58,355 nucleotides of DNA, taken from positions 1-58,355 of the forward strand of contig JAJPIP010000031.1 of assembly GCA_021324655.1 (NCBI GenBank), given 5' to 3'. Source of the stretch: Pseudomonadota bacterium (GTDB taxonomy: Bacteria; Chloroflexota; UBA5177). The notes below the pieces were generated by a model, which was not told the origin of the DNA, did no database searches, and worked only from the letters and a program-made list of their open reading frames with translations. The position numbers were made by a program, and so were the translations under genes. This document shows, piece after piece, positions 1 through 58,355 of the stretch. Every line of letters begins with the position of its first letter. Positions within the stretch are counted from its first letter, which is position 1.

Positions 1-95
1 CCGACATACTCATTGAACCCGGAGATCGTCGCCTGGCGGCAGGTCTCCATCGAGCCGCTGCGGTCCAGCACGATCGCCACATGTGTCGTTCCCAT
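1..95 (-). CDS. VWA-domain protein, N-terminal fragment (cut by window edge)
   Basis: The first 31 codons of a minus-strand gene are visible, starting at the ATG whose complement ends at base 95. A good ribosome-binding site (CAGGAGG) lies just upstream. The protein begins MGTTHVAIVLDRSGSME, a hydrophobic strand followed by DRSGSM, which is the DxSxS metal-binding (MIDAS) motif of von Willebrand factor A domains. VWA domains bind a divalent cation and mediate protein-protein contacts. The gene is divergent from the XRE regulator at 181 and shares an 85-base promoter region with it. The rest of the gene lies outside the window, so domain architecture beyond the VWA start is unknown. Confidence 0.75.
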   Translation of the reverse strand, partial: MGTTHVAIVLDRSGSMETCRQATISGFNEYV

Positions 96-111
96 GACAT
101 CCTCCTGTCCG

Positions 112-131
112 GTTACTAACCGTACTGTAAC
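112..131. promoter_or_regulatory. Short inverted repeat in divergent promoter region
   Basis: GTTAC (112-116) and GTAAC (127-131) form an inverted repeat with a 10-base spacer, midway between the divergent VWA and XRE genes. Its position suits an operator, possibly autoregulatory for the XRE protein, but five-base arms are weak evidence. Confidence 0.3.
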
Positions 132-146
132 AGAAGACAAACACAA

Positions 147-180
147 GTGCAAGTGTTTAATAGTGTGTTTATACTCGGGC
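147..180 (+). promoter_or_regulatory. Putative leaderless promoter of XRE regulator
   Basis: A good -10 hexamer, TATACT (170-175), ends only five bases before the ATG at 181. No Shine-Dalgarno sequence is present. Transcription would then start at or next to the start codon, giving a leaderless mRNA. The matching -35 position (147-152, GTGCAA) is poor. Confidence 0.4.
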
Positions 181-714
181 ATGGATCTGGAGGAGTTGGG
201 ACGTCTGCTGCGGGGGCGGCGCGAGGCGCTGGACCTGACGCGCGACGAGCTGGCGCGGCGGGTCGGGGTGACGCCCACCTACATCTTTATGATCGAGAGC
301 GCGCGGCCGCGATCGGGCGGATCGCCGTCACGTCCCAAGCGGGAGACGCTCAAGCGCTGGCTGGATGCGCTCGGCCTGGACCGCGACGAGGCAAACCGCG
401 CGCTGGATCTGGCCGGCTATCACCCGCTGGACGAGGACATCGAGCGTCATCTGTCCGCTCTGCACGCCCCGGCGGCGTTCCCGAGAGTCATGTACGATGC
501 GGACGAGACCATCGGGCGTGACATCACTCCCGCCTTCGCGGCGGCCCCACCTCCTCCGCCCCTGGCGGGTGCATCGCAGCCGGAGCCGGACGTCTACCAC
601 GCGCGCTATTTACTCCAGAGGCGGCTTGACCGTCTGCTCGATACCTCCCGCAATCCGGCCGCGCTCATCAAGAAACTGTCGTCCCTGCTGGAAGATCTGG
701 AGGGGGAGCGCTGA
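181..714 (+). CDS. XRE-family helix-turn-helix transcriptional regulator
   Basis: This 177-residue protein begins MDLEELGRLLRGRRE and has a Cro/C1-type helix-turn-helix at about residues 4-70. DLTRDELARRVGVTPTYIFMIE is the helix-turn-helix core, here with an inserted Arg/Ser-rich stretch (ARPRSGGSPSRPKRE) before the last helices. The C-terminal half is Pro- and acid-rich without a recognised domain. I chose the start at 181 because the fold begins there and a -10 box lies just upstream; an open frame continues to base 13 but carries no protein-like sequence. It is probably co-transcribed with the ADP-ribosylglycohydrolase that follows and may regulate that gene and the divergent VWA gene. Confidence 0.8.
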   Translation: MDLEELGRLLRGRREALDLTRDELARRVGVTPTYIFMIESARPRSGGSPSRPKRETLKRWLDALGLDRDEANRALDLAGYHPLDEDIERHLSALHAPAAFPRVMYDADETIGRDITPAFAAAPPPPPLAGASQPEPDVYHARYLLQRRLDRLLDTSRNPAALIKKLSSLLEDLEGER

Positions 715-743
715 CGACGCTGCGGGAGCGGGCACAGGGGGCG

Positions 744-1700
744 ATGCTGGGGCAGCTGGCGGGGGATGCCCTGGGCAGCATGGTGGAGTTCGAAGGGCCC
801 GCCTCGATCCGTGCCCGCTATCCCGACGGGCTCCGGGTCATCGGTCCCAGCCCGACGTTCCACACCATCGCCGGCCAGCCGACCGATGACTCGGAGCTGG
901 CGCTGGCCCTGGCGCGCAGTCTGGAGGCTCGGCACGGATACGACGAGGACGACGTGGCCGCCGCCTACGCCCGCTGGATCGAGAGTGACCCCTTCGACTG
1001 CGGAACGACCATCGGCCCGGCCACACAGGCCATGGCGCGAGCCGTGGGAACCGGTAAATCACCGGCCGCCGCCGGCCGCGAGGCCGCCAACCCGCGCAGC
1101 GAGTCGAACGGGGCCCTGATGCGGCAGAGCCCGCTCGCCATCTGGGGCGCCCATCTGCCGCCCGAGGAGCTGGGCCGCATCGTCCGCGCCGACACTACCC
1201 TCACCCACCCCAACCGCGTCTGCCAGGATGCCTCTGCCGCCTATATCGTGGCGCTCGCCGCCGCCATCCGTGACGGCCTGAGCGCCGAGGAGACGTACGA
1301 CGTCGCCCTGGCGTGGGATCGCGAGCACGGCGCCAGCCCCAAAGTGACCGCGGCGCTGCGAGACGCGCGCGCCCATCTCCCCGAGTACACCATCAGCATC
1401 GGGCACGTCATCATCGCGCTACAGAACGCCTTCTATCAGGCCCTGCACGCCCCGTCCCTGGAGGAAGGCGTGGTGCGGACGGTGATGGAGGGTGGTGACA
1501 CGGACACGAACGGCGCCATCGCCGGCGCGCTGCTGGGTGGGATCCACGGCGTCGCGGCCATCCCGGCGCAGTGGCGAGAGGCGGTGCTGCATTGCCGTCC
1601 CGAGCGGGGAGCGCCGGGGGTGCAGAGGCCACGGCCCGAAGACTACTGGCCGGGCGATGCGCTGGATCTGGCGGAGAAGTTGGTTGACTCCCGGGCGTGA
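744..1700 (+). CDS. ADP-ribosylglycohydrolase family protein
   Basis: Members of this family remove ADP-ribose from modified proteins or small molecules using two Mg2+ ions. The two metal-binding signatures are present: PTDDSELALAL near the N-terminus and GGDTDTNGAIAGALLGG near the C-terminus. The 318-residue length from this ATG is normal. The conserved N-terminal helix (RERAQGAMLGQLAGDALGS) begins upstream of the ATG, so the true start is probably the CTG at 711. That codon overlaps the stop of the XRE gene and follows an AGGGGG ribosome-binding site. The arrangement implies translational coupling with the regulator. The substrate cannot be told from the sequence. Confidence 0.88.
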   Translation: MLGQLAGDALGSMVEFEGPASIRARYPDGLRVIGPSPTFHTIAGQPTDDSELALALARSLEARHGYDEDDVAAAYARWIESDPFDCGTTIGPATQAMARAVGTGKSPAAAGREAANPRSESNGALMRQSPLAIWGAHLPPEELGRIVRADTTLTHPNRVCQDASAAYIVALAAAIRDGLSAEETYDVALAWDREHGASPKVTAALRDARAHLPEYTISIGHVIIALQNAFYQALHAPSLEEGVVRTVMEGGDTDTNGAIAGALLGGIHGVAAIPAQWREAVLHCRPERGAPGVQRPRPEDYWPGDALDLAEKLVDSRA

Positions 1701-1703
1701 AGA

Positions 1704-2096
1704 TTAGCGTGAGCGTTTGCCCCGCCGACGTGACCGGCGCGATTGGCTGATCTGAAACATAACGGAAGCGAGAGTTCTCGCCTCGGGACGGGTCTCCGCC
1801 AGCCGTGCCACCCGTGTCTGGGCTTCCTGATAGCACTCGGCATCCGCGCGGTCCCCGATCACCCAGACTGTCGCGACGGTGTCTTCGGGGTCCACCGTAT
1901 AGATAATGCGCCAGTCCCGATCTCCGACGACGATCTTGCGCCAGTTCGTGAGAGCTCCACCGAGCGGCTGACCGGCCTCTATTCCTAGCTCCTCCAGCCG
2001 CAACAGCTTCTTCAGGAAGAGCGCCAGATTGCCGCTCTCGGAGTACCGGACGAGGTCTGTCACCGCCTCGTCGATGAGCTCGACGCGAACCCGCAT
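1704..2096 (-). CDS. ParE/RelE-type toxin of a toxin-antitoxin pair
   Basis: This 130-residue protein has the RelE/ParE fold signature: an N-terminal helix pair with FLKKLLRLEELG, then GALTNWRKIVVGDRDWRIIYTVD and the closing strands TVATVWVIGDRAD. It follows the Phd-like antitoxin with a three-base gap. RelE homologues cleave mRNA in the ribosome and ParE homologues poison gyrase; the sequence does not decide which. It is longer than the usual 85-100 residues because of a tail rich in Arg, Lys and Ser (SQSRRSRRRGKRSR). It converges on the ADP-ribosylglycohydrolase, with three bases between the two stops. Confidence 0.82.
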   Translation of the reverse strand: MRVRVELIDEAVTDLVRYSESGNLALFLKKLLRLEELGIEAGQPLGGALTNWRKIVVGDRDWRIIYTVDPEDTVATVWVIGDRADAECYQEAQTRVARLAETRPEARTLASVMFQISQSRRSRRRGKRSR

Positions 2097-2099
2097 CGG

Positions 2100-2402
2100 C
2101 TAATCGTCAGTCTCGTTCAGCTGCTCGCGCGTGTATCCGAACTGGTTGAGGACATCGTCCAGGGAATGGCGCTGTGTCCCTGCCGTCATCATGCGCGCCA
2201 GGACCAGCGACACGTCCATCAGATCGTCCTCCAGTTGCTGGAGTTCGTCTAACCGATCCATGCTGATGACAGCCGCCACCGCCTTGTTGTTCCGCAGGAC
2301 GATTTGATCGTGTCCTTGCTCTGCCTCCCTGACCAGTCCGGATACTCCCAGTTTGTTGGCCTCGGAAATCGAGATCAGGTCGCGCGTATCGACGTTGGGC
2401 AC
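2100..2402 (-). CDS. Phd/YefM-family antitoxin
   Basis: This 100-residue protein has the Phd/YefM N-terminal DNA-binding module: DLISISEANKLGVSGLVREAEQG, then IVLRNNKAVAAVISMDRLDELQQLEDD. The C-terminal third is acidic and probably wraps the toxin. The start is a GTG preceded by a strong AGGAGGGGG ribosome-binding site at six bases. It is the first gene of a two-gene operon with the RelE/ParE toxin. Antitoxins of this family usually repress their own operon with the toxin as co-repressor. Confidence 0.85.
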   Translation of the reverse strand: MPNVDTRDLISISEANKLGVSGLVREAEQGHDQIVLRNNKAVAAVISMDRLDELQQLEDDLMDVSLVLARMMTAGTQRHSLDDVLNQFGYTREQLNETDD

Positions 2403-2537
2403 GTCGAACCCCCTCCTATCAACTCAACCACTGACCGTGAAATTCTATGCAGGATTCTACCTCCAATATTTTGACCGTTTCTACTGCCGGCGCCGCATGG
2501 GAAACGCCTCTCCTGCCGCGCCTGCCCATCAGGCGAC

Positions 2538-2705
2538 ATGTCTACAGCGATAGGGCTCGTGCATTATCCCGTGGTGGCCGCCCCGCGTGGCGACCAGCCC
2601 GGTGTGGTCTACCCCGACGTCAGGCTGGCCGGCACTCGGGCCGGCCACTACGACCCGGCGATGCCGTTTATTCACGAGCCCTGCTCCGGCGACGACTTCC
2701 TTTGA
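2538..2705 (+). CDS. Short hypothetical ORF in decayed region
   Basis: An ATG at 2538 opens a 55-codon frame (MSTAIGLVHYPVVAAPRGDQ...) ending at 2705. I do not recognise it and no good ribosome-binding site precedes it. It lies just before a glucoamylase-like remnant, in a stretch (2403-2759) that otherwise holds no convincing gene. It may be a gene fragment rather than a functional gene. Confidence 0.2.
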   Translation: MSTAIGLVHYPVVAAPRGDQPGVVYPDVRLAGTRAGHYDPAMPFIHEPCSGDDFL

Positions 2706-2759
2706 CGATTCGCTTTCGTTGTCGCACGATGGAAACAGACTCGGTCAGGAGGAGCAGTC

Positions 2760-2980
2760 ATGGTGCAGCGTCGTTTGTTGTGGCGTCTGGTTCTGGCGAT
2801 CGCGTCAACCCGACGACCGGCTCCGTCGGTCATCGTTTTCTGGTCCTGGACCAGTCGATGATCATGGCGGCGCTGGACAACGCTCTGGAGAACCGCGCCC
2901 TGCAGCGCCACTTCGCCGCCGACCCGGCTTCCTGGGCGACCCGGCTGTACCTCTCGTACGAGACGATGTCCATCCACTAA
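2760..2980 (+). pseudogene. Glucoamylase-like (COG5368 type) gene remnant
   Basis: The frame ending at 2980 translates from about 2795 as GDRVNPTTGSVGHRFLVLDQ, then SMIMAALDNALENRALQRHF. This matches the C-terminal end of glucoamylase-like (COG5368 type) proteins, where a VNP-TG strand precedes LDQ-MI-A. Only about 60 residues of a family that usually has several hundred are left. An ATG at 2760 with an AGGAGG site opens a different frame (MVQRRLLWRLVLAIA, signal-peptide-like) that stops at 2861. The simplest reading is an internal deletion that joined the translation start to the 3' end out of frame. A GC hairpin follows directly. Confidence 0.55.
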
Positions 2981-2990
2981 AAGCCGACAG

Positions 2991-3021
2991 GAGGGCGGGG
3001 GGACGCGCGCCCCCCGCCCTC
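2991..3021 (+). terminator. GC-rich hairpin, possible terminator
   Basis: A perfect 12-bp stem (GAGGGCGGGGGG paired with CCCCCCGCCCTC, 7-base loop) begins 10 bases after the stop of the glucoamylase remnant. No T tract follows, so intrinsic termination is uncertain. Confidence 0.5.
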
Positions 3022-3100
3022 GTTCGAGCACCGGGAAGAGGAATCCCGGATTGCACGCCCGTCTGATCGGGGCCGGCCCTCGCCGCCCGACGCTTGTCCG

Positions 3101-4432
3101 TCAGACGGCAGCCGTTGCCCTGGTGGCCCGCTGAGAGAGGAATATCCCCATCACCAACAGGTACAGCAGCGGCGCCAGCACCCACGCCGGCACCACATAG
3201 AGGTAGAACGGCGCAAAGGAGAGCCAGCAGATCGCCGAGGCCCAGAGCCACCAGCGATCGCGGCCCGTGACGGCGTCGATGGCGGGCAGGCTGAACAACA
3301 TGGCGAGGACGATGGAGCCGGATAGGCGCCCGGTGCCCGAATACGCGCTATACGAGAAGGCGTTCAAAAACACCACATTCACCAGCACGGCGAGCAGCAG
3401 CGCCCACACTTCGGGCGGCCGCGGACCGATCACCAGGGTGACGAGCGCGGCCGTGGCGGCCAGCAGGCCGGGCACGACGATCGCCACCACCAGAAAGACG
3501 ACTGCCGGATCGAAGGGCCAACGAGCGGTCAGGCCACCGAACGGCACGCCGGCCGGCGCCGAGCCGGCGGCGAAACCCAGCGAGCCGAGCCACCAGAGCA
3601 GGAACAGTTTGTAGAGAGCCAGGGGACCGGCCACGCCGGCCAGGTACAGCAAGGCCCGCGCGGTCCGCCTTCCGGCCGTCACGCGATCGCCGGCGCGTCT
3701 CCCCCACCGATCGGACAGCAGAGCGATGCCGAAGGGAATGGCGAGGACGAGTGTCGTCTCCCGGGCCAGGGCCGCGAGGCTGAACAGCGCAGCCGACGCC
3801 AGCAGCCGCCGCGGACGGAGCGGGTCGAACAGGTACATGGCACCGGCGGCCAGTGCATACGAGAGGGGTTCGGCCAGATCGTGTTGCAGCGCGAACATCA
3901 TGCCGGGGAACAGACCATACAGCCCCGCCCACCAGGCAGATAGGCCATGCCGGCGCAGCCACAAACCGCAGATCCAGGTCGCCACCCCCAGCGACACGAG
4001 ATTGATCAGCAGGAGCATGAAAGGAATCAGCGTCTTGTTGCCCAGGGACAGCAGGCGCGCCAGCATCGGATACAGAATGCGGGTGTAGCGGTACGCCGGA
4101 CTACCCAGAGAGCCCTCGTGCATGTAATCCCGGGCATGCACGGGATCCAGGGCGATGTAGTAGAAGAACTGGCCGTCGTATCCGCTCCGATCCGTGTCGT
4201 ACTGGAGGCGCGGATCGACGCGGATCACCGCGCTGGACCGGCTCTCCCGCAGGAAGCGCGTGCCCATGTGGACGAAGTACCGCGCATCCGGGTGCTGCTG
4301 GTACACCGCCGCCAGCGCCGCGATGTTGAACAGGAGCGCGAGGCAGGTAACCGTCAGCGGGGAGCAGAAGACGGCGAACCTCTCGGCAAATCGCGACGGC
4401 CGCGCCCTGACTCCTAACGCCACAATCACCAC
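3101..4432 (-). CDS. Polytopic membrane protein, GT-C-like (AZOBR_p60025-like)
   Basis: This 443-residue protein has about ten hydrophobic segments. An extracytoplasmic loop after the first segment contains GYDGQFFYYIALDPV and YRYTRILYPMLARLL, a pattern I associate with AZOBR_p60025-like proteins of surface glycopolymer synthesis. Such proteins resemble GT-C glycosyltransferases, which use polyprenyl-phosphate sugars at the outer face of the membrane. The start is one of two adjacent GTG codons behind GGGAGGG. No donor or acceptor can be named. The upstream stretch 4433-4697 holds no gene I can support. Confidence 0.72.
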   Translation of the reverse strand: MVIVALGVRARPSRFAERFAVFCSPLTVTCLALLFNIAALAAVYQQHPDARYFVHMGTRFLRESRSSAVIRVDPRLQYDTDRSGYDGQFFYYIALDPVHARDYMHEGSLGSPAYRYTRILYPMLARLLSLGNKTLIPFMLLLINLVSLGVATWICGLWLRRHGLSAWWAGLYGLFPGMMFALQHDLAEPLSYALAAGAMYLFDPLRPRRLLASAALFSLAALARETTLVLAIPFGIALLSDRWGRRAGDRVTAGRRTARALLYLAGVAGPLALYKLFLLWWLGSLGFAAGSAPAGVPFGGLTARWPFDPAVVFLVVAIVVPGLLAATAALVTLVIGPRPPEVWALLLAVLVNVVFLNAFSYSAYSGTGRLSGSIVLAMLFSLPAIDAVTGRDRWWLWASAICWLSFAPFYLYVVPAWVLAPLLYLLVMGIFLSQRATRATAAV

Positions 4433-4697
4433 ACCCTCCCCGCACCGTCCGGTCCTTGCCCCGCATCCGGGAAGCCGGATACCTCCGCATCCAGCACGAC
4501 CCGACTACGTCGCGAATGGTAGTCCGGCAAGACATGACCTGGCAGATGCACCTGCAAGCGGTGCGCGCGTACAACCGGACCAGGGCGGTCAGAGCCGAAA
4601 AACATCTGGACACACGTGAGCCGTAGCAGCAAGCCTAATTCGTGCGGTACAAACTCGGCGAGTGCTTGAGATCAGCCCTTCAAGAGTCTTATCCAGC

Positions 4698-5432
4698 CTA
4701 CCGGGGATGCCTCAGTGCCTGGGCAAACACTCGAGCGATGAGTCTATTGCCGGCAAGGGATGGGTGCACGCCGTCACTGCCGATCAGGTACCGGCGGTGA
4801 GCGAACAACGCAGCGAGGTCGACGACCTGGACACCATGCAACCTGCGAATCCGCGCATTGAGAGTGTGGATCTGGCGATTGACATTGACCTCTGGCGGAT
4901 AAGTCGGGAGGAGCGTGGCAATGATGACGCGCGTTTTCGCGGCGTGAATCATGCGCCGGAGATTCTTGAAAGTGATGCGCGGCGATACCTTGAATCGGAA
5001 GTCGTTCACTCCCTCCAGGATGATCACCGTCGACGGATGGACGCGAGCGACCACCTGAATGAGCCGAGGGAGGCCGTACGAGGTTTCCTCGCCTGGCACG
5101 CCGTAGTCGAGGACCGGCTGGCGTAGCAGACGGGAGAGATCCTCCGGATACGTCTGGTCGCGCGGACCCGTTACGTGGACCGACGGGTCCGGATTCTCGA
5201 CCTCCGCATACACGAGGCAATTGTCGTGAATGGTCCAGCCCCAGGTGATGGAATCGCCGAACGCCACGACCGGGTGGGCGGGAATTGTCACGGTCGGTGG
5301 CCGCAGGCAGACAGGGTGGCCCGGCAGGGACGAGTTTGCCGGATAGGCGTGGTGCACAGCAACGACCAACGCGAGCAGCCCTGCCATGACGACTGTCGCA
5401 CCTACGAGGATCGATCGCCTGAGCACTTTCAT
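4698..5432 (-). CDS. SGNH/GDSL-family hydrolase, secreted or membrane-anchored
   Basis: This 244-residue protein has an N-terminal hydrophobic segment (residues 9-28), suggesting export or anchoring. The SGNH blocks follow in order: VVAFGDSITWGW (block I, nucleophile Ser), DYGVPGEET (block II Gly), ILEGVNDF (block III Asn) and IGSDGVHPSLAGN (block V Asp and His). Such enzymes hydrolyse esters, often O-acetyl groups on glycans or lipid esters. Its location near acyltransferases and glycosyltransferases fits removal of acyl groups from surface glycans, which is inference. It is divergent from the glycosyltransferase gene at 5569 and has a strong leaderless promoter. Confidence 0.85.
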   Translation of the reverse strand: MKVLRRSILVGATVVMAGLLALVVAVHHAYPANSSLPGHPVCLRPPTVTIPAHPVVAFGDSITWGWTIHDNCLVYAEVENPDPSVHVTGPRDQTYPEDLSRLLRQPVLDYGVPGEETSYGLPRLIQVVARVHPSTVIILEGVNDFRFKVSPRITFKNLRRMIHAAKTRVIIATLLPTYPPEVNVNRQIHTLNARIRRLHGVQVVDLAALFAHRRYLIGSDGVHPSLAGNRLIARVFAQALRHPR

Positions 5433-5438
5433 GTCGCC

Positions 5439-5467
5439 ACTCTACAAGCCCACAATCCGTTTGTCAC
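5439..5467 (-). promoter_or_regulatory. Leaderless sigma-70-type promoter of the SGNH hydrolase
   Basis: On the minus strand, GTGACA (5467-5462) lies exactly 17 bases from TAGAGT (5444-5439). Six bases (GGCGAC) then lead to the ATG at 5432. Spacing is ideal and the -35 differs from TTGACA at one base. No Shine-Dalgarno sequence fits between the -10 and the start codon, so the mRNA is probably leaderless. Confidence 0.6.
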
Positions 5468-5568
5468 TGGTTCAGATGCCCACTCGAAGGGCGGGGCGTG
5501 CTTCGGCCCTGTTCGCCGGACATCTCGGCCGCGTGACGCACCACCCGTCGTGTACGATACGCGAGGCC

Positions 5569-7134
5569 ATGACGGGACACGGTGCGACCACGAAACCTAT
5601 AGACCGAACCGAAGACTTGCCTCGAGTACACGCCGGAGACCGAGGCTCCGCCAACCTCGTCGGTTGGGCCCTGGCGGCACTGTTGATGCTCCTGCTGATC
5701 GCTCAGGCCTTCAAGGGGATCGATCCGCAGGACGAGGGACAGTTCCTCACCTATCCCTGGCTGATGGCCCTGGGCCGGGTCCCCTATCGGGACATCTGGA
5801 TGTCGTATCCGCCGGCGACGTATGCCCTCATGGTTCCTTTCATGAAGCTCGGCCTGCCGGGGCTGGCCACGGAACGGACCCTCGGGATTCTGCTGCGGGT
5901 CTTTTACATCCTGCTGGTCAATCGGCTGGTGGCCGGCTCGTGGCGCCGTTTCTCCCCCGTGGCCTTCGCGGCGACCTTCTCCCTGGTGTATCTGGCCTCG
6001 GACGCCAAACTCTATCCCTGGATTGTCGCCCTGCCGTTGCCCGTGCTCGGGTTGATCGTTTTGCGAGATCGGCCGTATGGGGCGGCGCTGCTCTTCTTTG
6101 CCGGCGGCCTCTTCCGCTTCGAGTTCGCCGTCGCCGGGCTGGTCGCGCTGCTCGCCGCCGCGCTCCTGGGGCCGCATTCGCGTGCACGATATCTCGCGGC
6201 CGCCGGGGTGGTGGCGGCGGCGTCCGTCCTCTTCTATGCGGGGCTCGACGTGTGGACGGCGGGAGCCGCATTTCGGGACATCTTCGTGGATCAGATCGTG
6301 ACCGTCCAGCGTGGCCGATACATCCCGCTGGCAGACGTGTACCTGCCCTTCCTCGCCCTGGTGTTTCCGGTGTTCGCGGCGACCGTCGTTCTCCCGCTGG
6401 GTGTGTTCATCGCCGGTCTGCGCGGTGGCCGGCGCTGGATGACCGCCTCCAGCGCCGGGGTGCTCGTGCTGCTCCCTCACACGCTGCAACGCTTCGATAC
6501 CTCGCATGTTTTCAGCACCGCGGCGCTGGTGATTCCATGGGGGCTCATCATGTTGACGCGTCTGCGGCGAGGGGAGCCGGCAGCAGCAGGAATGCGCCTG
6601 ACTCGAGCGGTAACCGGCGGCGTCGCGGTGGTCACCGTCTGGGCGACCGCCCTTGCGCTCGCGTTCGCCGTGTACCTGTCTCCGCTGTCGCCCTGGGGTC
6701 CGGAGCCGGCCTCCCACCTGACCCAATTGATCGTCACCGGGAAGCAGACCATCATCGCCGACGACGTGGAAGAAGCGCGTGGTGATCGGGCCGTTGTTGC
6801 GTATCTCGGACGCCACGCCGCCCCCGGCGACTCCCTCCTGATTCTCCCCGCGTCCCTGGCGAGCAACTACACCCGCACGGATCTCTACTTCGTCATCGGT
6901 CTGCATCCGGCCGGCCGCTATCTTGAAGTCCAGCCTGGGCTGGAAAGGCAAGCCTCGGTGCAACGCGAGATGATCAGAACGCTGCGACACACGACGTGGG
7001 TTCTGCTGCTACGCGGCGGTCGGTGGTATGGTCCCTCCCGAGGTGAGCCGGAAACGGCCGTGGACCGGTACGATCCTCGGCACTTCCGGCCCGTTCTCCG
7101 GACTCCAATCTACGAGCTGGTACACAGGCGCTGA
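5569..7134 (+). CDS. GT-C-like integral membrane glycosyltransferase
   Basis: This 521-residue protein has one N-terminal segment, then a conserved outer loop with DPQDEGQFLTYPWLMA and VPYRDIWMSYPPATY. Acidic residues in this first loop are typical of the GT-C catalytic site. Roughly ten more hydrophobic segments follow, including LFFAGGLFRFEFAVAG. A soluble C-terminal domain (about residues 410-521) contains SVQREMIRTLRHTTWVLLL. I placed the start at 5569 because the upstream in-frame sequence is polar, not conserved-looking, and overlaps the SGNH promoter. Two broken copies of this family lie at about 14.4-15.0 and 17.7-18.1 kb. The sugar and acceptor are unknown. Confidence 0.72.
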   Translation: MTGHGATTKPIDRTEDLPRVHAGDRGSANLVGWALAALLMLLLIAQAFKGIDPQDEGQFLTYPWLMALGRVPYRDIWMSYPPATYALMVPFMKLGLPGLATERTLGILLRVFYILLVNRLVAGSWRRFSPVAFAATFSLVYLASDAKLYPWIVALPLPVLGLIVLRDRPYGAALLFFAGGLFRFEFAVAGLVALLAAALLGPHSRARYLAAAGVVAAASVLFYAGLDVWTAGAAFRDIFVDQIVTVQRGRYIPLADVYLPFLALVFPVFAATVVLPLGVFIAGLRGGRRWMTASSAGVLVLLPHTLQRFDTSHVFSTAALVIPWGLIMLTRLRRGEPAAAGMRLTRAVTGGVAVVTVWATALALAFAVYLSPLSPWGPEPASHLTQLIVTGKQTIIADDVEEARGDRAVVAYLGRHAAPGDSLLILPASLASNYTRTDLYFVIGLHPAGRYLEVQPGLERQASVQREMIRTLRHTTWVLLLRGGRWYGPSRGEPETAVDRYDPRHFRPVLRTPIYELVHRR

Positions 7135-7281
7135 GGAACAATCCGTCTATTAGTGTCAGAGTCCGCGCCCTTGCCGGGTCTTCGTGGCTGTGGCTTCGGC
7201 GACCGCCACCAGGCGACACGAGACGGTCTACCTCCCAATACACCTTTTGGCGTATGGACACCGCCATGCCGGAACGGTAGC

Positions 7282-8655
7282 ATGGCCGCGACAACCATGA
7301 AGGAATCCCCGCCCGTACCGTCTCGCCGCCTGCGCTCCTATGTCCTGGGCAACGCTTTCGCCCTCTATCTCGGCCTGATTGCGGCGTATGTCGCGGGCCA
7401 CTTAGCGGGGGCCGGTAGCGGCGACCTCCTGAACATCCGCACCACCGACTTCGCGCAGTACTACGCCGCGGCGTCGATGATCCTGCACGGACACATCGGC
7501 GCGCTGTACAACCTCTCGGCCACCTGGCATCTTCAGCGGCAGATTGCGGGGCCGACCCACGGCGTCTTCGCCGTTATTCCCTACCTCTATCCGCCGTACT
7601 TTGCGCTGGCTCTCGTGCCGCTCGCTCTCTTGCCCTATGGGCTCGCCTATCTGATCTGGCTCGCCTGCAATTGCCTGATGCTCTCCCTGGCGATGTTCTT
7701 CCTGGAAGGCGCCGCGGACCTCGGACGCCGCGGGACGATCGCCTTCCGTCTCCTGGCGCTGGCGTCGCTCCCCATCCTCCTGGCCCTGGGATTGGGCCAG
7801 GTATCGCTGTTGTTGCTCGTCCTCTGCACGCTTGCTCTCGTGGCGTTGCGGCGCGGGTATGACCGGGCGGCGGGCGGCCTCCTGGCGGTTGCCTCCCTCA
7901 AGCCGGCTTACCTGCTGCCGGTGCTGCTGGTTCTCCTGCTGACGCGCCGCCGTCGTGCCCTCGAGGGCTATCTCGCCGGCGTCGCGGTCCTGATCGCCGC
8001 CGTGCTCCCGTTCTCCGGCCTCGGCATCTATGCCGGTTACCTCCGGCTCCTCCGTCTCGACGAGTCGTGGCAGGGTGGCGCTAACGGCGGCTTCTGGTAC
8101 CACGGCGTCCCGATCTCCTCGGCGACATATGCGCCGCAGTGGAACCAGAGCCTCGCGGGCTTTTCACAGCTCCTGCTGCCGCACAGCACGGCCGGTCCGT
8201 TGTACCTCGTGGCCAGCCTCGTCGTCGTGCTGGCCGTGGCCTGGATCGCCTGGAAGGCGCCCTCGATCACGCTGCCGTTCGGAGCGGCCATCGCCGCGGG
8301 GCTCCTTATCAGCCCCCACACCCTGATGTACGATCTGGCCGTGGCCCTCCTGCCGGCGGCCGCCTGCCTCGGCTGGCGCCGGGCGGCCAAGCCGGTGCTC
8401 ATCCCGGCGGCGCTCATTGCTGTAGAGCTGGCAGTGACAATTGGGTACAAACTCGCGTTCTTTGTTCCGGTGCAACTCGCCGTTCCAGCCCTCGTCCTGC
8501 TGGTCGGTCTCTTCGCACTCGTGACCGGACGTCTTGCCAAGCGTAGCGCGGAGGCGGAAGGCACGCGGTCGCTTCGAGCGTGCGCACAGCGGGGGAGTGA
8601 TTCACCGGACCTTCGCTCACGGGAGCCGACACGGGGGAAGTTTCAATCCACCTAA
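7282..8655 (+). CDS. GT87-family (DUF2029) membrane glycosyltransferase
   Basis: This 457-residue polytopic protein has the GT87 pattern: a first segment, then TTDFAQYYAAASMILHG with the acidic residue expected at the active site, then IPYLYPPYFALALVPLALLP. Further segments include LLALGLGQVSLLLLVLC and GGLLAVASLKPAYLLPVLLV. GT87 enzymes are GT-C mannosyltransferases or arabinosyltransferases that use polyprenyl-phosphate sugars. I chose the ATG at 7282, close to the first hydrophobic segment; the frame is open further upstream to 7153 but that sequence looks non-coding. Paralogues are at 21788 and 24599. Confidence 0.8.
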   Translation: MAATTMKESPPVPSRRLRSYVLGNAFALYLGLIAAYVAGHLAGAGSGDLLNIRTTDFAQYYAAASMILHGHIGALYNLSATWHLQRQIAGPTHGVFAVIPYLYPPYFALALVPLALLPYGLAYLIWLACNCLMLSLAMFFLEGAADLGRRGTIAFRLLALASLPILLALGLGQVSLLLLVLCTLALVALRRGYDRAAGGLLAVASLKPAYLLPVLLVLLLTRRRRALEGYLAGVAVLIAAVLPFSGLGIYAGYLRLLRLDESWQGGANGGFWYHGVPISSATYAPQWNQSLAGFSQLLLPHSTAGPLYLVASLVVVLAVAWIAWKAPSITLPFGAAIAAGLLISPHTLMYDLAVALLPAAACLGWRRAAKPVLIPAALIAVELAVTIGYKLAFFVPVQLAVPALVLLVGLFALVTGRLAKRSAEAEGTRSLRACAQRGSDSPDLRSREPTRGKFQST

Positions 8656-8802
8656 ATGGGCGAATCATCGAGCCGAACATGGTGAGCAACTGACCAAGCG
8701 TCTGGACGAGCCGTCCGAGGGACAACCCGCGCGGGAGGAGGAAACCCCAATCGTTTCCCGTTATTCGGCTCGTTCGGACGCCGAATGTGGTACGGGCGAA
8801 GG

Positions 8803-9606
8803 ATGGAGATCTCCGGAAGTTCGCACTACCATGTGGAATTAGCCATGCGGACGCAGCAGTTTGATCTTCACGACGACATCGAAGAGCGGCATTGGTGGTT
8901 TCGGGGCCGGCGCGATATTATCCTCGGTCTAGCCCGAACGGTAGCCGCACCTCCCGGTCGTGTCGCAATGGAGATAGGCTGCGGCACCGGAGGAAACCTT
9001 CGGGCATTGAGCACCGACTACGTCGTGCGGGGAACAGATGCCTCCGCGGACGCGGTTGCAGTCGCGCTATCCAAGGTGCCCTCGGCAGACGTCCGCCTCT
9101 CTGCGGATCCGGCGGGCGATGCCGATTGGTTGGCCGAGTCGAGCATCGTCCTGATCCTGGACGTCCTCGAGCACATCGAGGACGATGCCGGCTTCCTGGC
9201 GCGAGCCGTGGCAGGCATGCGTCCCGGTTCTCACATCGTGGTCGCGGTACCTGCCGGGATGCACTTGTGGTCCCCCCACGACGTGGCGTTCGGACATTAC
9301 CGCCGCTACGATCCGACAAGTCTCGCCGCGCTCTGGAGGAGCCTCCCCGTCCGTGAGCGCTTGCTCAGCTATTACAACTCACGCCTGTACCCGATCATTC
9401 GCGCGGTCCGTCTGGTCAGCCGGGCACGTGGTTCCGCGGTCGGCCGAGCGGGAACGGACTTCAGCATGTATCCCGGTCCCATCAATAGGGTGCTCGAGAG
9501 GATCTTCGCGGGCGAACTGCAAAGTCTCGAGCGCGCGATGGCCGGGCGCGGCAAGCCCTACTCGCGGGGCGCAAGCCTTATCGCGCTGCTCGAGCGCACG
9601 ACATGA
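8803..9606 (+). CDS. Class I SAM-dependent methyltransferase
   Basis: This protein of 267 residues has DDIEERHWWFRGRRDII before the Rossmann fold, then motif I (VAMEIGCGTGGNL), an acidic motif II (RGTDASADAVA) and motif IV (IVLILDVLEHIEDDAGFL). It is typical of methyltransferases encoded beside glycosyltransferases in polysaccharide or polyprenyl-lipid clusters. The start at 8803 is preferred because the sequence up to HWWF looks like a continuous helix; 8785 and 8845 are alternatives. It overlaps the following GT2 gene by four bases, so the two are translationally coupled. The 8656-8802 gap holds no clear gene. Confidence 0.85.
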   Translation: MEISGSSHYHVELAMRTQQFDLHDDIEERHWWFRGRRDIILGLARTVAAPPGRVAMEIGCGTGGNLRALSTDYVVRGTDASADAVAVALSKVPSADVRLSADPAGDADWLAESSIVLILDVLEHIEDDAGFLARAVAGMRPGSHIVVAVPAGMHLWSPHDVAFGHYRRYDPTSLAALWRSLPVRERLLSYYNSRLYPIIRAVRLVSRARGSAVGRAGTDFSMYPGPINRVLERIFAGELQSLERAMAGRGKPYSRGASLIALLERTT

Positions 9607-10631
9607 GAAGCGATCAGCGCCGCGAAAGCCAGGACTCGGACGGGCCAACGCTTTCCATTGTCGTCCCTGTCTACAACGAGGGTGCACTTGTCGTGGAGTT
9701 GGTGGAGCGCATTGTGCGTGTCGTGCGGCATTGCGCGGATACGACCGAGATCTTGTTTGTCAATGACGGCAGCAGTGACGACACACTCCCCCGGCTCGTC
9801 CGACTCTCGACTCAGATTCCCGAGTTGAAGGTCATCGATCTGACAAGGAATTTCGGCCATATGTCGGCCCTCATGGCAGGCCTCGAGGCAGCGCGGGGCG
9901 AGGCGGTCGTCGTGATGGACGGTGACCTTCAAGACCCGCCCGAACTGATCAAGGAGATGGTGCAACGCTGGCAGGAGGGGGCGCACCTCGTGCTTGCCCA
10001 TCGATCCTCCCGCGGGGAAGGAGCGGTGCGCCGGGTGATGACCTCGGTTTTTTACTCGTTCCTCTCACGTCTAACCAAAGGGCGCATTCCCGGTCAGGTC
10101 GGGACATTTTCGCTCCTTGATAGACAGTGCGTGACGCTCATTCGGCAGTTTTCCGAGTCCCAGCGGTTCTTCGCCGGGATGAGGGCCTGGATCGGCTATG
10201 AACCGGCGATCGTGGAATACGACCGCCCGGAGCGCGCTTACGGTCGCAGCAGAGTCGGGCTCCGCGGGGCGCTGCGGCTCGCGCGTGTCGGCTTGTTATC
10301 GTTCTCAGAGCTGCCCCTGCGGCTCACCGCTCTCCTTGCCATGGCCGGGGCCGTGACTCTCGCTCTATTCGGTATCGCGGTCATAATAATCAAGCTCGCA
10401 TCGAGCGCCGCGATCCCCGGATGGGCCTCGACCATGGTGCTTATCGGTTTCGTGGCCTCGCTCCAGAGTGCGTGCCTCGCCGTCATGAGCGAGTATCTCG
10501 CCATTCTCTTCGTCGAGATCAAGCGCCGTCCGGACGGCGTCGTCAAGGATGTCTATCAGCACGGCGCTGCGCTGCGGCCGCAAACGGACAACGTCGAGGT
10601 CAGGGCACTGCCGGGCGTCAGCACCAGGTAG
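9603..10631 (+). CDS. GtrB/DPM1-like family 2 glycosyltransferase
   Basis: This 342-residue protein has a cytosolic GT-A domain followed by two C-terminal membrane segments (about 240-310). Signatures are LSIVVPVYNEG, EILFVNDGSSDDTL, the DxD metal site in VVVMDGDLQDPPELI, and RRVMTSVFYSFLSRL. This layout matches bactoprenol or dolichyl phosphate sugar transferases such as GtrB and ArnC. They transfer a sugar from a nucleotide donor to polyprenyl phosphate. The product would be the donor for the GT-C membrane enzymes encoded around it. The gene is four bases overlapped with the methyltransferase and three bases from the next gene, so they form an operon. Confidence 0.88.
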   Translation: MRSDQRRESQDSDGPTLSIVVPVYNEGALVVELVERIVRVVRHCADTTEILFVNDGSSDDTLPRLVRLSTQIPELKVIDLTRNFGHMSALMAGLEAARGEAVVVMDGDLQDPPELIKEMVQRWQEGAHLVLAHRSSRGEGAVRRVMTSVFYSFLSRLTKGRIPGQVGTFSLLDRQCVTLIRQFSESQRFFAGMRAWIGYEPAIVEYDRPERAYGRSRVGLRGALRLARVGLLSFSELPLRLTALLAMAGAVTLALFGIAVIIIKLASSAAIPGWASTMVLIGFVASLQSACLAVMSEYLAILFVEIKRRPDGVVKDVYQHGAALRPQTDNVEVRALPGVSTR

Positions 10632-10634
10632 CGC

Positions 10635-13028
10635 ATGAGTGCAACTACCGAGTCCCCGGCTGCGCCGGCCCCCCGCACGGCTCCCGGCACGGCGGGTGTC
10701 GACTGGAAGCGTGTGCTCAGGACGCTGCAAAGCGAGGAGGCGGCGTTCGTGGGGCGCGCTCTTTCCGTAGGGGTTGCCCTCATCCCGATCTGGCGGATGT
10801 TTCAGATCATTAACACGTCCGGTGAGAACACATTGTCGGACGACTACGTGACGTTTACAGCAGCCTTCAATCAGATGTTGAGCGGTCGGTACAACTGGCT
10901 GCACCTTCTTCACGACAGCTTCGCCGTCGGCTCTCACTCGCTCGTCACCCTCTTCCTGCTGAGTCTGGTCAACATCGCGCTCTTCCACTGGAACATCTAC
11001 TTCGATCTCAACGTTGGGCTGGTGGCCGCGGTGCTCCGCACCACACTGCTGTTCGCGGCTCTGACCCGTTACTTCACGCCCCGGGCACGGTGGACGTATC
11101 TGCCGGTGCTCACCCTGCTCAGTTTTGGCACCGCGCAGATCAATACCTACGGATTCAGTATCACGACCGTGTACACGAACTTTCCGCAATTAGGGCTCGC
11201 AATCGGAATCCTCGCCGCGGTGCTTTGGCCGAGGACTGCCCGCGCCGTCATCATTATGAGCCTCGCGGGAGTCTTCAGTTCGTGGAGCGGTGGAGCGGGT
11301 CTCAGCGTGTGGCCGGCCTTCGCGCTGGCGCTTGTGCTGGGGCAGGATCGCCGCCCCAGCCATTACGTCATTCTGGCCAGCGGTGCCGTCGCCGGGTTGT
11401 ACCCATACGTCAAGTACATTCTTGTGCAGCCGTACTGGCCTCAGGCCTTGAACCGATTGGAGTTCCCGCACGCTCACCACACGGCACAGTCCACATTCGT
11501 CCCGTTTGTCGCCGCGTTGGGACTTCCTCTGGCTCACGGTTTTATGCCGGTCTACTGCGTGTGCATCGGGGCGGCGGGCCTCATCTTTCTGGCCCTTGCT
11601 GGGATCTTCTTGCACGTGCGGCACTGGCTTCAGCACCCGGCCGTCCTCCCCGCCCTGGTGCTCATCGCCTACTCCTTGTCCGATGCGGCTCTGACCGCGG
11701 CCGCGCGCGGGGGAGTTACACCCTGGTACGCTGCGAACTTTGTCCCGTTCTGGATCGGGCTCACGGCGATTGCGTGGGTGTTCTGGACGCGAGAGCGTAG
11801 CAGAAGGTGCCGGCTCTGGGCGTTTGCCCTGCTGTATGTGATGACCGCGCTGTACGCGACCTCAAATCTAGTGTTCGCCGATGACCAGTTTTTCCTCTAC
11901 CTGCGGACCCATGCCGGCGCGTCCGCTTCGTGCTTGCGTTCGTACCGCACGGCGCCCGCGTATTGTGAGATGGAGCTGGGTGCCTGGCAGCCCGGAACGT
12001 CCTGGGCACTGTTCCAGGAACTCGGAGCGATGCTGCAGAGGCATCACCTCTCGGTCTTCGGTCCACAGGAGCGCTGGACGTTGCAGGGCGACTACGGCCT
12101 GCCGTCCGTCCAGGTGCAATACGACACCCTGGACCAAGTGCGTTGGGTGAGGCCGGATGATGGTTCTATGGAGCCGTATTCCGACTACCGGCACCTCAAT
12201 CTGCTCCTCGCAAGCGGAAATAGTCTGTCATGGACTTTGCATGTGCCCTTACGCACCACGTCAGCCACCCTCCGCTCGGGAGTGGAATTGCCAGTCGGTC
12301 CGGCAGCCGGCCTCGCACGATTTCAAGTCCGCTCAGACGGCCATGCCGCCTCGATAGTGGTGCGGCTGGATGCCGTGCGGAGCCGGCAGGCAGTGGCGAT
12401 TCCGCTCGCCCAGTACCGCGGCAGAACTATCACGATCGTGCTCCGGCCGTCTACACGCGGCGGCGAGTTCCTCACGTATCAATACCCATACGTAGACGTT
12501 CGGCTTCCGTCCGGTGGTCCGCCGCCTGACGTCGGCGCGCCGTACGTCGCTCCTTCCTGGACGGCTCGTGACCTACTGCTGCAGCCGGACCCCGCGGTTT
12601 CCCTCCGGGGGCCCCGCGAGCCGCGACGTGCGTCCCACCGATGGGTACCGGTTCCGGGCAAGAACGGTATCTCCATCTGGTACCGAGTCGCTGGAGGCGC
12701 CTGCCTGGCCGATTACAGCCATCTGGTCTTCCGCCTGGCCGTTCCCAGGAGCTACTGGCCACGCGCCGCCGCCGTGCTACTTCACCTAAGGAATGGCCGG
12801 CGCTCCCTGACCAACACCGTAGTCATGCCACTCCGGCCGGACGGAAGACCGCACACCTACCTGTATGATCTGAAGCTGCTGCCGCTCACCCGCGCCGACC
12901 GCCTGATGTCGGTATCGCTGGTCCCGCTGACGGACGCTCGGCCCGATAATAGGGCGGACACCCATGCGGGCTTCGTGCGGCTTATTCGCCGCCGGGAGAC
13001 GTCGTCGGCCTGCGCACGCGGAGGTTAG
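10635..13028 (+). CDS. Large polytopic membrane protein with soluble C-terminal domain
   Basis: This 797-residue protein has about ten hydrophobic segments between residues 40 and 430, then a soluble, probably extracytoplasmic region of about 370 residues rich in beta-like sequence. The first loop contains NTLSDDYVTFTAAFNQML, acidic residues placed as in GT-C enzymes. It starts three bases after the GtrB-like gene, the position often occupied by the specific glycosyltransferase (GtrC-like) that uses the polyprenyl-linked sugar made by GtrB. That role is inference; I recognise no specific family. The C-terminal region could bind carbohydrate, but no motif proves this. Confidence 0.62.
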   Translation: MSATTESPAAPAPRTAPGTAGVDWKRVLRTLQSEEAAFVGRALSVGVALIPIWRMFQIINTSGENTLSDDYVTFTAAFNQMLSGRYNWLHLLHDSFAVGSHSLVTLFLLSLVNIALFHWNIYFDLNVGLVAAVLRTTLLFAALTRYFTPRARWTYLPVLTLLSFGTAQINTYGFSITTVYTNFPQLGLAIGILAAVLWPRTARAVIIMSLAGVFSSWSGGAGLSVWPAFALALVLGQDRRPSHYVILASGAVAGLYPYVKYILVQPYWPQALNRLEFPHAHHTAQSTFVPFVAALGLPLAHGFMPVYCVCIGAAGLIFLALAGIFLHVRHWLQHPAVLPALVLIAYSLSDAALTAAARGGVTPWYAANFVPFWIGLTAIAWVFWTRERSRRCRLWAFALLYVMTALYATSNLVFADDQFFLYLRTHAGASASCLRSYRTAPAYCEMELGAWQPGTSWALFQELGAMLQRHHLSVFGPQERWTLQGDYGLPSVQVQYDTLDQVRWVRPDDGSMEPYSDYRHLNLLLASGNSLSWTLHVPLRTTSATLRSGVELPVGPAAGLARFQVRSDGHAASIVVRLDAVRSRQAVAIPLAQYRGRTITIVLRPSTRGGEFLTYQYPYVDVRLPSGGPPPDVGAPYVAPSWTARDLLLQPDPAVSLRGPREPRRASHRWVPVPGKNGISIWYRVAGGACLADYSHLVFRLAVPRSYWPRAAAVLLHLRNGRRSLTNTVVMPLRPDGRPHTYLYDLKLLPLTRADRLMSVSLVPLTDARPDNRADTHAGFVRLIRRRETSSACARGG

Positions 13029-13048
13029 GCGCCAGGTGTCGTCCTGCG

Positions 13049-14200
13049 CTAATAGATTCCGTAGCCGGCGGCGAAAAGCATCGCCGCCCCTGCGCTCAGG
13101 AGAGCAGCCGGCCCGGCGGCCAACAGGAGCCGTTCACGTCGCTCGATCGTGGCCAGTGCGCAAAAGATGGGGAAGCACACGCTGACGTAGCGGGTTAGCG
13201 ATTGCAACCCAGCGGACAGGGGCAGCGCGAGCAGCATCACGACAAGCAGGGCAGCCGCGAGTCCGAGCCGGGAGTACACGAGTGGCAAAAGCGCCACCGC
13301 CAGGACAAGCGCAGCCAGCATGATTGCGAGGTAGCTTGTCGAGTACCCAGAGCTTGATTGAAGCAGCAACTCCGCCACCACATGATGCATGTCCGTGTTC
13401 CAACCGGGGACAAATTTCGCCCTCTCGTAGGCAAGCGGCGTCCCAAAGGCAATCCACTGATAGACCGCGAATCCAGCGAGCCCTCCCACCGCGGCTAGTG
13501 GCGGCAGAAGCGAACCCAATCCTCGGATCCCGTGACGTTGCCGCAGTAACAGCAACAGAGGAATAACGACGACGCCCGTCGGCCGGGTGAGCACCAACAG
13601 GACGGATGACACCGCGGCCAGGTACCATAACCGCCTCTCGAAGCTGACCCAGACCGCCAGGAGGAGCATGAGGAACATCGATTCGCTGTAAGCCGCAGCG
13701 AAAAACAGAGAGAAGGGATACATGAGGAGAATCACCATCGCGAGCGGCGCCCGGTCTCCCCAGCCACGGTCATGCATCCAGATCGCAAGTAGGACGGCCG
13801 CGGCGGCCAGGAATAGAGCCGACAGAATCTCCCCCGCGACATAAGGATTGGACACGATGAACATGGCCGCGCGAATCGCGAGCGGGTAGGCCGGATAGAA
13901 CCCCATAGACGACATGTGTGTTGCGCTGTATTGGTAACCGTGCTCCGCGATCTGCGCGTACCACATGGCATCGCTGTGGGCACCCGCTGCGACAAGGAGT
14001 GCGAGCCCAGACGGGTGCCGACCGAACGGAGGCACAACGCCGCAGCCACACGGTGGAATTACAGTGGGCGCGATTGCTCCGACTACCAGCATCACGCCCC
14101 GCCAGATGAGGGCGACAGACAGCGTGCGCACGATAATGCGTGAAGGGACAGCTGTCAGTACGGATTCCTGCCGGGTGGTGAGATCCGTTGCCGACGCCAT
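13049..14200 (-). CDS. PIG-V-like mannosyltransferase family membrane protein
   Basis: This 383-residue polytopic protein has the PIG-V/GPI-mannosyltransferase II signature: HSDAMWYAQIAEHGYQY in the first loop, then MGFYPAYPLAIRA, then YPFSLFFAAAYSESMFLMLL and VLTRPTGVVVI. Bacterial members are GT-C mannosyltransferases using polyprenyl-phosphate mannose. It is convergent with the 10.6-13.0 kb gene and separated from it by 20 bases. A TAATCT hexamer seven bases before the ATG suggests a leaderless mRNA. Confidence 0.8.
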   Translation of the reverse strand: MASATDLTTRQESVLTAVPSRIIVRTLSVALIWRGVMLVVGAIAPTVIPPCGCGVVPPFGRHPSGLALLVAAGAHSDAMWYAQIAEHGYQYSATHMSSMGFYPAYPLAIRAAMFIVSNPYVAGEILSALFLAAAAVLLAIWMHDRGWGDRAPLAMVILLMYPFSLFFAAAYSESMFLMLLLAVWVSFERRLWYLAAVSSVLLVLTRPTGVVVIPLLLLLRQRHGIRGLGSLLPPLAAVGGLAGFAVYQWIAFGTPLAYERAKFVPGWNTDMHHVVAELLLQSSSGYSTSYLAIMLAALVLAVALLPLVYSRLGLAAALLVVMLLALPLSAGLQSLTRYVSVCFPIFCALATIERRERLLLAAGPAALLSAGAAMLFAAGYGIY

Positions 14201-14207
14201 ACAGGCT

Positions 14208-14213
14208 AGATTA
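14208..14213 (-). promoter_or_regulatory. Putative leaderless -10 element of PIG-V-like gene
   Basis: TAATCT on the minus strand (14213-14208) ends seven bases before the ATG at 14200, with no Shine-Dalgarno sequence in between. No -35 is visible at 16-18 bases. Confidence 0.3.
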
Positions 14214-14385
14214 CAGATCGCCGGTCGCGCCGGCCGTAGTCAAAAGGCACCCTCTTTCCGGGGAAAGGAGTACGTCGTAGAGAATCCGTACCAGGACCAA
14301 GGAGAGCGCCACGGAGTGGGGCCCGCGCGCCTGTGCTTCGCACGTGCTCGTCGGAGCTAGCGGGGTCATCGGCAACTTCCTCGCC

Positions 14386-14976
14386 TCAATGCCGGAGGGT
14401 AGAGCGACGGAGAAGCGTGAAGTCGAAGTTGTGATAAACCGGGGCGTACTGAGTGTGAATGTGATCCACGAGTAAGGGAGCTCCTGGGTTCTGTGTCCCG
14501 CTTGGCTCGTACCAGTAGCCGTACCGACAGACGATGACCCATCGACATTGAGCTAACGACACAATAATCTCCCGCTGCACCTCGGCGCGGGTCTCGACCC
14601 CCGGATTCGTTTCCACGTGCCGGCTTGCGGGACGGAGTTGCAACACGTAGTACAGACCGGTCGCCGTCCACATGGCATGGCGTAATCGGCGCGGTACGAT
14701 GAAGACCTCGTCCGTGGCCGCGTCGATATATCGGAGAAGAGCACGATCCATTCGCGCATCGAAGTGCCGCGCCTCCAGGATGGAGTGCCACGCGCCGTTG
14801 GCAGCCCGAGCTTGAATTTCGCTCGCGACCGCTCTCGGCGTGCCGGCAGCAAACGGCGATATGAGAGCCGAGTACACCAGAACGAACCGCAGAAGGGCTG
14901 GTCTCCATCCGGCCTGGAACGAAGTCGGAGCAGTCCAATCCCGGGCCGTCACTTGTCCGCCCTCAATACCTAGAAC
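14386..14976 (-). pseudogene. Truncated paralogue of the 5.6-kb GT-C gene (C-terminal part)
   Basis: The minus-strand frame ending at 14386 contains ATGLYYVLQLRPASRHVETN and EVQREIIVSLAQCRWVIVC. These align with DLYFVIGLHPAGRYLEVQ and SVQREMIRTLRHTTWVLLL in the C-terminal domain of the glycosyltransferase at 5569-7134. The polytopic N-terminal 400 residues are missing. A frame is open back to 15168, but that part overlaps the acyltransferase and looks non-coding. Upstream it carries TARDWTAPTSF, which resembles TAWDWTAAIHF in the remnant at 17.7-18.1 kb. It is most likely a decayed copy; a small expressed soluble protein is not excluded. Confidence 0.6.
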
Positions 14977-15032
14977 GTGCCGAATCCGAGTGGGCCTGAC
15001 GTGACGTCCGCGTGAGCCGAGTTCCCATCCCG

Positions 15033-16253
15033 TCACGCCGGCAAGCGCACCGCGTCTTGGTGCCCCGGCCGCTTTCCCGGTCGGCCGCCGGGGAGTGCGT
15101 CCGTCCAAGCCAGGCCGCGCATCAGTAATGGCTCCCACCGCTCCCTTGTACTTTGCCTCATCGACCAACGCTCAACCGACATGTGAAGCGCAAGTCCGGC
15201 CAGAACGCCGCCGAATATCCCAGCGATCGCGACTGCCACGCCGGGTGTCGACCGGGGGAGGGCAAATTCCACGGCCTGCATCGCGGGCCAGTGAAGGAGA
15301 TACACGCTGTACGACACGGTGCCGGCACCCGCCAACGGTCGCCAGGCGAGCGCCCTGGCCAGGCTGGAACTGCGTGCCGTGACGGCGATCACGCCTGCGA
15401 ACCCCGCGCCGCTCAGCAGCCCCGTCATCTGGTATCGAGCTACTAGCGGCCACGCAACGAGAGTCACGACAAAGAGCACCCCTGCCGTTAGCGGGAGCAA
15501 AGCCCCGGGGCGGCGGGCCGGGCCGGACCGCACCACAAGTTGGGCGGCGCACAACCCGCTGGTGAACTCGAAGAGTCGCATCGGAAGCAGTGCACGCATC
15601 TGCGAAATCTCGAACGGCGGCAGGGTCTGACCGTGGTGGGAAACGACGAGCCACGCGACACCCATGAGCCAGACGAGCGCGAGTAAGGCCGAGAGACCGA
15701 GGGTGAGGCGAGGATATCTGACGGCCCCCACCAGCACGAAGGGAAAGGCCCAGTACCATTGCCATTCGAGCCCCAGCGACCAGAAGGCGCTATTGAGGGA
15801 AAACGTGTGCCCGGTGAGGTTGTGGATCAGCAGCGCGTGCGCGACGATGCTTCCTGCGGCCAGTCCGTACCCGTCATCGGAGCCGAATGCCGGCCAGTGC
15901 TGAGACTCACAGGCCGCGAGCACGGCGATCGAGGCAATGAGAGCCACGTAGTACGGGGGCAAGATGCGCAGGCAGCGGCGCGCAAAGAATTCACGGGCGC
16001 TGAACCATTCCGGCTCACCGCGGGCGCGGCGACGCAAGGGGCCGATTGCAAGGCAGAACCCCGACAGCACCAGGAACAGGCCGACTCCCTCATCTCCCAA
16101 AAAACCCGCGAAATACCACGCGGTCGTGGCCGTCTCCGTATGTGACGGCGCGAGGGCGATGAGGTGAACCCACGCGTGATAGACGAGTACGAGCAACACG
16201 GCGATTCCCCGCAGCCCATCAAGGTAGCTAAGCCGTTCACTCCTGGCTATCAT
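15033..16253 (-). CDS. Acyltransferase-3 family protein, copy 1
   Basis: This 406-residue OafA/YrhL-type membrane O-acyltransferase begins RLSYLDGLRGIAVLLVLVYH, with the conserved His at the end of the first segment. It continues with GVGLFLVLSGFCLA and EFFARRCLRILPPYYVAL, where the Arg pair is part of the active site. Such proteins move acetyl or other acyl groups from the cytosolic side to glycans outside. About ten membrane segments are expected. It starts four bases after the stop of copy 2, so the two are probably co-transcribed; a TAGATT hexamer six bases upstream of its ATG lies in the end of copy 2. The C-terminal ~50 residues are polar. Confidence 0.9.
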   Translation of the reverse strand: MIARSERLSYLDGLRGIAVLLVLVYHAWVHLIALAPSHTETATTAWYFAGFLGDEGVGLFLVLSGFCLAIGPLRRRARGEPEWFSAREFFARRCLRILPPYYVALIASIAVLAACESQHWPAFGSDDGYGLAAGSIVAHALLIHNLTGHTFSLNSAFWSLGLEWQWYWAFPFVLVGAVRYPRLTLGLSALLALVWLMGVAWLVVSHHGQTLPPFEISQMRALLPMRLFEFTSGLCAAQLVVRSGPARRPGALLPLTAGVLFVVTLVAWPLVARYQMTGLLSGAGFAGVIAVTARSSSLARALAWRPLAGAGTVSYSVYLLHWPAMQAVEFALPRSTPGVAVAIAGIFGGVLAGLALHMSVERWSMRQSTRERWEPLLMRGLAWTDALPGGRPGKRPGHQDAVRLPA

Positions 16254-16257
16254 GCGC

Positions 16258-17532
16258 CTAATCTACAACCGAGACACTCCACAGTGCACTGTTCGGAAGG
16301 ATGCTTCTGGGAGTCGGCTGACCCTGGGGCTGCTTCACGCGGGCTCGATTGATGCGCCGAACGTAGAGAGGGTCAGTCCACGCCAGCCTGCGAGTCAGCA
16401 TTGGCCCCCAACTGTCCCAGGTACTCCTTCGCATCGACCAGCGCTCGACCGTCAGATGAAGGACGATGCCCGCCGCCAGTCCCGCCACGATGCCCCCGCT
16501 AACGACCACGATCACAGGGGCCCGCCCCACCAGTAAATGTTCTACCGCTTGCAGGGCAGGATTGTGAGCGAGGTACACGCTGTATGACACGATTCCGAGC
16601 CGGACCAACGACGGCGGAGCCAGGGCCCTGGCCGCGCAGGGGCTGGTCGCGGCGATTACCACCACGAGTGCGAAGGCACCCCCCGCCAGCAGCCCGTTCA
16701 TCTGGTAGTCGACAGTGACCGGCCAGATGGCGAGGGTGCCAACGAACAGCACCAGCCCCACGAGCGCTAGCGGCAGCCGCCCGCTGCGTGCGGGGCGAGC
16801 CGCCACGGCGAACCGAGCGGCGGCGACTCCGCATGCGAACTCGAAGAGGCGCATGGGCAGCATGGCCCGTGCCTGGGCTACCTGAAAAAGCTCCGGAACA
16901 TGCCCGTGGCCGGCCAGAGCAAATGTCACCACGCCGAGAATCCAACTGAGCATGAGAGCAACGCACACCGAGAGGGTCAACCGTGGTTTTGCGACGATGC
17001 CCACGAGTACCAGCGGGAAGATCCAGTACCACTGCCACTCCAGAGCGAGCGACCAAAATGGGACGTTGACCGCGTACGTATGTCCGAGCAAATTGTGTAT
17101 GAGCAGGATGTGGGAGATGATGTCGCCCGGTCCTAGACCGTATCCATTGTCCGAGCCGAACGCCGGCCACTTTAGCTCCTGACACAACGCAAGGAGAATG
17201 AGGCACGCGCCCAGGGCCGCATAGTACGGGGGCAGGATTCTCAAGCAGCGGCGGGCGAAGAACTCGCGCGGACTGAACCACTCCGATTCCCCCAGAGCGC
17301 GCCGCTTCAATGGGCCGATTGACAGGCAGAAACCGGACAGCACGAGGAATAGGGCCACTCCCTGGTCGCCCCAGTAGGTGGCAGACTGCCATAGAAGATG
17401 AGGGACCCCACCGTGGTTCGGCACCATCAGAACGAGATACCGCAGCGCATGGTGCACCAGCACCAGCAGCACGGCAATGCCGCGCAACCCGTCCAGATAT
17501 GCCAGTCGCTCGCGCGTCGTCCCCAATCCCAT
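16258..17532 (-). CDS. Acyltransferase-3 family protein, copy 2
   Basis: This 424-residue protein is a paralogue of copies 1 and 3 along its full length. It has RLAYLDGLRGIAVLLVLVHH, GVALFLVLSGFCLSIGP, EFFARRCLRILPPYYAAL and FWSLALEWQWYWIFPLVLVG. The predicted role is transfer of acyl groups to surface glycans. The ATG at 17532 has no clear -10 or strong Shine-Dalgarno site upstream, unlike copies 1 and 3. A decayed glycosyltransferase copy separates it from copy 3. Confidence 0.9.
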   Translation of the reverse strand: MGLGTTRERLAYLDGLRGIAVLLVLVHHALRYLVLMVPNHGGVPHLLWQSATYWGDQGVALFLVLSGFCLSIGPLKRRALGESEWFSPREFFARRCLRILPPYYAALGACLILLALCQELKWPAFGSDNGYGLGPGDIISHILLIHNLLGHTYAVNVPFWSLALEWQWYWIFPLVLVGIVAKPRLTLSVCVALMLSWILGVVTFALAGHGHVPELFQVAQARAMLPMRLFEFACGVAAARFAVAARPARSGRLPLALVGLVLFVGTLAIWPVTVDYQMNGLLAGGAFALVVVIAATSPCAARALAPPSLVRLGIVSYSVYLAHNPALQAVEHLLVGRAPVIVVVSGGIVAGLAAGIVLHLTVERWSMRRSTWDSWGPMLTRRLAWTDPLYVRRINRARVKQPQGQPTPRSILPNSALWSVSVVD

Positions 17533-17739
17533 CCCGTCCCGCCGGCATTGTGCACGTGTTGGGTGCGGCCAGGGAGGAGCATACGCATCTACTGTCCAGT
17601 TCCAGACGAACGGTCACGCCCTCGCCGAGTCACGGCACGCGCAGTAGGCAGAACCCGCGTCACCCCTGATTCGTCACACTTTCCCAGGCGTCATGGCGAG
17701 TAGAGGTGAGGGCGTCAGCCCCGGTGGTGCCTGCCCGCG

Positions 17740-18120
17740 ATCGCTACCTTGAGAAGCGCCGCGATATTACACGCGGCAACCTCGTAGCGGAAGGTGCCGG
17801 CGAGGACGATGAGAATTGCCCCGCCGTGCGGCCGCTTGCAGTGGCAGAAGCGCGGCAAAGAGAAACGGCAGTCGCATCAAAGGCGCGTACGTCCTCCAGA
17901 TGTCGCGGTACTGCAGCCAGCCGCGCTGGATCAGCGAGGGATAAACGGGCGGCGCGGTACCTACCGGGTGGCATGCCGGTTGGTGGGTCGGATATATGTA
18001 TCGGCCGGCATCCGCGACTCCACATCGTGACTGTCCGCAGAGGGCGGGGCGCAACGAAGTGGATCGCAGCGGTCCAATCCCAGGCTGTAACCGGTTGGGT
18101 CTCCAAACCCTTCAAGTGCA
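17740..18120 (-). pseudogene. Frameshifted remnant of the 5.6-kb GT-C gene (N-terminal part)
   Basis: Two minus-strand frames carry pieces of the family of the gene at 5569. One frame reads VYPSLIQRGWLQYRDIWRTY, matching TYPWLMALGRVPYRDIWMSY. About 110 bases on, another frame reads GAILIVLAGTFRYEVAACNI, matching GAALLFFAGGLFRFEFAVAG. In the intact gene these motifs are about 320 bases apart, so an internal deletion and a frameshift occurred. The segment also starts with GLETQPVTAWDWTAAIHF, similar to the start of the 14.4-15.0 kb remnant. It explains most of the 617-base gap between acyltransferase copies 2 and 3. Confidence 0.6.
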
Positions 18121-18149
18121 GACAACCCACCGAATGTGGGCACGCGGTC

Positions 18150-19370
18150 TCAGGCCGGCGCGGAGGCGGACTCGGGCGCTGCGTTCTGATCCATCCGTCG
18201 CCGGCTGTACGCGGCATCCGTCCACGCCAGGCACGCCACGATTCTCACGCCCCATTGCTCCCATGTCGACCGCCTGATTGACCAGCGCTCGACGCACGCA
18301 TACAGAATCAAGCCGGCAACGATTCCGACTATCACGCCGGCGCAAGCAGCAAATGCACCCGGAACTCGCCCGACTAGAAGATACTCGAGAGGCTGCAATG
18401 GGAGCAGATGCGCGAGATAGACGCTGTATGATACGACCCCCAACCGAACTAGCGGACCGCGCCCTAACATCCGGCAGAGGGCGGGACTGCGTCCGGCGAG
18501 GACGACGACGGTCGCGAAAGCCGCGCCTCCCAGCAAACTGTTCATTCCGTATGCGGCGGTCAACGGCCAAACCAAGAGCGTCCCGGCAAATAGTAGGCAC
18601 GCCAGGATTGGCAATAGTGCGCTGAGACGAACGGCGGTGACGGACCTCGTCGCCAACCGCGCCGCGGCCACTCCGCATGTGAACTCAAAGAGGCGAGCCG
18701 GAACCGCGGCCGGCGCCTGACCAACCCCAAGCAGTGGGGGAGCGCTCCCATGACCTGTGAGCGCGAAGTAGACCACGCACAATGTCCAGACACACGAAAG
18801 GCAGGCAGCCGCTGCAAGAGTCAACCGCGGCCTCCTCATCACACCCAGCAGCACCACAGGGAAAACCCAGTACCATTGCCACTCAAGGGCCAGTGACCAA
18901 AATGGCCCGTTCAGCGCGTAGGTGTAGGGCGTCAGGTTGTGAATGAGCAGCGCGTGGGTGAAGATGTCGCCGAACCCGAGACCGTACCCCGATTCAGACC
19001 CGAAAGCGGGCCACTGGCGCCATGCGCAGACTGCGCGGAAAGCGACACATGTTGCGAGAGCCGCATAGTAGGTCGGCAATATGCGGAGGCAACGACGCGC
19101 GAAGAACTCCGAGGGCCGAAACCACACTGGGTCTCCCTTTGCGCGCCGCGCCAGCGGTCCCAGCGCCAGGCAGAAGCCTGACAGCACGAGGAAGAGGCTT
19201 ACCCCTTCGTTACCCCAGTACTGTCCAATCTGCCACGCAGCCGACTGCGCCGGCCCGGCAGACGGTGATAGTGAAATGAGATAGACCCATGCGTGAAAAA
19301 GCAGGACCAGCAGGACTGCAAGGCCTCGCAAGCCATCAAGGTACGCCAGCCGGTCTCCTTCCGTCCGCAT
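18150..19370 (-). CDS. Acyltransferase-3 family protein, copy 3
   Basis: This 406-residue OafA/YrhL-type membrane acyltransferase has DRLAYLDGLRGLAVLLVLLFH, GVSLFLVLSGFCLALGPL, EFFARRCLRILPTYYAAL and FWSLALEWQWYWVFPVVLLG. It is the promoter-proximal member of the three paralogues and has its own strong leaderless promoter at 19377-19405. The presence of three copies suggests different acyl-acceptor sites or a recently expanded family. No serine-rich or SGNH C-terminal domain is fused to it. Confidence 0.9.
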   Translation of the reverse strand: MRTEGDRLAYLDGLRGLAVLLVLLFHAWVYLISLSPSAGPAQSAAWQIGQYWGNEGVSLFLVLSGFCLALGPLARRAKGDPVWFRPSEFFARRCLRILPTYYAALATCVAFRAVCAWRQWPAFGSESGYGLGFGDIFTHALLIHNLTPYTYALNGPFWSLALEWQWYWVFPVVLLGVMRRPRLTLAAAACLSCVWTLCVVYFALTGHGSAPPLLGVGQAPAAVPARLFEFTCGVAAARLATRSVTAVRLSALLPILACLLFAGTLLVWPLTAAYGMNSLLGGAAFATVVVLAGRSPALCRMLGRGPLVRLGVVSYSVYLAHLLPLQPLEYLLVGRVPGAFAACAGVIVGIVAGLILYACVERWSIRRSTWEQWGVRIVACLAWTDAAYSRRRMDQNAAPESASAPA

Positions 19371-19376
19371 GCGCCC

Positions 19377-19405
19377 ACTGTACCGTTACAGGGTCCGACT
19401 GTCAC
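19377..19405 (-). promoter_or_regulatory. Leaderless sigma-70-type promoter of acyltransferase copy 3
   Basis: On the minus strand GTGACA (19405-19400) is 17 bases from TACAGT (19382-19377), which is six bases (GGGCGC) from the ATG at 19370. The architecture and the -35 hexamer are identical to those of the SGNH hydrolase promoter at 5439-5467. Confidence 0.6.
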
Positions 19406-19496
19406 TGGGCCGAAAGACGGCTTGGCCGAGGGGGTCTTATAGAGGGAGCTGGGCGCGATGTGCGGCGGGCGCGATGGATGCGTCGGCCGGTCTCGG

Positions 19497-19520
19497 GCAG
19501 GGACAAGCCCTGCGCCTACA
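19497..19520 (+). repeat. Isolated REP element
   Basis: A single exact copy of the 24-base REP unit found at 27.6-28.9 kb lies in the 249-base gap between acyltransferase copy 3 and the DUF5658-like gene. It has the GCAGGG/CCCTGC hairpin arms and the GCCTACA flank. The rest of the gap shows nothing recognisable. Confidence 0.85.
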
Positions 19521-19619
19521 TCCCGACCATGCGTTCCATTCGGTGCGGGTGCAATGGCCATGGCCGGCCGCCCCTGTAGCGGCGGGTATCGACGGCGGTC
19601 TGGCTGCCTCGGCTCGCGC

Positions 19620-20000
19620 TCACATGAAGCGCGAGATGTACATGATCGCGGTCACGACGGCCAGCCAGCGCACGATCGCGCTCAGGAACAGGATGACAAC
19701 GAAGAAGACCGTGACCTTGGCCGAGAGGCGGAAGCAGATGGTGCGGAAGGAGAAAAACAGGATCGCGGCAAAGATCGCCATCACGCCGGCCAGGCCGAAC
19801 CAGCCGAGGTGCTGGATTAACGCGGCGCCGATCGGATTCTGCTCGTACGCCGAGCCGTCCTGGCGGTACCCGAGTGCCGTCGTCAGGATATCCAGCACGA
19901 TGCCGAGGCACGTCGCGGCGTACAGGGGAACGAACATTCGCCAGATCGCCCGGCGGGCCGAGAATCCGCGCGACTCCACTTGAACTGCGACGGCCATCAT
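19620..20000 (-). CDS. DUF5658-like small membrane protein
   Basis: This 126-residue protein has three to four hydrophobic segments. The motif LGIVLDILTTALGY followed by YEQNPIGAALIQHLG is the kind of sequence seen in DUF5658-type proteins, whose function is unknown. It is divergent from the glycosyltransferase run beginning at 20175, and a cluster of TACTCC-type elements lies between them. The first residues (MMAVAVQVESRGFSARRAIW) are amphipathic and probably cytosolic. Confidence 0.6.
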   Translation of the reverse strand: MMAVAVQVESRGFSARRAIWRMFVPLYAATCLGIVLDILTTALGYRQDGSAYEQNPIGAALIQHLGWFGLAGVMAIFAAILFFSFRTICFRLSAKVTVFFVVILFLSAIVRWLAVVTAIMYISRFM

Positions 20001-20051
20001 ACTCTCCCGATAAGTGCTTGTAGTGCCTCCAGGGCAACTTCCGTACCAGCA

Positions 20052-20095
20052 TACTCCTTTCGACTACCCCTAGGAGTACTCCTTAATACGTACTC
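20052..20095. promoter_or_regulatory. Cluster of TACTCC-type inverted elements, possible operator
   Basis: This divergent intergenic stretch contains TACTCC (20052-20057), the near-palindrome TACCCCTAGGAGTA (20065-20078), a further ACTCC and a final TACTC. The same TACTCC/GGAGTA pair forms a perfect inverted repeat upstream of the Flp pilin promoter at 29000-29019. The spacing suits a dimeric regulator such as a NarL/LuxR-type protein, but this is inference. Confidence 0.35.
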
Positions 20096-20174
20096 AGCCG
20101 GGTAACGCGCGAGGAAAGTTGACCCATTCGACCTATGGCAGGGAGCGCGCGCGGCGGGTACGCTTACTGAACGT

Positions 20175-21791
20175 ATGGCCTCACTTCCCCGGCTGCGCCG
20201 CCGTCAGCGCACCCCGAGCACGCGGAATCAACGCATCGGCTTCGCCTTCTTCTGGCTGCTCGTGGCGGCGTACGCCTACTTCATCCCCGTGACCCCGAGC
20301 TTCAATACCGAGAGTCACCTCTACGTCACCTTCAATCTTGTCGAGCGCGGGACCGTCAACATCGACGCTTTCCACCGCCGGCTCGGCGACGAGTCGTACT
20401 GGCGCGGTCACTACTACAGCGACAAAGCGCCGGGACTGTCTTTACTCGCGGTGCCGGTGTTTGCCGTCCTGCACGTGGCCTTTCCCCACTACAACCCCCA
20501 GCCCTATACGGCGTCCGGCCGGGCTGGGTACGGAATTCCTCGTAACACTGTGTACCTGCGCTACGCCATCACGTACGTTCTCGTCATCGTGCCGTCGGCG
20601 ATCATGGCCATCCTTCTGTGGCTCTTTCTCGCGCAATTCATCCCGTCAGGCTGGGCTCTCGCGTCGTCGGCGGTCTACGCGTTGGGGACCACCGCGTACT
20701 GCTACGCGATGTGGTACTTTAGCCACCAAGTCTGCGCCGTCCTGTTGTTCGGCGCCTTTCTCGCTATCTTCGCCGCGCTGAGGGGGCGCGTGCTGGGATC
20801 GTCCGGGTCGGGAGAGGACCGGCCGCCGCTAGCTGGGGAAACCATCTCGGGCAGCGGCCGGCCCTCCGCCTCGGATGGCCGGCGCTCGCTCGGGCTGCTC
20901 CTGCTGGCAGGGTTATTGGCCGGCTACTCCATCATCTCCGAGTACCCCACGATCCTGATCGCGGCGGTGCTGGGCGTCTACCTGCTGGTGGTTGCCAATC
21001 AGAAGCTCCGGGCGGCCGGCGCGTACCTCGCCGGCATGGCGCCACCCGCCCTTCTGGCGGGCGTCTACAACCTGGCCGCCTTTGGGAGCCCGCTTTCGAC
21101 TGGGTACATGCACGTTCACTCCAGCCTCTACCGTCATAGCATCAAAGCCGGCATCTTCGGCCTGGGAAGCCTGTCCGGCTACGGCATCCAGGCCCCCACC
21201 TGGCACTCGATCTGGGAGATCACCTTCGGGACGTACCGCGGCATCTTTCTCATCTCACCCATCCTGGTGCTCTTTCCCCTCGGGGCATGGATCGCCTGGC
21301 GGCGGGGCGTGCTGCGTCCCGAGATCGCTCTCTGTGCCGCCATCGTCGTGCTCTATTTCCTGATGGACGCCTCGCGCCCGCAGGACGTCAACGGCTGGTC
21401 GGGCGGCTTCAGCGTCGCCTCTCGTCACCTGGTGCCGATGCTGCCGTTCATGATGCTGCCGATCGCGCTCGGCCTGCAGAACCGCGCGTACCGCGTGGTC
21501 TTTGTCGTGCTGGGCGCCCTGTCTCTTGTCGAGCTCTTCCTTATAACTGTGACCGGCTCCTTCGGCGGCTTCAACTACTACGATCAGAACCCCCTGATCA
21601 ACGAGCTATGGGCGAGAGTGGAGCACGGTCACGTCAACCTCAACTGGGGCTACATGGGGGGCCTGTCCGGCCTTCCCAGCGTGGCCCCGTACCTTCTCAT
21701 TGCCGGCTTCCTGGTGACCCGGATCGTCTGGGTGTTCCGGCGCGTCCGGGTGGCCGGGCCACGCCCCGCCCTGGCCCCCGAGGCGGCATGA
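20175..21791 (+). CDS. GT-C-like integral membrane glycosyltransferase
   Basis: This 538-residue polytopic protein has its first loop marked by PSFNTESHLYVTFNLVERGT, then DAFHRRLGDESYWRGHYYSD and KAPGLSLLAVPVF. This layout (acidic first loop, then YYSDKAPG) is common in uncharacterised GT-C-like proteins of high-GC bacteria. The expected role is sugar transfer from a polyprenyl carrier at the outer membrane face. It is the first gene of an overlapping run of five; its stop overlaps the next start by four bases. A low-complexity loop (about 205-230) separates the two membrane halves. Confidence 0.7.
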   Translation: MASLPRLRRRQRTPSTRNQRIGFAFFWLLVAAYAYFIPVTPSFNTESHLYVTFNLVERGTVNIDAFHRRLGDESYWRGHYYSDKAPGLSLLAVPVFAVLHVAFPHYNPQPYTASGRAGYGIPRNTVYLRYAITYVLVIVPSAIMAILLWLFLAQFIPSGWALASSAVYALGTTAYCYAMWYFSHQVCAVLLFGAFLAIFAALRGRVLGSSGSGEDRPPLAGETISGSGRPSASDGRRSLGLLLLAGLLAGYSIISEYPTILIAAVLGVYLLVVANQKLRAAGAYLAGMAPPALLAGVYNLAAFGSPLSTGYMHVHSSLYRHSIKAGIFGLGSLSGYGIQAPTWHSIWEITFGTYRGIFLISPILVLFPLGAWIAWRRGVLRPEIALCAAIVVLYFLMDASRPQDVNGWSGGFSVASRHLVPMLPFMMLPIALGLQNRAYRVVFVVLGALSLVELFLITVTGSFGGFNYYDQNPLINELWARVEHGHVNLNWGYMGGLSGLPSVAPYLLIAGFLVTRIVWVFRRVRVAGPRPALAPEAA

Positions 21792-23083
21792 TCGAGCGCC
21801 GCGGACCGGCCGCGTCCTGGAGCCGGCGCAAGCGCATCCTGGTCGCGCTCGGCCTGGCCGTCGCCCTCGGGCTCGCCGCCGGCTATCTCTCCGTGACCGT
21901 GGGCGGCGGGATCAGCCCGCGTCAGACCGACTTCATCACGTATTTCAGCGCGGCGCGACTCATCACCTCCGGTCACGGATCGAGCCTCTATTCATTCGCC
22001 ACGTTGGCCGCTGTCGAGCGGCCGGTGGTGCACCCCTTTCACCTCGCCTACGGTGTTCTGCCGTACGTGTACCCGCCGTACTTCGCGCTTCTCACCGCAC
22101 CACTGGCGGCGCTGCCCTTCGACGCCGCCTACCTCGCCTGGCTCGCGCTGGACCTCGTGCTGCTGGGCGCGGTCCTCGTCGGTCTGGGGCGGATGGCGAG
22201 CTTGCGTAGTCGGTCGTGGCTGTTCTGGGGCGCCGGGGCGCTTTCCGCGCTCCCGGTGTTCATTGCGCTGCTGCAGGGCCAGACCTCGATTGTCCTGCTG
22301 GCTGTCTTCGTCGGCACGCTGCTTCTGCTGCGGGCGGGACGCGATCTGCCGGCGGGCATGCTGCTTTCTCTCGCCCTCATCAAGCCGCCCTACGTCGTGC
22401 CGGTGCTCATCGTCCTGGCGCTCCGCCGCCCCCGTGCCCTGCCGGGATTCGCGGCCGGCGCGGTGGTCCTGTTCGCGGTGCCGACTGCCCTTTGGGGGTG
22501 GAATATCGACACGCGGTACCTGTCGGTGCTGCGCGAGGCAACGACCTGGCACCTCCAGTTCGGTTACTCGCCGGTCAACAGCAGCAGCCTATCGGGCGCC
22601 GTCGGGGCTCTGGTGCCCGGTGTGGCCGGGACGATCGTGGCGGGCCTCCTCGCCGCCGGTGTTCTGGCCTGGATGGGGTGGATCACCTGGCACAGCCGGG
22701 ATCTCGCGAGACTGTTCGGGTTGGCGGTGGCGGCTGCTCTGCTCGTCAGCCCCCATGTGCTGATCCATGACCTTTCGCTGCTGCTCATCACGGCGGCGGT
22801 TATCCTCGCCGCGTACGGCGCGACAGACCGGGCGGCGCTCTGGCTGGCCGGAGCCTTTGCCGCGGCCACCGCCGGCTTTCTGCTCTCGCACGCGGCCCAC
22901 TTTCCGCTCGCCGTGCTCGCGCCCGCCCTGCTCTGGTGGCGTCTGGCCCGGCCGGGCGCATCGTCCAACGAGACCGTGACGCGGCAGGACGAGGCGGCCG
23001 GCCGCCGGCTGGACGGACCGGCGGGAGACGGACTGTCCCGGCTGCAGCAAGTACCCGGACCGGAGTCTGCCAATGCTGGCTGA
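21788..23083 (+). CDS. GT87-family (DUF2029) membrane glycosyltransferase
   Basis: This 431-residue protein has the GT87 signatures RQTDFITYFSAARLITSGHG, LPYVYPPYFALLTAPLAALP, ALLQGQTSIVLLAVFVGTLL and MLLSLALIKPPYVVPVLIVL. It resembles the GT87 gene at 7282, including the YVYPPYFALL motif. I placed the start at the ATG overlapping the previous stop; the frame is open much further upstream, but that part is a shadow of the previous gene. It overlaps the next gene by 11 bases. With that gene it forms a module repeated at 24599-27359. Confidence 0.82.
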   Translation: MIERRGPAASWSRRKRILVALGLAVALGLAAGYLSVTVGGGISPRQTDFITYFSAARLITSGHGSSLYSFATLAAVERPVVHPFHLAYGVLPYVYPPYFALLTAPLAALPFDAAYLAWLALDLVLLGAVLVGLGRMASLRSRSWLFWGAGALSALPVFIALLQGQTSIVLLAVFVGTLLLLRAGRDLPAGMLLSLALIKPPYVVPVLIVLALRRPRALPGFAAGAVVLFAVPTALWGWNIDTRYLSVLREATTWHLQFGYSPVNSSSLSGAVGALVPGVAGTIVAGLLAAGVLAWMGWITWHSRDLARLFGLAVAAALLVSPHVLIHDLSLLLITAAVILAAYGATDRAALWLAGAFAAATAGFLLSHAAHFPLAVLAPALLWWRLARPGASSNETVTRQDEAAGRRLDGPAGDGLSRLQQVPGPESANAG

Positions 23084-24602
23084 ACGAGAACAAACGGCCG
23101 GCGCGAGAGCCGTGTCGACCTCACGCTTTGTGCCGTCGCTGTATCAGGTGGCGCTCATCGCCATCATGGGAGCCATTTTCGTCGTGGCGGTCGCGCCGCG
23201 CGTCGATACCGATTTCTGGTGGCATCTCAAGACCGGACAGTACATCTGGACGCATCACACCGTTCCCTCGGTCGACTTCATGTCGTTCACGATGCGCGGG
23301 CAGCCGTGGACCGACCACGAGTGGCTCACCGAGCTGTGGTTCTTCGGCCTGTACTCGCTGGCCGGCCTGTGGGGGCCGATCGTCGCGTTCGCCCTCGTCA
23401 TCTGCGCGGCGTTTGGTTTCGTCTACGCCACGATGCGGCGCCAGGGCGTCCACCCCGTGCTCGCCCTCTTCATCCTGGCGGCCGCGTTCATGGCCTCGAG
23501 CGCCAGTTGGGGACCGCGCGTGCAGATGCTGTCCCTTTTCTTCTGCGCGGTGTATGCCTACGTGCTGTTGCGGTTCGATCAGTCACGCAACCGGCGGCTG
23601 CTCGCCGTCTTCCCGCTCTTGATGCTGCTCTGGGCCAACATGCACGCCGGGTTCGTGCTGGGCCTGGTCCTTCTCGCCGCCGTGCTCGTGGGTGCCGCGC
23701 TCAATCGCCTCACCGGGCTGCCGGGCGCCTGGAGTGCGAGCGATCTGCGCGCGCTCGGCATCACGCTGCTCGTCACGTTCGCCGTGACGGTGGTCAATCC
23801 GCACACCTACCGGCTGCTGCTCTACCCGCTGACGTTTATCACGCCCAACCAGTACACGAATCTGATTCAGGAGTCGGCGTCGCCCGACTTCCACATGCCG
23901 GTCATGATGGTCTTCGAGGCGATGCTGCTGCTCCTCATTGCCGCCTTCTTCGTCGGCCGCAGCCGCGTCAATTGGGTGCACGTCCTGCTGGTGCTCGGCT
24001 TCACCCACCTTGCCCTCAGCCAGGTGCGCAACGTGGCGCTCTGGTCGATCGTCGTGGCGCCATTGGTCGCCGTCTACTTGCAGCAGGCGGGGCCCGTGCT
24101 GCAGGAGCTCTTCGGCTGGTCCTATCGTCGCCGGCCCGTCAAGGGGCGGCTGGGTGCGATTCTCAACATCGCGCTGCTGGTGCTGGTGGCGCTGGCCTAC
24201 CTCGTCGAGGGGACACGGTACGTCAATCAGTCCACCCTGAACCAGTCTGTGTCCCAGAACTTCCCGATCGGCGGCGTCCGCTACCTGGAGCAACACCACC
24301 TCCCGCCGCGCGTGTACACCGCCTATGAGTGGGGCGGTTATCTGCTCTGGAAGCTGTCGCCACGCTATACGGACTTCATGGACTCGCGGGCGGACACGCT
24401 GTACAACAACCGCATCCTGCACGCCTATCTCGGGCTGTACGCCGCCGCGCCCGGCTGGCAGAACCTCGTCCGTCAGTACAACATTCAGGAGATGCTGATC
24501 ACACGCCAGGCGCCGCTGGCCCAGGTTCTGGCCGAGGATCCCGCCTGGCACCGCGTCTACAGCGATAAGATCTCGCTTCTCTACGCGCGCGGCCAGCCAT
24601 GA
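23073..24602 (+). CDS. Polytopic membrane protein of the DTDxWWHL type, copy 1
   Basis: This 509-residue protein has APRVDTDFWWHLKTGQYIW before a second motif, TDHEWLTELWFFGLYSL. About ten hydrophobic segments follow. A soluble C-terminal part (about 380-509) contains YTAYEWGGYLLWKLSPRYTD. I know this type only as uncharacterised GT-C-like membrane proteins. It is a full-length paralogue of the gene at 25809. The gene overlaps its neighbours by 11 bases upstream and 4 bases downstream, so it is made with them. The Asp pair in the first loop could be catalytic. Confidence 0.68.
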   Translation: MLAEREQTAGARAVSTSRFVPSLYQVALIAIMGAIFVVAVAPRVDTDFWWHLKTGQYIWTHHTVPSVDFMSFTMRGQPWTDHEWLTELWFFGLYSLAGLWGPIVAFALVICAAFGFVYATMRRQGVHPVLALFILAAAFMASSASWGPRVQMLSLFFCAVYAYVLLRFDQSRNRRLLAVFPLLMLLWANMHAGFVLGLVLLAAVLVGAALNRLTGLPGAWSASDLRALGITLLVTFAVTVVNPHTYRLLLYPLTFITPNQYTNLIQESASPDFHMPVMMVFEAMLLLLIAAFFVGRSRVNWVHVLLVLGFTHLALSQVRNVALWSIVVAPLVAVYLQQAGPVLQELFGWSYRRRPVKGRLGAILNIALLVLVALAYLVEGTRYVNQSTLNQSVSQNFPIGGVRYLEQHHLPPRVYTAYEWGGYLLWKLSPRYTDFMDSRADTLYNNRILHAYLGLYAAAPGWQNLVRQYNIQEMLITRQAPLAQVLAEDPAWHRVYSDKISLLYARGQP

Positions 24603-25819
24603 CGGCTACCCCTGTCGCGCCGTCTTCTGCCCGCGGCATCGCCGTCCCCTCAACCACATCGTCCCCGTGGCCGGTCCGCGACATGGCCGGCACCGCGCTC
24701 GCGCTGATCGTGGGCTTTACCGCCTGTTTCGTCGCTCTATCCATGAACGGAGGGCTGCGGCTCGAAGGCTGGGATGTCTTCTACGACTACGTCGCCGGTC
24801 AGATGGTCCTGGCGGGGCACGGGGCGCAGCTCTACGCGCCCGGCGTCTACCACCACTTCATGGTGGTCCACGATCACGTCAACGCCTCCGGGGAGGAAGT
24901 CTACCCGCCGATCGTGGCGCTGTGCGCGGCTCTGCCGGCGCTGCTGCCGTATCACGCCGCCTACTTCGTCTTCCTGGGCTACGACTGCATCTTGCTCGCC
25001 GTGGCGTTGTCCCTGCTGTTGCAGTACGCATCGGTAACTGGACGCGCGCTCTTCTGGATGCGCCTGGCGGCGGTGATCTCGGCGCCCGTCATGGTCGCGC
25101 TGGTGCAGGGCCAGTTGTCCATCACACTCCTCACCGCCGTTGTCCTGGGCATGGTCTGTCTACTCCGCGGGCAAGATCTTCGCGCCGGCCTGGCATTGGG
25201 GATTCTGTTCATCGCGCCTGAGTACGTCGTGCCGTTCGGGCTGCTCCTGCTGCTTCAACGCCGATGGCGTGCGCTGGGAGGCATGGCTGCGATTGCCGCT
25301 TTTGTGCTCCTTATCCCCTCCCTCGCGCTCAGGCCCGGTATCTACGGTTCCTACGCACGCGCCTTACAAGCCGCCACGCACTACAGCGCGGCGGTTGGCG
25401 GCTTCAATCCCATCGTCAACTGGAGCATTGCCGGCGTCGTGCAGTCTTTCTGGCCCTCTCACAGCATCAATCTCGCCGACGTCGCCCTCACGCTGGCCGT
25501 CCTCGCCGCGTTCGTCATCTGGCTACGCCGGCCGCGGCCCCTGGACATCGCCATGGGCCTGGCGGTCATCGTCGCTCTCCTCACCAGCCAGCACGCTCTG
25601 ATCCACAGCCTGTCGCTGGCGCTCGTGCCGGCCGCCGTCATCTGGCGCCGGCGACGTCTCATTCCCGGTGCTCGCGCGGAGCTCGTGACGGCCTATCTCG
25701 CGATGACGCCCGGATTCCTGCTCTCCCTCATGGCACCGTTGCACCTGCCGACGGTCGGGCTGCTCGCGCTCGGCACCGGTGTCTACACGGCGGGCGAAAG
25801 GCACAGCAATGACGACTGA
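24599..25819 (+). CDS. GT87-like (DUF2029) membrane glycosyltransferase
   Basis: This 406-residue polytopic protein has EGWDVFYDYVAGQMVLAGHG in the first loop, YPPIVALCAALPALLPYHAA after it, and ALVQGQLSITLLTAVVLGMV, all at GT87 positions. It is more divergent than the copies at 7282 and 21788; the usual LKP motif reads ILFIAPEYVVPFGLLLLL. It overlaps the previous gene by four bases and the next by 11. These are the same spacing habits as the 21788/23073 pair. Confidence 0.75.
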   Translation: MTATPVAPSSARGIAVPSTTSSPWPVRDMAGTALALIVGFTACFVALSMNGGLRLEGWDVFYDYVAGQMVLAGHGAQLYAPGVYHHFMVVHDHVNASGEEVYPPIVALCAALPALLPYHAAYFVFLGYDCILLAVALSLLLQYASVTGRALFWMRLAAVISAPVMVALVQGQLSITLLTAVVLGMVCLLRGQDLRAGLALGILFIAPEYVVPFGLLLLLQRRWRALGGMAAIAAFVLLIPSLALRPGIYGSYARALQAATHYSAAVGGFNPIVNWSIAGVVQSFWPSHSINLADVALTLAVLAAFVIWLRRPRPLDIAMGLAVIVALLTSQHALIHSLSLALVPAAVIWRRRRLIPGARAELVTAYLAMTPGFLLSLMAPLHLPTVGLLALGTGVYTAGERHSNDD

Positions 25820-27359
25820 TACTGCAGAGACGGCTCGGCCACCGCGCGCGCCGTTCCCTGATCTCTACCAGGTCGGCGCCATGGCGGTGCTCGGCGCGAT
25901 CTTCCTGGTCGCGCTGGCGCCCAAGATCGACACCGACCTCTGGTGGCACTTGCTGGACGGCCGGTACATCGCCGTCCACCACGCGATCCTGCGCCACGAT
26001 ATCTACTCGGCCACCTTCTACGGACATTCCTGGGTCGACCATGAGTGGCTGAGCGAGCTGCTCCTGTACGGGCTCTACAGCCTGGCCGGCCTCTGGGGGA
26101 CGATCGTCGGCTTTGCCGTCGTCATCGCCGCCACCTACGCCCTCGTGTACAAGCAGATGCTGGAGAGGGGTATCCGTCCGCTGCTGGGCCTTGCCGTTCT
26201 CACCCTCGCCTTCGTGGCCTCCAGCATCACCTGGGGCGCGCGGCCGCAGATGCTGACACTGCTCTTTCTGGCGGCGTACAGCTACCTCCTCTGGCGCTAC
26301 CAGCGGAACCCCAATCCCCGTCTTCTGCTGTGGTTCCCGGGACTCATGCTGCTCTGGGCGAATCTCGACGGCGGGTGGGTCCTCGGGCTGGTGCTGCTGG
26401 CGCCGGCCCTGGCCGGCGAGTGGCTCAATCGTGTGACGCGGGCTCCGGAGGCCCTCTCCGCCGTCCAGCTCCGCTGGCTGGGCCTCGCGTTGATTGCCAC
26501 GATCGTGGCGACGCTGGTCAATCCCGACGGGCTCGGTGAGGTCCTTTATCCCCTCGTGTGGGTCTTCCCCAACGCGTACGCAAACGTTTTAAACGAATGG
26601 GTCTCGCCGGACTTCCACCAGCTGCAGTTCATGGTCTTTGAGGGCATGCTGCTCTTGCTGCTGGGTGGTCTGATGATCGGCCGCCGGCGTCCCAATTGGG
26701 ACCAGCTGCTGATCGTCATCGCCTTCACCTATCTGGCGCTCGCCGAGAGCCGCAACGTGGCGGTCTGGACAGTGGTCGTGACGCCGCTTCTCGCGGTGTT
26801 CCTGCAACAGGCCGGGACCACTCTCCGGCAAATGCTGCCGGAGCGCCGCTACGGGCGCCGTGAAGTGGCGGGACGTTGGGCACGCGCCATCAACCTCATC
26901 CTGCTCGTCATGGTCCTCATCGTCTACCTGGCCGAGGGTGTTCACTATGTCAACGGCAAAGCCCTGGCATCGGCCCAGCGCAACAACTTCCCGGAGGGCG
27001 CGGCCCAGTATCTCGCCACGCACCGGCTTCCGTCCCGCGTCTTCAATGCCTATGCCTGGGGCGGCTATCTCCTCTGGAAGGATTCGCCGCATTACCGCGA
27101 CTTCATCGACGGCCGCGCCAATACCCTCTTCGACACGCGCATCCTCAACGCCTACCTGACGGTCTCCAGCGCCGCCCCCGGCTGGCAGGACGCCGTGCGG
27201 CAGTACAACGTCCAGGTGATCATGATGGAGACCGGCTCGGCGATCGACAGCGTCCTCGCCCTGAATCACCAGTGGCGCGAAGCCTACCACGACAACGTAA
27301 CGACGATCTACGTGAGACAGCCCGGCCCAGGCACAGCCGCCCGCGGCGCCTCCCGCTAA
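25809..27359 (+). CDS. Polytopic membrane protein of the DTDxWWHL type, copy 2
   Basis: This 516-residue paralogue of the gene at 23073 has APKIDTDLWWHLLDGRYIAV, VDHEWLSELLLYGLYSLAGL and NAYAWGGYLLWKDSPHYRDF at corresponding positions. The ATG at 25809 is chosen because it overlaps the previous gene by 11 bases, as in copy 1, and the conserved sequence starts soon after. It is the last gene of the five-gene run and is followed by a palindrome and a repeat region. Function is presumably envelope glycan synthesis; no enzyme activity can be assigned. Confidence 0.68.
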   Translation: MTTDTAETARPPRAPFPDLYQVGAMAVLGAIFLVALAPKIDTDLWWHLLDGRYIAVHHAILRHDIYSATFYGHSWVDHEWLSELLLYGLYSLAGLWGTIVGFAVVIAATYALVYKQMLERGIRPLLGLAVLTLAFVASSITWGARPQMLTLLFLAAYSYLLWRYQRNPNPRLLLWFPGLMLLWANLDGGWVLGLVLLAPALAGEWLNRVTRAPEALSAVQLRWLGLALIATIVATLVNPDGLGEVLYPLVWVFPNAYANVLNEWVSPDFHQLQFMVFEGMLLLLLGGLMIGRRRPNWDQLLIVIAFTYLALAESRNVAVWTVVVTPLLAVFLQQAGTTLRQMLPERRYGRREVAGRWARAINLILLVMVLIVYLAEGVHYVNGKALASAQRNNFPEGAAQYLATHRLPSRVFNAYAWGGYLLWKDSPHYRDFIDGRANTLFDTRILNAYLTVSSAAPGWQDAVRQYNVQVIMMETGSAIDSVLALNHQWREAYHDNVTTIYVRQPGPGTAARGASR

Positions 27360-27360
27360 G

Positions 27361-27380
27361 CCGATTCCGCGCGGAATCGG
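27361..27380. repeat. 20-base perfect palindrome after gene run
   Basis: CCGATTCCGC followed by its exact reverse complement GCGGAATCGG starts two bases after the stop of the last membrane gene. A related 16-base palindrome (GATCCCGCGCGGGATC) lies at 27535-27550. They could form cruciforms or act as weak terminators; no T tract follows. Confidence 0.5.
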
Positions 27381-27385
27381 AGCAG

Positions 27386-27511
27386 ATGGGATCGCCGGCG
27401 CAAGTGGGATCGCCGATGCAGGTAGGATCGCCGGCGCAGGTGGGATCGCGTGCGCAGGTAGGATCGCCTGCGCAGGTAGGATCGCTGGCGCAGGTGGGAT
27501 CGACGCCGCGC
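27386..27511. repeat. 18-bp tandem repeat, seven units
   Basis: Seven consecutive units have the consensus GTGGGATCGCCGGCGCAG. Variants occur mostly at bases 3, 11-13 and 18; the first and last units are most degenerate. The 18-bp period keeps reading frames open on both strands, giving artefact proteins (GSPAQV or RRRSYL repeats). No start site or ribosome-binding site supports translation. It lies in a gene-free stretch (27360-27985). Confidence 0.85.
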
Positions 27512-27616
27512 GCTCAGGCGGTCCCTGAAGCGATCCCGCGCGGGATCGACCCAGGTCCTGTACCCATCCTCCTGCCCGTGGTGCCGGGCGGCGCATCCCC
27601 ACGCCGACCGCAACCA

Positions 27617-27912
27617 TGTAGGCGCAGGGCTTGTCCCTGCCCGCGACAGATCCCGAACGGTGGTGAACACACGGTCCGCAGATGCATCCTCGTGGGCGTG
27701 GCAGGGGAAATACAGGCAGGAACCGCTACACGCAGGGACAAGCCCTGCGCCTACAGATGAATCGTGCGGGGCGATCCCGTGAATCGTGCAGGGACAAGCC
27801 CTGCGCCTACAAACCAACCGTGCAGGGACACGGCCGGCACCTACCGATGAATCGTCCAGGACAAGCCCGGCGCGTACCGATGAACCCTGCAGGGACAAGC
27901 CTTGCACGTACA
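27617..27912. repeat. REP array, left of RAYT gene
   Basis: The unit has arms GCAGGG and CCCTGC around a five-base loop. On one strand GTAGGC precedes the hairpin, as the GTAG tetranucleotide precedes classical REP hairpins. A minus-oriented copy is at 27617-27640. Plus-oriented full copies are at 27732-27755 and 27788-27811, and a slightly changed copy is at 27889-27912. Degenerate copies are at about 27822-27844 and 27855-27876. Spacers are short and similar (GATGAATCGT type). The last part repeats the right-hand array in the same order of variants. Confidence 0.85.
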
Positions 27913-27985
27913 GATGGCCGGGGGTGCTCTGTGGGAAACGGTACCCACGGTTCCCATGTGCCCGATCCAGCAGGGTTCCCCGCGT

Positions 27986-28486
27986 TTACGGCGGACGTTC
28001 GGGATCGTCGTCCCACCGGGCCGCGTTGCCAAGGATGTACGTGCGGATCTGCTCGAGAGAGGAGTCGCCCCGAATGACGTGCTCGTAGTAATTGATCTGC
28101 CAGAGACGCCGGTCGAAAGGCGGCCAGTCGGAGGTGCGGACGCCGTCCATATAGAAGCGGGTAGTCAGCGATTTGAACGTTCCCACGATGCGGCCCAGGT
28201 CCTGGCCCTCTTGTTCTTCGAGGATCAGGAGGATGCCGTGAACGTGATTCGGCATGACGATGAACGCGTCCAGGGCGATGCAGGGAAAGCGCTCTGTCAG
28301 GCTCTGCCACACCGCCAGAGCCATCTCTCCCGCGCGGTTGAGGTGCATCTCACCATCCATCACCTCGCCAAACAGAGGACGGCGGTGCTGCGTGCAAATG
28401 GTGACGAAGTAGCCGCCGGGCTGCCCATAGTCATAGGTGCGAAGCCGCAGATTGCGGCTGCCGCGCGGGAGCGACGTGTCCGGCAC
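27986..28486 (-). CDS. REP-associated tyrosine transposase (RAYT, Y1 family)
   Basis: This is a Y1 single-strand nuclease/transposase of 166 residues. TYDYGQPGGYFVTICTQHRR is the N-terminal strand typical of RAYTs, FIVMPNHVHGILLI carries the HxH metal site, and WQINYYEHVIRG supplies the catalytic Tyr. RAYTs cut and join REP DNA and are usually single-copy and immobile as a unit. The frame extends to 28618, but that part runs through a REP unit, so I start at the GTG at 28486; ATG 28591 is an alternative. REP arrays flank it on both sides, which supports the assignment. Confidence 0.88.
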   Translation of the reverse strand: MPDTSLPRGSRNLRLRTYDYGQPGGYFVTICTQHRRPLFGEVMDGEMHLNRAGEMALAVWQSLTERFPCIALDAFIVMPNHVHGILLILEEQEGQDLGRIVGTFKSLTTRFYMDGVRTSDWPPFDRRLWQINYYEHVIRGDSSLEQIRTYILGNAARWDDDPERPP

Positions 28487-28592
28487 GGGATGACGGTACC
28501 AGGCAGACCCGGGCGTCCGCAAAGCCGAATGCCTTGACACCACGTATCTGCCCGGTGCGTCGACGCGGGGCTTACCCCTGGACGGTTCCATC

Positions 28593-28913
28593 TGTAGGCG
28601 CAGGGCTTGTCCCTGCACGTCTCCGCACCCTCGGCGCTGCTACATCCAGGTCATGTAGGCGCAGGGCTTGTCCCTGTCCGTGGTCTTGTCGGCAGGTCCG
28701 CGACCGGGTGGCCGTGTGCCGGCAGAGGGATCTGGCGTGCGGCGGACCGCGGCTGTACCGTCACGCGCAGGGACAAGCCCTGCGCCTACAGATCAACCGT
28801 GCGGGGCAATCCCGTGAATCGTGCAGGGACAAGCCCTGCGCCTACCGGTGAATCGTACAGGGCAAGCCCGGCGCGTACCGATCAACCGGGCAGGGACAAG
28901 CCCTGCGCCTACG
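28593..28913. repeat. REP array, right of RAYT gene
   Basis: Minus-oriented copies are at 28593-28616 and 28654-28677. Plus-oriented copies are at 28767-28790, 28823-28846 and 28890-28913, with a degenerate one at about 28855-28877. The plus-oriented block from 28767 has the same order of unit variants and spacers as 27732-27912, including the GCGGGGC(G/A)ATCCCGTGAATCG spacer. Part of the array was therefore duplicated. The remaining sequence to 29000 shows no gene. Confidence 0.85.
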
Positions 28914-28999
28914 GTCATACGCTTTGGGCACCCATACTCCGTCCTACTCATGTCCATAAAGTTGTGCCGCAGTATGCCGGATCAGGCGGTCTTGAGGCG

Positions 29000-29064
29000 T
29001 ACTCCTATAAGTCGGAGTAGGGGCCGAAAGAAGAATTGTCGGTGCCCTGTCAAGGCCTTATGCT
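29000..29064 (+). promoter_or_regulatory. Flp pilin promoter with upstream inverted repeat
   Basis: TTGTCG (29036-29041) and TATGCT (29059-29064) are 17 bases apart, about 57 bases before the first Flp pilin start. Upstream, TACTCC (29000-29005) and GGAGTA (29014-29019) form a perfect inverted repeat with an 8-base spacer, ending 16 bases before the -35. That is a typical activator position. The same TACTCC element is clustered at 20052-20095. Confidence 0.45.
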
Positions 29065-29120
29065 GCGTCACGTACAGTTAGTACCCCCAGACGGGGCGAG
29101 AAAAAGCAGGAGGACTAGAC

Positions 29121-29324
29121 GTGATCGAGTTCGCAGTAGCGCAGCAGATGCGGCTGCGGGAGATGCTGGCCTCTCTTCTCAACCGGGAAGAGGGACAGGA
29201 CATGATCGAGTACGCGCTGCTGGCAGCGCTCATCTCGATCGTGGCTATTGCCATCATCATCCTGATTGGCCCGTACCTGAAGGACATCTTCCAGGACGTG
29301 GTCAACGGCCTCGCCAGCGCATAG
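29121..29324 (+). CDS. flp: Flp/Fap-type pilin, copy 1
   Basis: This 67-residue prepilin starts with GTG behind an AGGAGG site. The leader ends NREEG, followed by QDMIEYALLAALISIVAIAI, the class IVb pilin segment with Glu at position 5 after the predicted cut. Cleavage after Gly by a prepilin peptidase would give a mature pilin of about 44 residues. It would assemble into the Tad/Flp fibre used for adhesion. It is nearly identical in its mature part to the next gene, and a GC hairpin separates the two. Confidence 0.92.
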   Translation: MIEFAVAQQMRLREMLASLLNREEGQDMIEYALLAALISIVAIAIIILIGPYLKDIFQDVVNGLASA

Positions 29325-29339
29325 CGCAGACTCCAGAGC

Positions 29340-29365
29340 GGGGGGCCCGGATACCCGGGCCCCCC
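29340..29365 (+). terminator. GC hairpin between the two pilin genes
   Basis: GGGGGGCCCGG and CCGGGCCCCCC form an 11-bp stem with a four-base loop, 15 bases after the first pilin stop. No T tract follows. It may attenuate transcription or protect the 3' end of the first pilin mRNA. Confidence 0.5.
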
Positions 29366-29442
29366 TACTCGTATACGACGATAACGACTCGCGCGGCGCG
29401 ACCCAATCGCGTCGGTGATGCGAGGGAAGAGAGAAGAAGCAG

Positions 29443-29640
29443 ATGAATGTGACGTGGCTGCACAGCCTGGTGGACATCGCCGCCGGGTATCTGCGGAAGC
29501 AGGAAGAGGGGCAGGACATGATCGAGTACGCGCTGCTCGCGGCTCTGATCTCGATCGTGGCCATCGCCATCATCATCCTGATTGGTCCGTATCTCCAGGA
29601 CGTGTTCCAGGACGTGGTCAACGGTCTCAATTCCGCGTAG
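29443..29640 (+). CDS. flp: Flp/Fap-type pilin, copy 2
   Basis: This 65-residue prepilin has leader MNVTWLHSLVDIAAGYLRKQ, a cut site after KQEEG or nearby, and the same QDMIEYALLAALISIVAIAI segment as copy 1. The mature parts differ at only a few C-terminal positions (YLQDVFQ against YLKDIFQ; LNSA against LASA), while the leaders differ strongly. It arose by duplication. The two may be major and minor pilins or differ in expression. Confidence 0.92.
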   Translation: MNVTWLHSLVDIAAGYLRKQEEGQDMIEYALLAALISIVAIAIIILIGPYLQDVFQDVVNGLNSA

Positions 29641-29659
29641 GGCGCCTTCGGGCGTCCTA
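29638..29659 (+). terminator. Hairpin after second pilin gene
   Basis: TAGGGCGCC-TTCG-GGCGTCCTA forms a 9-bp stem with one G-T wobble and a stable TTCG-type loop, beginning at the stop codon of the second pilin. No T tract follows, so it may be a processing or attenuation element rather than a full terminator. Confidence 0.45.
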
Positions 29660-29697
29660 CCGGACTTCGGGCCCATCCAAATCGGGACTCCGAACCG

Positions 29698-29726
29698 TTG
29701 ACAGGAGCCGGGAACGCCCCTTAAAG
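29698..29726 (+). promoter_or_regulatory. Putative promoter of tadE-tadG genes
   Basis: A perfect -35, TTGACA (29698-29703), is followed at 17 bases by TTAAAG (29721-29726) or at 18 by TAAAGT. The site sits in the 139-base gap after the pilin hairpin, about 55 bases before the TadE-like gene. Confidence 0.5.
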
Positions 29727-29779
29727 TGGGCGCATCCTAGACTCCCTCATCGCCCCGCCGTCAAGGGACGCGGCGCCGG

Positions 29780-30469
29780 GTGATTCGAGACGGGAAGAAA
29801 GCGATCTACACGGTGCTCATGATTCGAAGGCTCGCCGCGGCGAGCCGGGACGAAGGTGCGCAGGGACTCATCGAGTTCGCGATCCTGTCGGCCTTCCTCT
29901 CCTTCCTGGCTCTGGGAATCATCGACTTCTCGCGGTTCATGTACTACCAGACGGCGGTACAGGACGCGGCGCGTGTCGGCGCCGAAGTGGCGATTTATCA
30001 CTGTCCGTCGGCCGGCAACTGCGACCAGAATACGACGCCGCTCACCGACGACATCGTGATCCAGGCCGTCATGTGCGACGCCAACCAGAACCCCTACACC
30101 GGAGCTCTCAGCTTCGATTTGAACCCCGGCATCACGAGCGTGACCTCGTCCGTTTGCCAGACACCCTGTGACGACGTGACGGTCAATTGCACCGTCAGCG
30201 CGAATCAGGAATGCGGCAATAACAGCGGGACGGATATATGCGTGGTACGGCACACCGCGACGTCGGCGGGTACCAGCACCGACGGCTGTACATCGGCGTA
30301 TTCGACGGGGGCATCTCCTGCCGAGCACCAATGCGTGGAGGTCGACGTCGGCTGGGACTTCAAGCCGCTCACTCCGCTGATCAGCCAGTTCTTCCATACG
30401 CAGGCATGCTGGTCCGGCGACAACAACAGCCACAACCTGTGCGCCAGTGCGATCGGGAAGGTGTACTAG
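29780..30469 (+). CDS. tadE: TadE-like pseudopilin protein, Cys-rich
   Basis: This 229-residue protein has DEGAQGLIEFAILSAFLSFL, the TadE N-terminal pattern: Gly-x-x-hydrophobic-Glu-Phe before one long membrane helix. The remainder (about 170 residues) lies outside the cell. It contains about 13 cysteines, for example YHCPSAGNC and VCQTPCDDVTVNC, suggesting several disulfides. Processing by the prepilin peptidase after Gly is expected. The GTG at 29780 and the ATG at 29819 are both possible starts; neither has a strong ribosome-binding site. It abuts the next TadE-like gene. Confidence 0.82.
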   Translation: MIRDGKKAIYTVLMIRRLAAASRDEGAQGLIEFAILSAFLSFLALGIIDFSRFMYYQTAVQDAARVGAEVAIYHCPSAGNCDQNTTPLTDDIVIQAVMCDANQNPYTGALSFDLNPGITSVTSSVCQTPCDDVTVNCTVSANQECGNNSGTDICVVRHTATSAGTSTDGCTSAYSTGASPAEHQCVEVDVGWDFKPLTPLISQFFHTQACWSGDNNSHNLCASAIGKVY

Positions 30470-31135
30470 ATGCGCCGGCGAGACGGCGAGAGCGGACAGA
30501 CGCTCGTCGAATTCGGGATTATCTGCTCGGCGCTGTTTCTGTTCGTCTTCATCATCATCGATTGCGGCCGCATGTTCTTCCAGTTCACGGCCGTCTCGGC
30601 CGCGGCGCGCTACGGCGCCAGGTGGGGCAGTGTGGTCGGCGGGTCGTGCCTCGACGTGCCCATATCCACCAGCAGCCTGGGCAACGACTGGTGCAACAAC
30701 TGGGGGAACAGCTATGTGGGCGGAACCGATAGCTTCTGGAATGTCTATGGAAACTACCCTCTCCAGGGCGCCTCTGCCTGCCCGACCGGCTATGACTCCT
30801 CATTCACCGGCTATTACACGGTGTCAGGCAATGTCAGCAGCACCACCACGACGATTCTCGGCGCGGTTGCCGAGCGCTTCGACACAAGCAATACCTCCGG
30901 ATCGCAGGGATCGAGCAGCCCGCTTCTTGTCGGCGGCCTGACGCCCGGTTTCGACCTCAGCCACACGTATGTGTGCATTCAGCTGAACGGCGCCACCGAT
31001 AGCGATGGAACCTGGACCGTGAAAGCGGGAGATAGCGTCGCCGTCTTTGTCTATGCCCCGGCCCAGGCGACCGATTCCCTTGATCCGGTCGCCCATGTCA
31101 ATCTCGTGGCCTCATCCCAATATCAGGTGGAGTAA
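30470..31135 (+). CDS. Second TadE/TadF-like pseudopilin protein
   Basis: This 221-residue protein begins MRRRDGESGQTLVEFGIICS, the class IVb-like leader and helix of TadE/TadF proteins, followed by AAARYGARWGSVVGGSC. It begins at the base after the stop of the first TadE-like gene. The external part is rich in Ser, Thr, Gly and aromatic residues and has several Cys. TadE and TadF are minor pilins required for Tad fibre assembly. The domain TadF is not clearly distinguishable from TadE here. Confidence 0.8.
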   Translation: MRRRDGESGQTLVEFGIICSALFLFVFIIIDCGRMFFQFTAVSAAARYGARWGSVVGGSCLDVPISTSSLGNDWCNNWGNSYVGGTDSFWNVYGNYPLQGASACPTGYDSSFTGYYTVSGNVSSTTTTILGAVAERFDTSNTSGSQGSSSPLLVGGLTPGFDLSHTYVCIQLNGATDSDGTWTVKAGDSVAVFVYAPAQATDSLDPVAHVNLVASSQYQVE

Positions 31136-31136
31136 C

Positions 31137-33425
31137 GTGATCTTTCAATCGCACAACGACAGACGCCGCGAGCGTGGCCAGGCCACGATCTTCATCGCGG
31201 TCATGGCTTCGGTTCTCTTGATGATGATGGGACTCGCCGTCGAGGGTGGACGGGTGCTGCTCGAATACCGTCACATGCAAGCGGCCGCGGATATGGCGGC
31301 GCTCGTCGGCGCTGAAGATTTGCCGAATGCCAGCCTGGCCCACACCGACGCCTGCCTGTACTCACAGAAGAACGGGTTCGACAACTGCGCATCCAGCGGC
31401 GCCTCCATCACGCAGGTGTGCGTGCCGCCGATCTCGAAGAGTCCCTTTTCGGGCTTCTCCTACGACAACTCAACGGTCACGTCGTGCGGGCAGAGTAATG
31501 CCAATTGGATAGAGGTTCAGATCAGCAAGACGCTGGCAATACCCATCTTCAACAAGTCTGTTACCCTCTTCGTCCACGCGATCGCCCGCAATAACCCGCC
31601 GACGGACCGTGACTACGCGCTTGCCATCCTGGACCCAACCGAGTGTCAGTCCCTTATCTTGAGCGGCGCGTCGAAGGGCGGTCTCTTGATCATCGGGCCG
31701 GCCATTATCAACTCGACGTGCAAAACCTCTATTCAGCAGAACGGAACCGCAACCAACCTGGCCTGCGACGGCGAGTGGGACAATGCCTCCACGGAGGCGA
31801 ATCCAGGCGTCGCGACCATGGACACCAACGGGAACACCGTCGCGCCTGTTTTCTCGGCGCCTGGCTGCTGGAACTCGACGAACGCCGGCAACGACAACCC
31901 GGCCGACTACAACTCCGGCGCGCAGCAGATCAAGGATCCATACGCCAGCACCTCATTACCGGATCCGACCAAGTCCACCTCGGTTCCTGCCCAATGGGCA
32001 TCGCTGCTGACGAGTAGCGCCTGCTCGCAGACCGACAGTTACGGGAACACGGATTCTTGCCAGCCCGAGGGTAGCGACAGCAACGCGTGGGTCTATGAGT
32101 GGGGCAAAGCATACAACAGTGCGGCTCGCGACGCCGGCGCGTGGATCCGCGCAAATGCGCTGCCGACTATGAACTCATGCTGTTACGAGCTGTTCCCCGG
32201 CCAGTACCCGGCCGGCATCCACACGAGCACTAACGGTGTCACATATCTGAATCCAGGCGTGTACACGGTTGAGCAGAGCTTCGACACGGGTGGCACGGGC
32301 GGCTCGAACTCCGGCGGCACGATATGCGTGTACGGAGCGCCGACGTGCGACATGTTCCTGTGTTCTGCAGGCTGCACAGTGCCGGGCACGAATCCGTCCG
32401 CCACGTGCGGGAGCGACGTCTTCGGGACCGACCCGACGTCGTCAAATTACAAGACCAACGCCGCAACCTGGTACTACTACTGCTCGCCGTGGGGTGAGTG
32501 GGACCAGGATCCGTGTTTGGGGGCGGGTTCGTCGTGCACCGGCACCTCCAGTCTTTCCGGACTCACTACCTGCACAAATCCCAGCTCGCCACCGTGCGCT
32601 CGCCCTGTCACGACCACGCCGCCCACCTTCACCGACGGGAAGACGCCTCTCAATGGCGTGACCTTCTACATGTACAACAGCTCCTCGAGTGGCAAGGGCG
32701 GCATGAGTTCGGTCGGCACTCAGGTCGGGCTCGCGTTCCCCAATGCGTGTCCCGGTAACGGAACGGCGACCGCGAACTCGGTGCCACTCAACCAGGGCAC
32801 AACCCCGCCTCTCACGTCGGGGAGCGCATCCGGTCAGTACAGCTACTCCAGCGCCAGCAGTTACACCGGCACCACGTCGGTGCCCGTATCGGACACCTGG
32901 GGCTCGAACAACGCGACCAAATCCTCCACCGGCAACAGTGGAGCGGGAGGCGTATATCCCGATGCCGATCTGTCGGTCGCCGAGGATACGGCCTGCACGA
33001 CGTTCTTTGAGGGCGCCGGTCAGGGGCTCACCACGCAGCCCAGCATCTGGACCGGCGAATTCTGCTGCAACGCGGCCGGCAACAACTATGGGCAGCATCT
33101 CCACTTCATGTTCGCCTCGCGAGATCCCAACTCGATCGTCAGTCTGGTCGGCAACGGGAGCCAGCAGTGGTGGGGAATCTTCTACAACCCCTGCAATCCC
33201 AACCAGACCTGGCCAAACTGTGCGCCGGGAACCGGATCAACGAAGGGCACCACTTTCTCCATGTCCGGCACATCCGGCGCCGGCACCGGTCCACCCCTGG
33301 TTATCGGTCAGATCATCGTCGACTCGGCCAACGTCGGCGGGTCATATACCGCGGCCGTCTTCTTCCGGCCCTGCACGCCCACCTCGTCGTGCAGCTCCGG
33401 ACCTGGAATCCACCTGGTGCAATGA
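31137..33425 (+). CDS. tadG: TadG-like pilus assembly protein, very large and Cys-rich
   Basis: This 762-residue protein begins with GTG at 31137, one base after the previous stop and behind AGGTGGAG. The N-terminal RERGQATIFIAVMASVLLMM and LLEYRHMQAAADMAALVGA are the TadG/Tad-domain signature, anchoring it by one helix. The remaining 700 or so residues are extracytoplasmic and rich in Ser, Thr, Gly and Asn, with about 35 cysteines. They include a repeated TFYMYNSSSSGKGGM-type region and GQYSYSSASSYTGTTS. It is larger than usual TadG proteins (about 300-550 residues). No VWA MIDAS motif is apparent. It could act as an adhesive tip or surface anchor of the pilus. Confidence 0.8.
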   Translation: MIFQSHNDRRRERGQATIFIAVMASVLLMMMGLAVEGGRVLLEYRHMQAAADMAALVGAEDLPNASLAHTDACLYSQKNGFDNCASSGASITQVCVPPISKSPFSGFSYDNSTVTSCGQSNANWIEVQISKTLAIPIFNKSVTLFVHAIARNNPPTDRDYALAILDPTECQSLILSGASKGGLLIIGPAIINSTCKTSIQQNGTATNLACDGEWDNASTEANPGVATMDTNGNTVAPVFSAPGCWNSTNAGNDNPADYNSGAQQIKDPYASTSLPDPTKSTSVPAQWASLLTSSACSQTDSYGNTDSCQPEGSDSNAWVYEWGKAYNSAARDAGAWIRANALPTMNSCCYELFPGQYPAGIHTSTNGVTYLNPGVYTVEQSFDTGGTGGSNSGGTICVYGAPTCDMFLCSAGCTVPGTNPSATCGSDVFGTDPTSSNYKTNAATWYYYCSPWGEWDQDPCLGAGSSCTGTSSLSGLTTCTNPSSPPCARPVTTTPPTFTDGKTPLNGVTFYMYNSSSSGKGGMSSVGTQVGLAFPNACPGNGTATANSVPLNQGTTPPLTSGSASGQYSYSSASSYTGTTSVPVSDTWGSNNATKSSTGNSGAGGVYPDADLSVAEDTACTTFFEGAGQGLTTQPSIWTGEFCCNAAGNNYGQHLHFMFASRDPNSIVSLVGNGSQQWWGIFYNPCNPNQTWPNCAPGTGSTKGTTFSMSGTSGAGTGPPLVIGQIIVDSANVGGSYTAAVFFRPCTPTSSCSSGPGIHLVQ

Positions 33426-33499
33426 GTGATGCACCGGAAAGGCTCCGAAGTCCCTTCCCCCAGCAGGTCCCGAGTCATCACTTCGTCAACTTACCCGAA

Positions 33500-33535
33500 A
33501 GAGGTCTTCACGGACGGAACAGACCTCTCTATAAT
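33500..33535 (+). promoter_or_regulatory. cpaB promoter overlapped by perfect inverted repeat
   Basis: The -35 TTCACG (33507-33512) and consensus -10 TATAAT (33530-33535) are 17 bases apart. A perfect inverted repeat, AGAGGTCT (33500-33507) and AGACCTCT (33521-33528) with a 13-base spacer, covers the -35 and reaches the -10. A protein bound there would block RNA polymerase, so this is a good candidate operator controlling the assembly-machine genes separately from the pilins. Confidence 0.6.
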
Positions 33536-33571
33536 GCCCGCATTAGCTAGTTCGACAGGAAAGAAAGTCTC

Positions 33572-34423
33572 ATGATTCAGCGTGGAAACAGCCGCCGTCT
33601 TATCATCGTCGGGGTCGGCGTCATCGTCGCCGTGATCATCATTGCGCTCGTCCTTTCTCTGCGGGGGAGCGGATCCGCCAACGCGCAGAACAAGCCGAGC
33701 GTGACCGTTCCGGTGCTCGTCGCCATTCAGACGATCCCGCAGGGGACCAACTTCCGAGCCGGTTCGACGCTGTCGACCTACTTCCAGGTGCGCCAGCTCC
33801 CGCCGACCGATGTGCCGGTCTTCGCGTACAGGAGCCTCAACGACGTCACCAACCTCATCAAGTCGACAGGATGCCAGCCCGCCTCCGCGCCCGGGTGCGC
33901 CGGCCAGGTAACGGCGGCGGAGACTATTTACGCGGGCGAGCCGGTCGTGAAGGGCATGCTTTCCTCTCTCGGCGCCTACCGCCTGTCGCAGACGCCGTCC
34001 TTCCAGATCCCGCCCGGCTACGTCGGTCTGTCGATCGACCTGAGCCCCGAGAACGATGCGCTGAACAGCATCGAGCAGGGTGACACCGTCGACCTCATTG
34101 CCAGCTATACGGGCAATGCCAAGAACTTCACCGCGCCGAACCAGACGCAGTACGTGATGGAAGACGTGAAGGTGATCGGCGTCGGCGGTCCGACCGCCAC
34201 GGCCGGCAGCGCCTCCAGCGTCGGCGGTGGGGAGTTGCTCCTCCTCATGCGGTACCAGCAGGCGCTCGTCATCCAGCACCTGAAGGACTTTGGCTGGACG
34301 ATCAGCGCGGTCCTGCGCTCCGCCAAAGAACCGGCCATCCCGAACTTCAAGACGATTCCGGTCACCGACAAGTGGCTGTTCGTCCGGAACAACGACCCCT
34401 TCAAGTTCAACCCCGGGTATTGA
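33572..34423 (+). CDS. cpaB: Flp pilus assembly protein CpaB/RcpC
   Basis: This 283-residue protein has one N-terminal membrane helix (RRLIIVGVGVIVAVIIIALV). An SAF-like domain follows (VTVPVLVAIQTIPQGTNFRA and later EPVVKGMLSSL), then the RcpC/CpaB C-terminal domain with IPPGYVGLSIDLSPENDALN and IEQGDTVDLIASY. CpaB is a periplasmic or extracytoplasmic scaffold of the Tad machine, normally contacting the secretin. It has an AGGAAAG ribosome-binding site. It begins a tight series with tadA, tadB and tadC. Confidence 0.9.
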   Translation: MIQRGNSRRLIIVGVGVIVAVIIIALVLSLRGSGSANAQNKPSVTVPVLVAIQTIPQGTNFRAGSTLSTYFQVRQLPPTDVPVFAYRSLNDVTNLIKSTGCQPASAPGCAGQVTAAETIYAGEPVVKGMLSSLGAYRLSQTPSFQIPPGYVGLSIDLSPENDALNSIEQGDTVDLIASYTGNAKNFTAPNQTQYVMEDVKVIGVGGPTATAGSASSVGGGELLLLMRYQQALVIQHLKDFGWTISAVLRSAKEPAIPNFKTIPVTDKWLFVRNNDPFKFNPGY

Positions 34424-34426
34424 GAT

Positions 34427-35866
34427 ATGGGACTACTTGACCGCATAGGCAACACCAACGCGCCGCCCGAACCGGCCCTCCAGCCGCTCGAGCCGGTGGC
34501 GCCTGAGCCGGAACCAAATGGACACTCCAGTCTGCTGCCGACCGTCCAGGAGGAGCAGTCGGTCGCCGTTCGGCGCTTCAACCTCGGGCAATCCCGCAAG
34601 GACCCCTTCCGCCACATCCGTGAGAAGGTGCAGGCCCAGCTGTTGCGCGAGTCGAATCGCTACCTGCGGCTGGACGACAAGGATGCCGTTCACTCGCAGA
34701 TCGTCGCGATGCTCGACGAGACGCTGGCGGCAGAGGGCATCCAGCCGGCGCGTGTCGACTACATGCGCATCCTCGACAGCATCACCAACGAGGTGCTCGG
34801 CTTCGGCCCCATTCAACCGCTGCTGGACGACGAGAGCGTCACCGAGGTCATGGTCAACGGCTATGACCAGGTCTTCGTGGAGCGGTTCGGCAAGCTGCAG
34901 GCGACCGATGTGTCGTTCGACGACGACTCGCACGTCATGCGCGTCATCGACAAGATCGTGGCGCCGCTGGGGCGGCGCGTCGACGAGGCGTCGCCGATGG
35001 TCGACGCGCGCCTTCCCGACGGCTCCCGTGTCAACGCGATCATCCCACCGCTGTCGCTCGTCGGTCCGGTGCTCACCGTGCGGCGCTTCCCGCGGCAGCC
35101 CCTCACCGTGGAGGATCTGATGCGACTCGGGTCCTTCACGCGCGACATGGCGGAGTTCATGGCGGCGGCCGTGAAGGCGCGCCTCAACGTGGTGGTCTCC
35201 GGAGGTACCGGTTCCGGCAAGACGACGCTACTGAACGTGCTCTCCTCCTTCATTCCCGACGACGACCGCATCGTGACGATCGAGGACGCCGCCGAATTGC
35301 AGCTCGTTCAGCCGCACGTGGTGACTCTCGAGGCCCGCCCCGCCAACATCGACGGACGCGGCGCCATCACGATTCGCGATCTCGTGCGCAACAGCCTGCG
35401 TATGCGTCCCGACCGCATCGTCGTCGGCGAGGTTCGTTCCGGCGAGGCGCTGGACATGCTCCAGGCCATGAATACCGGCCACGACGGCTCGCTGACCACG
35501 GCGCACGCCAACAGCCCGCGCGAGCTGCTGTCCCGTATTGAGACGATGGTGCTGATGGCGGGCATGGACCTGCCGATGCGAGCCATTCGCGAGCAGATGT
35601 CCAAAGCCATCCATCTCATCGTGCAGCAGGAGCGCCTGGAAGACGGTACCCGCAAGATCACGCACATTACCGAGATCCAGGGCATGGACGGCGACACGAT
35701 CATCCTCGAAGATATCTTCCGCTTCGATCAGACCGGCTTCGAGAACGGCAAGGTGCTCGGTAACTTCCGTGCCACCGGCGCTCGCCCGATGGCCTACGAC
35801 CAGATCGAGCGCATGGGCGTCCATCTGCCGCTCTCCATCTTCGGCCGCGTGCTCCTCAACGCCTGA
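34427..35866 (+). CDS. tadA: Tad pilus assembly ATPase TadA/CpaF
   Basis: This 479-residue hexameric secretion ATPase powers pilus extension from the cytosol. It has Walker A VVSGGTGSGKTTLLNVLSSF, an Asp box near DDRIVTIEDAAELQL, a Walker B region (MRPDRIVVGEVRSGEALD) and a His box (GHDGSLTTAHANSPREL). The N-terminal 130 residues carry the usual LLDDESVTEVMVNGYDQVFV. It starts three bases after cpaB. The C-terminal VLGNFRATGARPMAYDQIER is typical of CpaF. Confidence 0.95.
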   Translation: MGLLDRIGNTNAPPEPALQPLEPVAPEPEPNGHSSLLPTVQEEQSVAVRRFNLGQSRKDPFRHIREKVQAQLLRESNRYLRLDDKDAVHSQIVAMLDETLAAEGIQPARVDYMRILDSITNEVLGFGPIQPLLDDESVTEVMVNGYDQVFVERFGKLQATDVSFDDDSHVMRVIDKIVAPLGRRVDEASPMVDARLPDGSRVNAIIPPLSLVGPVLTVRRFPRQPLTVEDLMRLGSFTRDMAEFMAAAVKARLNVVVSGGTGSGKTTLLNVLSSFIPDDDRIVTIEDAAELQLVQPHVVTLEARPANIDGRGAITIRDLVRNSLRMRPDRIVVGEVRSGEALDMLQAMNTGHDGSLTTAHANSPRELLSRIETMVLMAGMDLPMRAIREQMSKAIHLIVQQERLEDGTRKITHITEIQGMDGDTIILEDIFRFDQTGFENGKVLGNFRATGARPMAYDQIERMGVHLPLSIFGRVLLNA

Positions 35867-35878
35867 GCAGGAACTGCC

Positions 35879-36868
35879 ATGCTGATTCTCGTCATCCTTC
35901 TCATCATGATCGGCCTCGGGGTCGCCTACACCCTGCGCAGCGCGCTGGGCGGCAACCCGATGCTCATCAGTACGCGCATGGGGCGGTACGGACTGATCAT
36001 CCCGGCCGACGGCGACGCCACAGGTTCGGCCGCCGTTGCCGTCAGCACCATCGTGGCCCCCGACCGGCCCCGCCAGCAGCATGGTGCCGTCAGCCAACAA
36101 CTGGAAAGGGTGGTCGGCAACACCGGCTTCGCCAAGAAGATCCAGAGGCGGCTGGACCGCGCCCAGTTGAAGTTCACCGCGGCCGAGTGGCTGGCGATGT
36201 GCTTCGCCGTCTTTGTCGTGGCGGTTGCCATCGGTCTCTTCATCAGGGGCGGCCTGGGCGCCCTTGTCGGTGGCGTGGCCGGCCTCGTCGTGCCATGGGT
36301 CTACCTCAAGCGGCGCATCACCCGGCGCGGTCGCCGCTTTCTGGAACAATTGGCCGACGCCACCCAGATGATGGGAAACAGCATGCGCTCCGGCTTCAGC
36401 ATTCTGCAGGCGATGGAGTTGGTTGCCAACGAATCGGCGCCTCCGGTCTGTGAGGAGTTTGAGCGTGTCGTCACCGAGGTCAAGCTCGGCCTCCCCATCG
36501 AGCTGGCGCTGGACCATATGCTGGAGCGGATGCCGAGCGAGGATCTCGGACTACTGGTTGTCGCCATTTCGGTGCAGCGCCAGATCGGCGGTAATCTGGC
36601 CGAAATCCTGAACATCATCTCCAAGACGATCCGTGACCGCGTCCGGTTCGCCCGCGACCTCCGCACCCTGACGGCCCAGGCGCGCATCTCCTCGTACATC
36701 ATTACCGGGCTGCCGGTCGCCGTCGGCGTCGCCATCAACTTTCTCGATCGCTCTTACGAGCAGATGCTGTACACCACCCTGCTCGGCAACTTCATGCTGG
36801 GCGCGGCCGTCATCATGCTCGCCCTGGGCTTTTTCTTCCTGAGCCGTATCGCCAACATCGAGGTGTAG
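35879..36868 (+). CDS. tadB: Tad inner-membrane platform protein TadB
   Basis: This 329-residue T2SS-F-domain protein has an N-terminal membrane helix, a pair of helices near residues 100-145 (LAMCFAVFVVAVAIGLFI), the cytosolic core (FLEQLADATQMMGNSMRSGF) and two C-terminal helices. It continues with EEFERVVTEVKLGLPIELAL. TadB pairs with TadC to form the base of the Tad machine, driven by TadA. It is 12 bases after tadA and three bases before tadC. Confidence 0.93.
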   Translation: MLILVILLIMIGLGVAYTLRSALGGNPMLISTRMGRYGLIIPADGDATGSAAVAVSTIVAPDRPRQQHGAVSQQLERVVGNTGFAKKIQRRLDRAQLKFTAAEWLAMCFAVFVVAVAIGLFIRGGLGALVGGVAGLVVPWVYLKRRITRRGRRFLEQLADATQMMGNSMRSGFSILQAMELVANESAPPVCEEFERVVTEVKLGLPIELALDHMLERMPSEDLGLLVVAISVQRQIGGNLAEILNIISKTIRDRVRFARDLRTLTAQARISSYIITGLPVAVGVAINFLDRSYEQMLYTTLLGNFMLGAAVIMLALGFFFLSRIANIEV

Positions 36869-36871
36869 CGC

Positions 36872-37783
36872 ATGGTCTTTATCATCTTCGGCATCATCAT
36901 CGGACTGGGGCTCGTCGTCTACGGCTCGATCGGTGTTCGCCAGTTCGAAGAAGGGATGGCGACCCGCCTCTCACGCTACAACCTGCGCACCGCCAGCTCG
37001 CTCACCGAGCTCGAGCTGCAGATTCCGCGGAGTGAGCGCATCCTCGGTCCGGCACGGCGGTCCATCGCCCGCCGCGTGCGCCAGGTAACGCCGAACGGCA
37101 CCATCGAGAACGTGCAGGTCAAGCTCCTGCAGGCCGGGAACCCCAAGGACATGACCGTCCAGGATTTCCTCGGCATCAAGGGCATGGCCGCGATCGCTCT
37201 GGCAGTCGGCGCCTTCCTGTTTATGACTTTCCTCGTTCATCCCGACGTCGTCAAGTTCGTCTTGATCATCATCGGGGCGGGTGTTGCCGGGTTCTTCCTG
37301 CCGGATCTGTGGCTCCGTCAGATTCGCAAGAAGCGGCAGGAAGAGATTCAGAAGTTCATGGCCGATGCCATCGACCTTCTCGCCATCAGTGTGGAGGCCG
37401 GTCAGGGCTTCGACGGGGCTTTGCAGACGCTGTCGAGCCGCAAGCACAACGCCCTGACCGAAGAGTTCGACCGCTTCCGCCTCGAGACGCAAGCCGGCAA
37501 GGGCCGGCGCGACGCGCTGCGGGACCTCGCCGACCGGACCGGCGTCGAAGATCTCAACACCTTCGTCGCCGCCCTGATCCAGGCCGACCAGCTCGGCATC
37601 GGTATCTCGCACGTCTTGAAGACGCAGGCCGAAGAGCTGCGCATCAAGCGACGTCAGCGCGCCGAGGAGAAGGCGCGTCAGGCCCCCATCAAGATGCTCT
37701 TCCCCCTCATCCTCCTCATGTTCCCCTCCCTGTTCATCGTGATCCTGGGACCGGCCGTCCCCACCCTGACGAACCTGCACTAG
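36872..37783 (+). CDS. tadC: Tad inner-membrane platform protein TadC
   Basis: This 303-residue T2SS-F-domain protein has RKKRQEEIQKFMADAIDLLA and SVEAGQGFDGALQTLS in the core, and EFDRFRLETQAGKGRRDALR, NTFVAALIQADQLGIGISHV in the second half. It ends with a hydrophobic helix (IKMLFPLILLMFPSLFIVIL). It is the partner of TadB. Two to three bases separate the two genes. Downstream, a short GGGGG/CCCCC hairpin (37783-37801) precedes cpaE. Confidence 0.93.
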   Translation: MVFIIFGIIIGLGLVVYGSIGVRQFEEGMATRLSRYNLRTASSLTELELQIPRSERILGPARRSIARRVRQVTPNGTIENVQVKLLQAGNPKDMTVQDFLGIKGMAAIALAVGAFLFMTFLVHPDVVKFVLIIIGAGVAGFFLPDLWLRQIRKKRQEEIQKFMADAIDLLAISVEAGQGFDGALQTLSSRKHNALTEEFDRFRLETQAGKGRRDALRDLADRTGVEDLNTFVAALIQADQLGIGISHVLKTQAEELRIKRRQRAEEKARQAPIKMLFPLILLMFPSLFIVILGPAVPTLTNLH

Positions 37784-37828
37784 GGGGTGCTACAATCCCC
37801 CTGATATTTCGCCCTTACGGAGAGCGCC

Positions 37829-39076
37829 GTGGACCAAACCATCCTGATCGTTGACGATAGCCGCGCGTACGCGGCGGAGCTCCGCGGCACTCTGGAGCAG
37901 CAGGGGTATCACGTCCTCAATGCGCTGCGTGCCGAAGAAGCGTATGACATGCTGCGCACCGATCGCGTCGACCTGATCATCGCCGAGGCCATTCTCGGCG
38001 GTGCCGACAACTTCGACTTTGTGCGCCGCATCCGCCAGACCCCCGACTGGCAGGATCTGCCGGTCATCATGCTGTCGGTCCGCGCCGGACCCGACGATTA
38101 CATGCTCGGCTTTGAGTCGGGCGTCAACGAGTATTTCGCCAAGCCGATTGAGAATGCCAAGTTGCTGGCCGTCATCCGCGGCCTTATCGCGCGGGCCGAG
38201 TCGGCCAGGCAGGGCCGGGCCCTGGCTGCCGCCTCTCAGATGCACATGCGGGCCGGCAAGGGCGAGATCGTCACCGTCTTCAGCTTGAAAGGCGGTGTCG
38301 GGACGTCCACCATCGCCGTCAATCTGGCCGTGGCGTTCAAGAAGCTGATGCCGAGCGCGCGCATCGGTCTCATCGACCTGTCGGTCGAGGAGGGGCTGGA
38401 CGCCCTGATGCTGGACATCGTGCCGACCTCCACCCTGCTCGATTGGGCACGGGAGGATGTGGGCTCGGCGACGCCGTATCTTCTCAACCAGTACTTCGTG
38501 CCGCATCCCTCCGGCATCAGCCTTCTGGCCGCGCCGCCGTCTCCGGAGGACGCCGAGATCGTCCGGCCGGAAGTGGTGCGCCGCACGCTGGAGCTGGCCC
38601 GTGAGGCGTTCGACTACATCGTCGTCGACACGGCATCCAGCTTTACCGAGACGAGTCTCATCGCCCTGGAAAGCGCGCAGTCAATCGTCCTGCCGGTGTC
38701 GCCCGACATGGCGTCGCTGAAGACCACCGTCGCGTCGGTCCGCATTCTCAAGGCGGTCCGCATCTCCGAGGACAAGTTCCGCTTCGTGCTGAACGAGATC
38801 CTGCCGCGTGCCGGACTGACCCGCGAGCAGGTGGAAGGCAGCGTACGCCACCCGGTGAGGGTCATTCCGCACGCCGGCCCGGCCTTCATCGAGGCCTCCA
38901 ACTCCGGCATGCCGCTGACCAGCATCGTCCCGCCGCCTGCCCCGGGCCGGGCCATCATGGATCTGGCCGCCACCATGTGCGAGCCGGAAGTGGTCGACGT
39001 CCCGCAAGGCAAGCAGGCGCCGGTCGAAGGTCTCCGCGACGTCGTGGGCCGTATCGGCCGTCTGCGCAGAACGTAA
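37829..39076 (+). CDS. cpaE: CpaE/TadZ-like pilus localisation ATPase with pseudo-receiver domain
   Basis: This 415-residue protein has a receiver-like domain (about 4-125) and a MinD/ParA-like ATPase domain (about 145-385). The ATPase has the deviant Walker A FSLKGGVGTSTIAVNLAVAF and FDYIVVDTASSFTE. In the receiver, the acidic pair DD (9-10), the Ser in VIMLSVRA and the Lys in FAKPIE are kept, but the phosphoacceptor Asp is replaced by Glu53 (DLIIAEAIL). It therefore cannot be phosphorylated normally and may be locked in an active-like form. TadZ/CpaE proteins recruit the Tad machine to its cell site. The start is GTG behind GGAG. Confidence 0.9.
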   Translation: MDQTILIVDDSRAYAAELRGTLEQQGYHVLNALRAEEAYDMLRTDRVDLIIAEAILGGADNFDFVRRIRQTPDWQDLPVIMLSVRAGPDDYMLGFESGVNEYFAKPIENAKLLAVIRGLIARAESARQGRALAAASQMHMRAGKGEIVTVFSLKGGVGTSTIAVNLAVAFKKLMPSARIGLIDLSVEEGLDALMLDIVPTSTLLDWAREDVGSATPYLLNQYFVPHPSGISLLAAPPSPEDAEIVRPEVVRRTLELAREAFDYIVVDTASSFTETSLIALESAQSIVLPVSPDMASLKTTVASVRILKAVRISEDKFRFVLNEILPRAGLTREQVEGSVRHPVRVIPHAGPAFIEASNSGMPLTSIVPPPAPGRAIMDLAATMCEPEVVDVPQGKQAPVEGLRDVVGRIGRLRRT

Positions 39077-39127
39077 CGCGCGCCGCGCGAGCACGCGCGG
39101 AACGGACACCAAGCCCTAGAGAAAAAG

Positions 39128-39172
39128 TAGGGTCATGACCCTATTGACACGTACATAGTGGTCAAGTAGCGT
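39128..39172 (+). promoter_or_regulatory. Promoter with adjacent 16-bp palindrome, upstream of S53 peptidase
   Basis: A perfect palindrome, TAGGGTCATGACCCTA (39128-39143), directly abuts a consensus -35 TTGACA (39144-39149). After exactly 17 bases a weak -10, TAGCGT (39167-39172), follows. The S53 peptidase start is 113 bases downstream. The palindrome suits a dimeric activator helping a poor -10. Confidence 0.5.
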
Positions 39173-39285
39173 GTATCCCGAGCGATCGGGGATGGGCGAA
39201 TGCATCCATGGGCTGTGCCCGGTTGCCTGTCTGGGGTTCCGGCCGGGAGATTCGGCCGGCGGTCTGCATCGATTAGGAGGAATCC

Positions 39286-41700
39286 ATGCGTGCCCGTGTT
39301 GTCGTGACCATGCTCTCGGTTCTGGCCGTCTGTCTCGTCGCCTTCCCACCCAGCGGGCTGCGACACGCGTTTGCCGCACCCGGGCAGCCCAGGAAGCTGT
39401 CCGGTCACGTGCCGGACGTCGTGGCGAGGGGCCACGCGAAGCTGATCGGCCACAGGGCGGGGAACGATGTCATGACGATCGCCGTCGGGCTGCCGCTGCG
39501 CGATCCCGCCGCGCTGCAGTCGTTCTTGCAAGCGGTCAATGACCCGGCGAGCCCCGGCTACCATCAGTACCTGAGCCAGGCCGCGGCCAACCAGTCCTTT
39601 AACCCCACGCCGCGCCAGGAGCAGAGCGTCGTCGCCTGGCTGCGCGCCAACGGCCTCACCGTCACCCGGACGTATCCCAATCACTTGCTGGTCGATGCGC
39701 AGGGCACGGTCGCCCAGATCGAGTCGATGCTCAGCGTGACCATCAACACCTATCAGGCCACGGTGCGCGGGAGGTCGACCCAGTTCTTCGCGCCCGCCAA
39801 TGACCCGACGGTTCCGGCTTCGGTCAGCGACACGGTCCAGGCCATTACCGGACTCGACAACTATCCACGTTTCGTCATGGCGAGCAACGGTACGGCCCAC
39901 AACGGGACGCCGTATTACCCGCAGGACTTCGCCAACGCCTATGACGTGAACCCGCTCTGGAACGCCGGAGACAACGGCTCGGGCCAACACATCGGTATCA
40001 CGCTGTGGACCGTCCCGCCGTCGACAACCACGCTGCAGTCGTTCGCCTCGACTACCGGCGCCAGCACCGCCACGACCGCTAACGGGCGCCTGAAAGTCAT
40101 CCAGGTGGACGGCGGCACGACGACGGCCGACTCCGGCGAAGCCGGCATGGACATCGAGTACTCGAGCGGCATGGCGCCCGGCGCCACGCTCGACTACTAC
40201 GAAGCGCCGACCGACTCCTCGGGCAATCCGACCGATCAGGGACTCGAAGACGCCCTGAATCAGGCCGGGACGGACAGCAACAACAACCAGCAGATCACCA
40301 ACAGCTGGGGCGGCTGCGAAGCCTCCTCGACGTCCGATCCCTTCACCAGCACGACCAACAACATCTTCTCGTCGAACTCCGCGACTGGACATAACTATCT
40401 CTTCTCGTCGGGGGACAACGGCTCCTGGTGCGGTGGCGTCGATCCGGGGCCGGATTACCCGACCAGCAGCCCGTACGTGACGAGCGTGGGCGGGACCGCC
40501 TTCAGCGGCACCGTGAGCGGCTCGTATCCCGGTGAGAAGGCCTGGGCGTATTGCTCGACCTGCAACAGCGGCAACCCGGAGGGATCGGGTGGCGGCTACA
40601 GCGGGATCTTCAGCCGGCCATCCTGGCAAACGGGGAGCGGCCTGGCGAGCAACGGCATGCGCGGCTATCCGGACATCGCGGCCGACGCCGACCCGAACAC
40701 CGGCGCCTATGTCTGCTACGGCAGCAGTTCATCCTGTGCCCAGTTCGGCGGCACCAGTCTGGCGAGCCCGCTCTGGGCCGGCATGCTCGCCGACATCAAC
40801 CAGTACCTGTCGGCGCAGGGCAAGCCGGCGGCCGGCTTCATCGATCCCACCCTGTACCGGCTCGCCAACGCCTCCGAGCCGTACGCGGAGTATCACGACG
40901 TGACCAGCGGCACGAACGGCTCGTACAACGCCGGCACGGGATGGGATGCCGTCACCGGCTGGGGCTCGGACGACGCCTACAACCTGGCGCGCGATATGGC
41001 CGGCGGCTCGACCTCGACGCCGACACCGGTCGCGACAGCAACCGCTACCAGGGTGCCGACAGCGACATCCACGCCACGGCCCACCGCGACGTCCACGCCC
41101 GTGCCGACGTCCAATCCGTCCGCGACGGCCACGGCAACGCCGAAGGCCACTGCCACGTCCACCCCCCGGCCAACGGCCACCTCGACACCGAGGCCGACGG
41201 CCACGGCGACGTCCGCGCCCAGCACCCAGGTCGTCGTCAACGGCGGGTTCGAGAATGGGACGAGCCCGTGGTCGGAGTACTCCGCCAACGGCTACGAGCT
41301 GATCTCGAATTACCGGGCGCATGCCGGCAGCTATAGCGCCTGGCTCTGCGGATACGACGACTGCACCGACCAGATCTACCAGCTGGTCACGCTGCCCAAG
41401 AGCTTCAGTACCGCGACGTTCAGCTACTGGTACTACAGCGACACCCAGGAGGCGTCAGGCAGCCCGTGCTACGACTACTTCTATAGCCGGCTCTACACGT
41501 CGGCGAAGAACCTGATTACGACGACGCAGCAGTCGTGCAACAGCAGCGTCACCAACGGATGGGTGCATGAGTCATTCAACGTCAGCTCGGCGCTGAAGTC
41601 GTATGCCGGGCAGCAAGTGTACGTGTTCTTCGAGGGCACGACCGACGTCTCGCTGCCCAGCGACTTCTTTGTCGATGATGTGAGCCTCACGACGAGTTAA
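39286..41700 (+). CDS. Secreted S53-family (sedolisin/kumamolisin-like) peptidase
   Basis: This 804-residue protein has a signal peptide (to about residue 30, ending AFA) and an activation prodomain (about 35-195, with SPGYHQYLSQ). The catalytic domain shows Glu285 and Asp289 in GEAGMDIEYSSG, oxyanion Asp377 in SSGDNGSW and nucleophile Ser491 in FGGTSLASPLWAG. GWDAVTGWG near the domain end is part of the Ca2+ site. A Thr/Pro linker (about 580-645) leads to a C-terminal beta-rich domain starting VVNGGFENGTSPW, probably carbohydrate- or surface-binding. Sedolisins work at acidic pH. An AGGAGGAATCC site precedes the ATG. The gene is independent of the Tad operon. Confidence 0.93.
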   Translation: MRARVVVTMLSVLAVCLVAFPPSGLRHAFAAPGQPRKLSGHVPDVVARGHAKLIGHRAGNDVMTIAVGLPLRDPAALQSFLQAVNDPASPGYHQYLSQAAANQSFNPTPRQEQSVVAWLRANGLTVTRTYPNHLLVDAQGTVAQIESMLSVTINTYQATVRGRSTQFFAPANDPTVPASVSDTVQAITGLDNYPRFVMASNGTAHNGTPYYPQDFANAYDVNPLWNAGDNGSGQHIGITLWTVPPSTTTLQSFASTTGASTATTANGRLKVIQVDGGTTTADSGEAGMDIEYSSGMAPGATLDYYEAPTDSSGNPTDQGLEDALNQAGTDSNNNQQITNSWGGCEASSTSDPFTSTTNNIFSSNSATGHNYLFSSGDNGSWCGGVDPGPDYPTSSPYVTSVGGTAFSGTVSGSYPGEKAWAYCSTCNSGNPEGSGGGYSGIFSRPSWQTGSGLASNGMRGYPDIAADADPNTGAYVCYGSSSSCAQFGGTSLASPLWAGMLADINQYLSAQGKPAAGFIDPTLYRLANASEPYAEYHDVTSGTNGSYNAGTGWDAVTGWGSDDAYNLARDMAGGSTSTPTPVATATATRVPTATSTPRPTATSTPVPTSNPSATATATPKATATSTPRPTATSTPRPTATATSAPSTQVVVNGGFENGTSPWSEYSANGYELISNYRAHAGSYSAWLCGYDDCTDQIYQLVTLPKSFSTATFSYWYYSDTQEASGSPCYDYFYSRLYTSAKNLITTTQQSCNSSVTNGWVHESFNVSSALKSYAGQQVYVFFEGTTDVSLPSDFFVDDVSLTTS

Positions 41701-41920
41701 GATCCCGCCGGCCGCCTCACGCTCCTCTCGGGTCCGGACGTCCGGACTCGGGAGGAGCAGGCCGGTCCGGCTACGTCCGGCGCGTCGTCGCCGTCTCCCG
41801 CCCGCCGTGAGACAGCGGCCGGGGCAGTGCATTGACCACTGTCGGGCCCGGGTGCGGCGGCCTTCCCGCACCCGGGCCATTCTGTGGTGGCTCACCCACC
41901 GTGTGTCGAGATGTGTTCGC

Positions 41921-42151
41921 TCACGCGGAGGCTTCGGCCGGCACCTGCCAGGCCGCCGGTTGCGCGGTTTCCTCGTTGTCGGCCATCTCGCATTCCCGTG
42001 GGATGAACGCGCTGGCCTTCCGCCAACCGCAGGAGTGGAACTGATGCCGCAAAGCCTCAACCTGCGCCTGCCTGGCCCCGTCACTCGACACTCTGACGAC
42101 TTCCTCTTGTCCCGTTAGCTCGTTGCGAACGATCACGTCGTAGTCGGGCAC
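41921..42151 (-). CDS. Small hypothetical protein
   Basis: This 76-residue frame begins with GTG at 42151, behind a GAGGGGAG site, and reads VPDYDVIVRNELTGQEEVVR at its N-terminus. A short beta strand and helix layout looks plausible, followed by an acidic, Ala/Pro-rich tail. I do not recognise it. A longer frame reaches 42352, but it has no better start. The adjoining stretch 41701-41920 contains no supported gene. Confidence 0.45.
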   Translation of the reverse strand: MPDYDVIVRNELTGQEEVVRVSSDGARQAQVEALRHQFHSCGWRKASAFIPRECEMADNEETAQPAAWQVPAEASA

Positions 42152-42574
42152 GGCACTCCCCTCGAGTCGGTTGTCATTCTGCGGGTGGAACATCTCGTAC
42201 GATGCGACACTGCTTCGGTCCGGTACACTGCTCTGTCCAACGATTACTGCGCGGCACAGTGCAGGCTTCGTGCCACAACTATCAAATCGGGGAAAAACAC
42301 TGTGTCGCGTGACGATTGGAAGAGCAGGGAGCCGGCCGATTACTTCGACCAAAGGATATCGGACAAAAACTCGCCGCGCCGAAGAGCATGAAGAAAGCTA
42401 TATAAACGGGGGCCAGTATGACTCAGCACCGAGAATCAATGTGCATCGACATAAAGTGAACAATACAACAATGTATATGCGGCGAGCACAAGAGTTTTGA
42501 GTTTGGCGGCGCACGAAAGCGGTTGCGGCGGGATGGCAGGATATGCCGCCGGGGGCGGGCCGTCCGCCGTCATC
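42152..42574. other. Gene-free stretch with lower GC content
   Basis: About 420 bases separate the small hypothetical gene from the transporter gene. The part at about 42280-42500 is clearly richer in A and T than its surroundings (runs such as GGGGAAAAACAC, AAGCTATATAAAC and CAATACAACAATG). No gene, tRNA or convincing promoter is visible. Several short frames exist but lack ribosome-binding sites. Confidence 0.5.
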
Positions 42575-43171
42575 TCACGTCGATGTCGGCGGAGTGCTCG
42601 GTAGGAGGGTCCGCGCGGCATAGACCAGCGGCACAGAGAGGACGGTCATCGCGATCTTGGCGAGGTACTGCCCTTCCATGATGCGGAGACGCACGTCAGG
42701 CGGCAGCATCGCGAAGGCGATGGTTGTGAACACCACGGTGTCGATGGCCAGGCTGACGGCATTCGAGATCGAGACATACTGCCAGATGGGGCGGCGCAGA
42801 GTGACGCTCTGCATCAGGAGATCGGTGGTGCTGGAGCAGGCCAGGGCGACGAGGCCGGCGAGCGCGATGCGGCCGATGCCCCCGCCGAACGCCAGCGAGT
42901 ACAGCATGGAGGCGAGGAAACCGGCGACGACGGCGATGAGAGTGGGCGGCAAACCTCCCCGGCGGCGGATGACGTCGTAGACGGTGAAGGCGAGGGCAAA
43001 GAGAAATGTCCCACCGGGAATGAGCCAGGGACCGATGGGAACGAGATAGTGGGCGGCCAGCCAGTTGGCGCCGAAGTCAAGAAGGGCCGCCAGGATGATG
43101 AACGTGGGAATCACCCACGTCTGATGGGCCGCCGCGTCCACTTGCTGCCTGTCGGAGGCGATTTCAGCCAT
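42575..43171 (-). CDS. VUT-family (YhhQ-like) putative queuosine precursor transporter
   Basis: This 198-residue protein has about six hydrophobic segments. It contains [40 protein letters not shown], then [20 protein letters not shown] and [10 protein letters not shown]. These fit VUT/YhhQ proteins, which import queuosine precursors (preQ0/preQ1 in E. coli YhhQ). Its gene overlaps the end of queC by eight bases, and queF precedes queC. The neighbourhood strongly supports a precursor transporter. No other substrate is suggested by sequence. Confidence 0.78.
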
Positions 43172-43901
43172 TCGGGTACGAATCCCCAGGACCTGCTCGC
43201 TCGCGCACCGGCCGCGACTTATAGGGAATGGGGTCGCTGAGACCAGCCTCGGCGAAGCCCTTCAGCCGCAGGAGACAGGCGTCACACTGTCCGCAGGCGA
43301 CGCCGTGTTGATCCGGATCGTAGCAGGTCGCCGTCAGCGAATAGTCCACGCCCAGGCTCCGGCCGAGCCGGATGATCTCGGCCTTGGTCAGGTCAATGAG
43401 GGGCGTTCTGATCCGGACCTCGCCGCTTTCCACCCCGATGCGCGTGGCGAGATTGGCCACGCGCTGGAAGGCGGCGATGAACTCCGGACGGCAGTCGGGA
43501 TAGCCGGAGTAGTCCAGAGCATTGACGCCGATGAAGATGTCGCGAGCGCCCAGCACCTCGGCCCAGGCCAGAGCATACGAGAGGAAGATAGTGTTGCGGG
43601 CCGGCACATACGTGACGGGAATGCCGTCGCCGATCTCGTCCGCTGTGCGGGCTTTCGGCACCTCCATGTCGCCCGTCAGCGCGGATCCGCCAAAGAGGCG
43701 CAGATCGATGTCGGCGACGACGTGCTCGGCGGCACCTAACGCCGCTGCCACTCGGCGCGCCGCCTCGAGCTCAATCGTGTGGCGCTGTCCGTAGCGGAAG
43801 GAGAGGGCGTGAGCGTGATAGCCTTCATGCCTGGCCACCGCAAGGGTCGTCGCGGAATCGAGTCCGCCGCTCAGGAGGACAACCGCGGCAGGTCCACTCA
43901 C
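43164..43901 (-). CDS. queC: 7-cyano-7-deazaguanine synthase QueC
   Basis: QueC makes preQ0 from 7-carboxy-7-deazaguanine, ammonia and ATP in the queuosine pathway. This 245-residue protein has the PP-loop [17 protein letters not shown], then [20 protein letters not shown] and [18 protein letters not shown]. The zinc site at the C-terminus is [21 protein letters not shown] chose the GTG at 43901, whose GTGA overlaps the queF stop; the frame extends to 43958 but only into queF. The gene is translationally coupled to queF and overlaps the VUT gene. Confidence 0.93.
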
Positions 43902-44284
43902 TCCGGCTGCTGGTACTCGGCGCGGATCACGGTCTTCACGTTGCCGCGCACGTTCCAATCGGTCACGATCTCCGCCCGTGCCGGTTGCATGACCCGGACG
44001 AAGTCATCGAGGATGCGATTGGTCACCGCCTCATGGAAGACGTACTCATCTCGGAAACGGTTGAGGTACAGCTTCCACGACTTGAGCTCGCAGATGTAAC
44101 CATCCGGCACGTACGTCAAAGTGATCGTGGCGAAGTCCGGATAGCCGGAGCGCGGGCACTTGCAGGTGAACTCCGGATAGCTGAGCTCAACCGTGTACGC
44201 CCGCTGCGGGGCCGGATTGGGAATCGGCTCGAGCTCAGCGGCGGCGATCTGCGCCTCGCCGTAACGTTGGGTCTCGGTTACCAC
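43898..44284 (-). CDS. queF: NADPH-dependent 7-cyano-7-deazaguanine reductase QueF
   Basis: QueF reduces the nitrile of preQ0 to the amine of preQ1. This 128-residue protein is the short, single-domain type. The catalytic Cys lies in the motif [19 protein letters not shown]. The signature Glu-rich segment [20 protein letters not shown] follows, with [18 protein letters not shown] near the end. It is the first gene of a queF-queC-VUT operon. QueD and QueE are not in the window. Confidence 0.95.
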
Positions 44285-44338
44285 AGGCGTCTCCTTCCAT
44301 CAAGACTATACGGGAGGGAATGGGGGTTGCCGGCGGTC

Positions 44339-46069
44339 CTAGGCGCTTTCCTGCGGTTGAGCCTCGGCGAGGGCTGCGGGAATTTCGACGATGAAGCGCG
44401 TGCCGCCCTCCTCGGGAAACTCCACGTCGATCCGTCCCGCGTGCATCTCCACGATCTGGCGTGTGATGTACAGGCCGAGTCCCATGCCCGAGCGGTGGTC
44501 GGAGCCGTGAGCCTGGTAGAAGCGCTCGAACAGGTGGGCGCGGTGTCCCGGCGGCACGCCGATGCCATGGTCTCGCACCGTCATCCGGACCGTATCGTCC
44601 GGTGTCTTCTCTCCGGTGACCTCGACGCGCCCGGCCTCAGGGCTGAACTTGACTGCATTGTCAAGCAGATTGGTGAGCACTTGCTCGAACCGGAGAGGGT
44701 CGACGGAGAGCGTGACCGGGGTCGGGACGTCCACGATGATCTCTCCGGCTCCGGCGCGAAGCTGCATCTGCTCCACCACGCCGTCAATCAACTCTTTCAA
44801 GTCGGTGGGCGTCGGATGGACCTCGAGCCGGCCCGCCTGGACGCGGACGGTCTCCAGGAGTTGTGTGACCAGACGGGAGAGACGTCCCACCTGCCGTTCC
44901 ACCGTGCGCAGCGATCGCTCGAGGGACCGCTCGTCCGGCGGTGTCCCCTTCTCGAGCCGGCGCAGCAGTGACTGTGACGCAATTTGCAAACTGGTCAGCG
45001 GGGTTTTCAGTTCGTGGGCGGCGATCGAGATGAATTCGTCGCGAGCCTTGACGGTTGCTTCAGCGAGCTCCGCCTCCTGGCGCGCGGTGTGCGCTGCCCT
45101 GACCAGGTTGGCATGATCGATCGCCAGGGCCACGCGGTCGGCCACGATCTGCAGCAGTTCCACATCCTGAGCGTTGAACTGGCGGCGATGGCGCGATCCC
45201 ACATGGAGCACGCCCAGCACGCGCTTCTCGGTGACAAGCGGCACGCCCAATAGAGAGCGTATGCCCTTGTTGACCAGGATGGAGTTCCATACGTCGTCGC
45301 GCTCGACGTCATCCAGGACCACTGCCTGGCGGTCGGCGGCGATCCGTCCGGCGAATCCACTGCCGACGGGGACGCGCACGCCTTGCTCCACCTCGTCCTC
45401 GATCCCCTTGGCCGCTCGCGCCACGAGCATATTGGTGTCCTCGTCCAGGAGCAAGACAGTGACGGTGTCGACGGCGAGAATCTCGGCGACGCGGTCGAGG
45501 AGTCGCACGAGCAAGTCGTCCAGATTGAGATCGGAGAGGGCCGCTTCCGTCACGCTCTGGATAGCACGCAACCGCTCGACCAGCATCTCGCTCTCGGTCC
45601 GTGCTGCGTGCTCCAGCTCGAGCAGCTGGGCGCGCTCTTCCTCCGCGCGCTTCCGGTCCGTCAGGTCGCGGGTGACTTTGGCAAAGCCGACAAGCTCGTG
45701 GTTGGCGTCGAAGAGTGCCGTGAGAACGACACTCGCCCAGAAGCGTGACCCATCCTTCCGGATGCGCCATCCTTCCTCTTGCCACCGTCCTTCATCGGCT
45801 GCCACGCGGAGCCCGTAATCGGGCTTCCCGCGCTGGGCCTCGCGCGCCGGGTAGAAGATGGAGAAGTGTTTCCCGATGATCTCGTCAGGCGTATAGCCCT
45901 TGATCCTCTGGGCGCCTTCGTTCCACGAGCGAACATAGCCGTTGGTGTCGAGAAGGAAGATGGCGTAATCCTGAACGCTCTCGACGAGGAGCCGAAAGAG
46001 CGGCTCCTGGTCGCCGGTCACTCCCGGCTGCGTGTCCTCTGGGACAACTCGATCCATCCGTCCTCGCAC
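44339..46069 (-). CDS. PAS-GAF sensor histidine kinase, orphan
   Basis: This 576-residue protein has no membrane segment. Its PAS domain (about 25-140) contains DYAIFLLDTNGYVRSWNEGA and WRIRKDGSRFWASVVLTALF. A GAF domain (about 165-325) contains VPVGSGFAGRIAADRQAVVL and LLGVPLVTEKRVLGVLHVGS. HisKA has the phosphorylated His in ISIAAHELKTPLTSLQIA. The HATPase has the N box NLLDNAVKFSPEAGR, G1 RDHGIGVPPG, and G2 GMGLGLYITRQIVEMHAG. No response regulator is adjacent, so its partner is elsewhere. The GTG at 46069 or the ATG at 46057 could be the start. It is probably cytosolic and senses a small molecule or redox state. Confidence 0.93.
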   Translation of the reverse strand: MRGRMDRVVPEDTQPGVTGDQEPLFRLLVESVQDYAIFLLDTNGYVRSWNEGAQRIKGYTPDEIIGKHFSIFYPAREAQRGKPDYGLRVAADEGRWQEEGWRIRKDGSRFWASVVLTALFDANHELVGFAKVTRDLTDRKRAEEERAQLLELEHAARTESEMLVERLRAIQSVTEAALSDLNLDDLLVRLLDRVAEILAVDTVTVLLLDEDTNMLVARAAKGIEDEVEQGVRVPVGSGFAGRIAADRQAVVLDDVERDDVWNSILVNKGIRSLLGVPLVTEKRVLGVLHVGSRHRRQFNAQDVELLQIVADRVALAIDHANLVRAAHTARQEAELAEATVKARDEFISIAAHELKTPLTSLQIASQSLLRRLEKGTPPDERSLERSLRTVERQVGRLSRLVTQLLETVRVQAGRLEVHPTPTDLKELIDGVVEQMQLRAGAGEIIVDVPTPVTLSVDPLRFEQVLTNLLDNAVKFSPEAGRVEVTGEKTPDDTVRMTVRDHGIGVPPGHRAHLFERFYQAHGSDHRSGMGLGLYITRQIVEMHAGRIDVEFPEEGGTRFIVEIPAALAEAQPQESA

Positions 46070-46155
46070 TCCCCCGCTACGGAAAGTATGACATGATACG
46101 GCTGTCCCGGTCTCAACACGCGCCGCGCTGAGGACATGCGCCTACCCGCGTGCAT

Positions 46156-47517
46156 TCACAGCCCGGTGCGCGCTTTGATCTCCAGATAGCGATTGATCAG
46201 CGCCGGTGAGAGCTCGTTGGCCGGCACGTCGAGCGTGAGGACACCGTGCCGGCGGAGCGCGAGAAGGGTCTCCTCTCGATCATCCAGCGTGCGCCGCGCG
46301 ACCGCTCGCTCGTACACCTGCTCGGGGCGATCGAGGGCAAGGCGCGCCAGGTGCTCGATGGCTGGATCGCGAAGCGTCACCACCAGCACGAGATGGCGCC
46401 GTGCCAGCCGGGTGGCGTGCGCCACCAGCGGCGTCGCCGCCTCCGGCCCGGCGAGGTCGGTAAAGACGACCATCAGAGAGCGACGCGGGTTGCGCGTGGC
46501 CAGATAACCCAGCCCGGCCGTGTAATCCGTCTCGATGGGAATCGCTTCCAGGTTATAGAGCGCATCGGTCAGGGCCAGGAACTGCCCCCGCCCGGGTCGC
46601 GCCGGCAGATACCGGCTCACGCGGTCGGCGAAGGCAAGCAAGCCGACGCGATCGCCGTACAGCTGGGCGACGAAGGCGAGCAGAAGGGAGGAGTTGACCG
46701 CGTGGTCGAGCCGCGTCAGGGCCACGCCGCCTCGTCCGATGACAGCGGTATCGTTACCGTCGACCTCTGCGACGATCGTCGTCGACATCAGACGCCCGGC
46801 ATCGATGACCAGCAGGATGTTCTGGCTGCGCTCGGTCTGATAGTCGACGGCGATCGGCTTGTGCCGCCGCGCCGTGGCCGGCCAGTTGATACGGCGGAAC
46901 TCGTCGTCGTGCGAGTAGTCACGCAGTCTCTCGAACTCTGTCCCCGCGCCGTGGCGCCGCGTCAGATGAAGCCCCATTTCCTCGAGTCGGCCCCGCCGCA
47001 GGAGCGACTCGTACGAACGGACGGCCAGAAGATTGGGATACACTTTCACCTCGCCGTCGAGACGGTCGCCATACTGACGCCAGGCGAGACCGAACGGTCC
47101 GAGATACCGCACCGCGAGCGGACCGAAATGGAAGTCGCCACGGTGGGTCGGGACCACGCGGTATGCCATTTCCCAGCTGTCACCCGCGCCGCATGTGCCC
47201 CCTCCGGCGCCGCCGTCGGCGAGGAAGGTCGGCGGTATCGCGTCACGCACGCGGAATCGCATCGGACGGCGGGCCCGGTTGCGAAGGCGCAGGATGACGA
47301 GATTGGGGACGCCAAGGGAGAGTTTCGGCTCGTGTTCGCGCTCCCATATGAGGTCGGTGCGGGCCGGAAGAAGGGCAATGTCGCCCAGCGCGACCAGGAG
47401 GGTTCCGACCCACCACGCGGCGCCGGCAATGAGAGCACCATAGTAGGAGCCCGTCAGGATCATGGGGATGAGACCGCACAGGGCGATCAGCAGAAGCCGC
47501 GGAGTGGGGACGACCAT
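46156..47517 (-). CDS. DUF58 domain-containing protein
   Basis: This 453-residue protein has two N-terminal hydrophobic segments (about 8-48), then a soluble region with the DUF58 core GTEFERLRDYSHDDEFRRIN and PIAVDYQTERSQNILLVIDA, a VWA-like strand. DUF58 proteins occur with MoxR ATPases, which are thought to remodel or activate them. It lies 10 bases downstream of the moxR-like gene, in the operon that includes DUF4350, DUF4129 and SpoIIM genes. The block is conserved as a unit in many Gram-positive-type bacteria, but its role is uncertain. Confidence 0.9.
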   Translation of the reverse strand: MVVPTPRLLLIALCGLIPMILTGSYYGALIAGAAWWVGTLLVALGDIALLPARTDLIWEREHEPKLSLGVPNLVILRLRNRARRPMRFRVRDAIPPTFLADGGAGGGTCGAGDSWEMAYRVVPTHRGDFHFGPLAVRYLGPFGLAWRQYGDRLDGEVKVYPNLLAVRSYESLLRRGRLEEMGLHLTRRHGAGTEFERLRDYSHDDEFRRINWPATARRHKPIAVDYQTERSQNILLVIDAGRLMSTTIVAEVDGNDTAVIGRGGVALTRLDHAVNSSLLLAFVAQLYGDRVGLLAFADRVSRYLPARPGRGQFLALTDALYNLEAIPIETDYTAGLGYLATRNPRRSLMVVFTDLAGPEAATPLVAHATRLARRHLVLVVTLRDPAIEHLARLALDRPEQVYERAVARRTLDDREETLLALRRHGVLTLDVPANELSPALINRYLEIKARTGL

Positions 47518-47527
47518 CGGGACCGAT

Positions 47528-48511
47528 CTAGCGCGGGACGGGCACGCGCGTCAGCAGCCGGTCGATGACGCGATCGGGCGTCAGACCCTCGATCTCTGCT
47601 TCCGGCCGCAACAGGAGCCGGTGCCGAAGCGCCGGCCGGGCGACGCTCTTCACGTCATCGGGGGTGATGTAGCCGCGCCCGCGCATGGCGGCGAGGGTCT
47701 TGGCGGCGGTCAGCAGCGCGATGGACGCGCGCGGGCTGGCGCCGAGCAATAAGTCCGCGGAAGACCGCGTTGCCTCCACGATCTCCGTCATGTACTCGAT
47801 GAGGGCGTCGTCGACGGTGGTGCGGGTCACCGACGTCATCACCGCGCGAAGCTCCTCCGGCATCACCACCGGCTCGATCCCGGCCGCCTGCAGGTCGTGG
47901 GCATTCAGGCCTCGATCATGAAGGCGCAAGATGCGGCGCTCCGCCTCGTTTCCAGGGTAGGGAACCACAATCTTGAAGAGGAACCGATCGAGTTGGGCTT
48001 CCGGCAGCGGGTAGGTGCCCTCGTACTCGATCGGGTTCTGGGTTGCCGCCACAAAGAAGGGGAAGGGGAGCGCCTCCCGCTCTCCCTCCAGGGTCACCTG
48101 GCGCTCTTCCATCGCCTCGAGGAGGGCCGACTGGGTCTTGGCGGGCGCGCGGTTGATCTCGTCTGCCAGCAGGATCTGAGTGAAGACGGGTCCGCGCCGC
48201 AGATAGAAGCGCCCGCTCTGCAGATCGAAGACGCTGGTGCCGACAATGTCGGACGGCATCAGGTCCGGCGTGAACTGTACCCGGTGGAACTCGGCACGGA
48301 CGAGGCGCGCCAGGATCTTGGCCATCAGCGTCTTGGCCGTCCCCGGTACCCCCTCCAGCAGGACGTGACCGCCGCTTATGAGGGCGACGCACAGCAGTTC
48401 GAAGACCTCCTCCTGGCCCACCAGGATCTTCTCGGCCTCTTGACGAAGACGGGCGTACAGGGCAGCGGCAGAGGCCAGCTCCCCGGCATACAAAGGCTCA
48501 GACACGTTCAC
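47528..48511 (-). CDS. MoxR-family AAA+ ATPase
   Basis: This 327-residue AAA+ ATPase has Walker [21 protein letters not shown], Walker [21 protein letters not shown], sensor 1 [20 protein letters not shown] and the arginine-finger region [13 protein letters not shown]-terminally, the lid contains [20 protein letters not shown]. MoxR proteins act as chaperones for VWA and DUF58 partners. It overlaps the DUF4350 gene by 14 bases and is followed by the DUF58 gene. Confidence 0.95.
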
Positions 48512-49565
48512 TCCTCAGGCGCTCTTCCTCGGCAAGGATAGCCCGCGCTCGTTCCGTCAATTCCCTGTCCGACACACTTGTGGCAGGGGCCAGAAGGCTC
48601 TCGACCGCCGCGCGCCTCCCCTCGTCGAGACGGTCAACGCCCCCGAGCCGCTCCAGGATCGTGCGGCGCAGGGCCTCCTGATACATGCTCAAGATGTCGG
48701 CGCGACGTCCCGCTTCCCTCATGAGGCTCGCGAGCGATGTCACATACTCGGCGGTACGGCGGGGCGCCTGGTCCGCCGCCAGCAGCGGGGGACCGAGCCG
48801 CAGTCCGCTCAGCCACCGGTACAGGACGGCAGTCAGCAGCGCAAAGAGGAAGGCAGCTCCCCACGCCGTATTGGTCATCCAGCCGGTCCCACCTCCCGCC
48901 GCCGACGGCTGATATTCTTCGAAGATCACGGGGCGCCGCGGCCCAACCAGATTGAGCAGCAGGCGGCGATTGTCTGCCACTCCGAGACGCGCGTTCTCGA
49001 GCGGTGTCCGATCCGTCAACAGCCACAGGATTCCGTGTCCCATGGGCCGATAGAGGAGGACAGGGCCGTCGGCCGTCGAGGCAACGACACCCCCGGCAGG
49101 CTCGCCCACGACGACTGCCGCCCCGGAACCGGCGAGACGCCGGACGGGAGGATCCAGGACAGGCTGGTCAACGTGGACCGTCCCTCCCAGACCCGGCACC
49201 ACGCTGATGCCCAGTCGGGCGAGAAACCGCCCGGCGCTGTCGCCTTCCGACGCCAGGACCAGATGCCCGCCGCGGAGCACCCAGGCTCTGAGTTGCTGAT
49301 CCTGTTGCTCCCGCAGCGATGGCTGCGGTGTCAGAATCAGGAGCGTTGCGCCTCGTGAGAGCCGGCGGACGTCGAATCCTCGATCCACCCTGACCGGTCG
49401 GCCGATGCGGGAGAGCCACAGGTACGCTGCGAGGGCCCCGTCCGGTTGGGCACTCGCCGTGGCGAGGGGTGGCAGCGGCGCCGCCGGCGCCGAGAGCGCG
49501 CTCAGCGCCCCGAGGACGAGCAGGGCGGCCGCGAGCAAGATCCACGACGAGAATCGCCGCATCAC
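48498..49565 (-). CDS. DUF4350 domain-containing membrane protein
   Basis: This 355-residue protein has an N-terminal hydrophobic segment (about 8-28) and a second (about 232-250, [18 protein letters not shown]). The region between them contains [20 protein letters not shown] and [20 protein letters not shown], then [18 protein letters not shown], the DUF4350 pattern. It sits four bases overlapped with the DUF4129 gene and 14 bases overlapped with the MoxR gene. The C-terminal part (about 270-355) is cytosolic and helical. Confidence 0.85.
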
Positions 49566-50521
49566 GCGGCCCCGGCGCGCGAGGCGCCCAGAGAGCGATC
49601 GGCCAGGTCCACGCAGCGCATGTAATCGCCGACGTCAAAGGGAAAGTGGCCGTACCAGGCGCGATCAAACTCATCGACCAGATCGACCAGCGCATCTCGC
49701 CGGGACGCCGCCGCCAGCAGGGTGGGGTCAAATCGCAGAGCGGCGTCGAGCAATTCGCGATTGGTGAGGCCCGGGCGCAGATCCATGCCGCTCTGTTCAT
49801 GAAGCGACTGCAACGTAGCGAGGAAGAGGTAGTGGAGCGCGTCGCGATACCGTCCGGCGGCGGCCAGCGCGTCAGCCTGGTCCCGGGCATCCTGGGCGCG
49901 GGCGCCGGAGGGTGCGGCACCGGGTGGCGCAGTCACGGCACGGACCAGCGCGCCCCGCAGAATCCATGCGGCGGTGGCCAGCACGAGCAGCAAGAATGCC
50001 CCCGCGACCAACCAGGCAGGAACGGTCACGCCGTGGACGTGGACGCCGAGACGAAGCCGCAGCCTACCGATCTGGGTCCCAATCCAGTGCTCCAGGCACG
50101 CGAGGGGCGCGCATGGCGGATGGAACCGCGGCTCCCGCAGGACGCTGTCGAGGGTCCTGAGCTGGGAAGGATTCGCAGCCTGTTGCGGAAGTGTGTGCAG
50201 CGCGGCATCGATGTTATCGAGCTGAACGGTTACCGCCCGCAGTGCCCGGTTGTCCGGCGACAGCTCACCTGCCAGCGACGGCATCCCGGTGCGGATCACG
50301 TGTCCGTCGGGGAGCCGGACTGCGCGTAGCGCGCGCAGCTCTGATTGAACCCGCCGGACGGGAGCCGCAGGCGGGCGCGAGGATCCGCTGAGATGGTCCA
50401 GGGCGACCCGGATGCGGTGCACGGACTGCGCGTACTGCGTGACCGAGGGAATAGGTCCGGCGGAAGCCGGCTGCGCCGCCATCAGCCACCCGGCGAGCAC
50501 GGCCGCCGCCCACCATCTCAT
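49562..50521 (-). CDS. DUF4129 domain-containing membrane protein
   Basis: This 319-residue protein has a signal-peptide-like N-terminus (WWAAAVLAGWLMAAQPASA) and an external domain of about 170 residues. It has one membrane helix (about 200-220, VPAWLVAGAFLLLVLATAAW), and a cytosolic DUF4129 domain with ALHYLFLATLQSLHEQSGMD and PGLTNRELLDAALRFDPTLL. The C-terminus has WYGHFPFDVGDYMRCVDLAD. It overlaps the SpoIIM gene and the DUF4350 gene by four bases each. DUF4129 is often found with MoxR/DUF58 and in transglutaminase-like proteins. Confidence 0.85.
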   Translation of the reverse strand: MRWWAAAVLAGWLMAAQPASAGPIPSVTQYAQSVHRIRVALDHLSGSSRPPAAPVRRVQSELRALRAVRLPDGHVIRTGMPSLAGELSPDNRALRAVTVQLDNIDAALHTLPQQAANPSQLRTLDSVLREPRFHPPCAPLACLEHWIGTQIGRLRLRLGVHVHGVTVPAWLVAGAFLLLVLATAAWILRGALVRAVTAPPGAAPSGARAQDARDQADALAAAGRYRDALHYLFLATLQSLHEQSGMDLRPGLTNRELLDAALRFDPTLLAAASRRDALVDLVDEFDRAWYGHFPFDVGDYMRCVDLADRSLGASRAGAA

Positions 50522-51567
50522 CCGACGGTCTGTCCCGTATAGCGGTCCATCGTCGCTCCTTGCTCCAGGGGGGGGACGTTGCTTGCACCGGTGAGGGCAG
50601 GCAGTGGCCGGGAATCCGGGGCCCGCGAGAACAGCCAGTAGCTGTACAGCAAGACCCCGGAAACCAGGCCGACCCCGAGTTTCAGCATGCCGGGAGCGCT
50701 CGACGCAGAGAAGAAGCCCTCGATGGTACCCGCGATGATGAGAAGGGGTACCGCCCCGAAGACGAGCCTGATCGCGACGCTACCGGCCTGCGCCACGGCG
50801 TCGCGCCGCCGCCGTAAGCCCGGGCGTAGAATCGCGTCGCCCATCATGAGCCCGGCGCCCCCTGCCATGAAGACAACGGACAGCTCGATGATGCCGTGCG
50901 GAATGACAAACGTCCAGAAGGGCAGACTCAGGTGGTATTGGGCCACCATGGTTCCAACCGCGCCAATCTCGATCCCGTTGACCACCATCACCAGCACGGT
51001 GCCCAGCCCCGCCAGCAGTCCCCCGGCGAATGCGAGGAACGCCACCTCGATGTTGTTGAGCATGATGAAGTTGGCCGCGACCGAGTGGTTGCTCGTGGCG
51101 GACTGCATCCACAGATGGTGTTGCTCCATGACGGTGCGGAGGGATTGCGCGGTCCCAGGAAGCAGGATGTCGGCGGTGGACGGCCGGTAAGCGACCAGCG
51201 CCGCCGAGACCAGAGCGGCAACGGCGAAGATAAGAAATGCAGCGAGTGTATAGCGTCCGGCGGAGCGGTAGGCGGTGGGGAAGCCGTAGCGAAAGAAGCG
51301 CCAGGCCGCGGCGGCATCGACAGGTGGACGGCGGTAGACCGCCGGGTGAGCCCGAGCCACCAGAGCGTTCAAATACGTCGTGACGCGGTCCTGCGGGAAG
51401 TCGCGCCGCGCGATCGCCAGATCGGACGTGACCGCGCGGTAGAGACGGCCCAACTCGAGAATCTGAGTCCCGGTGAGGTGTCGCGGATCCTTCGCCGCGA
51501 TCGCGACGAGAGCCTCCAATCGCTCCCATCTCTCGCGCCGAATGGCGACAAACTCCGCTGGCTGCAT
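50518..51567 (-). CDS. SpoIIM-like membrane protein (stage II sporulation M family)
   Basis: This 349-residue protein has about 100 N-terminal cytosolic residues (MQPAEFVAIRRERWERLEAL), then five to six hydrophobic segments. The SpoIIM-type region contains FIMLNNIEVAFLAFAGGLLA, VVNGIEIGAVGTMVAQYHLS and TFVIPHGIIELSVVFMAGGA. In endospore-formers SpoIIM belongs to the DMP peptidoglycan complex; in other bacteria its homologues occur with MoxR/DUF58 blocks, as here. The ATG at 51567 follows GAGTGAGC. Much longer in-frame sequence upstream overlaps the opposite RDD gene and is not coding. Confidence 0.9.
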   Translation of the reverse strand: MQPAEFVAIRRERWERLEALVAIAAKDPRHLTGTQILELGRLYRAVTSDLAIARRDFPQDRVTTYLNALVARAHPAVYRRPPVDAAAAWRFFRYGFPTAYRSAGRYTLAAFLIFAVAALVSAALVAYRPSTADILLPGTAQSLRTVMEQHHLWMQSATSNHSVAANFIMLNNIEVAFLAFAGGLLAGLGTVLVMVVNGIEIGAVGTMVAQYHLSLPFWTFVIPHGIIELSVVFMAGGAGLMMGDAILRPGLRRRRDAVAQAGSVAIRLVFGAVPLLIIAGTIEGFFSASSAPGMLKLGVGLVSGVLLYSYWLFSRAPDSRPLPALTGASNVPPLEQGATMDRYTGQTVG

Positions 51568-51648
51568 GCTCACTCTTGCGCCAATTGTAGGGACATTCGT
51601 GACACGATGTGGCACAGTATCGGGAAGAGAGAGAAACCGAGGCAGAAC

Positions 51649-52425
51649 ATGGACGAGATGTACCGCATCAACGCCCCCGAGGCGGTGACCATCGGGTATC
51701 GTGTGGCGGGCATCGGGAGCCGGTTTGTGGCCGCCTTCATCGACGCCTTGATCATCCTTGCCGGACAGGTCGTGATTCTGATCGGCACGGTTGCCGTGGT
51801 GCGCGCCGCTCACGCGGCGGTCGATGCTGCCATGATCATGGCTGCAACTCTCAGCTTCTCGCTGACCTTCGGGTACTATATCGCGTTCGAGACTCTCTGG
51901 AGAGGGCGAACTCCGGGCAAGCGTGTGATGGGACTGCGCGTGCTGCGCACGTCCGGTTACCCGATCTCCTTTGTCGAGGCCGTGATCCGCAATCTCGTGC
52001 GCATCGCGGACTTCCTGCCCACCATGTACGGCATCGGCGTCCTCGTCATGTTCATCAGCTCCGAGTCCCGGCGACTGGGAGACTATGCGGCGGGGACCGT
52101 CGTGGTCAAGGACCGGCCGGGGGTCAAACTGAAGGATCTGACAGTCGGAACGGTGAGTGCTCGCGCTGTCCCTCGCGGGAGCATCGATCCCGACGAGCTG
52201 GCGTGGGATCTGGATGCCTTGACATTCGACGACATCCGGCTCGCGACCGATCTGCTGGCCCGGCTTCCCCGCCTGACGCGGCGGGCGGGGGGAGAACTCA
52301 CCGGGCGGCTGGCGGATCGCATCGCGGCGCGGATCGGCGCCCGCGAGCCCGGTCAGGCAGTGGAGTTCCTGCAGCGGGTCGTGGAGCTGCACGCGAACCG
52401 GCAGGACGAACAAAGTCGCCCCTGA
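51649..52425 (+). CDS. RDD-family membrane protein
   Basis: This 258-residue protein has the RDD pattern: VAGIGSRFVAAFIDALIILA (Arg and Asp in the first helix), FETLWRGRTPGKRVMGLRVL, then SRRLGDYAAGTVVVKDRPG, where RLGDYAAGT is the hallmark. RDD proteins are widespread; some are linked to ion or peptide transport, but most are uncharacterised. The C-terminal 100 residues are cytosolic. It is divergent from the SpoIIM-MoxR operon (81 bases apart) and typical of the same block. Confidence 0.9.
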   Translation: MDEMYRINAPEAVTIGYRVAGIGSRFVAAFIDALIILAGQVVILIGTVAVVRAAHAAVDAAMIMAATLSFSLTFGYYIAFETLWRGRTPGKRVMGLRVLRTSGYPISFVEAVIRNLVRIADFLPTMYGIGVLVMFISSESRRLGDYAAGTVVVKDRPGVKLKDLTVGTVSARAVPRGSIDPDELAWDLDALTFDDIRLATDLLARLPRLTRRAGGELTGRLADRIAARIGAREPGQAVEFLQRVVELHANRQDEQSRP

Positions 52426-52440
52426 TCGACCGGGTCCGTC

Positions 52441-53346
52441 TCAGACCGGATTGGCTGCCAGTGCCAGCTCCAGGTCGAAGCCTTCCTTCCGGATCCGTTG
52501 GTCGAAGTACAGGAGCGTCATGCCCGTGAGCTGAATCGGCTGCAGCAGGATTCCGACGACCCCGCTGATGGCCGCGGCCAGCACCGGCGAGCCGAAGGCG
52601 ATCGCAAAAATCAGGATGGTGCCGACGATGCCGGTCAGAATCGAGGTGATAAGCGACAGGAGGAGCACGCACCCAAACACGCGCCACCAGTAGCCCCGAA
52701 TCAGGAGCCAGCTCCGGGGGAATGAGCGCACCGGGCCACCACCGGCCAGGGCAATCACCTGCGGGAGGAATACCACGCTGATGGACACGTAGATGATCAG
52801 GGCGAAGAGCGCGAGGAAGTAGACGATACCGAAGATGACCGCCGCCGCCAGCGCAACCTGATTCAAGACGACGATGACAAGGATGCCCACCCCGATAAGA
52901 ATGGCGAGCGCCAGTCCGCCGGCCACCACGGCAAAGATGCCGGCGAGGATCAGCCGGCCCACCGGACGAAAACCGAGTGATCGGTAGGCACCCAGAACCG
53001 TCACCGGCTCTCCGAGGTACCGGGCGGCGATGGCACGCGCTAGCGCGAGCGTGATGATGGCTCCGAAGAGGACGCCGATGAGACCATCTGCCCCCGATGC
53101 CGCGGACGACGTCGCGGCGGTCGAGAGGTACTCGGTAAAGTACCGCGAGCTGGGGCCGGACCCCGCAGGTAAAATCGGCGCGGGATGTGGGGTGACCGCC
53201 GCGACGAGCATGGTGATGAGGGTTTGCGGCACGCCGAGGACGGCGACCACGCCGGCAAAGAGCGCGAAGTTCCGCCGATACAGGCTGAACGCCGCGTCGA
53301 TGATATCGGTGACGCTGCGCGCCTGTAGTTGCGGAGCCTCGCTCAC
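52441..53346 (-). CDS. Membrane protein, GDPD-membrane-domain/DUF7847-like
   Basis: This 301-residue protein has about six hydrophobic segments. It begins VTDIIDAAFSLYRRNFALFA and ends LLYFDQRIRKEGFDLELALA. This start and end are typical of the glycerophosphoryl diester phosphodiesterase membrane-domain family, which lacks the enzyme domain. The start is GTG behind AGAGGAAAG. It is convergent with the RDD gene and often belongs to the same DUF58/SpoIIM neighbourhood. Function is unknown. Confidence 0.75.
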   Translation of the reverse strand: MSEAPQLQARSVTDIIDAAFSLYRRNFALFAGVVAVLGVPQTLITMLVAAVTPHPAPILPAGSGPSSRYFTEYLSTAATSSAASGADGLIGVLFGAIITLALARAIAARYLGEPVTVLGAYRSLGFRPVGRLILAGIFAVVAGGLALAILIGVGILVIVVLNQVALAAAVIFGIVYFLALFALIIYVSISVVFLPQVIALAGGGPVRSFPRSWLLIRGYWWRVFGCVLLLSLITSILTGIVGTILIFAIAFGSPVLAAAISGVVGILLQPIQLTGMTLLYFDQRIRKEGFDLELALAANPV

Positions 53347-53423
53347 TTGCCTTTCCTCTAAAGATATGAAGCCGCCATCCGGCGCTCGCTTAGCATAGCG
53401 CGCCGCTTGCGATACGCCCCGAC

Positions 53424-53461
53424 AAAAAGGGCGGCCTCCGGACCCAAGTCCGGAGGCCGCC
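53424..53461 (-). terminator. Rho-independent terminator
   Basis: A perfect 14-bp stem (GGCGGCCTCCGGAC with GTCCGGAGGCCGCC) and four-base loop is followed, in the minus direction, by CCTTTTTG. It lies 27 bases after the stop of the minus-strand gene at 53489-54028 and ends that transcript. Confidence 0.85.
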
Positions 53462-53488
53462 TACTACCGCGATCTGGCTATGCGTGTC

Positions 53489-54028
53489 TCAGTGTGAGAG
53501 CGTGATGTGCTGTCCGGTCCTCAGCGCGGCCACGAGTTTGTAGGGAGCGCGCAGGTGTCCGCGGACCACGTATCGGTAGTTCGCGCTGTGATGGGCGCGG
53601 ATCATGGTGTGATTGACGCGCGCACCGTGGGCATAGATCACGAAGCCCTTCAGGTTGTGCTGCGTCAGCATCCGCCAGCTAAAGATGGTCGAGGCGTGCG
53701 ACGTGGTCACGCCGAACCGCATCAGACTGGGTGCCGGCACTGCGGCGAGAGGGACGGTCGTCGCGGTGGCCGTCGCCGTTCCCGATACGACCGCGGTGGA
53801 CGTGGCGGTTCCGGCCACTATGGTGGGCGTCGGGGTACAGGCGACCGCGGTGGCGGTCGCCGTGGCAGTTGCTGTAGCGGTGCCCGTCGGCGTCGCCGTG
53901 CAGGTGACCGATTGGAACGCATTCGACGCCTGAACGACTCTGCCCCCTGACCCGATGATGGCAGACAGTACAACCCCCGCCACCAACAGTAGAGACAAAC
54001 CCGCGAGCGCAATGTATCGCCGTTTCAT
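53489..54028 (-). CDS. Secreted or anchored protein with Thr/Ala-rich repeats
   Basis: This 179-residue protein has an N-terminal hydrophobic helix (IALAGLSLLLVAGVVLSAI), then a low-complexity Thr/Ala/Pro stretch (about 40-100). A C-terminal domain of about 75 residues begins PSLMRFGVTTSHASTIFSWR and ends LVAALRTGQHITLSH. Such Thr-rich stretches are usually cell-wall spacers and are likely glycosylated. The C-terminal domain, with FVIYAHGARVNHTMI, has an Ig-like or fibronectin-III-like look but no firm match. A GGAGG site precedes the ATG, and a strong terminator follows. Confidence 0.65.
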   Translation of the reverse strand: MKRRYIALAGLSLLLVAGVVLSAIIGSGGRVVQASNAFQSVTCTATPTGTATATATATATAVACTPTPTIVAGTATSTAVVSGTATATATTVPLAAVPAPSLMRFGVTTSHASTIFSWRMLTQHNLKGFVIYAHGARVNHTMIRAHHSANYRYVVRGHLRAPYKLVAALRTGQHITLSH

Positions 54029-54203
54029 GGTGCCTCCTCTCCTTACCCGTTTGTCGCGTACCTTACGTCCATCGTAGGCTTCGGGTCCGTACCTGTCAAT
54101 GCACGGTCTGATTCCGGCGGTGTAACCTCACGGGTACGATAAGTGGGGGTATTGTTTCTTGGCCGCACAAACGCTTGATCCTGTCGCGCGCGTCATCGTG
54201 CGA

Positions 54204-55568
54204 ATGTCCCTTAATATGATGCGCGTTGCCGTCTTCATCGCGGTGGTCGGTCTCGCCTTGCCCGGCAGTGCGCTCGGTAGGTCGGCGTCGGCGATGCATC
54301 TGTCCTCCAACCGGTGGGTGCTGCGGGACAGCCGCATCGCAGCCGGTCTCGAGGCGCATGGGGTCCGCGCGGCCACCTCGTGGCTTCGCCGCCGGCCGGA
54401 GGTTATGGGCGTGTCGGTGGGCCGCGACCATCGCACTCTCCTCGTCCGATTCCGGAACCGCGCGCCGATCGTCATCCTCCCGCGCGGCAGCGTGCCGATT
54501 CACTTTCCTTCCCTCCACCTGCCGCTTCATTTTGCGGCGAGTGGAACCCATGCCGCCGTTGTCCTCGAGCCTTTTACAACCGATACGTCCGGGCAGTCGG
54601 TTGTCGATGCGCTGACCGCGGCCGGCGCGACCGTCGACAGGTACCAGGACGCTGCCGTCACCGTTCCGCTGATGGAGCGCCTCGCGGGTTATCCCGTGGT
54701 CTACCTCATCGACCATGCGGGCGTCCTCTCCAACGGCGATGCCGTGATCGCCACCGGCGATACGGCGACCTCTCCCTACGGGCCATTCTTCCAGGACGGA
54801 AGTCTCGTTCAGGTCTTTGTCGCCGGCGACCGGACGCAGCGGCTCTACGATGGGGTCACCAGCAAGTTCTTCGAGCTGCATGCCGGCCCCCTGCCGTCGG
54901 GAAGTCTCTGGATCCTCAACGGCTGCAATGTGTTGGCGGCGCCGGGGTTCTGGACCCACATGCATGCACTCGGGCTGGACACGCTGGTCTCCTGGACCGG
55001 TGAAGTTTCCATCGGCGAGGCCGAGCAAGCGGGGTCGGCACTGGTGTCGGCTCTTTCCTCCGGCGCGACGGTGTCCAGCGCGATCGACACGCTCAGCGCC
55101 CAGGGACTCGCCACGAGCCAGTACCAAACGAAGTTCGATTTCGACGGCGACGGCGGACAGACGCTGGCCGGAGCCTTCTCCGGCGCCGCCCCCACCCCCA
55201 CGCCCGGTCCCTCTCCGACCACAACGCCGTCAGGCTCGTCGGTCCACTTGCTGGGCGTCGCCGTCCTCACGCGGGTACACGGGCACTTTGTCGCCGCCCA
55301 CGCGGCGCGCCTCGGTGAGGGCCTGATCTTCGAGCTGCGCTTCCGAGCCACCGGCGGAGCCGCCCGTCCGGCTGGACGGGTGGAGATCGTGAAGCGGGGA
55401 GGCGTCCTCGCGCGGTACGCCCTTCATCAGACCGGTCCGGGGATGATGCGCGCTCGTGCCACGCTCCGGAGCCGTGGCGACGTGGGCCACCTGACGGTCC
55501 GATTTCATCTGCATGCTGGAACCGCGACTGTCACCCGGACCTACGGGCTCCGTATCAGCGGGATATAA
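54204..55568 (+). CDS. Secreted protein with possible caspase-like His/Cys dyad
   Basis: This protein of 454 residues has a signal peptide (MMRVAVFIAVVGLALPGSAL). The middle shows two strand-turn motifs typical of caspase-fold peptidases: YPVVYLIDHAGVLSNGD with His171, and GSLWILNGCNVLAAPGFW with Cys241. These are followed by LVSWTGEVSIGEAEQAGSAL and a helix. A Pro/Thr linker and a C-terminal beta domain of about 120 residues follow. The family could be CHAT-, C25- or C11-like; I could not place it. The ATG at 54204 is preferred for the signal peptide; TTG at 54159 is possible. A terminator follows. Confidence 0.6.
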   Translation: MSLNMMRVAVFIAVVGLALPGSALGRSASAMHLSSNRWVLRDSRIAAGLEAHGVRAATSWLRRRPEVMGVSVGRDHRTLLVRFRNRAPIVILPRGSVPIHFPSLHLPLHFAASGTHAAVVLEPFTTDTSGQSVVDALTAAGATVDRYQDAAVTVPLMERLAGYPVVYLIDHAGVLSNGDAVIATGDTATSPYGPFFQDGSLVQVFVAGDRTQRLYDGVTSKFFELHAGPLPSGSLWILNGCNVLAAPGFWTHMHALGLDTLVSWTGEVSIGEAEQAGSALVSALSSGATVSSAIDTLSAQGLATSQYQTKFDFDGDGGQTLAGAFSGAAPTPTPGPSPTTTPSGSSVHLLGVAVLTRVHGHFVAAHAARLGEGLIFELRFRATGGAARPAGRVEIVKRGGVLARYALHQTGPGMMRARATLRSRGDVGHLTVRFHLHAGTATVTRTYGLRISGI

Positions 55569-55573
55569 GTCAC

Positions 55574-55600
55574 GCGGAGCTGTCGGGCAGCCCCGCTTTT
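55574..55600 (+). terminator. Rho-independent terminator
   Basis: GCGGAGCT and AGCCCCGC pair as an 8-bp stem with one mismatch and a 7-base loop, followed by TTTT, six bases after the stop of the 54204 gene. It separates this gene from the convergent PAP2 gene. Confidence 0.6.
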
Positions 55601-56156
55601 AAGGAAGACGGCTTCGGTCTCTCGGGGCAGCATCCGCCGCCGCGGGCTGACTGACGCCCATCCACTCCGGCAGGAACGGAGCCAGGTGGGGCACGATCAC
55701 CGGCGTCAGCAGCAGGGCAATGCCATACGCCAGAGCCACGAACAGCGAGCTTGCCACGACATCGGCCACGTGATGGATGCCGGCACCAACTCGTGCCCAA
55801 TCCACCAGCACCGCCAGCACGACAAACGGCAGCGCCCAGAGGGGATCGGCCAGACCCACCAGGGCGACGAGCGCCGCGGCCAGGAGGGCATGGTCGGAGG
55901 GGAAGCCGTTGTCCCGGGCATGAGAAATGAGCGGCTTGACGTGATCTTGCGTGAACGGGCGCGGGTCGGTGTAGACGGCCCCCCCGATCTTGGCGAACAC
56001 GTAACTCAGGATGAGAAGCAGCACGGCGATGACGGCATACCGCACGAGCCATGACGGGGCACGACGGCGAATCAGCAGAAAGATCGTGGCGGCCGCCAGC
56101 ACGGCGTCGATGAAGACAAGATACTTCGCGGCGAAGATGGTCAGATCAGCGGGCAT
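55599..56156 (-). CDS. PAP2-family phosphatase
   Basis: This 185-residue membrane protein has the three PAP2 phosphatase motifs: KIGGAVYTDPRPF, GFPSDHALLAAALVAL (PSDH in place of the common PSGH) and RVGAGIHHVADVVAS. About six membrane segments are expected. PAP2 enzymes hydrolyse lipid pyrophosphates such as undecaprenyl pyrophosphate and so recycle polyprenyl carriers. This would link it to the glycan synthesis genes elsewhere in the window. It stands alone and is convergent with the previous gene. Confidence 0.88.
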   Translation of the reverse strand: MPADLTIFAAKYLVFIDAVLAAATIFLLIRRRAPSWLVRYAVIAVLLLILSYVFAKIGGAVYTDPRPFTQDHVKPLISHARDNGFPSDHALLAAALVALVGLADPLWALPFVVLAVLVDWARVGAGIHHVADVVASSLFVALAYGIALLLTPVIVPHLAPFLPEWMGVSQPAAADAAPRDRSRLP

Positions 56157-56203
56157 GAGGCGTCATCACATCTATATCGTCTCACGGTTCGGGGTTTCGG
56201 CAC

Positions 56204-56914
56204 CTATCTCGGTGCGTATCCCCAATCCTTAATGTCGATCTCGTACTGCGTGGTCGAAAGCATCTGGCCGCGGCAGATTCGGTCTTGCGACGTCGGCAGG
56301 CTTTCCTGCTCGCGTTCGCGCTCGAGGAGCGTCTGCATGACCTGAGCCGGAACTTGATGCGCATCCGACGGGTAGACGAAACGGTAGGTGAGCAGTTGCC
56401 CGAGCAGGAGCTGCCAGTGCACCGCGAAGCGCTGAAGAAGCCGCTCCCAGTCCAGCTGCGCGCCGATTTTGCGAATGATGTGATACACATCCGCGCCGTC
56501 GAAACGGTGACGGTCTTGCACGTACACCTTCGTCCAGATGACTTCCTCGGGCGGGACGAGCCGGACCTTGACCCCGAGCACCTCGGAAGCCGGCGCGTGC
56601 TCGAACCAGGAATCATCTACCGGGCACAAACCGTTGTGCGAGTTGAAGATCAGATCCACGTAATAGCCGTCGTAAAAGGCCTTGGCCAACCAGTTGGCAT
56701 CGGTGACCTCGATTCGCCAGCCCGCCTCGGACAGCACACCGAGAATCGCCGGGTAGTCGGCGGCCCGGCAGAAGATGTCAAAGTCTTTCGTCTCGCGATA
56801 GATGTCGGCGTAGGCGCCCAGTGCGTACGCACCGCCGACGAGGAACGGAATGCCCGCCTCTTTCAGTCGGTGGAGGGTCGCCACGTAGAAGTCAGTCGCT
56901 GGGCCAGCGGCCAT
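56204..56914 (-). CDS. Nucleotidyltransferase-like protein
   Basis: This 236-residue protein resembles nucleotidyltransferases of the MNT/AbiEii superfamily: IPFLVGGAYALGAYADIYRE, then KDFDIFCRAADYPAILGVLS, with Gly-Gly and the Asp pair in DFDIF at the active-site position. A third acidic residue may be in YYVDLIFNSHNG. The ATG at 56914 has a very good CAGGAG site; the frame is open to 57067 but only this start has one. No partner toxin or antitoxin gene is adjacent. It could modify an RNA, a protein or a small molecule. Confidence 0.7.
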   Translation of the reverse strand: MAAGPATDFYVATLHRLKEAGIPFLVGGAYALGAYADIYRETKDFDIFCRAADYPAILGVLSEAGWRIEVTDANWLAKAFYDGYYVDLIFNSHNGLCPVDDSWFEHAPASEVLGVKVRLVPPEEVIWTKVYVQDRHRFDGADVYHIIRKIGAQLDWERLLQRFAVHWQLLLGQLLTYRFVYPSDAHQVPAQVMQTLLEREREQESLPTSQDRICRGQMLSTTQYEIDIKDWGYAPR

Positions 56915-57090
56915 AACTTTCTCCTGAAAGAAGGTCATTGGGCGCAAGAAGAGGGCCAACCGCCGGACGGGGGACTGAAGTCCTGTGGCAAAGGGGGCCG
57001 TTGGCCCTACCCGTAGGGCAGGATTCCTGGTTAAGTCTCTGCGAACTGTATCGTCGTCGCCCGTCAAGTGGAGGAACCTCCCGGCACACT

Positions 57091-58355
57091 ATGAACCGCA
57101 AGTGGCAGCGCTTTCTGCACGTGCCGGACGAGGATGCCCTTGCTCGTCTGGTCATACATTTCGGTCACGACACTCTCGGTTACCGTCGGGTGGCCGCGTT
57201 GTGGCAACAGTCAGACGGCTCATTGGCGCTGCACGGGGAGATCGGTTACGCCTCGGGCCACAGCAGATTGCTGCGTGAGTATCGCATCGACCCCGAGGAA
57301 CTGCGAGACGCTTTCGGCGAGGAATCCGTCAACGTCGTCCCTCCGGCCGGCGGCCATCCCGTCCTTCAAGCGTTTGGCGCTTCCCGAGCCATCGTGTTGA
57401 CCGACCGCAATCAGCGTAGTATCGGTCTGATTCTCCTGGGCGACCCAACCGCAGAGGCTGAGCTTCCGGACGACACTCTGGACATGTTCGGATACGCCGC
57501 CTCGATGGCCCTCCTCTTGCTTCGACAGAAGCAGGACGAAGAAGAGCGCATCCGCATGATCCAGACTCAGAAGCACCAGCTCGAGGCTCTCTTGCATGCC
57601 AGTGCCAACGTGCATGGACCCAACCTCGACGAGGTGTTGGAGCGCATCGCGGCGTCGATGACCAAGGATGGGGGTTTCCGGCGCGCCGCCGTGTACCTCC
57701 GTGACGACGCGGACTTTCTGCATGCGCGCGCCTTCGTCGGCGTGTCGCCGGAGGATGCGGAGCGCATCCGTGTTCCGTTACCCTTCGCGACCTTCTCTCA
57801 CCTGATGCGTCCCGAGATGCAGATCAGCCGCTCTTTCCTATTCGATCACCGCAAGCATGAGCTGCCGCCCGAGCTTCTCTCCTCGCTCAGCATTCCGGAG
57901 GGAGCGCCTGCTGCCCCTGACCTGTGGCATCCTCTGGACTCTCTGACCATCCCTCTCCAGGACCGGGGTGGCCGGACCATCGGCGTCGTGTCCATGGATG
58001 AGCCGGACGACGGCCGCTATCCCGGGCTCGAGAGGATCCAGGTGCTCGAGCTCTTCGCGGGGGCGTGTGCCGTGGCCGTGGAACAGGCCCGCCTCTACGA
58101 CGAGGTTCAGCGCCTGGCGGCGACCGATCCACTGACCGGTCTCCAGAATCGCCGGGCATTCGAGGACGCGCTGCACCGAGCGTGGGCACAGAGCGCGCGA
58201 GCCGCGCGTGAGTTCTGCCTGCTGTATTGCGATCTGGACGGGCTCAAGCACCTGAACGACGCACTGGGGCATGAGGCGGGCGATTTGATTCTGCAGGCCG
58301 TTGCCGTCTCTCTCCGCAGCCGGCTGCGCGATGGAGACCTGGCGGCACGCATCGG
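57091..58355 (+). CDS. GAF-GGDEF protein, likely diguanylate cyclase, cut by window end
   Basis: The frame starting MNRKWQRFLHVPDEDALARL runs 421 codons to the window end without a stop. It holds two GAF-like regions: about 5-145, with MFGYAASMALLLLRQKQDEE at the end, and about 160-345, with IPLQDRGGRTIGVVSMDEPD. The beginning of a GGDEF domain (about 350 on) follows: ATDPLTGLQNRRAFEDAL, YCDLDGLKHLNDALGHEAG and DLILQAVAVSLRSRLRDGDL. The GG(D/E)EF loop itself lies beyond the edge, so activity cannot be judged. It is divergent from the nucleotidyltransferase. The cyclase would make cyclic di-GMP. Confidence 0.85.
   Translation, partial: MNRKWQRFLHVPDEDALARLVIHFGHDTLGYRRVAALWQQSDGSLALHGEIGYASGHSRLLREYRIDPEELRDAFGEESVNVVPPAGGHPVLQAFGASRAIVLTDRNQRSIGLILLGDPTAEAELPDDTLDMFGYAASMALLLLRQKQDEEERIRMIQTQKHQLEALLHASANVHGPNLDEVLERIAASMTKDGGFRRAAVYLRDDADFLHARAFVGVSPEDAERIRVPLPFATFSHLMRPEMQISRSFLFDHRKHELPPELLSSLSIPEGAPAAPDLWHPLDSLTIPLQDRGGRTIGVVSMDEPDDGRYPGLERIQVLELFAGACAVAVEQARLYDEVQRLAATDPLTGLQNRRAFEDALHRAWAQSARAAREFCLLYCDLDGLKHLNDALGHEAGDLILQAVAVSLRSRLRDGDLAARI

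Follow-up and report, generated by a model that had tools for sequence, protein, structure and literature searches.

The window, that is, the whole stretch of DNA analyzed (58,355 nucleotides), contains an uninterrupted reading frame for 454 residues that runs from an ATG at position 54204 to position 55568 on the plus strand (window coordinates), a frame favored by codon-position GC. We took the ATG at 54204 as the start, although alternative starts lie at TTG 54159 and at ATG 54216 and 54219. The predicted protein consists, in order, of a signal peptide, a small N-terminal domain, a catalytic domain, a Pro/Thr-rich linker, and a C-terminal beta domain. The gene stands alone between unrelated neighbors: the divergent upstream gene (53489-54028, minus strand) encodes a small secreted, Thr-rich protein, and the downstream gene, on the opposite strand, encodes a PAP2 phosphatase. 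The product of the upstream gene carries a long Ala/Thr repeat and falls into no confident family. The features of the gene are as follows.

54204..54278, plus strand: signal peptide, residues 1-25 (MSLNMMRVAVFIAVVGLALPGSALG), the only strongly hydrophobic stretch
54309..54479, plus strand: N-terminal domain, residues 36-92, a possible propeptide or regulatory domain (AlphaFold2, profile search)
54540..55202, plus strand: catalytic domain, residues 113-333, with a predicted caspase/CHAT-like fold (AlphaFold2, Foldseek, hhalign)
54714..54716, plus strand: His171 codon, the predicted catalytic His after beta3 (invariant in 32/32, aligned with the CHAT His)
54771..54884, plus strand: family-specific insert between beta3 and beta4, residues ~190-227, motif LYxxITxxF (spacing, predicted structure)
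54924..54926, plus strand: Cys241 codon, the predicted nucleophile after beta4 (invariant in 32/32, aligned with the CHAT Cys)
54993..54995, plus strand: Trp264 codon at the end of beta5 (loop L5), a likely S1-pocket aromatic (invariant in 32/32)
55209..55301, plus strand: Pro/Thr-rich linker, residues 336-366 (sequence; pLDDT <50 over residues 336-370)
55302..55565, plus strand: C-terminal beta domain, residues 367-454 (eight predicted strands; homology)

The signal peptide, Pro/Thr linker, and C-terminal beta domain described in an earlier note on this DNA are thus all present. Strongly hydrophobic 19-mers are confined to residues 1-26, and the hydrophobic N-terminus ends, as judged by eye, in a plausible signal-peptidase site (ALG). 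The same note had placed a catalytic His and Cys in IDHAG (54708-54722) and NGCN (54918-54929), and each motif does end a hydrophobic strand, with His171 and Cys241 where they had been claimed.

We assessed conservation of these residues in 32 divergent catalytic domains, whose pairwise identity falls as low as 19%. Only three columns of this alignment are invariant, namely His171, Cys241, and Trp264, so the check that the earlier note had set on its own proposal, conservation of the His and the Cys in homologues, came out as 32/32 for both. Because both are invariant even though His and Cys account for only 1.8% and 0.6% of the residues in these domains, the placement of the two motifs is not a matter of chance. 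Among the 14 close sequences, position 171 is the only invariant His and position 241 the only invariant Cys, while an alignment of 21 sequences retained G141, H171, C241, and W264; Cys241 is also the sole cysteine of the 454-residue protein. Trp264 has counterparts elsewhere, as clan CD enzymes have a conserved aromatic residue on loop L5 (PMC4357240) and a Trp is likewise invariant at the corresponding position of our CHAT controls. The His motif reads mostly xTHSG in the family and IDHAG in the window protein, and its Asp is not conserved; some distant relatives lack the Gly two positions after the His (HADR, HVAR), which is unusual for clan CD. The window copy is itself divergent in sequence, as is shown by its long branch and by its IDHAG where most relatives read xTHSG. 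Such divergence around the His would fit a catalytically dead caspase-fold scaffold, as in pseudo-orthocaspases, and pseudo-variants are known among prokaryotic caspase homologues (PMC6426788), but with His and Cys unsubstituted in 32 sequences and among the three invariant residues we regard loss of catalysis as highly improbable.

Structure prediction with AlphaFold2 gave a confident model of the catalytic domain alone (pLDDT 93.5, pTM 0.90), and the core of the full protein was predicted at a pLDDT of ~93. In the model, beta3 (165-169) is followed by His171, beta4 (234-239) is followed by Cys241, and Trp264 ends beta5, the order of elements being b1-a1-b2-a2-b3(His)-small strands-a3-insert-b4(Cys)-a4-b5(Trp)-a5-a-b6. 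The clan CD layout has a sheet of order 2-1-3-4 with alpha1-3, His after beta3, and Cys after beta4 (PMC4357240), and the predicted element order matches it; the spatial strand order 2-1-3-4 would be present as well, as judged through Foldseek matches rather than coordinates. When the domain model was searched against the PDB with Foldseek, DdvA and SAVED-CHAT led the matches (E 7e-5 to 3e-4), and all five matches at E<=0.001 were CHAT proteins (8rw5, 8rot, 8tl0); a CHAT sequence profile confirmed the CHAT domains in the CHAT-named PDB entries and in DdvA. Lower matches included Csx29, TPR-CHAT, the caspase drICE, and separase. A fold check set beforehand thus returned the caspase element order, the dyad at the ends of beta3 and beta4, and CHAT proteins as the best matches, although TM-scores to the CHAT structures were only ~0.5, with an rmsd of 5-8 A. 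In BFVD, two uncharacterized viral proteins (A0A1P8DJ94 and A0A8S5MXG5) match the domain fold at E<1e-3.

Flavodoxins also appeared among the Foldseek matches (E ~1e-3), as they would if the domain had another alpha/beta fold, such as a flavodoxin-like one, with a His and a Cys placed by chance. However, the flavodoxin alignments covered ~155-180 columns with a query TM of 0.26-0.35 and ranked below the leading CHAT matches (206-240 columns, TM 0.46-0.55), making this explanation scarcely credible; no flavin-site signature came to notice either. A search with the full-length protein was set aside, since its matches were dominated by Ig-like and flavodoxin structures because of the C-terminal beta domain; the decisive search was the one with the model of the catalytic domain alone.

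The distance from His171 to Cys241 is 70 residues, and the earlier note's statement that a spacing of about 70 lies within the range of CHAT-type proteins was contradicted by the controls: spacings were 40-54 residues in 15 control CHATs, 43-61 in C14, 32-47 in C25, and 42-63 in C11, whereas family members have 68-107. The longer spacing is due to a conserved, family-specific strand-helix insert (LYxxITxxF), in which strands 201-204 and 215-219 and a helix at 220-227 are predicted.

The description of the protein as belonging to no named family held, in that the window protein gave no match in Pfam, even at E 10, or in NCBIfam. Neither the protein nor its catalytic domain scored against Pfam CHAT (PF12770, gathering cut-off 24 bits), and no Pfam or profile match of the window protein to peptidase C25 (PF01364), C11 (PF03415), or C14 (PF00656) was found. 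Pfam scores among the 32 members were limited to weak CHAT scores in two (best E 3e-4) and a weak C25 score in one, a distant relative (E 0.021); the distant relative L046 reached 20.4 bits against CHAT (E 4e-4), below the cut-off. In profile-profile comparison with control families drawn from the same phylum, hhalign aligned two family profiles to CHAT at probabilities of 86% and 72% (E 5e-6 to 3.5e-5), with the family dyad superposed on the CHAT dyad in both alignments, as against 0.1-0.8% for C25, C11, C14, and reversed controls. The profile check proposed against CHAT, C25, and C11 therefore favored CHAT, with C25 and C11 below 1%. With a slightly different CHAT set the probability dropped to 48%, and at the sequence level the protein is tied to CHAT only weakly. 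Profile searches against PDB sequences gave chance matches only, and the CHAT, C25, C11, and C14 profiles found no match in the protein's own genome or in four genomes of the same taxonomic family. Taken together, these comparisons suggest a CHAT/caspase-fold-like peptidase that nonetheless lies, by sequence, outside Pfam CHAT, C25, C11, and C14.

Searches for relatives recovered four paralogues in the same genome (E 3e-35 to 4e-50) and nine homologues in four other genomes of the same taxonomic family, and a profile built from 14 close members led to distant relatives elsewhere in the phylum. A profile of the distant relatives was positive in 25/245 genomes, all of one class, and dozens of membrane-anchored distant relatives occur across the phylum. 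In the tree, many inner branches of which are weak, the five copies from the window's own genome do not cluster together, and the expansion therefore seems to predate the genera. Each of the 19 distant relatives examined carries one transmembrane segment ahead of the catalytic domain, and the flank N-terminal to it carries a net positive charge in all but one (L078), so the catalytic domain is predicted to lie outside the cell. Close members begin with a hydrophobic segment and differ in their tails. All family members thus appear, from these sequence features, to reside outside the cell or on its surface. A further candidate, L006, from a single-protein search of genome contigs, was rejected because the matching stretch (HQTGPGMM) is short, arose by chance, and belongs to an unrelated protein that resembles a coiled coil, and other IDHAG-coding sites in the genome were likewise unrelated. 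In another lineage, L048:739-2532 (minus strand) encodes a 598-residue protein with a caspase-like GHG...HC core and a stretch resembling the N-domain, possibly a link to other clan CD proteins. Our literature search, which covered few subscription journals, found no paper on extracytoplasmic CHAT peptidases.

The N-domain (residues 36-92) is predicted to fold as helix-helix-strand-strand, with a pLDDT of ~71-94 over most of its length. Its significant profile matches fall in this family only, where 12/14 close members have it and L011 and L026 lack it. The C-terminal beta domain, for which AlphaFold2 predicts eight strands at low to moderate confidence, shares homology with the C-terminal ends of two sedolisin-type proteins encoded in the same genome and with those of proteins from two relatives. 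The two same-genome proteins, S53 sedolisin-type products of L012:1468-3375 and L013:1447-3369 (both minus strand), carry Pro-kumamolisin activation domains and end in the beta domain, as does a similar protein of a relative, L157. Thus, the earlier view of a modular enzyme with a C-terminal beta domain stands as to the presence of the domain, while the domain is not specific to this enzyme, being found also on sedolisin-type proteases. Other tails comprise longer beta-rich repeats (L009, L017, L023, and L024) and short, basic, cysteine-bearing stretches after the Pro/Thr linker (L008, L014, L015, L021, and L026, such as KKGACKPGHHRSHGKCVKTHH), which could be wall-binding or metal-binding. Given their differing tails, the five paralogues resemble a suite of extracellular proteases targeted in different ways.

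Clan CD includes ligases and sorting enzymes, with legumain-type or PorU-type members acting as transpeptidases or ligases. Since the beta domain is shared with sedolisin-type proteins and the whole family appears to be extracytoplasmic, the dyad could be catalytic yet serve to process or attach secreted proteins, such as those bearing the beta domain. However, the enzyme itself carries this domain, most of the close paralogues do not, the presence of the domain in three proteins of the genome is rarer than would be expected of a sorting signal, and there is no profile match to C25; we consider a transpeptidase or ligase very unlikely. A broader proposal, that the protein is a surface processing or transpeptidation enzyme of a new, wholly extracytoplasmic clan CD family that matures or anchors secreted proteins (for example, the beta-domain sedolisins) rather than digesting food protein, seems to us quite unlikely.

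Regulatory CHAT proteins, among them the transmembrane anti-sigma factor DdvA, give the best structural matches, and the membrane-anchored distant relatives have little besides the catalytic domain. Both observations would suit a regulatory surface protease that cuts one specific partner, such as an anti-sigma-like or envelope protein, upon a signal, as Csx29 and possibly DdvA do. Against this, the genes on either side of the window gene are unrelated, we saw no partner gene conserved among the 14 close loci, and a sigma/anti-sigma-like gene pair (L186:9413-10743, read from sequence) lies near only one of them, L026, so we judge a dedicated regulatory role unlikely. Pairs of secreted-type proteins adjoin two family members in two genomes (L179:7199-8850 and L184:4971-6618, both plus strand), the L179 pair being Ferritin_2 by Pfam and the L184 pair mutually similar by sequence. 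PADLOC gave no match for the window catalytic domain, hence no sign of a known defense system, and a plasmid search found none.

At its core the protein very probably has a cysteine protease with a caspase (CHAT-like) fold. The predicted fold and the invariant dyad support the caspase-fold peptidase proposed in the earlier note, and from them we infer proteolytic activity. More specifically, the protein is probably a Sec-exported cysteine endopeptidase whose caspase fold is closest to that of CHAT domains, and the data are best read as pointing to a new family of clan CD that is CHAT-like and extracytoplasmic. In such an enzyme, Cys241, activated by His171, would attack the peptide bond, and Trp264 would line the S1 pocket. 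The N-domain might conceivably keep the enzyme as a zymogen, with the flexible stretch at ~93-115 as the presumed cut site for its removal. The Pro/Thr linker and beta domain may tether the enzyme to the cell surface or to its substrate, a role that the domain would also play on the sedolisins sharing it.

Caspase-fold enzymes have been studied mostly for their intracellular roles in regulating death and immunity, or as secreted proteases of the gingipain and clostripain type. The family described here, which is unannotated, appears to keep a CHAT-type dyad outside the cell, both as secreted multidomain proteins and as membrane-anchored ones; genomes carry several copies each, in a lineage in which CHAT, C25, C11, and C14 were not detected (five genomes searched). 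If active, it would represent a new branch between the CHAT and gingipain uses of the caspase fold and would give a name to dozens of unannotated proteins.

Clostripain (C11) and the caspases and orthocaspases (C14) share the fold class and the dyad placement with the window protein, and drICE is among its fold matches, but they show no profile similarity to it, have a spacing of 42-63 residues, and are unmatched in the window genome. Gingipains and their relatives (C25, PF01364) resemble it in being secreted and modular, with an extra N-terminal domain and an Ig-like beta domain, and in having a caspase fold, a His/Cys dyad, and a Trp on L5 (PMC4357240); they differ in hhalign probability (0.1-0.4%), in spacing (32-47), and in the length of the C25 profile, which has 374 positions compared with ~220 for the domain. 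CHAT proteins (PF12770: Csx29/TPR-CHAT, SAVED-CHAT, and DdvA) provide the best fold match, with His following beta3, Cys following beta4, Trp at the end of beta5, and a similar helix pattern following the Trp. In contrast with them, the window protein has no Pfam CHAT score, a spacing of 70 rather than 40-54 residues, an extra conserved strand-helix, predicted export, and an N-domain of its own. Most CHAT proteins of solved structure are cytoplasmic effectors in which the domain is joined to TPR or SAVED parts. For TPR-CHAT, the corresponding dyad is H585/C627, and mutation of C627 abolishes activity (PMC9729208).
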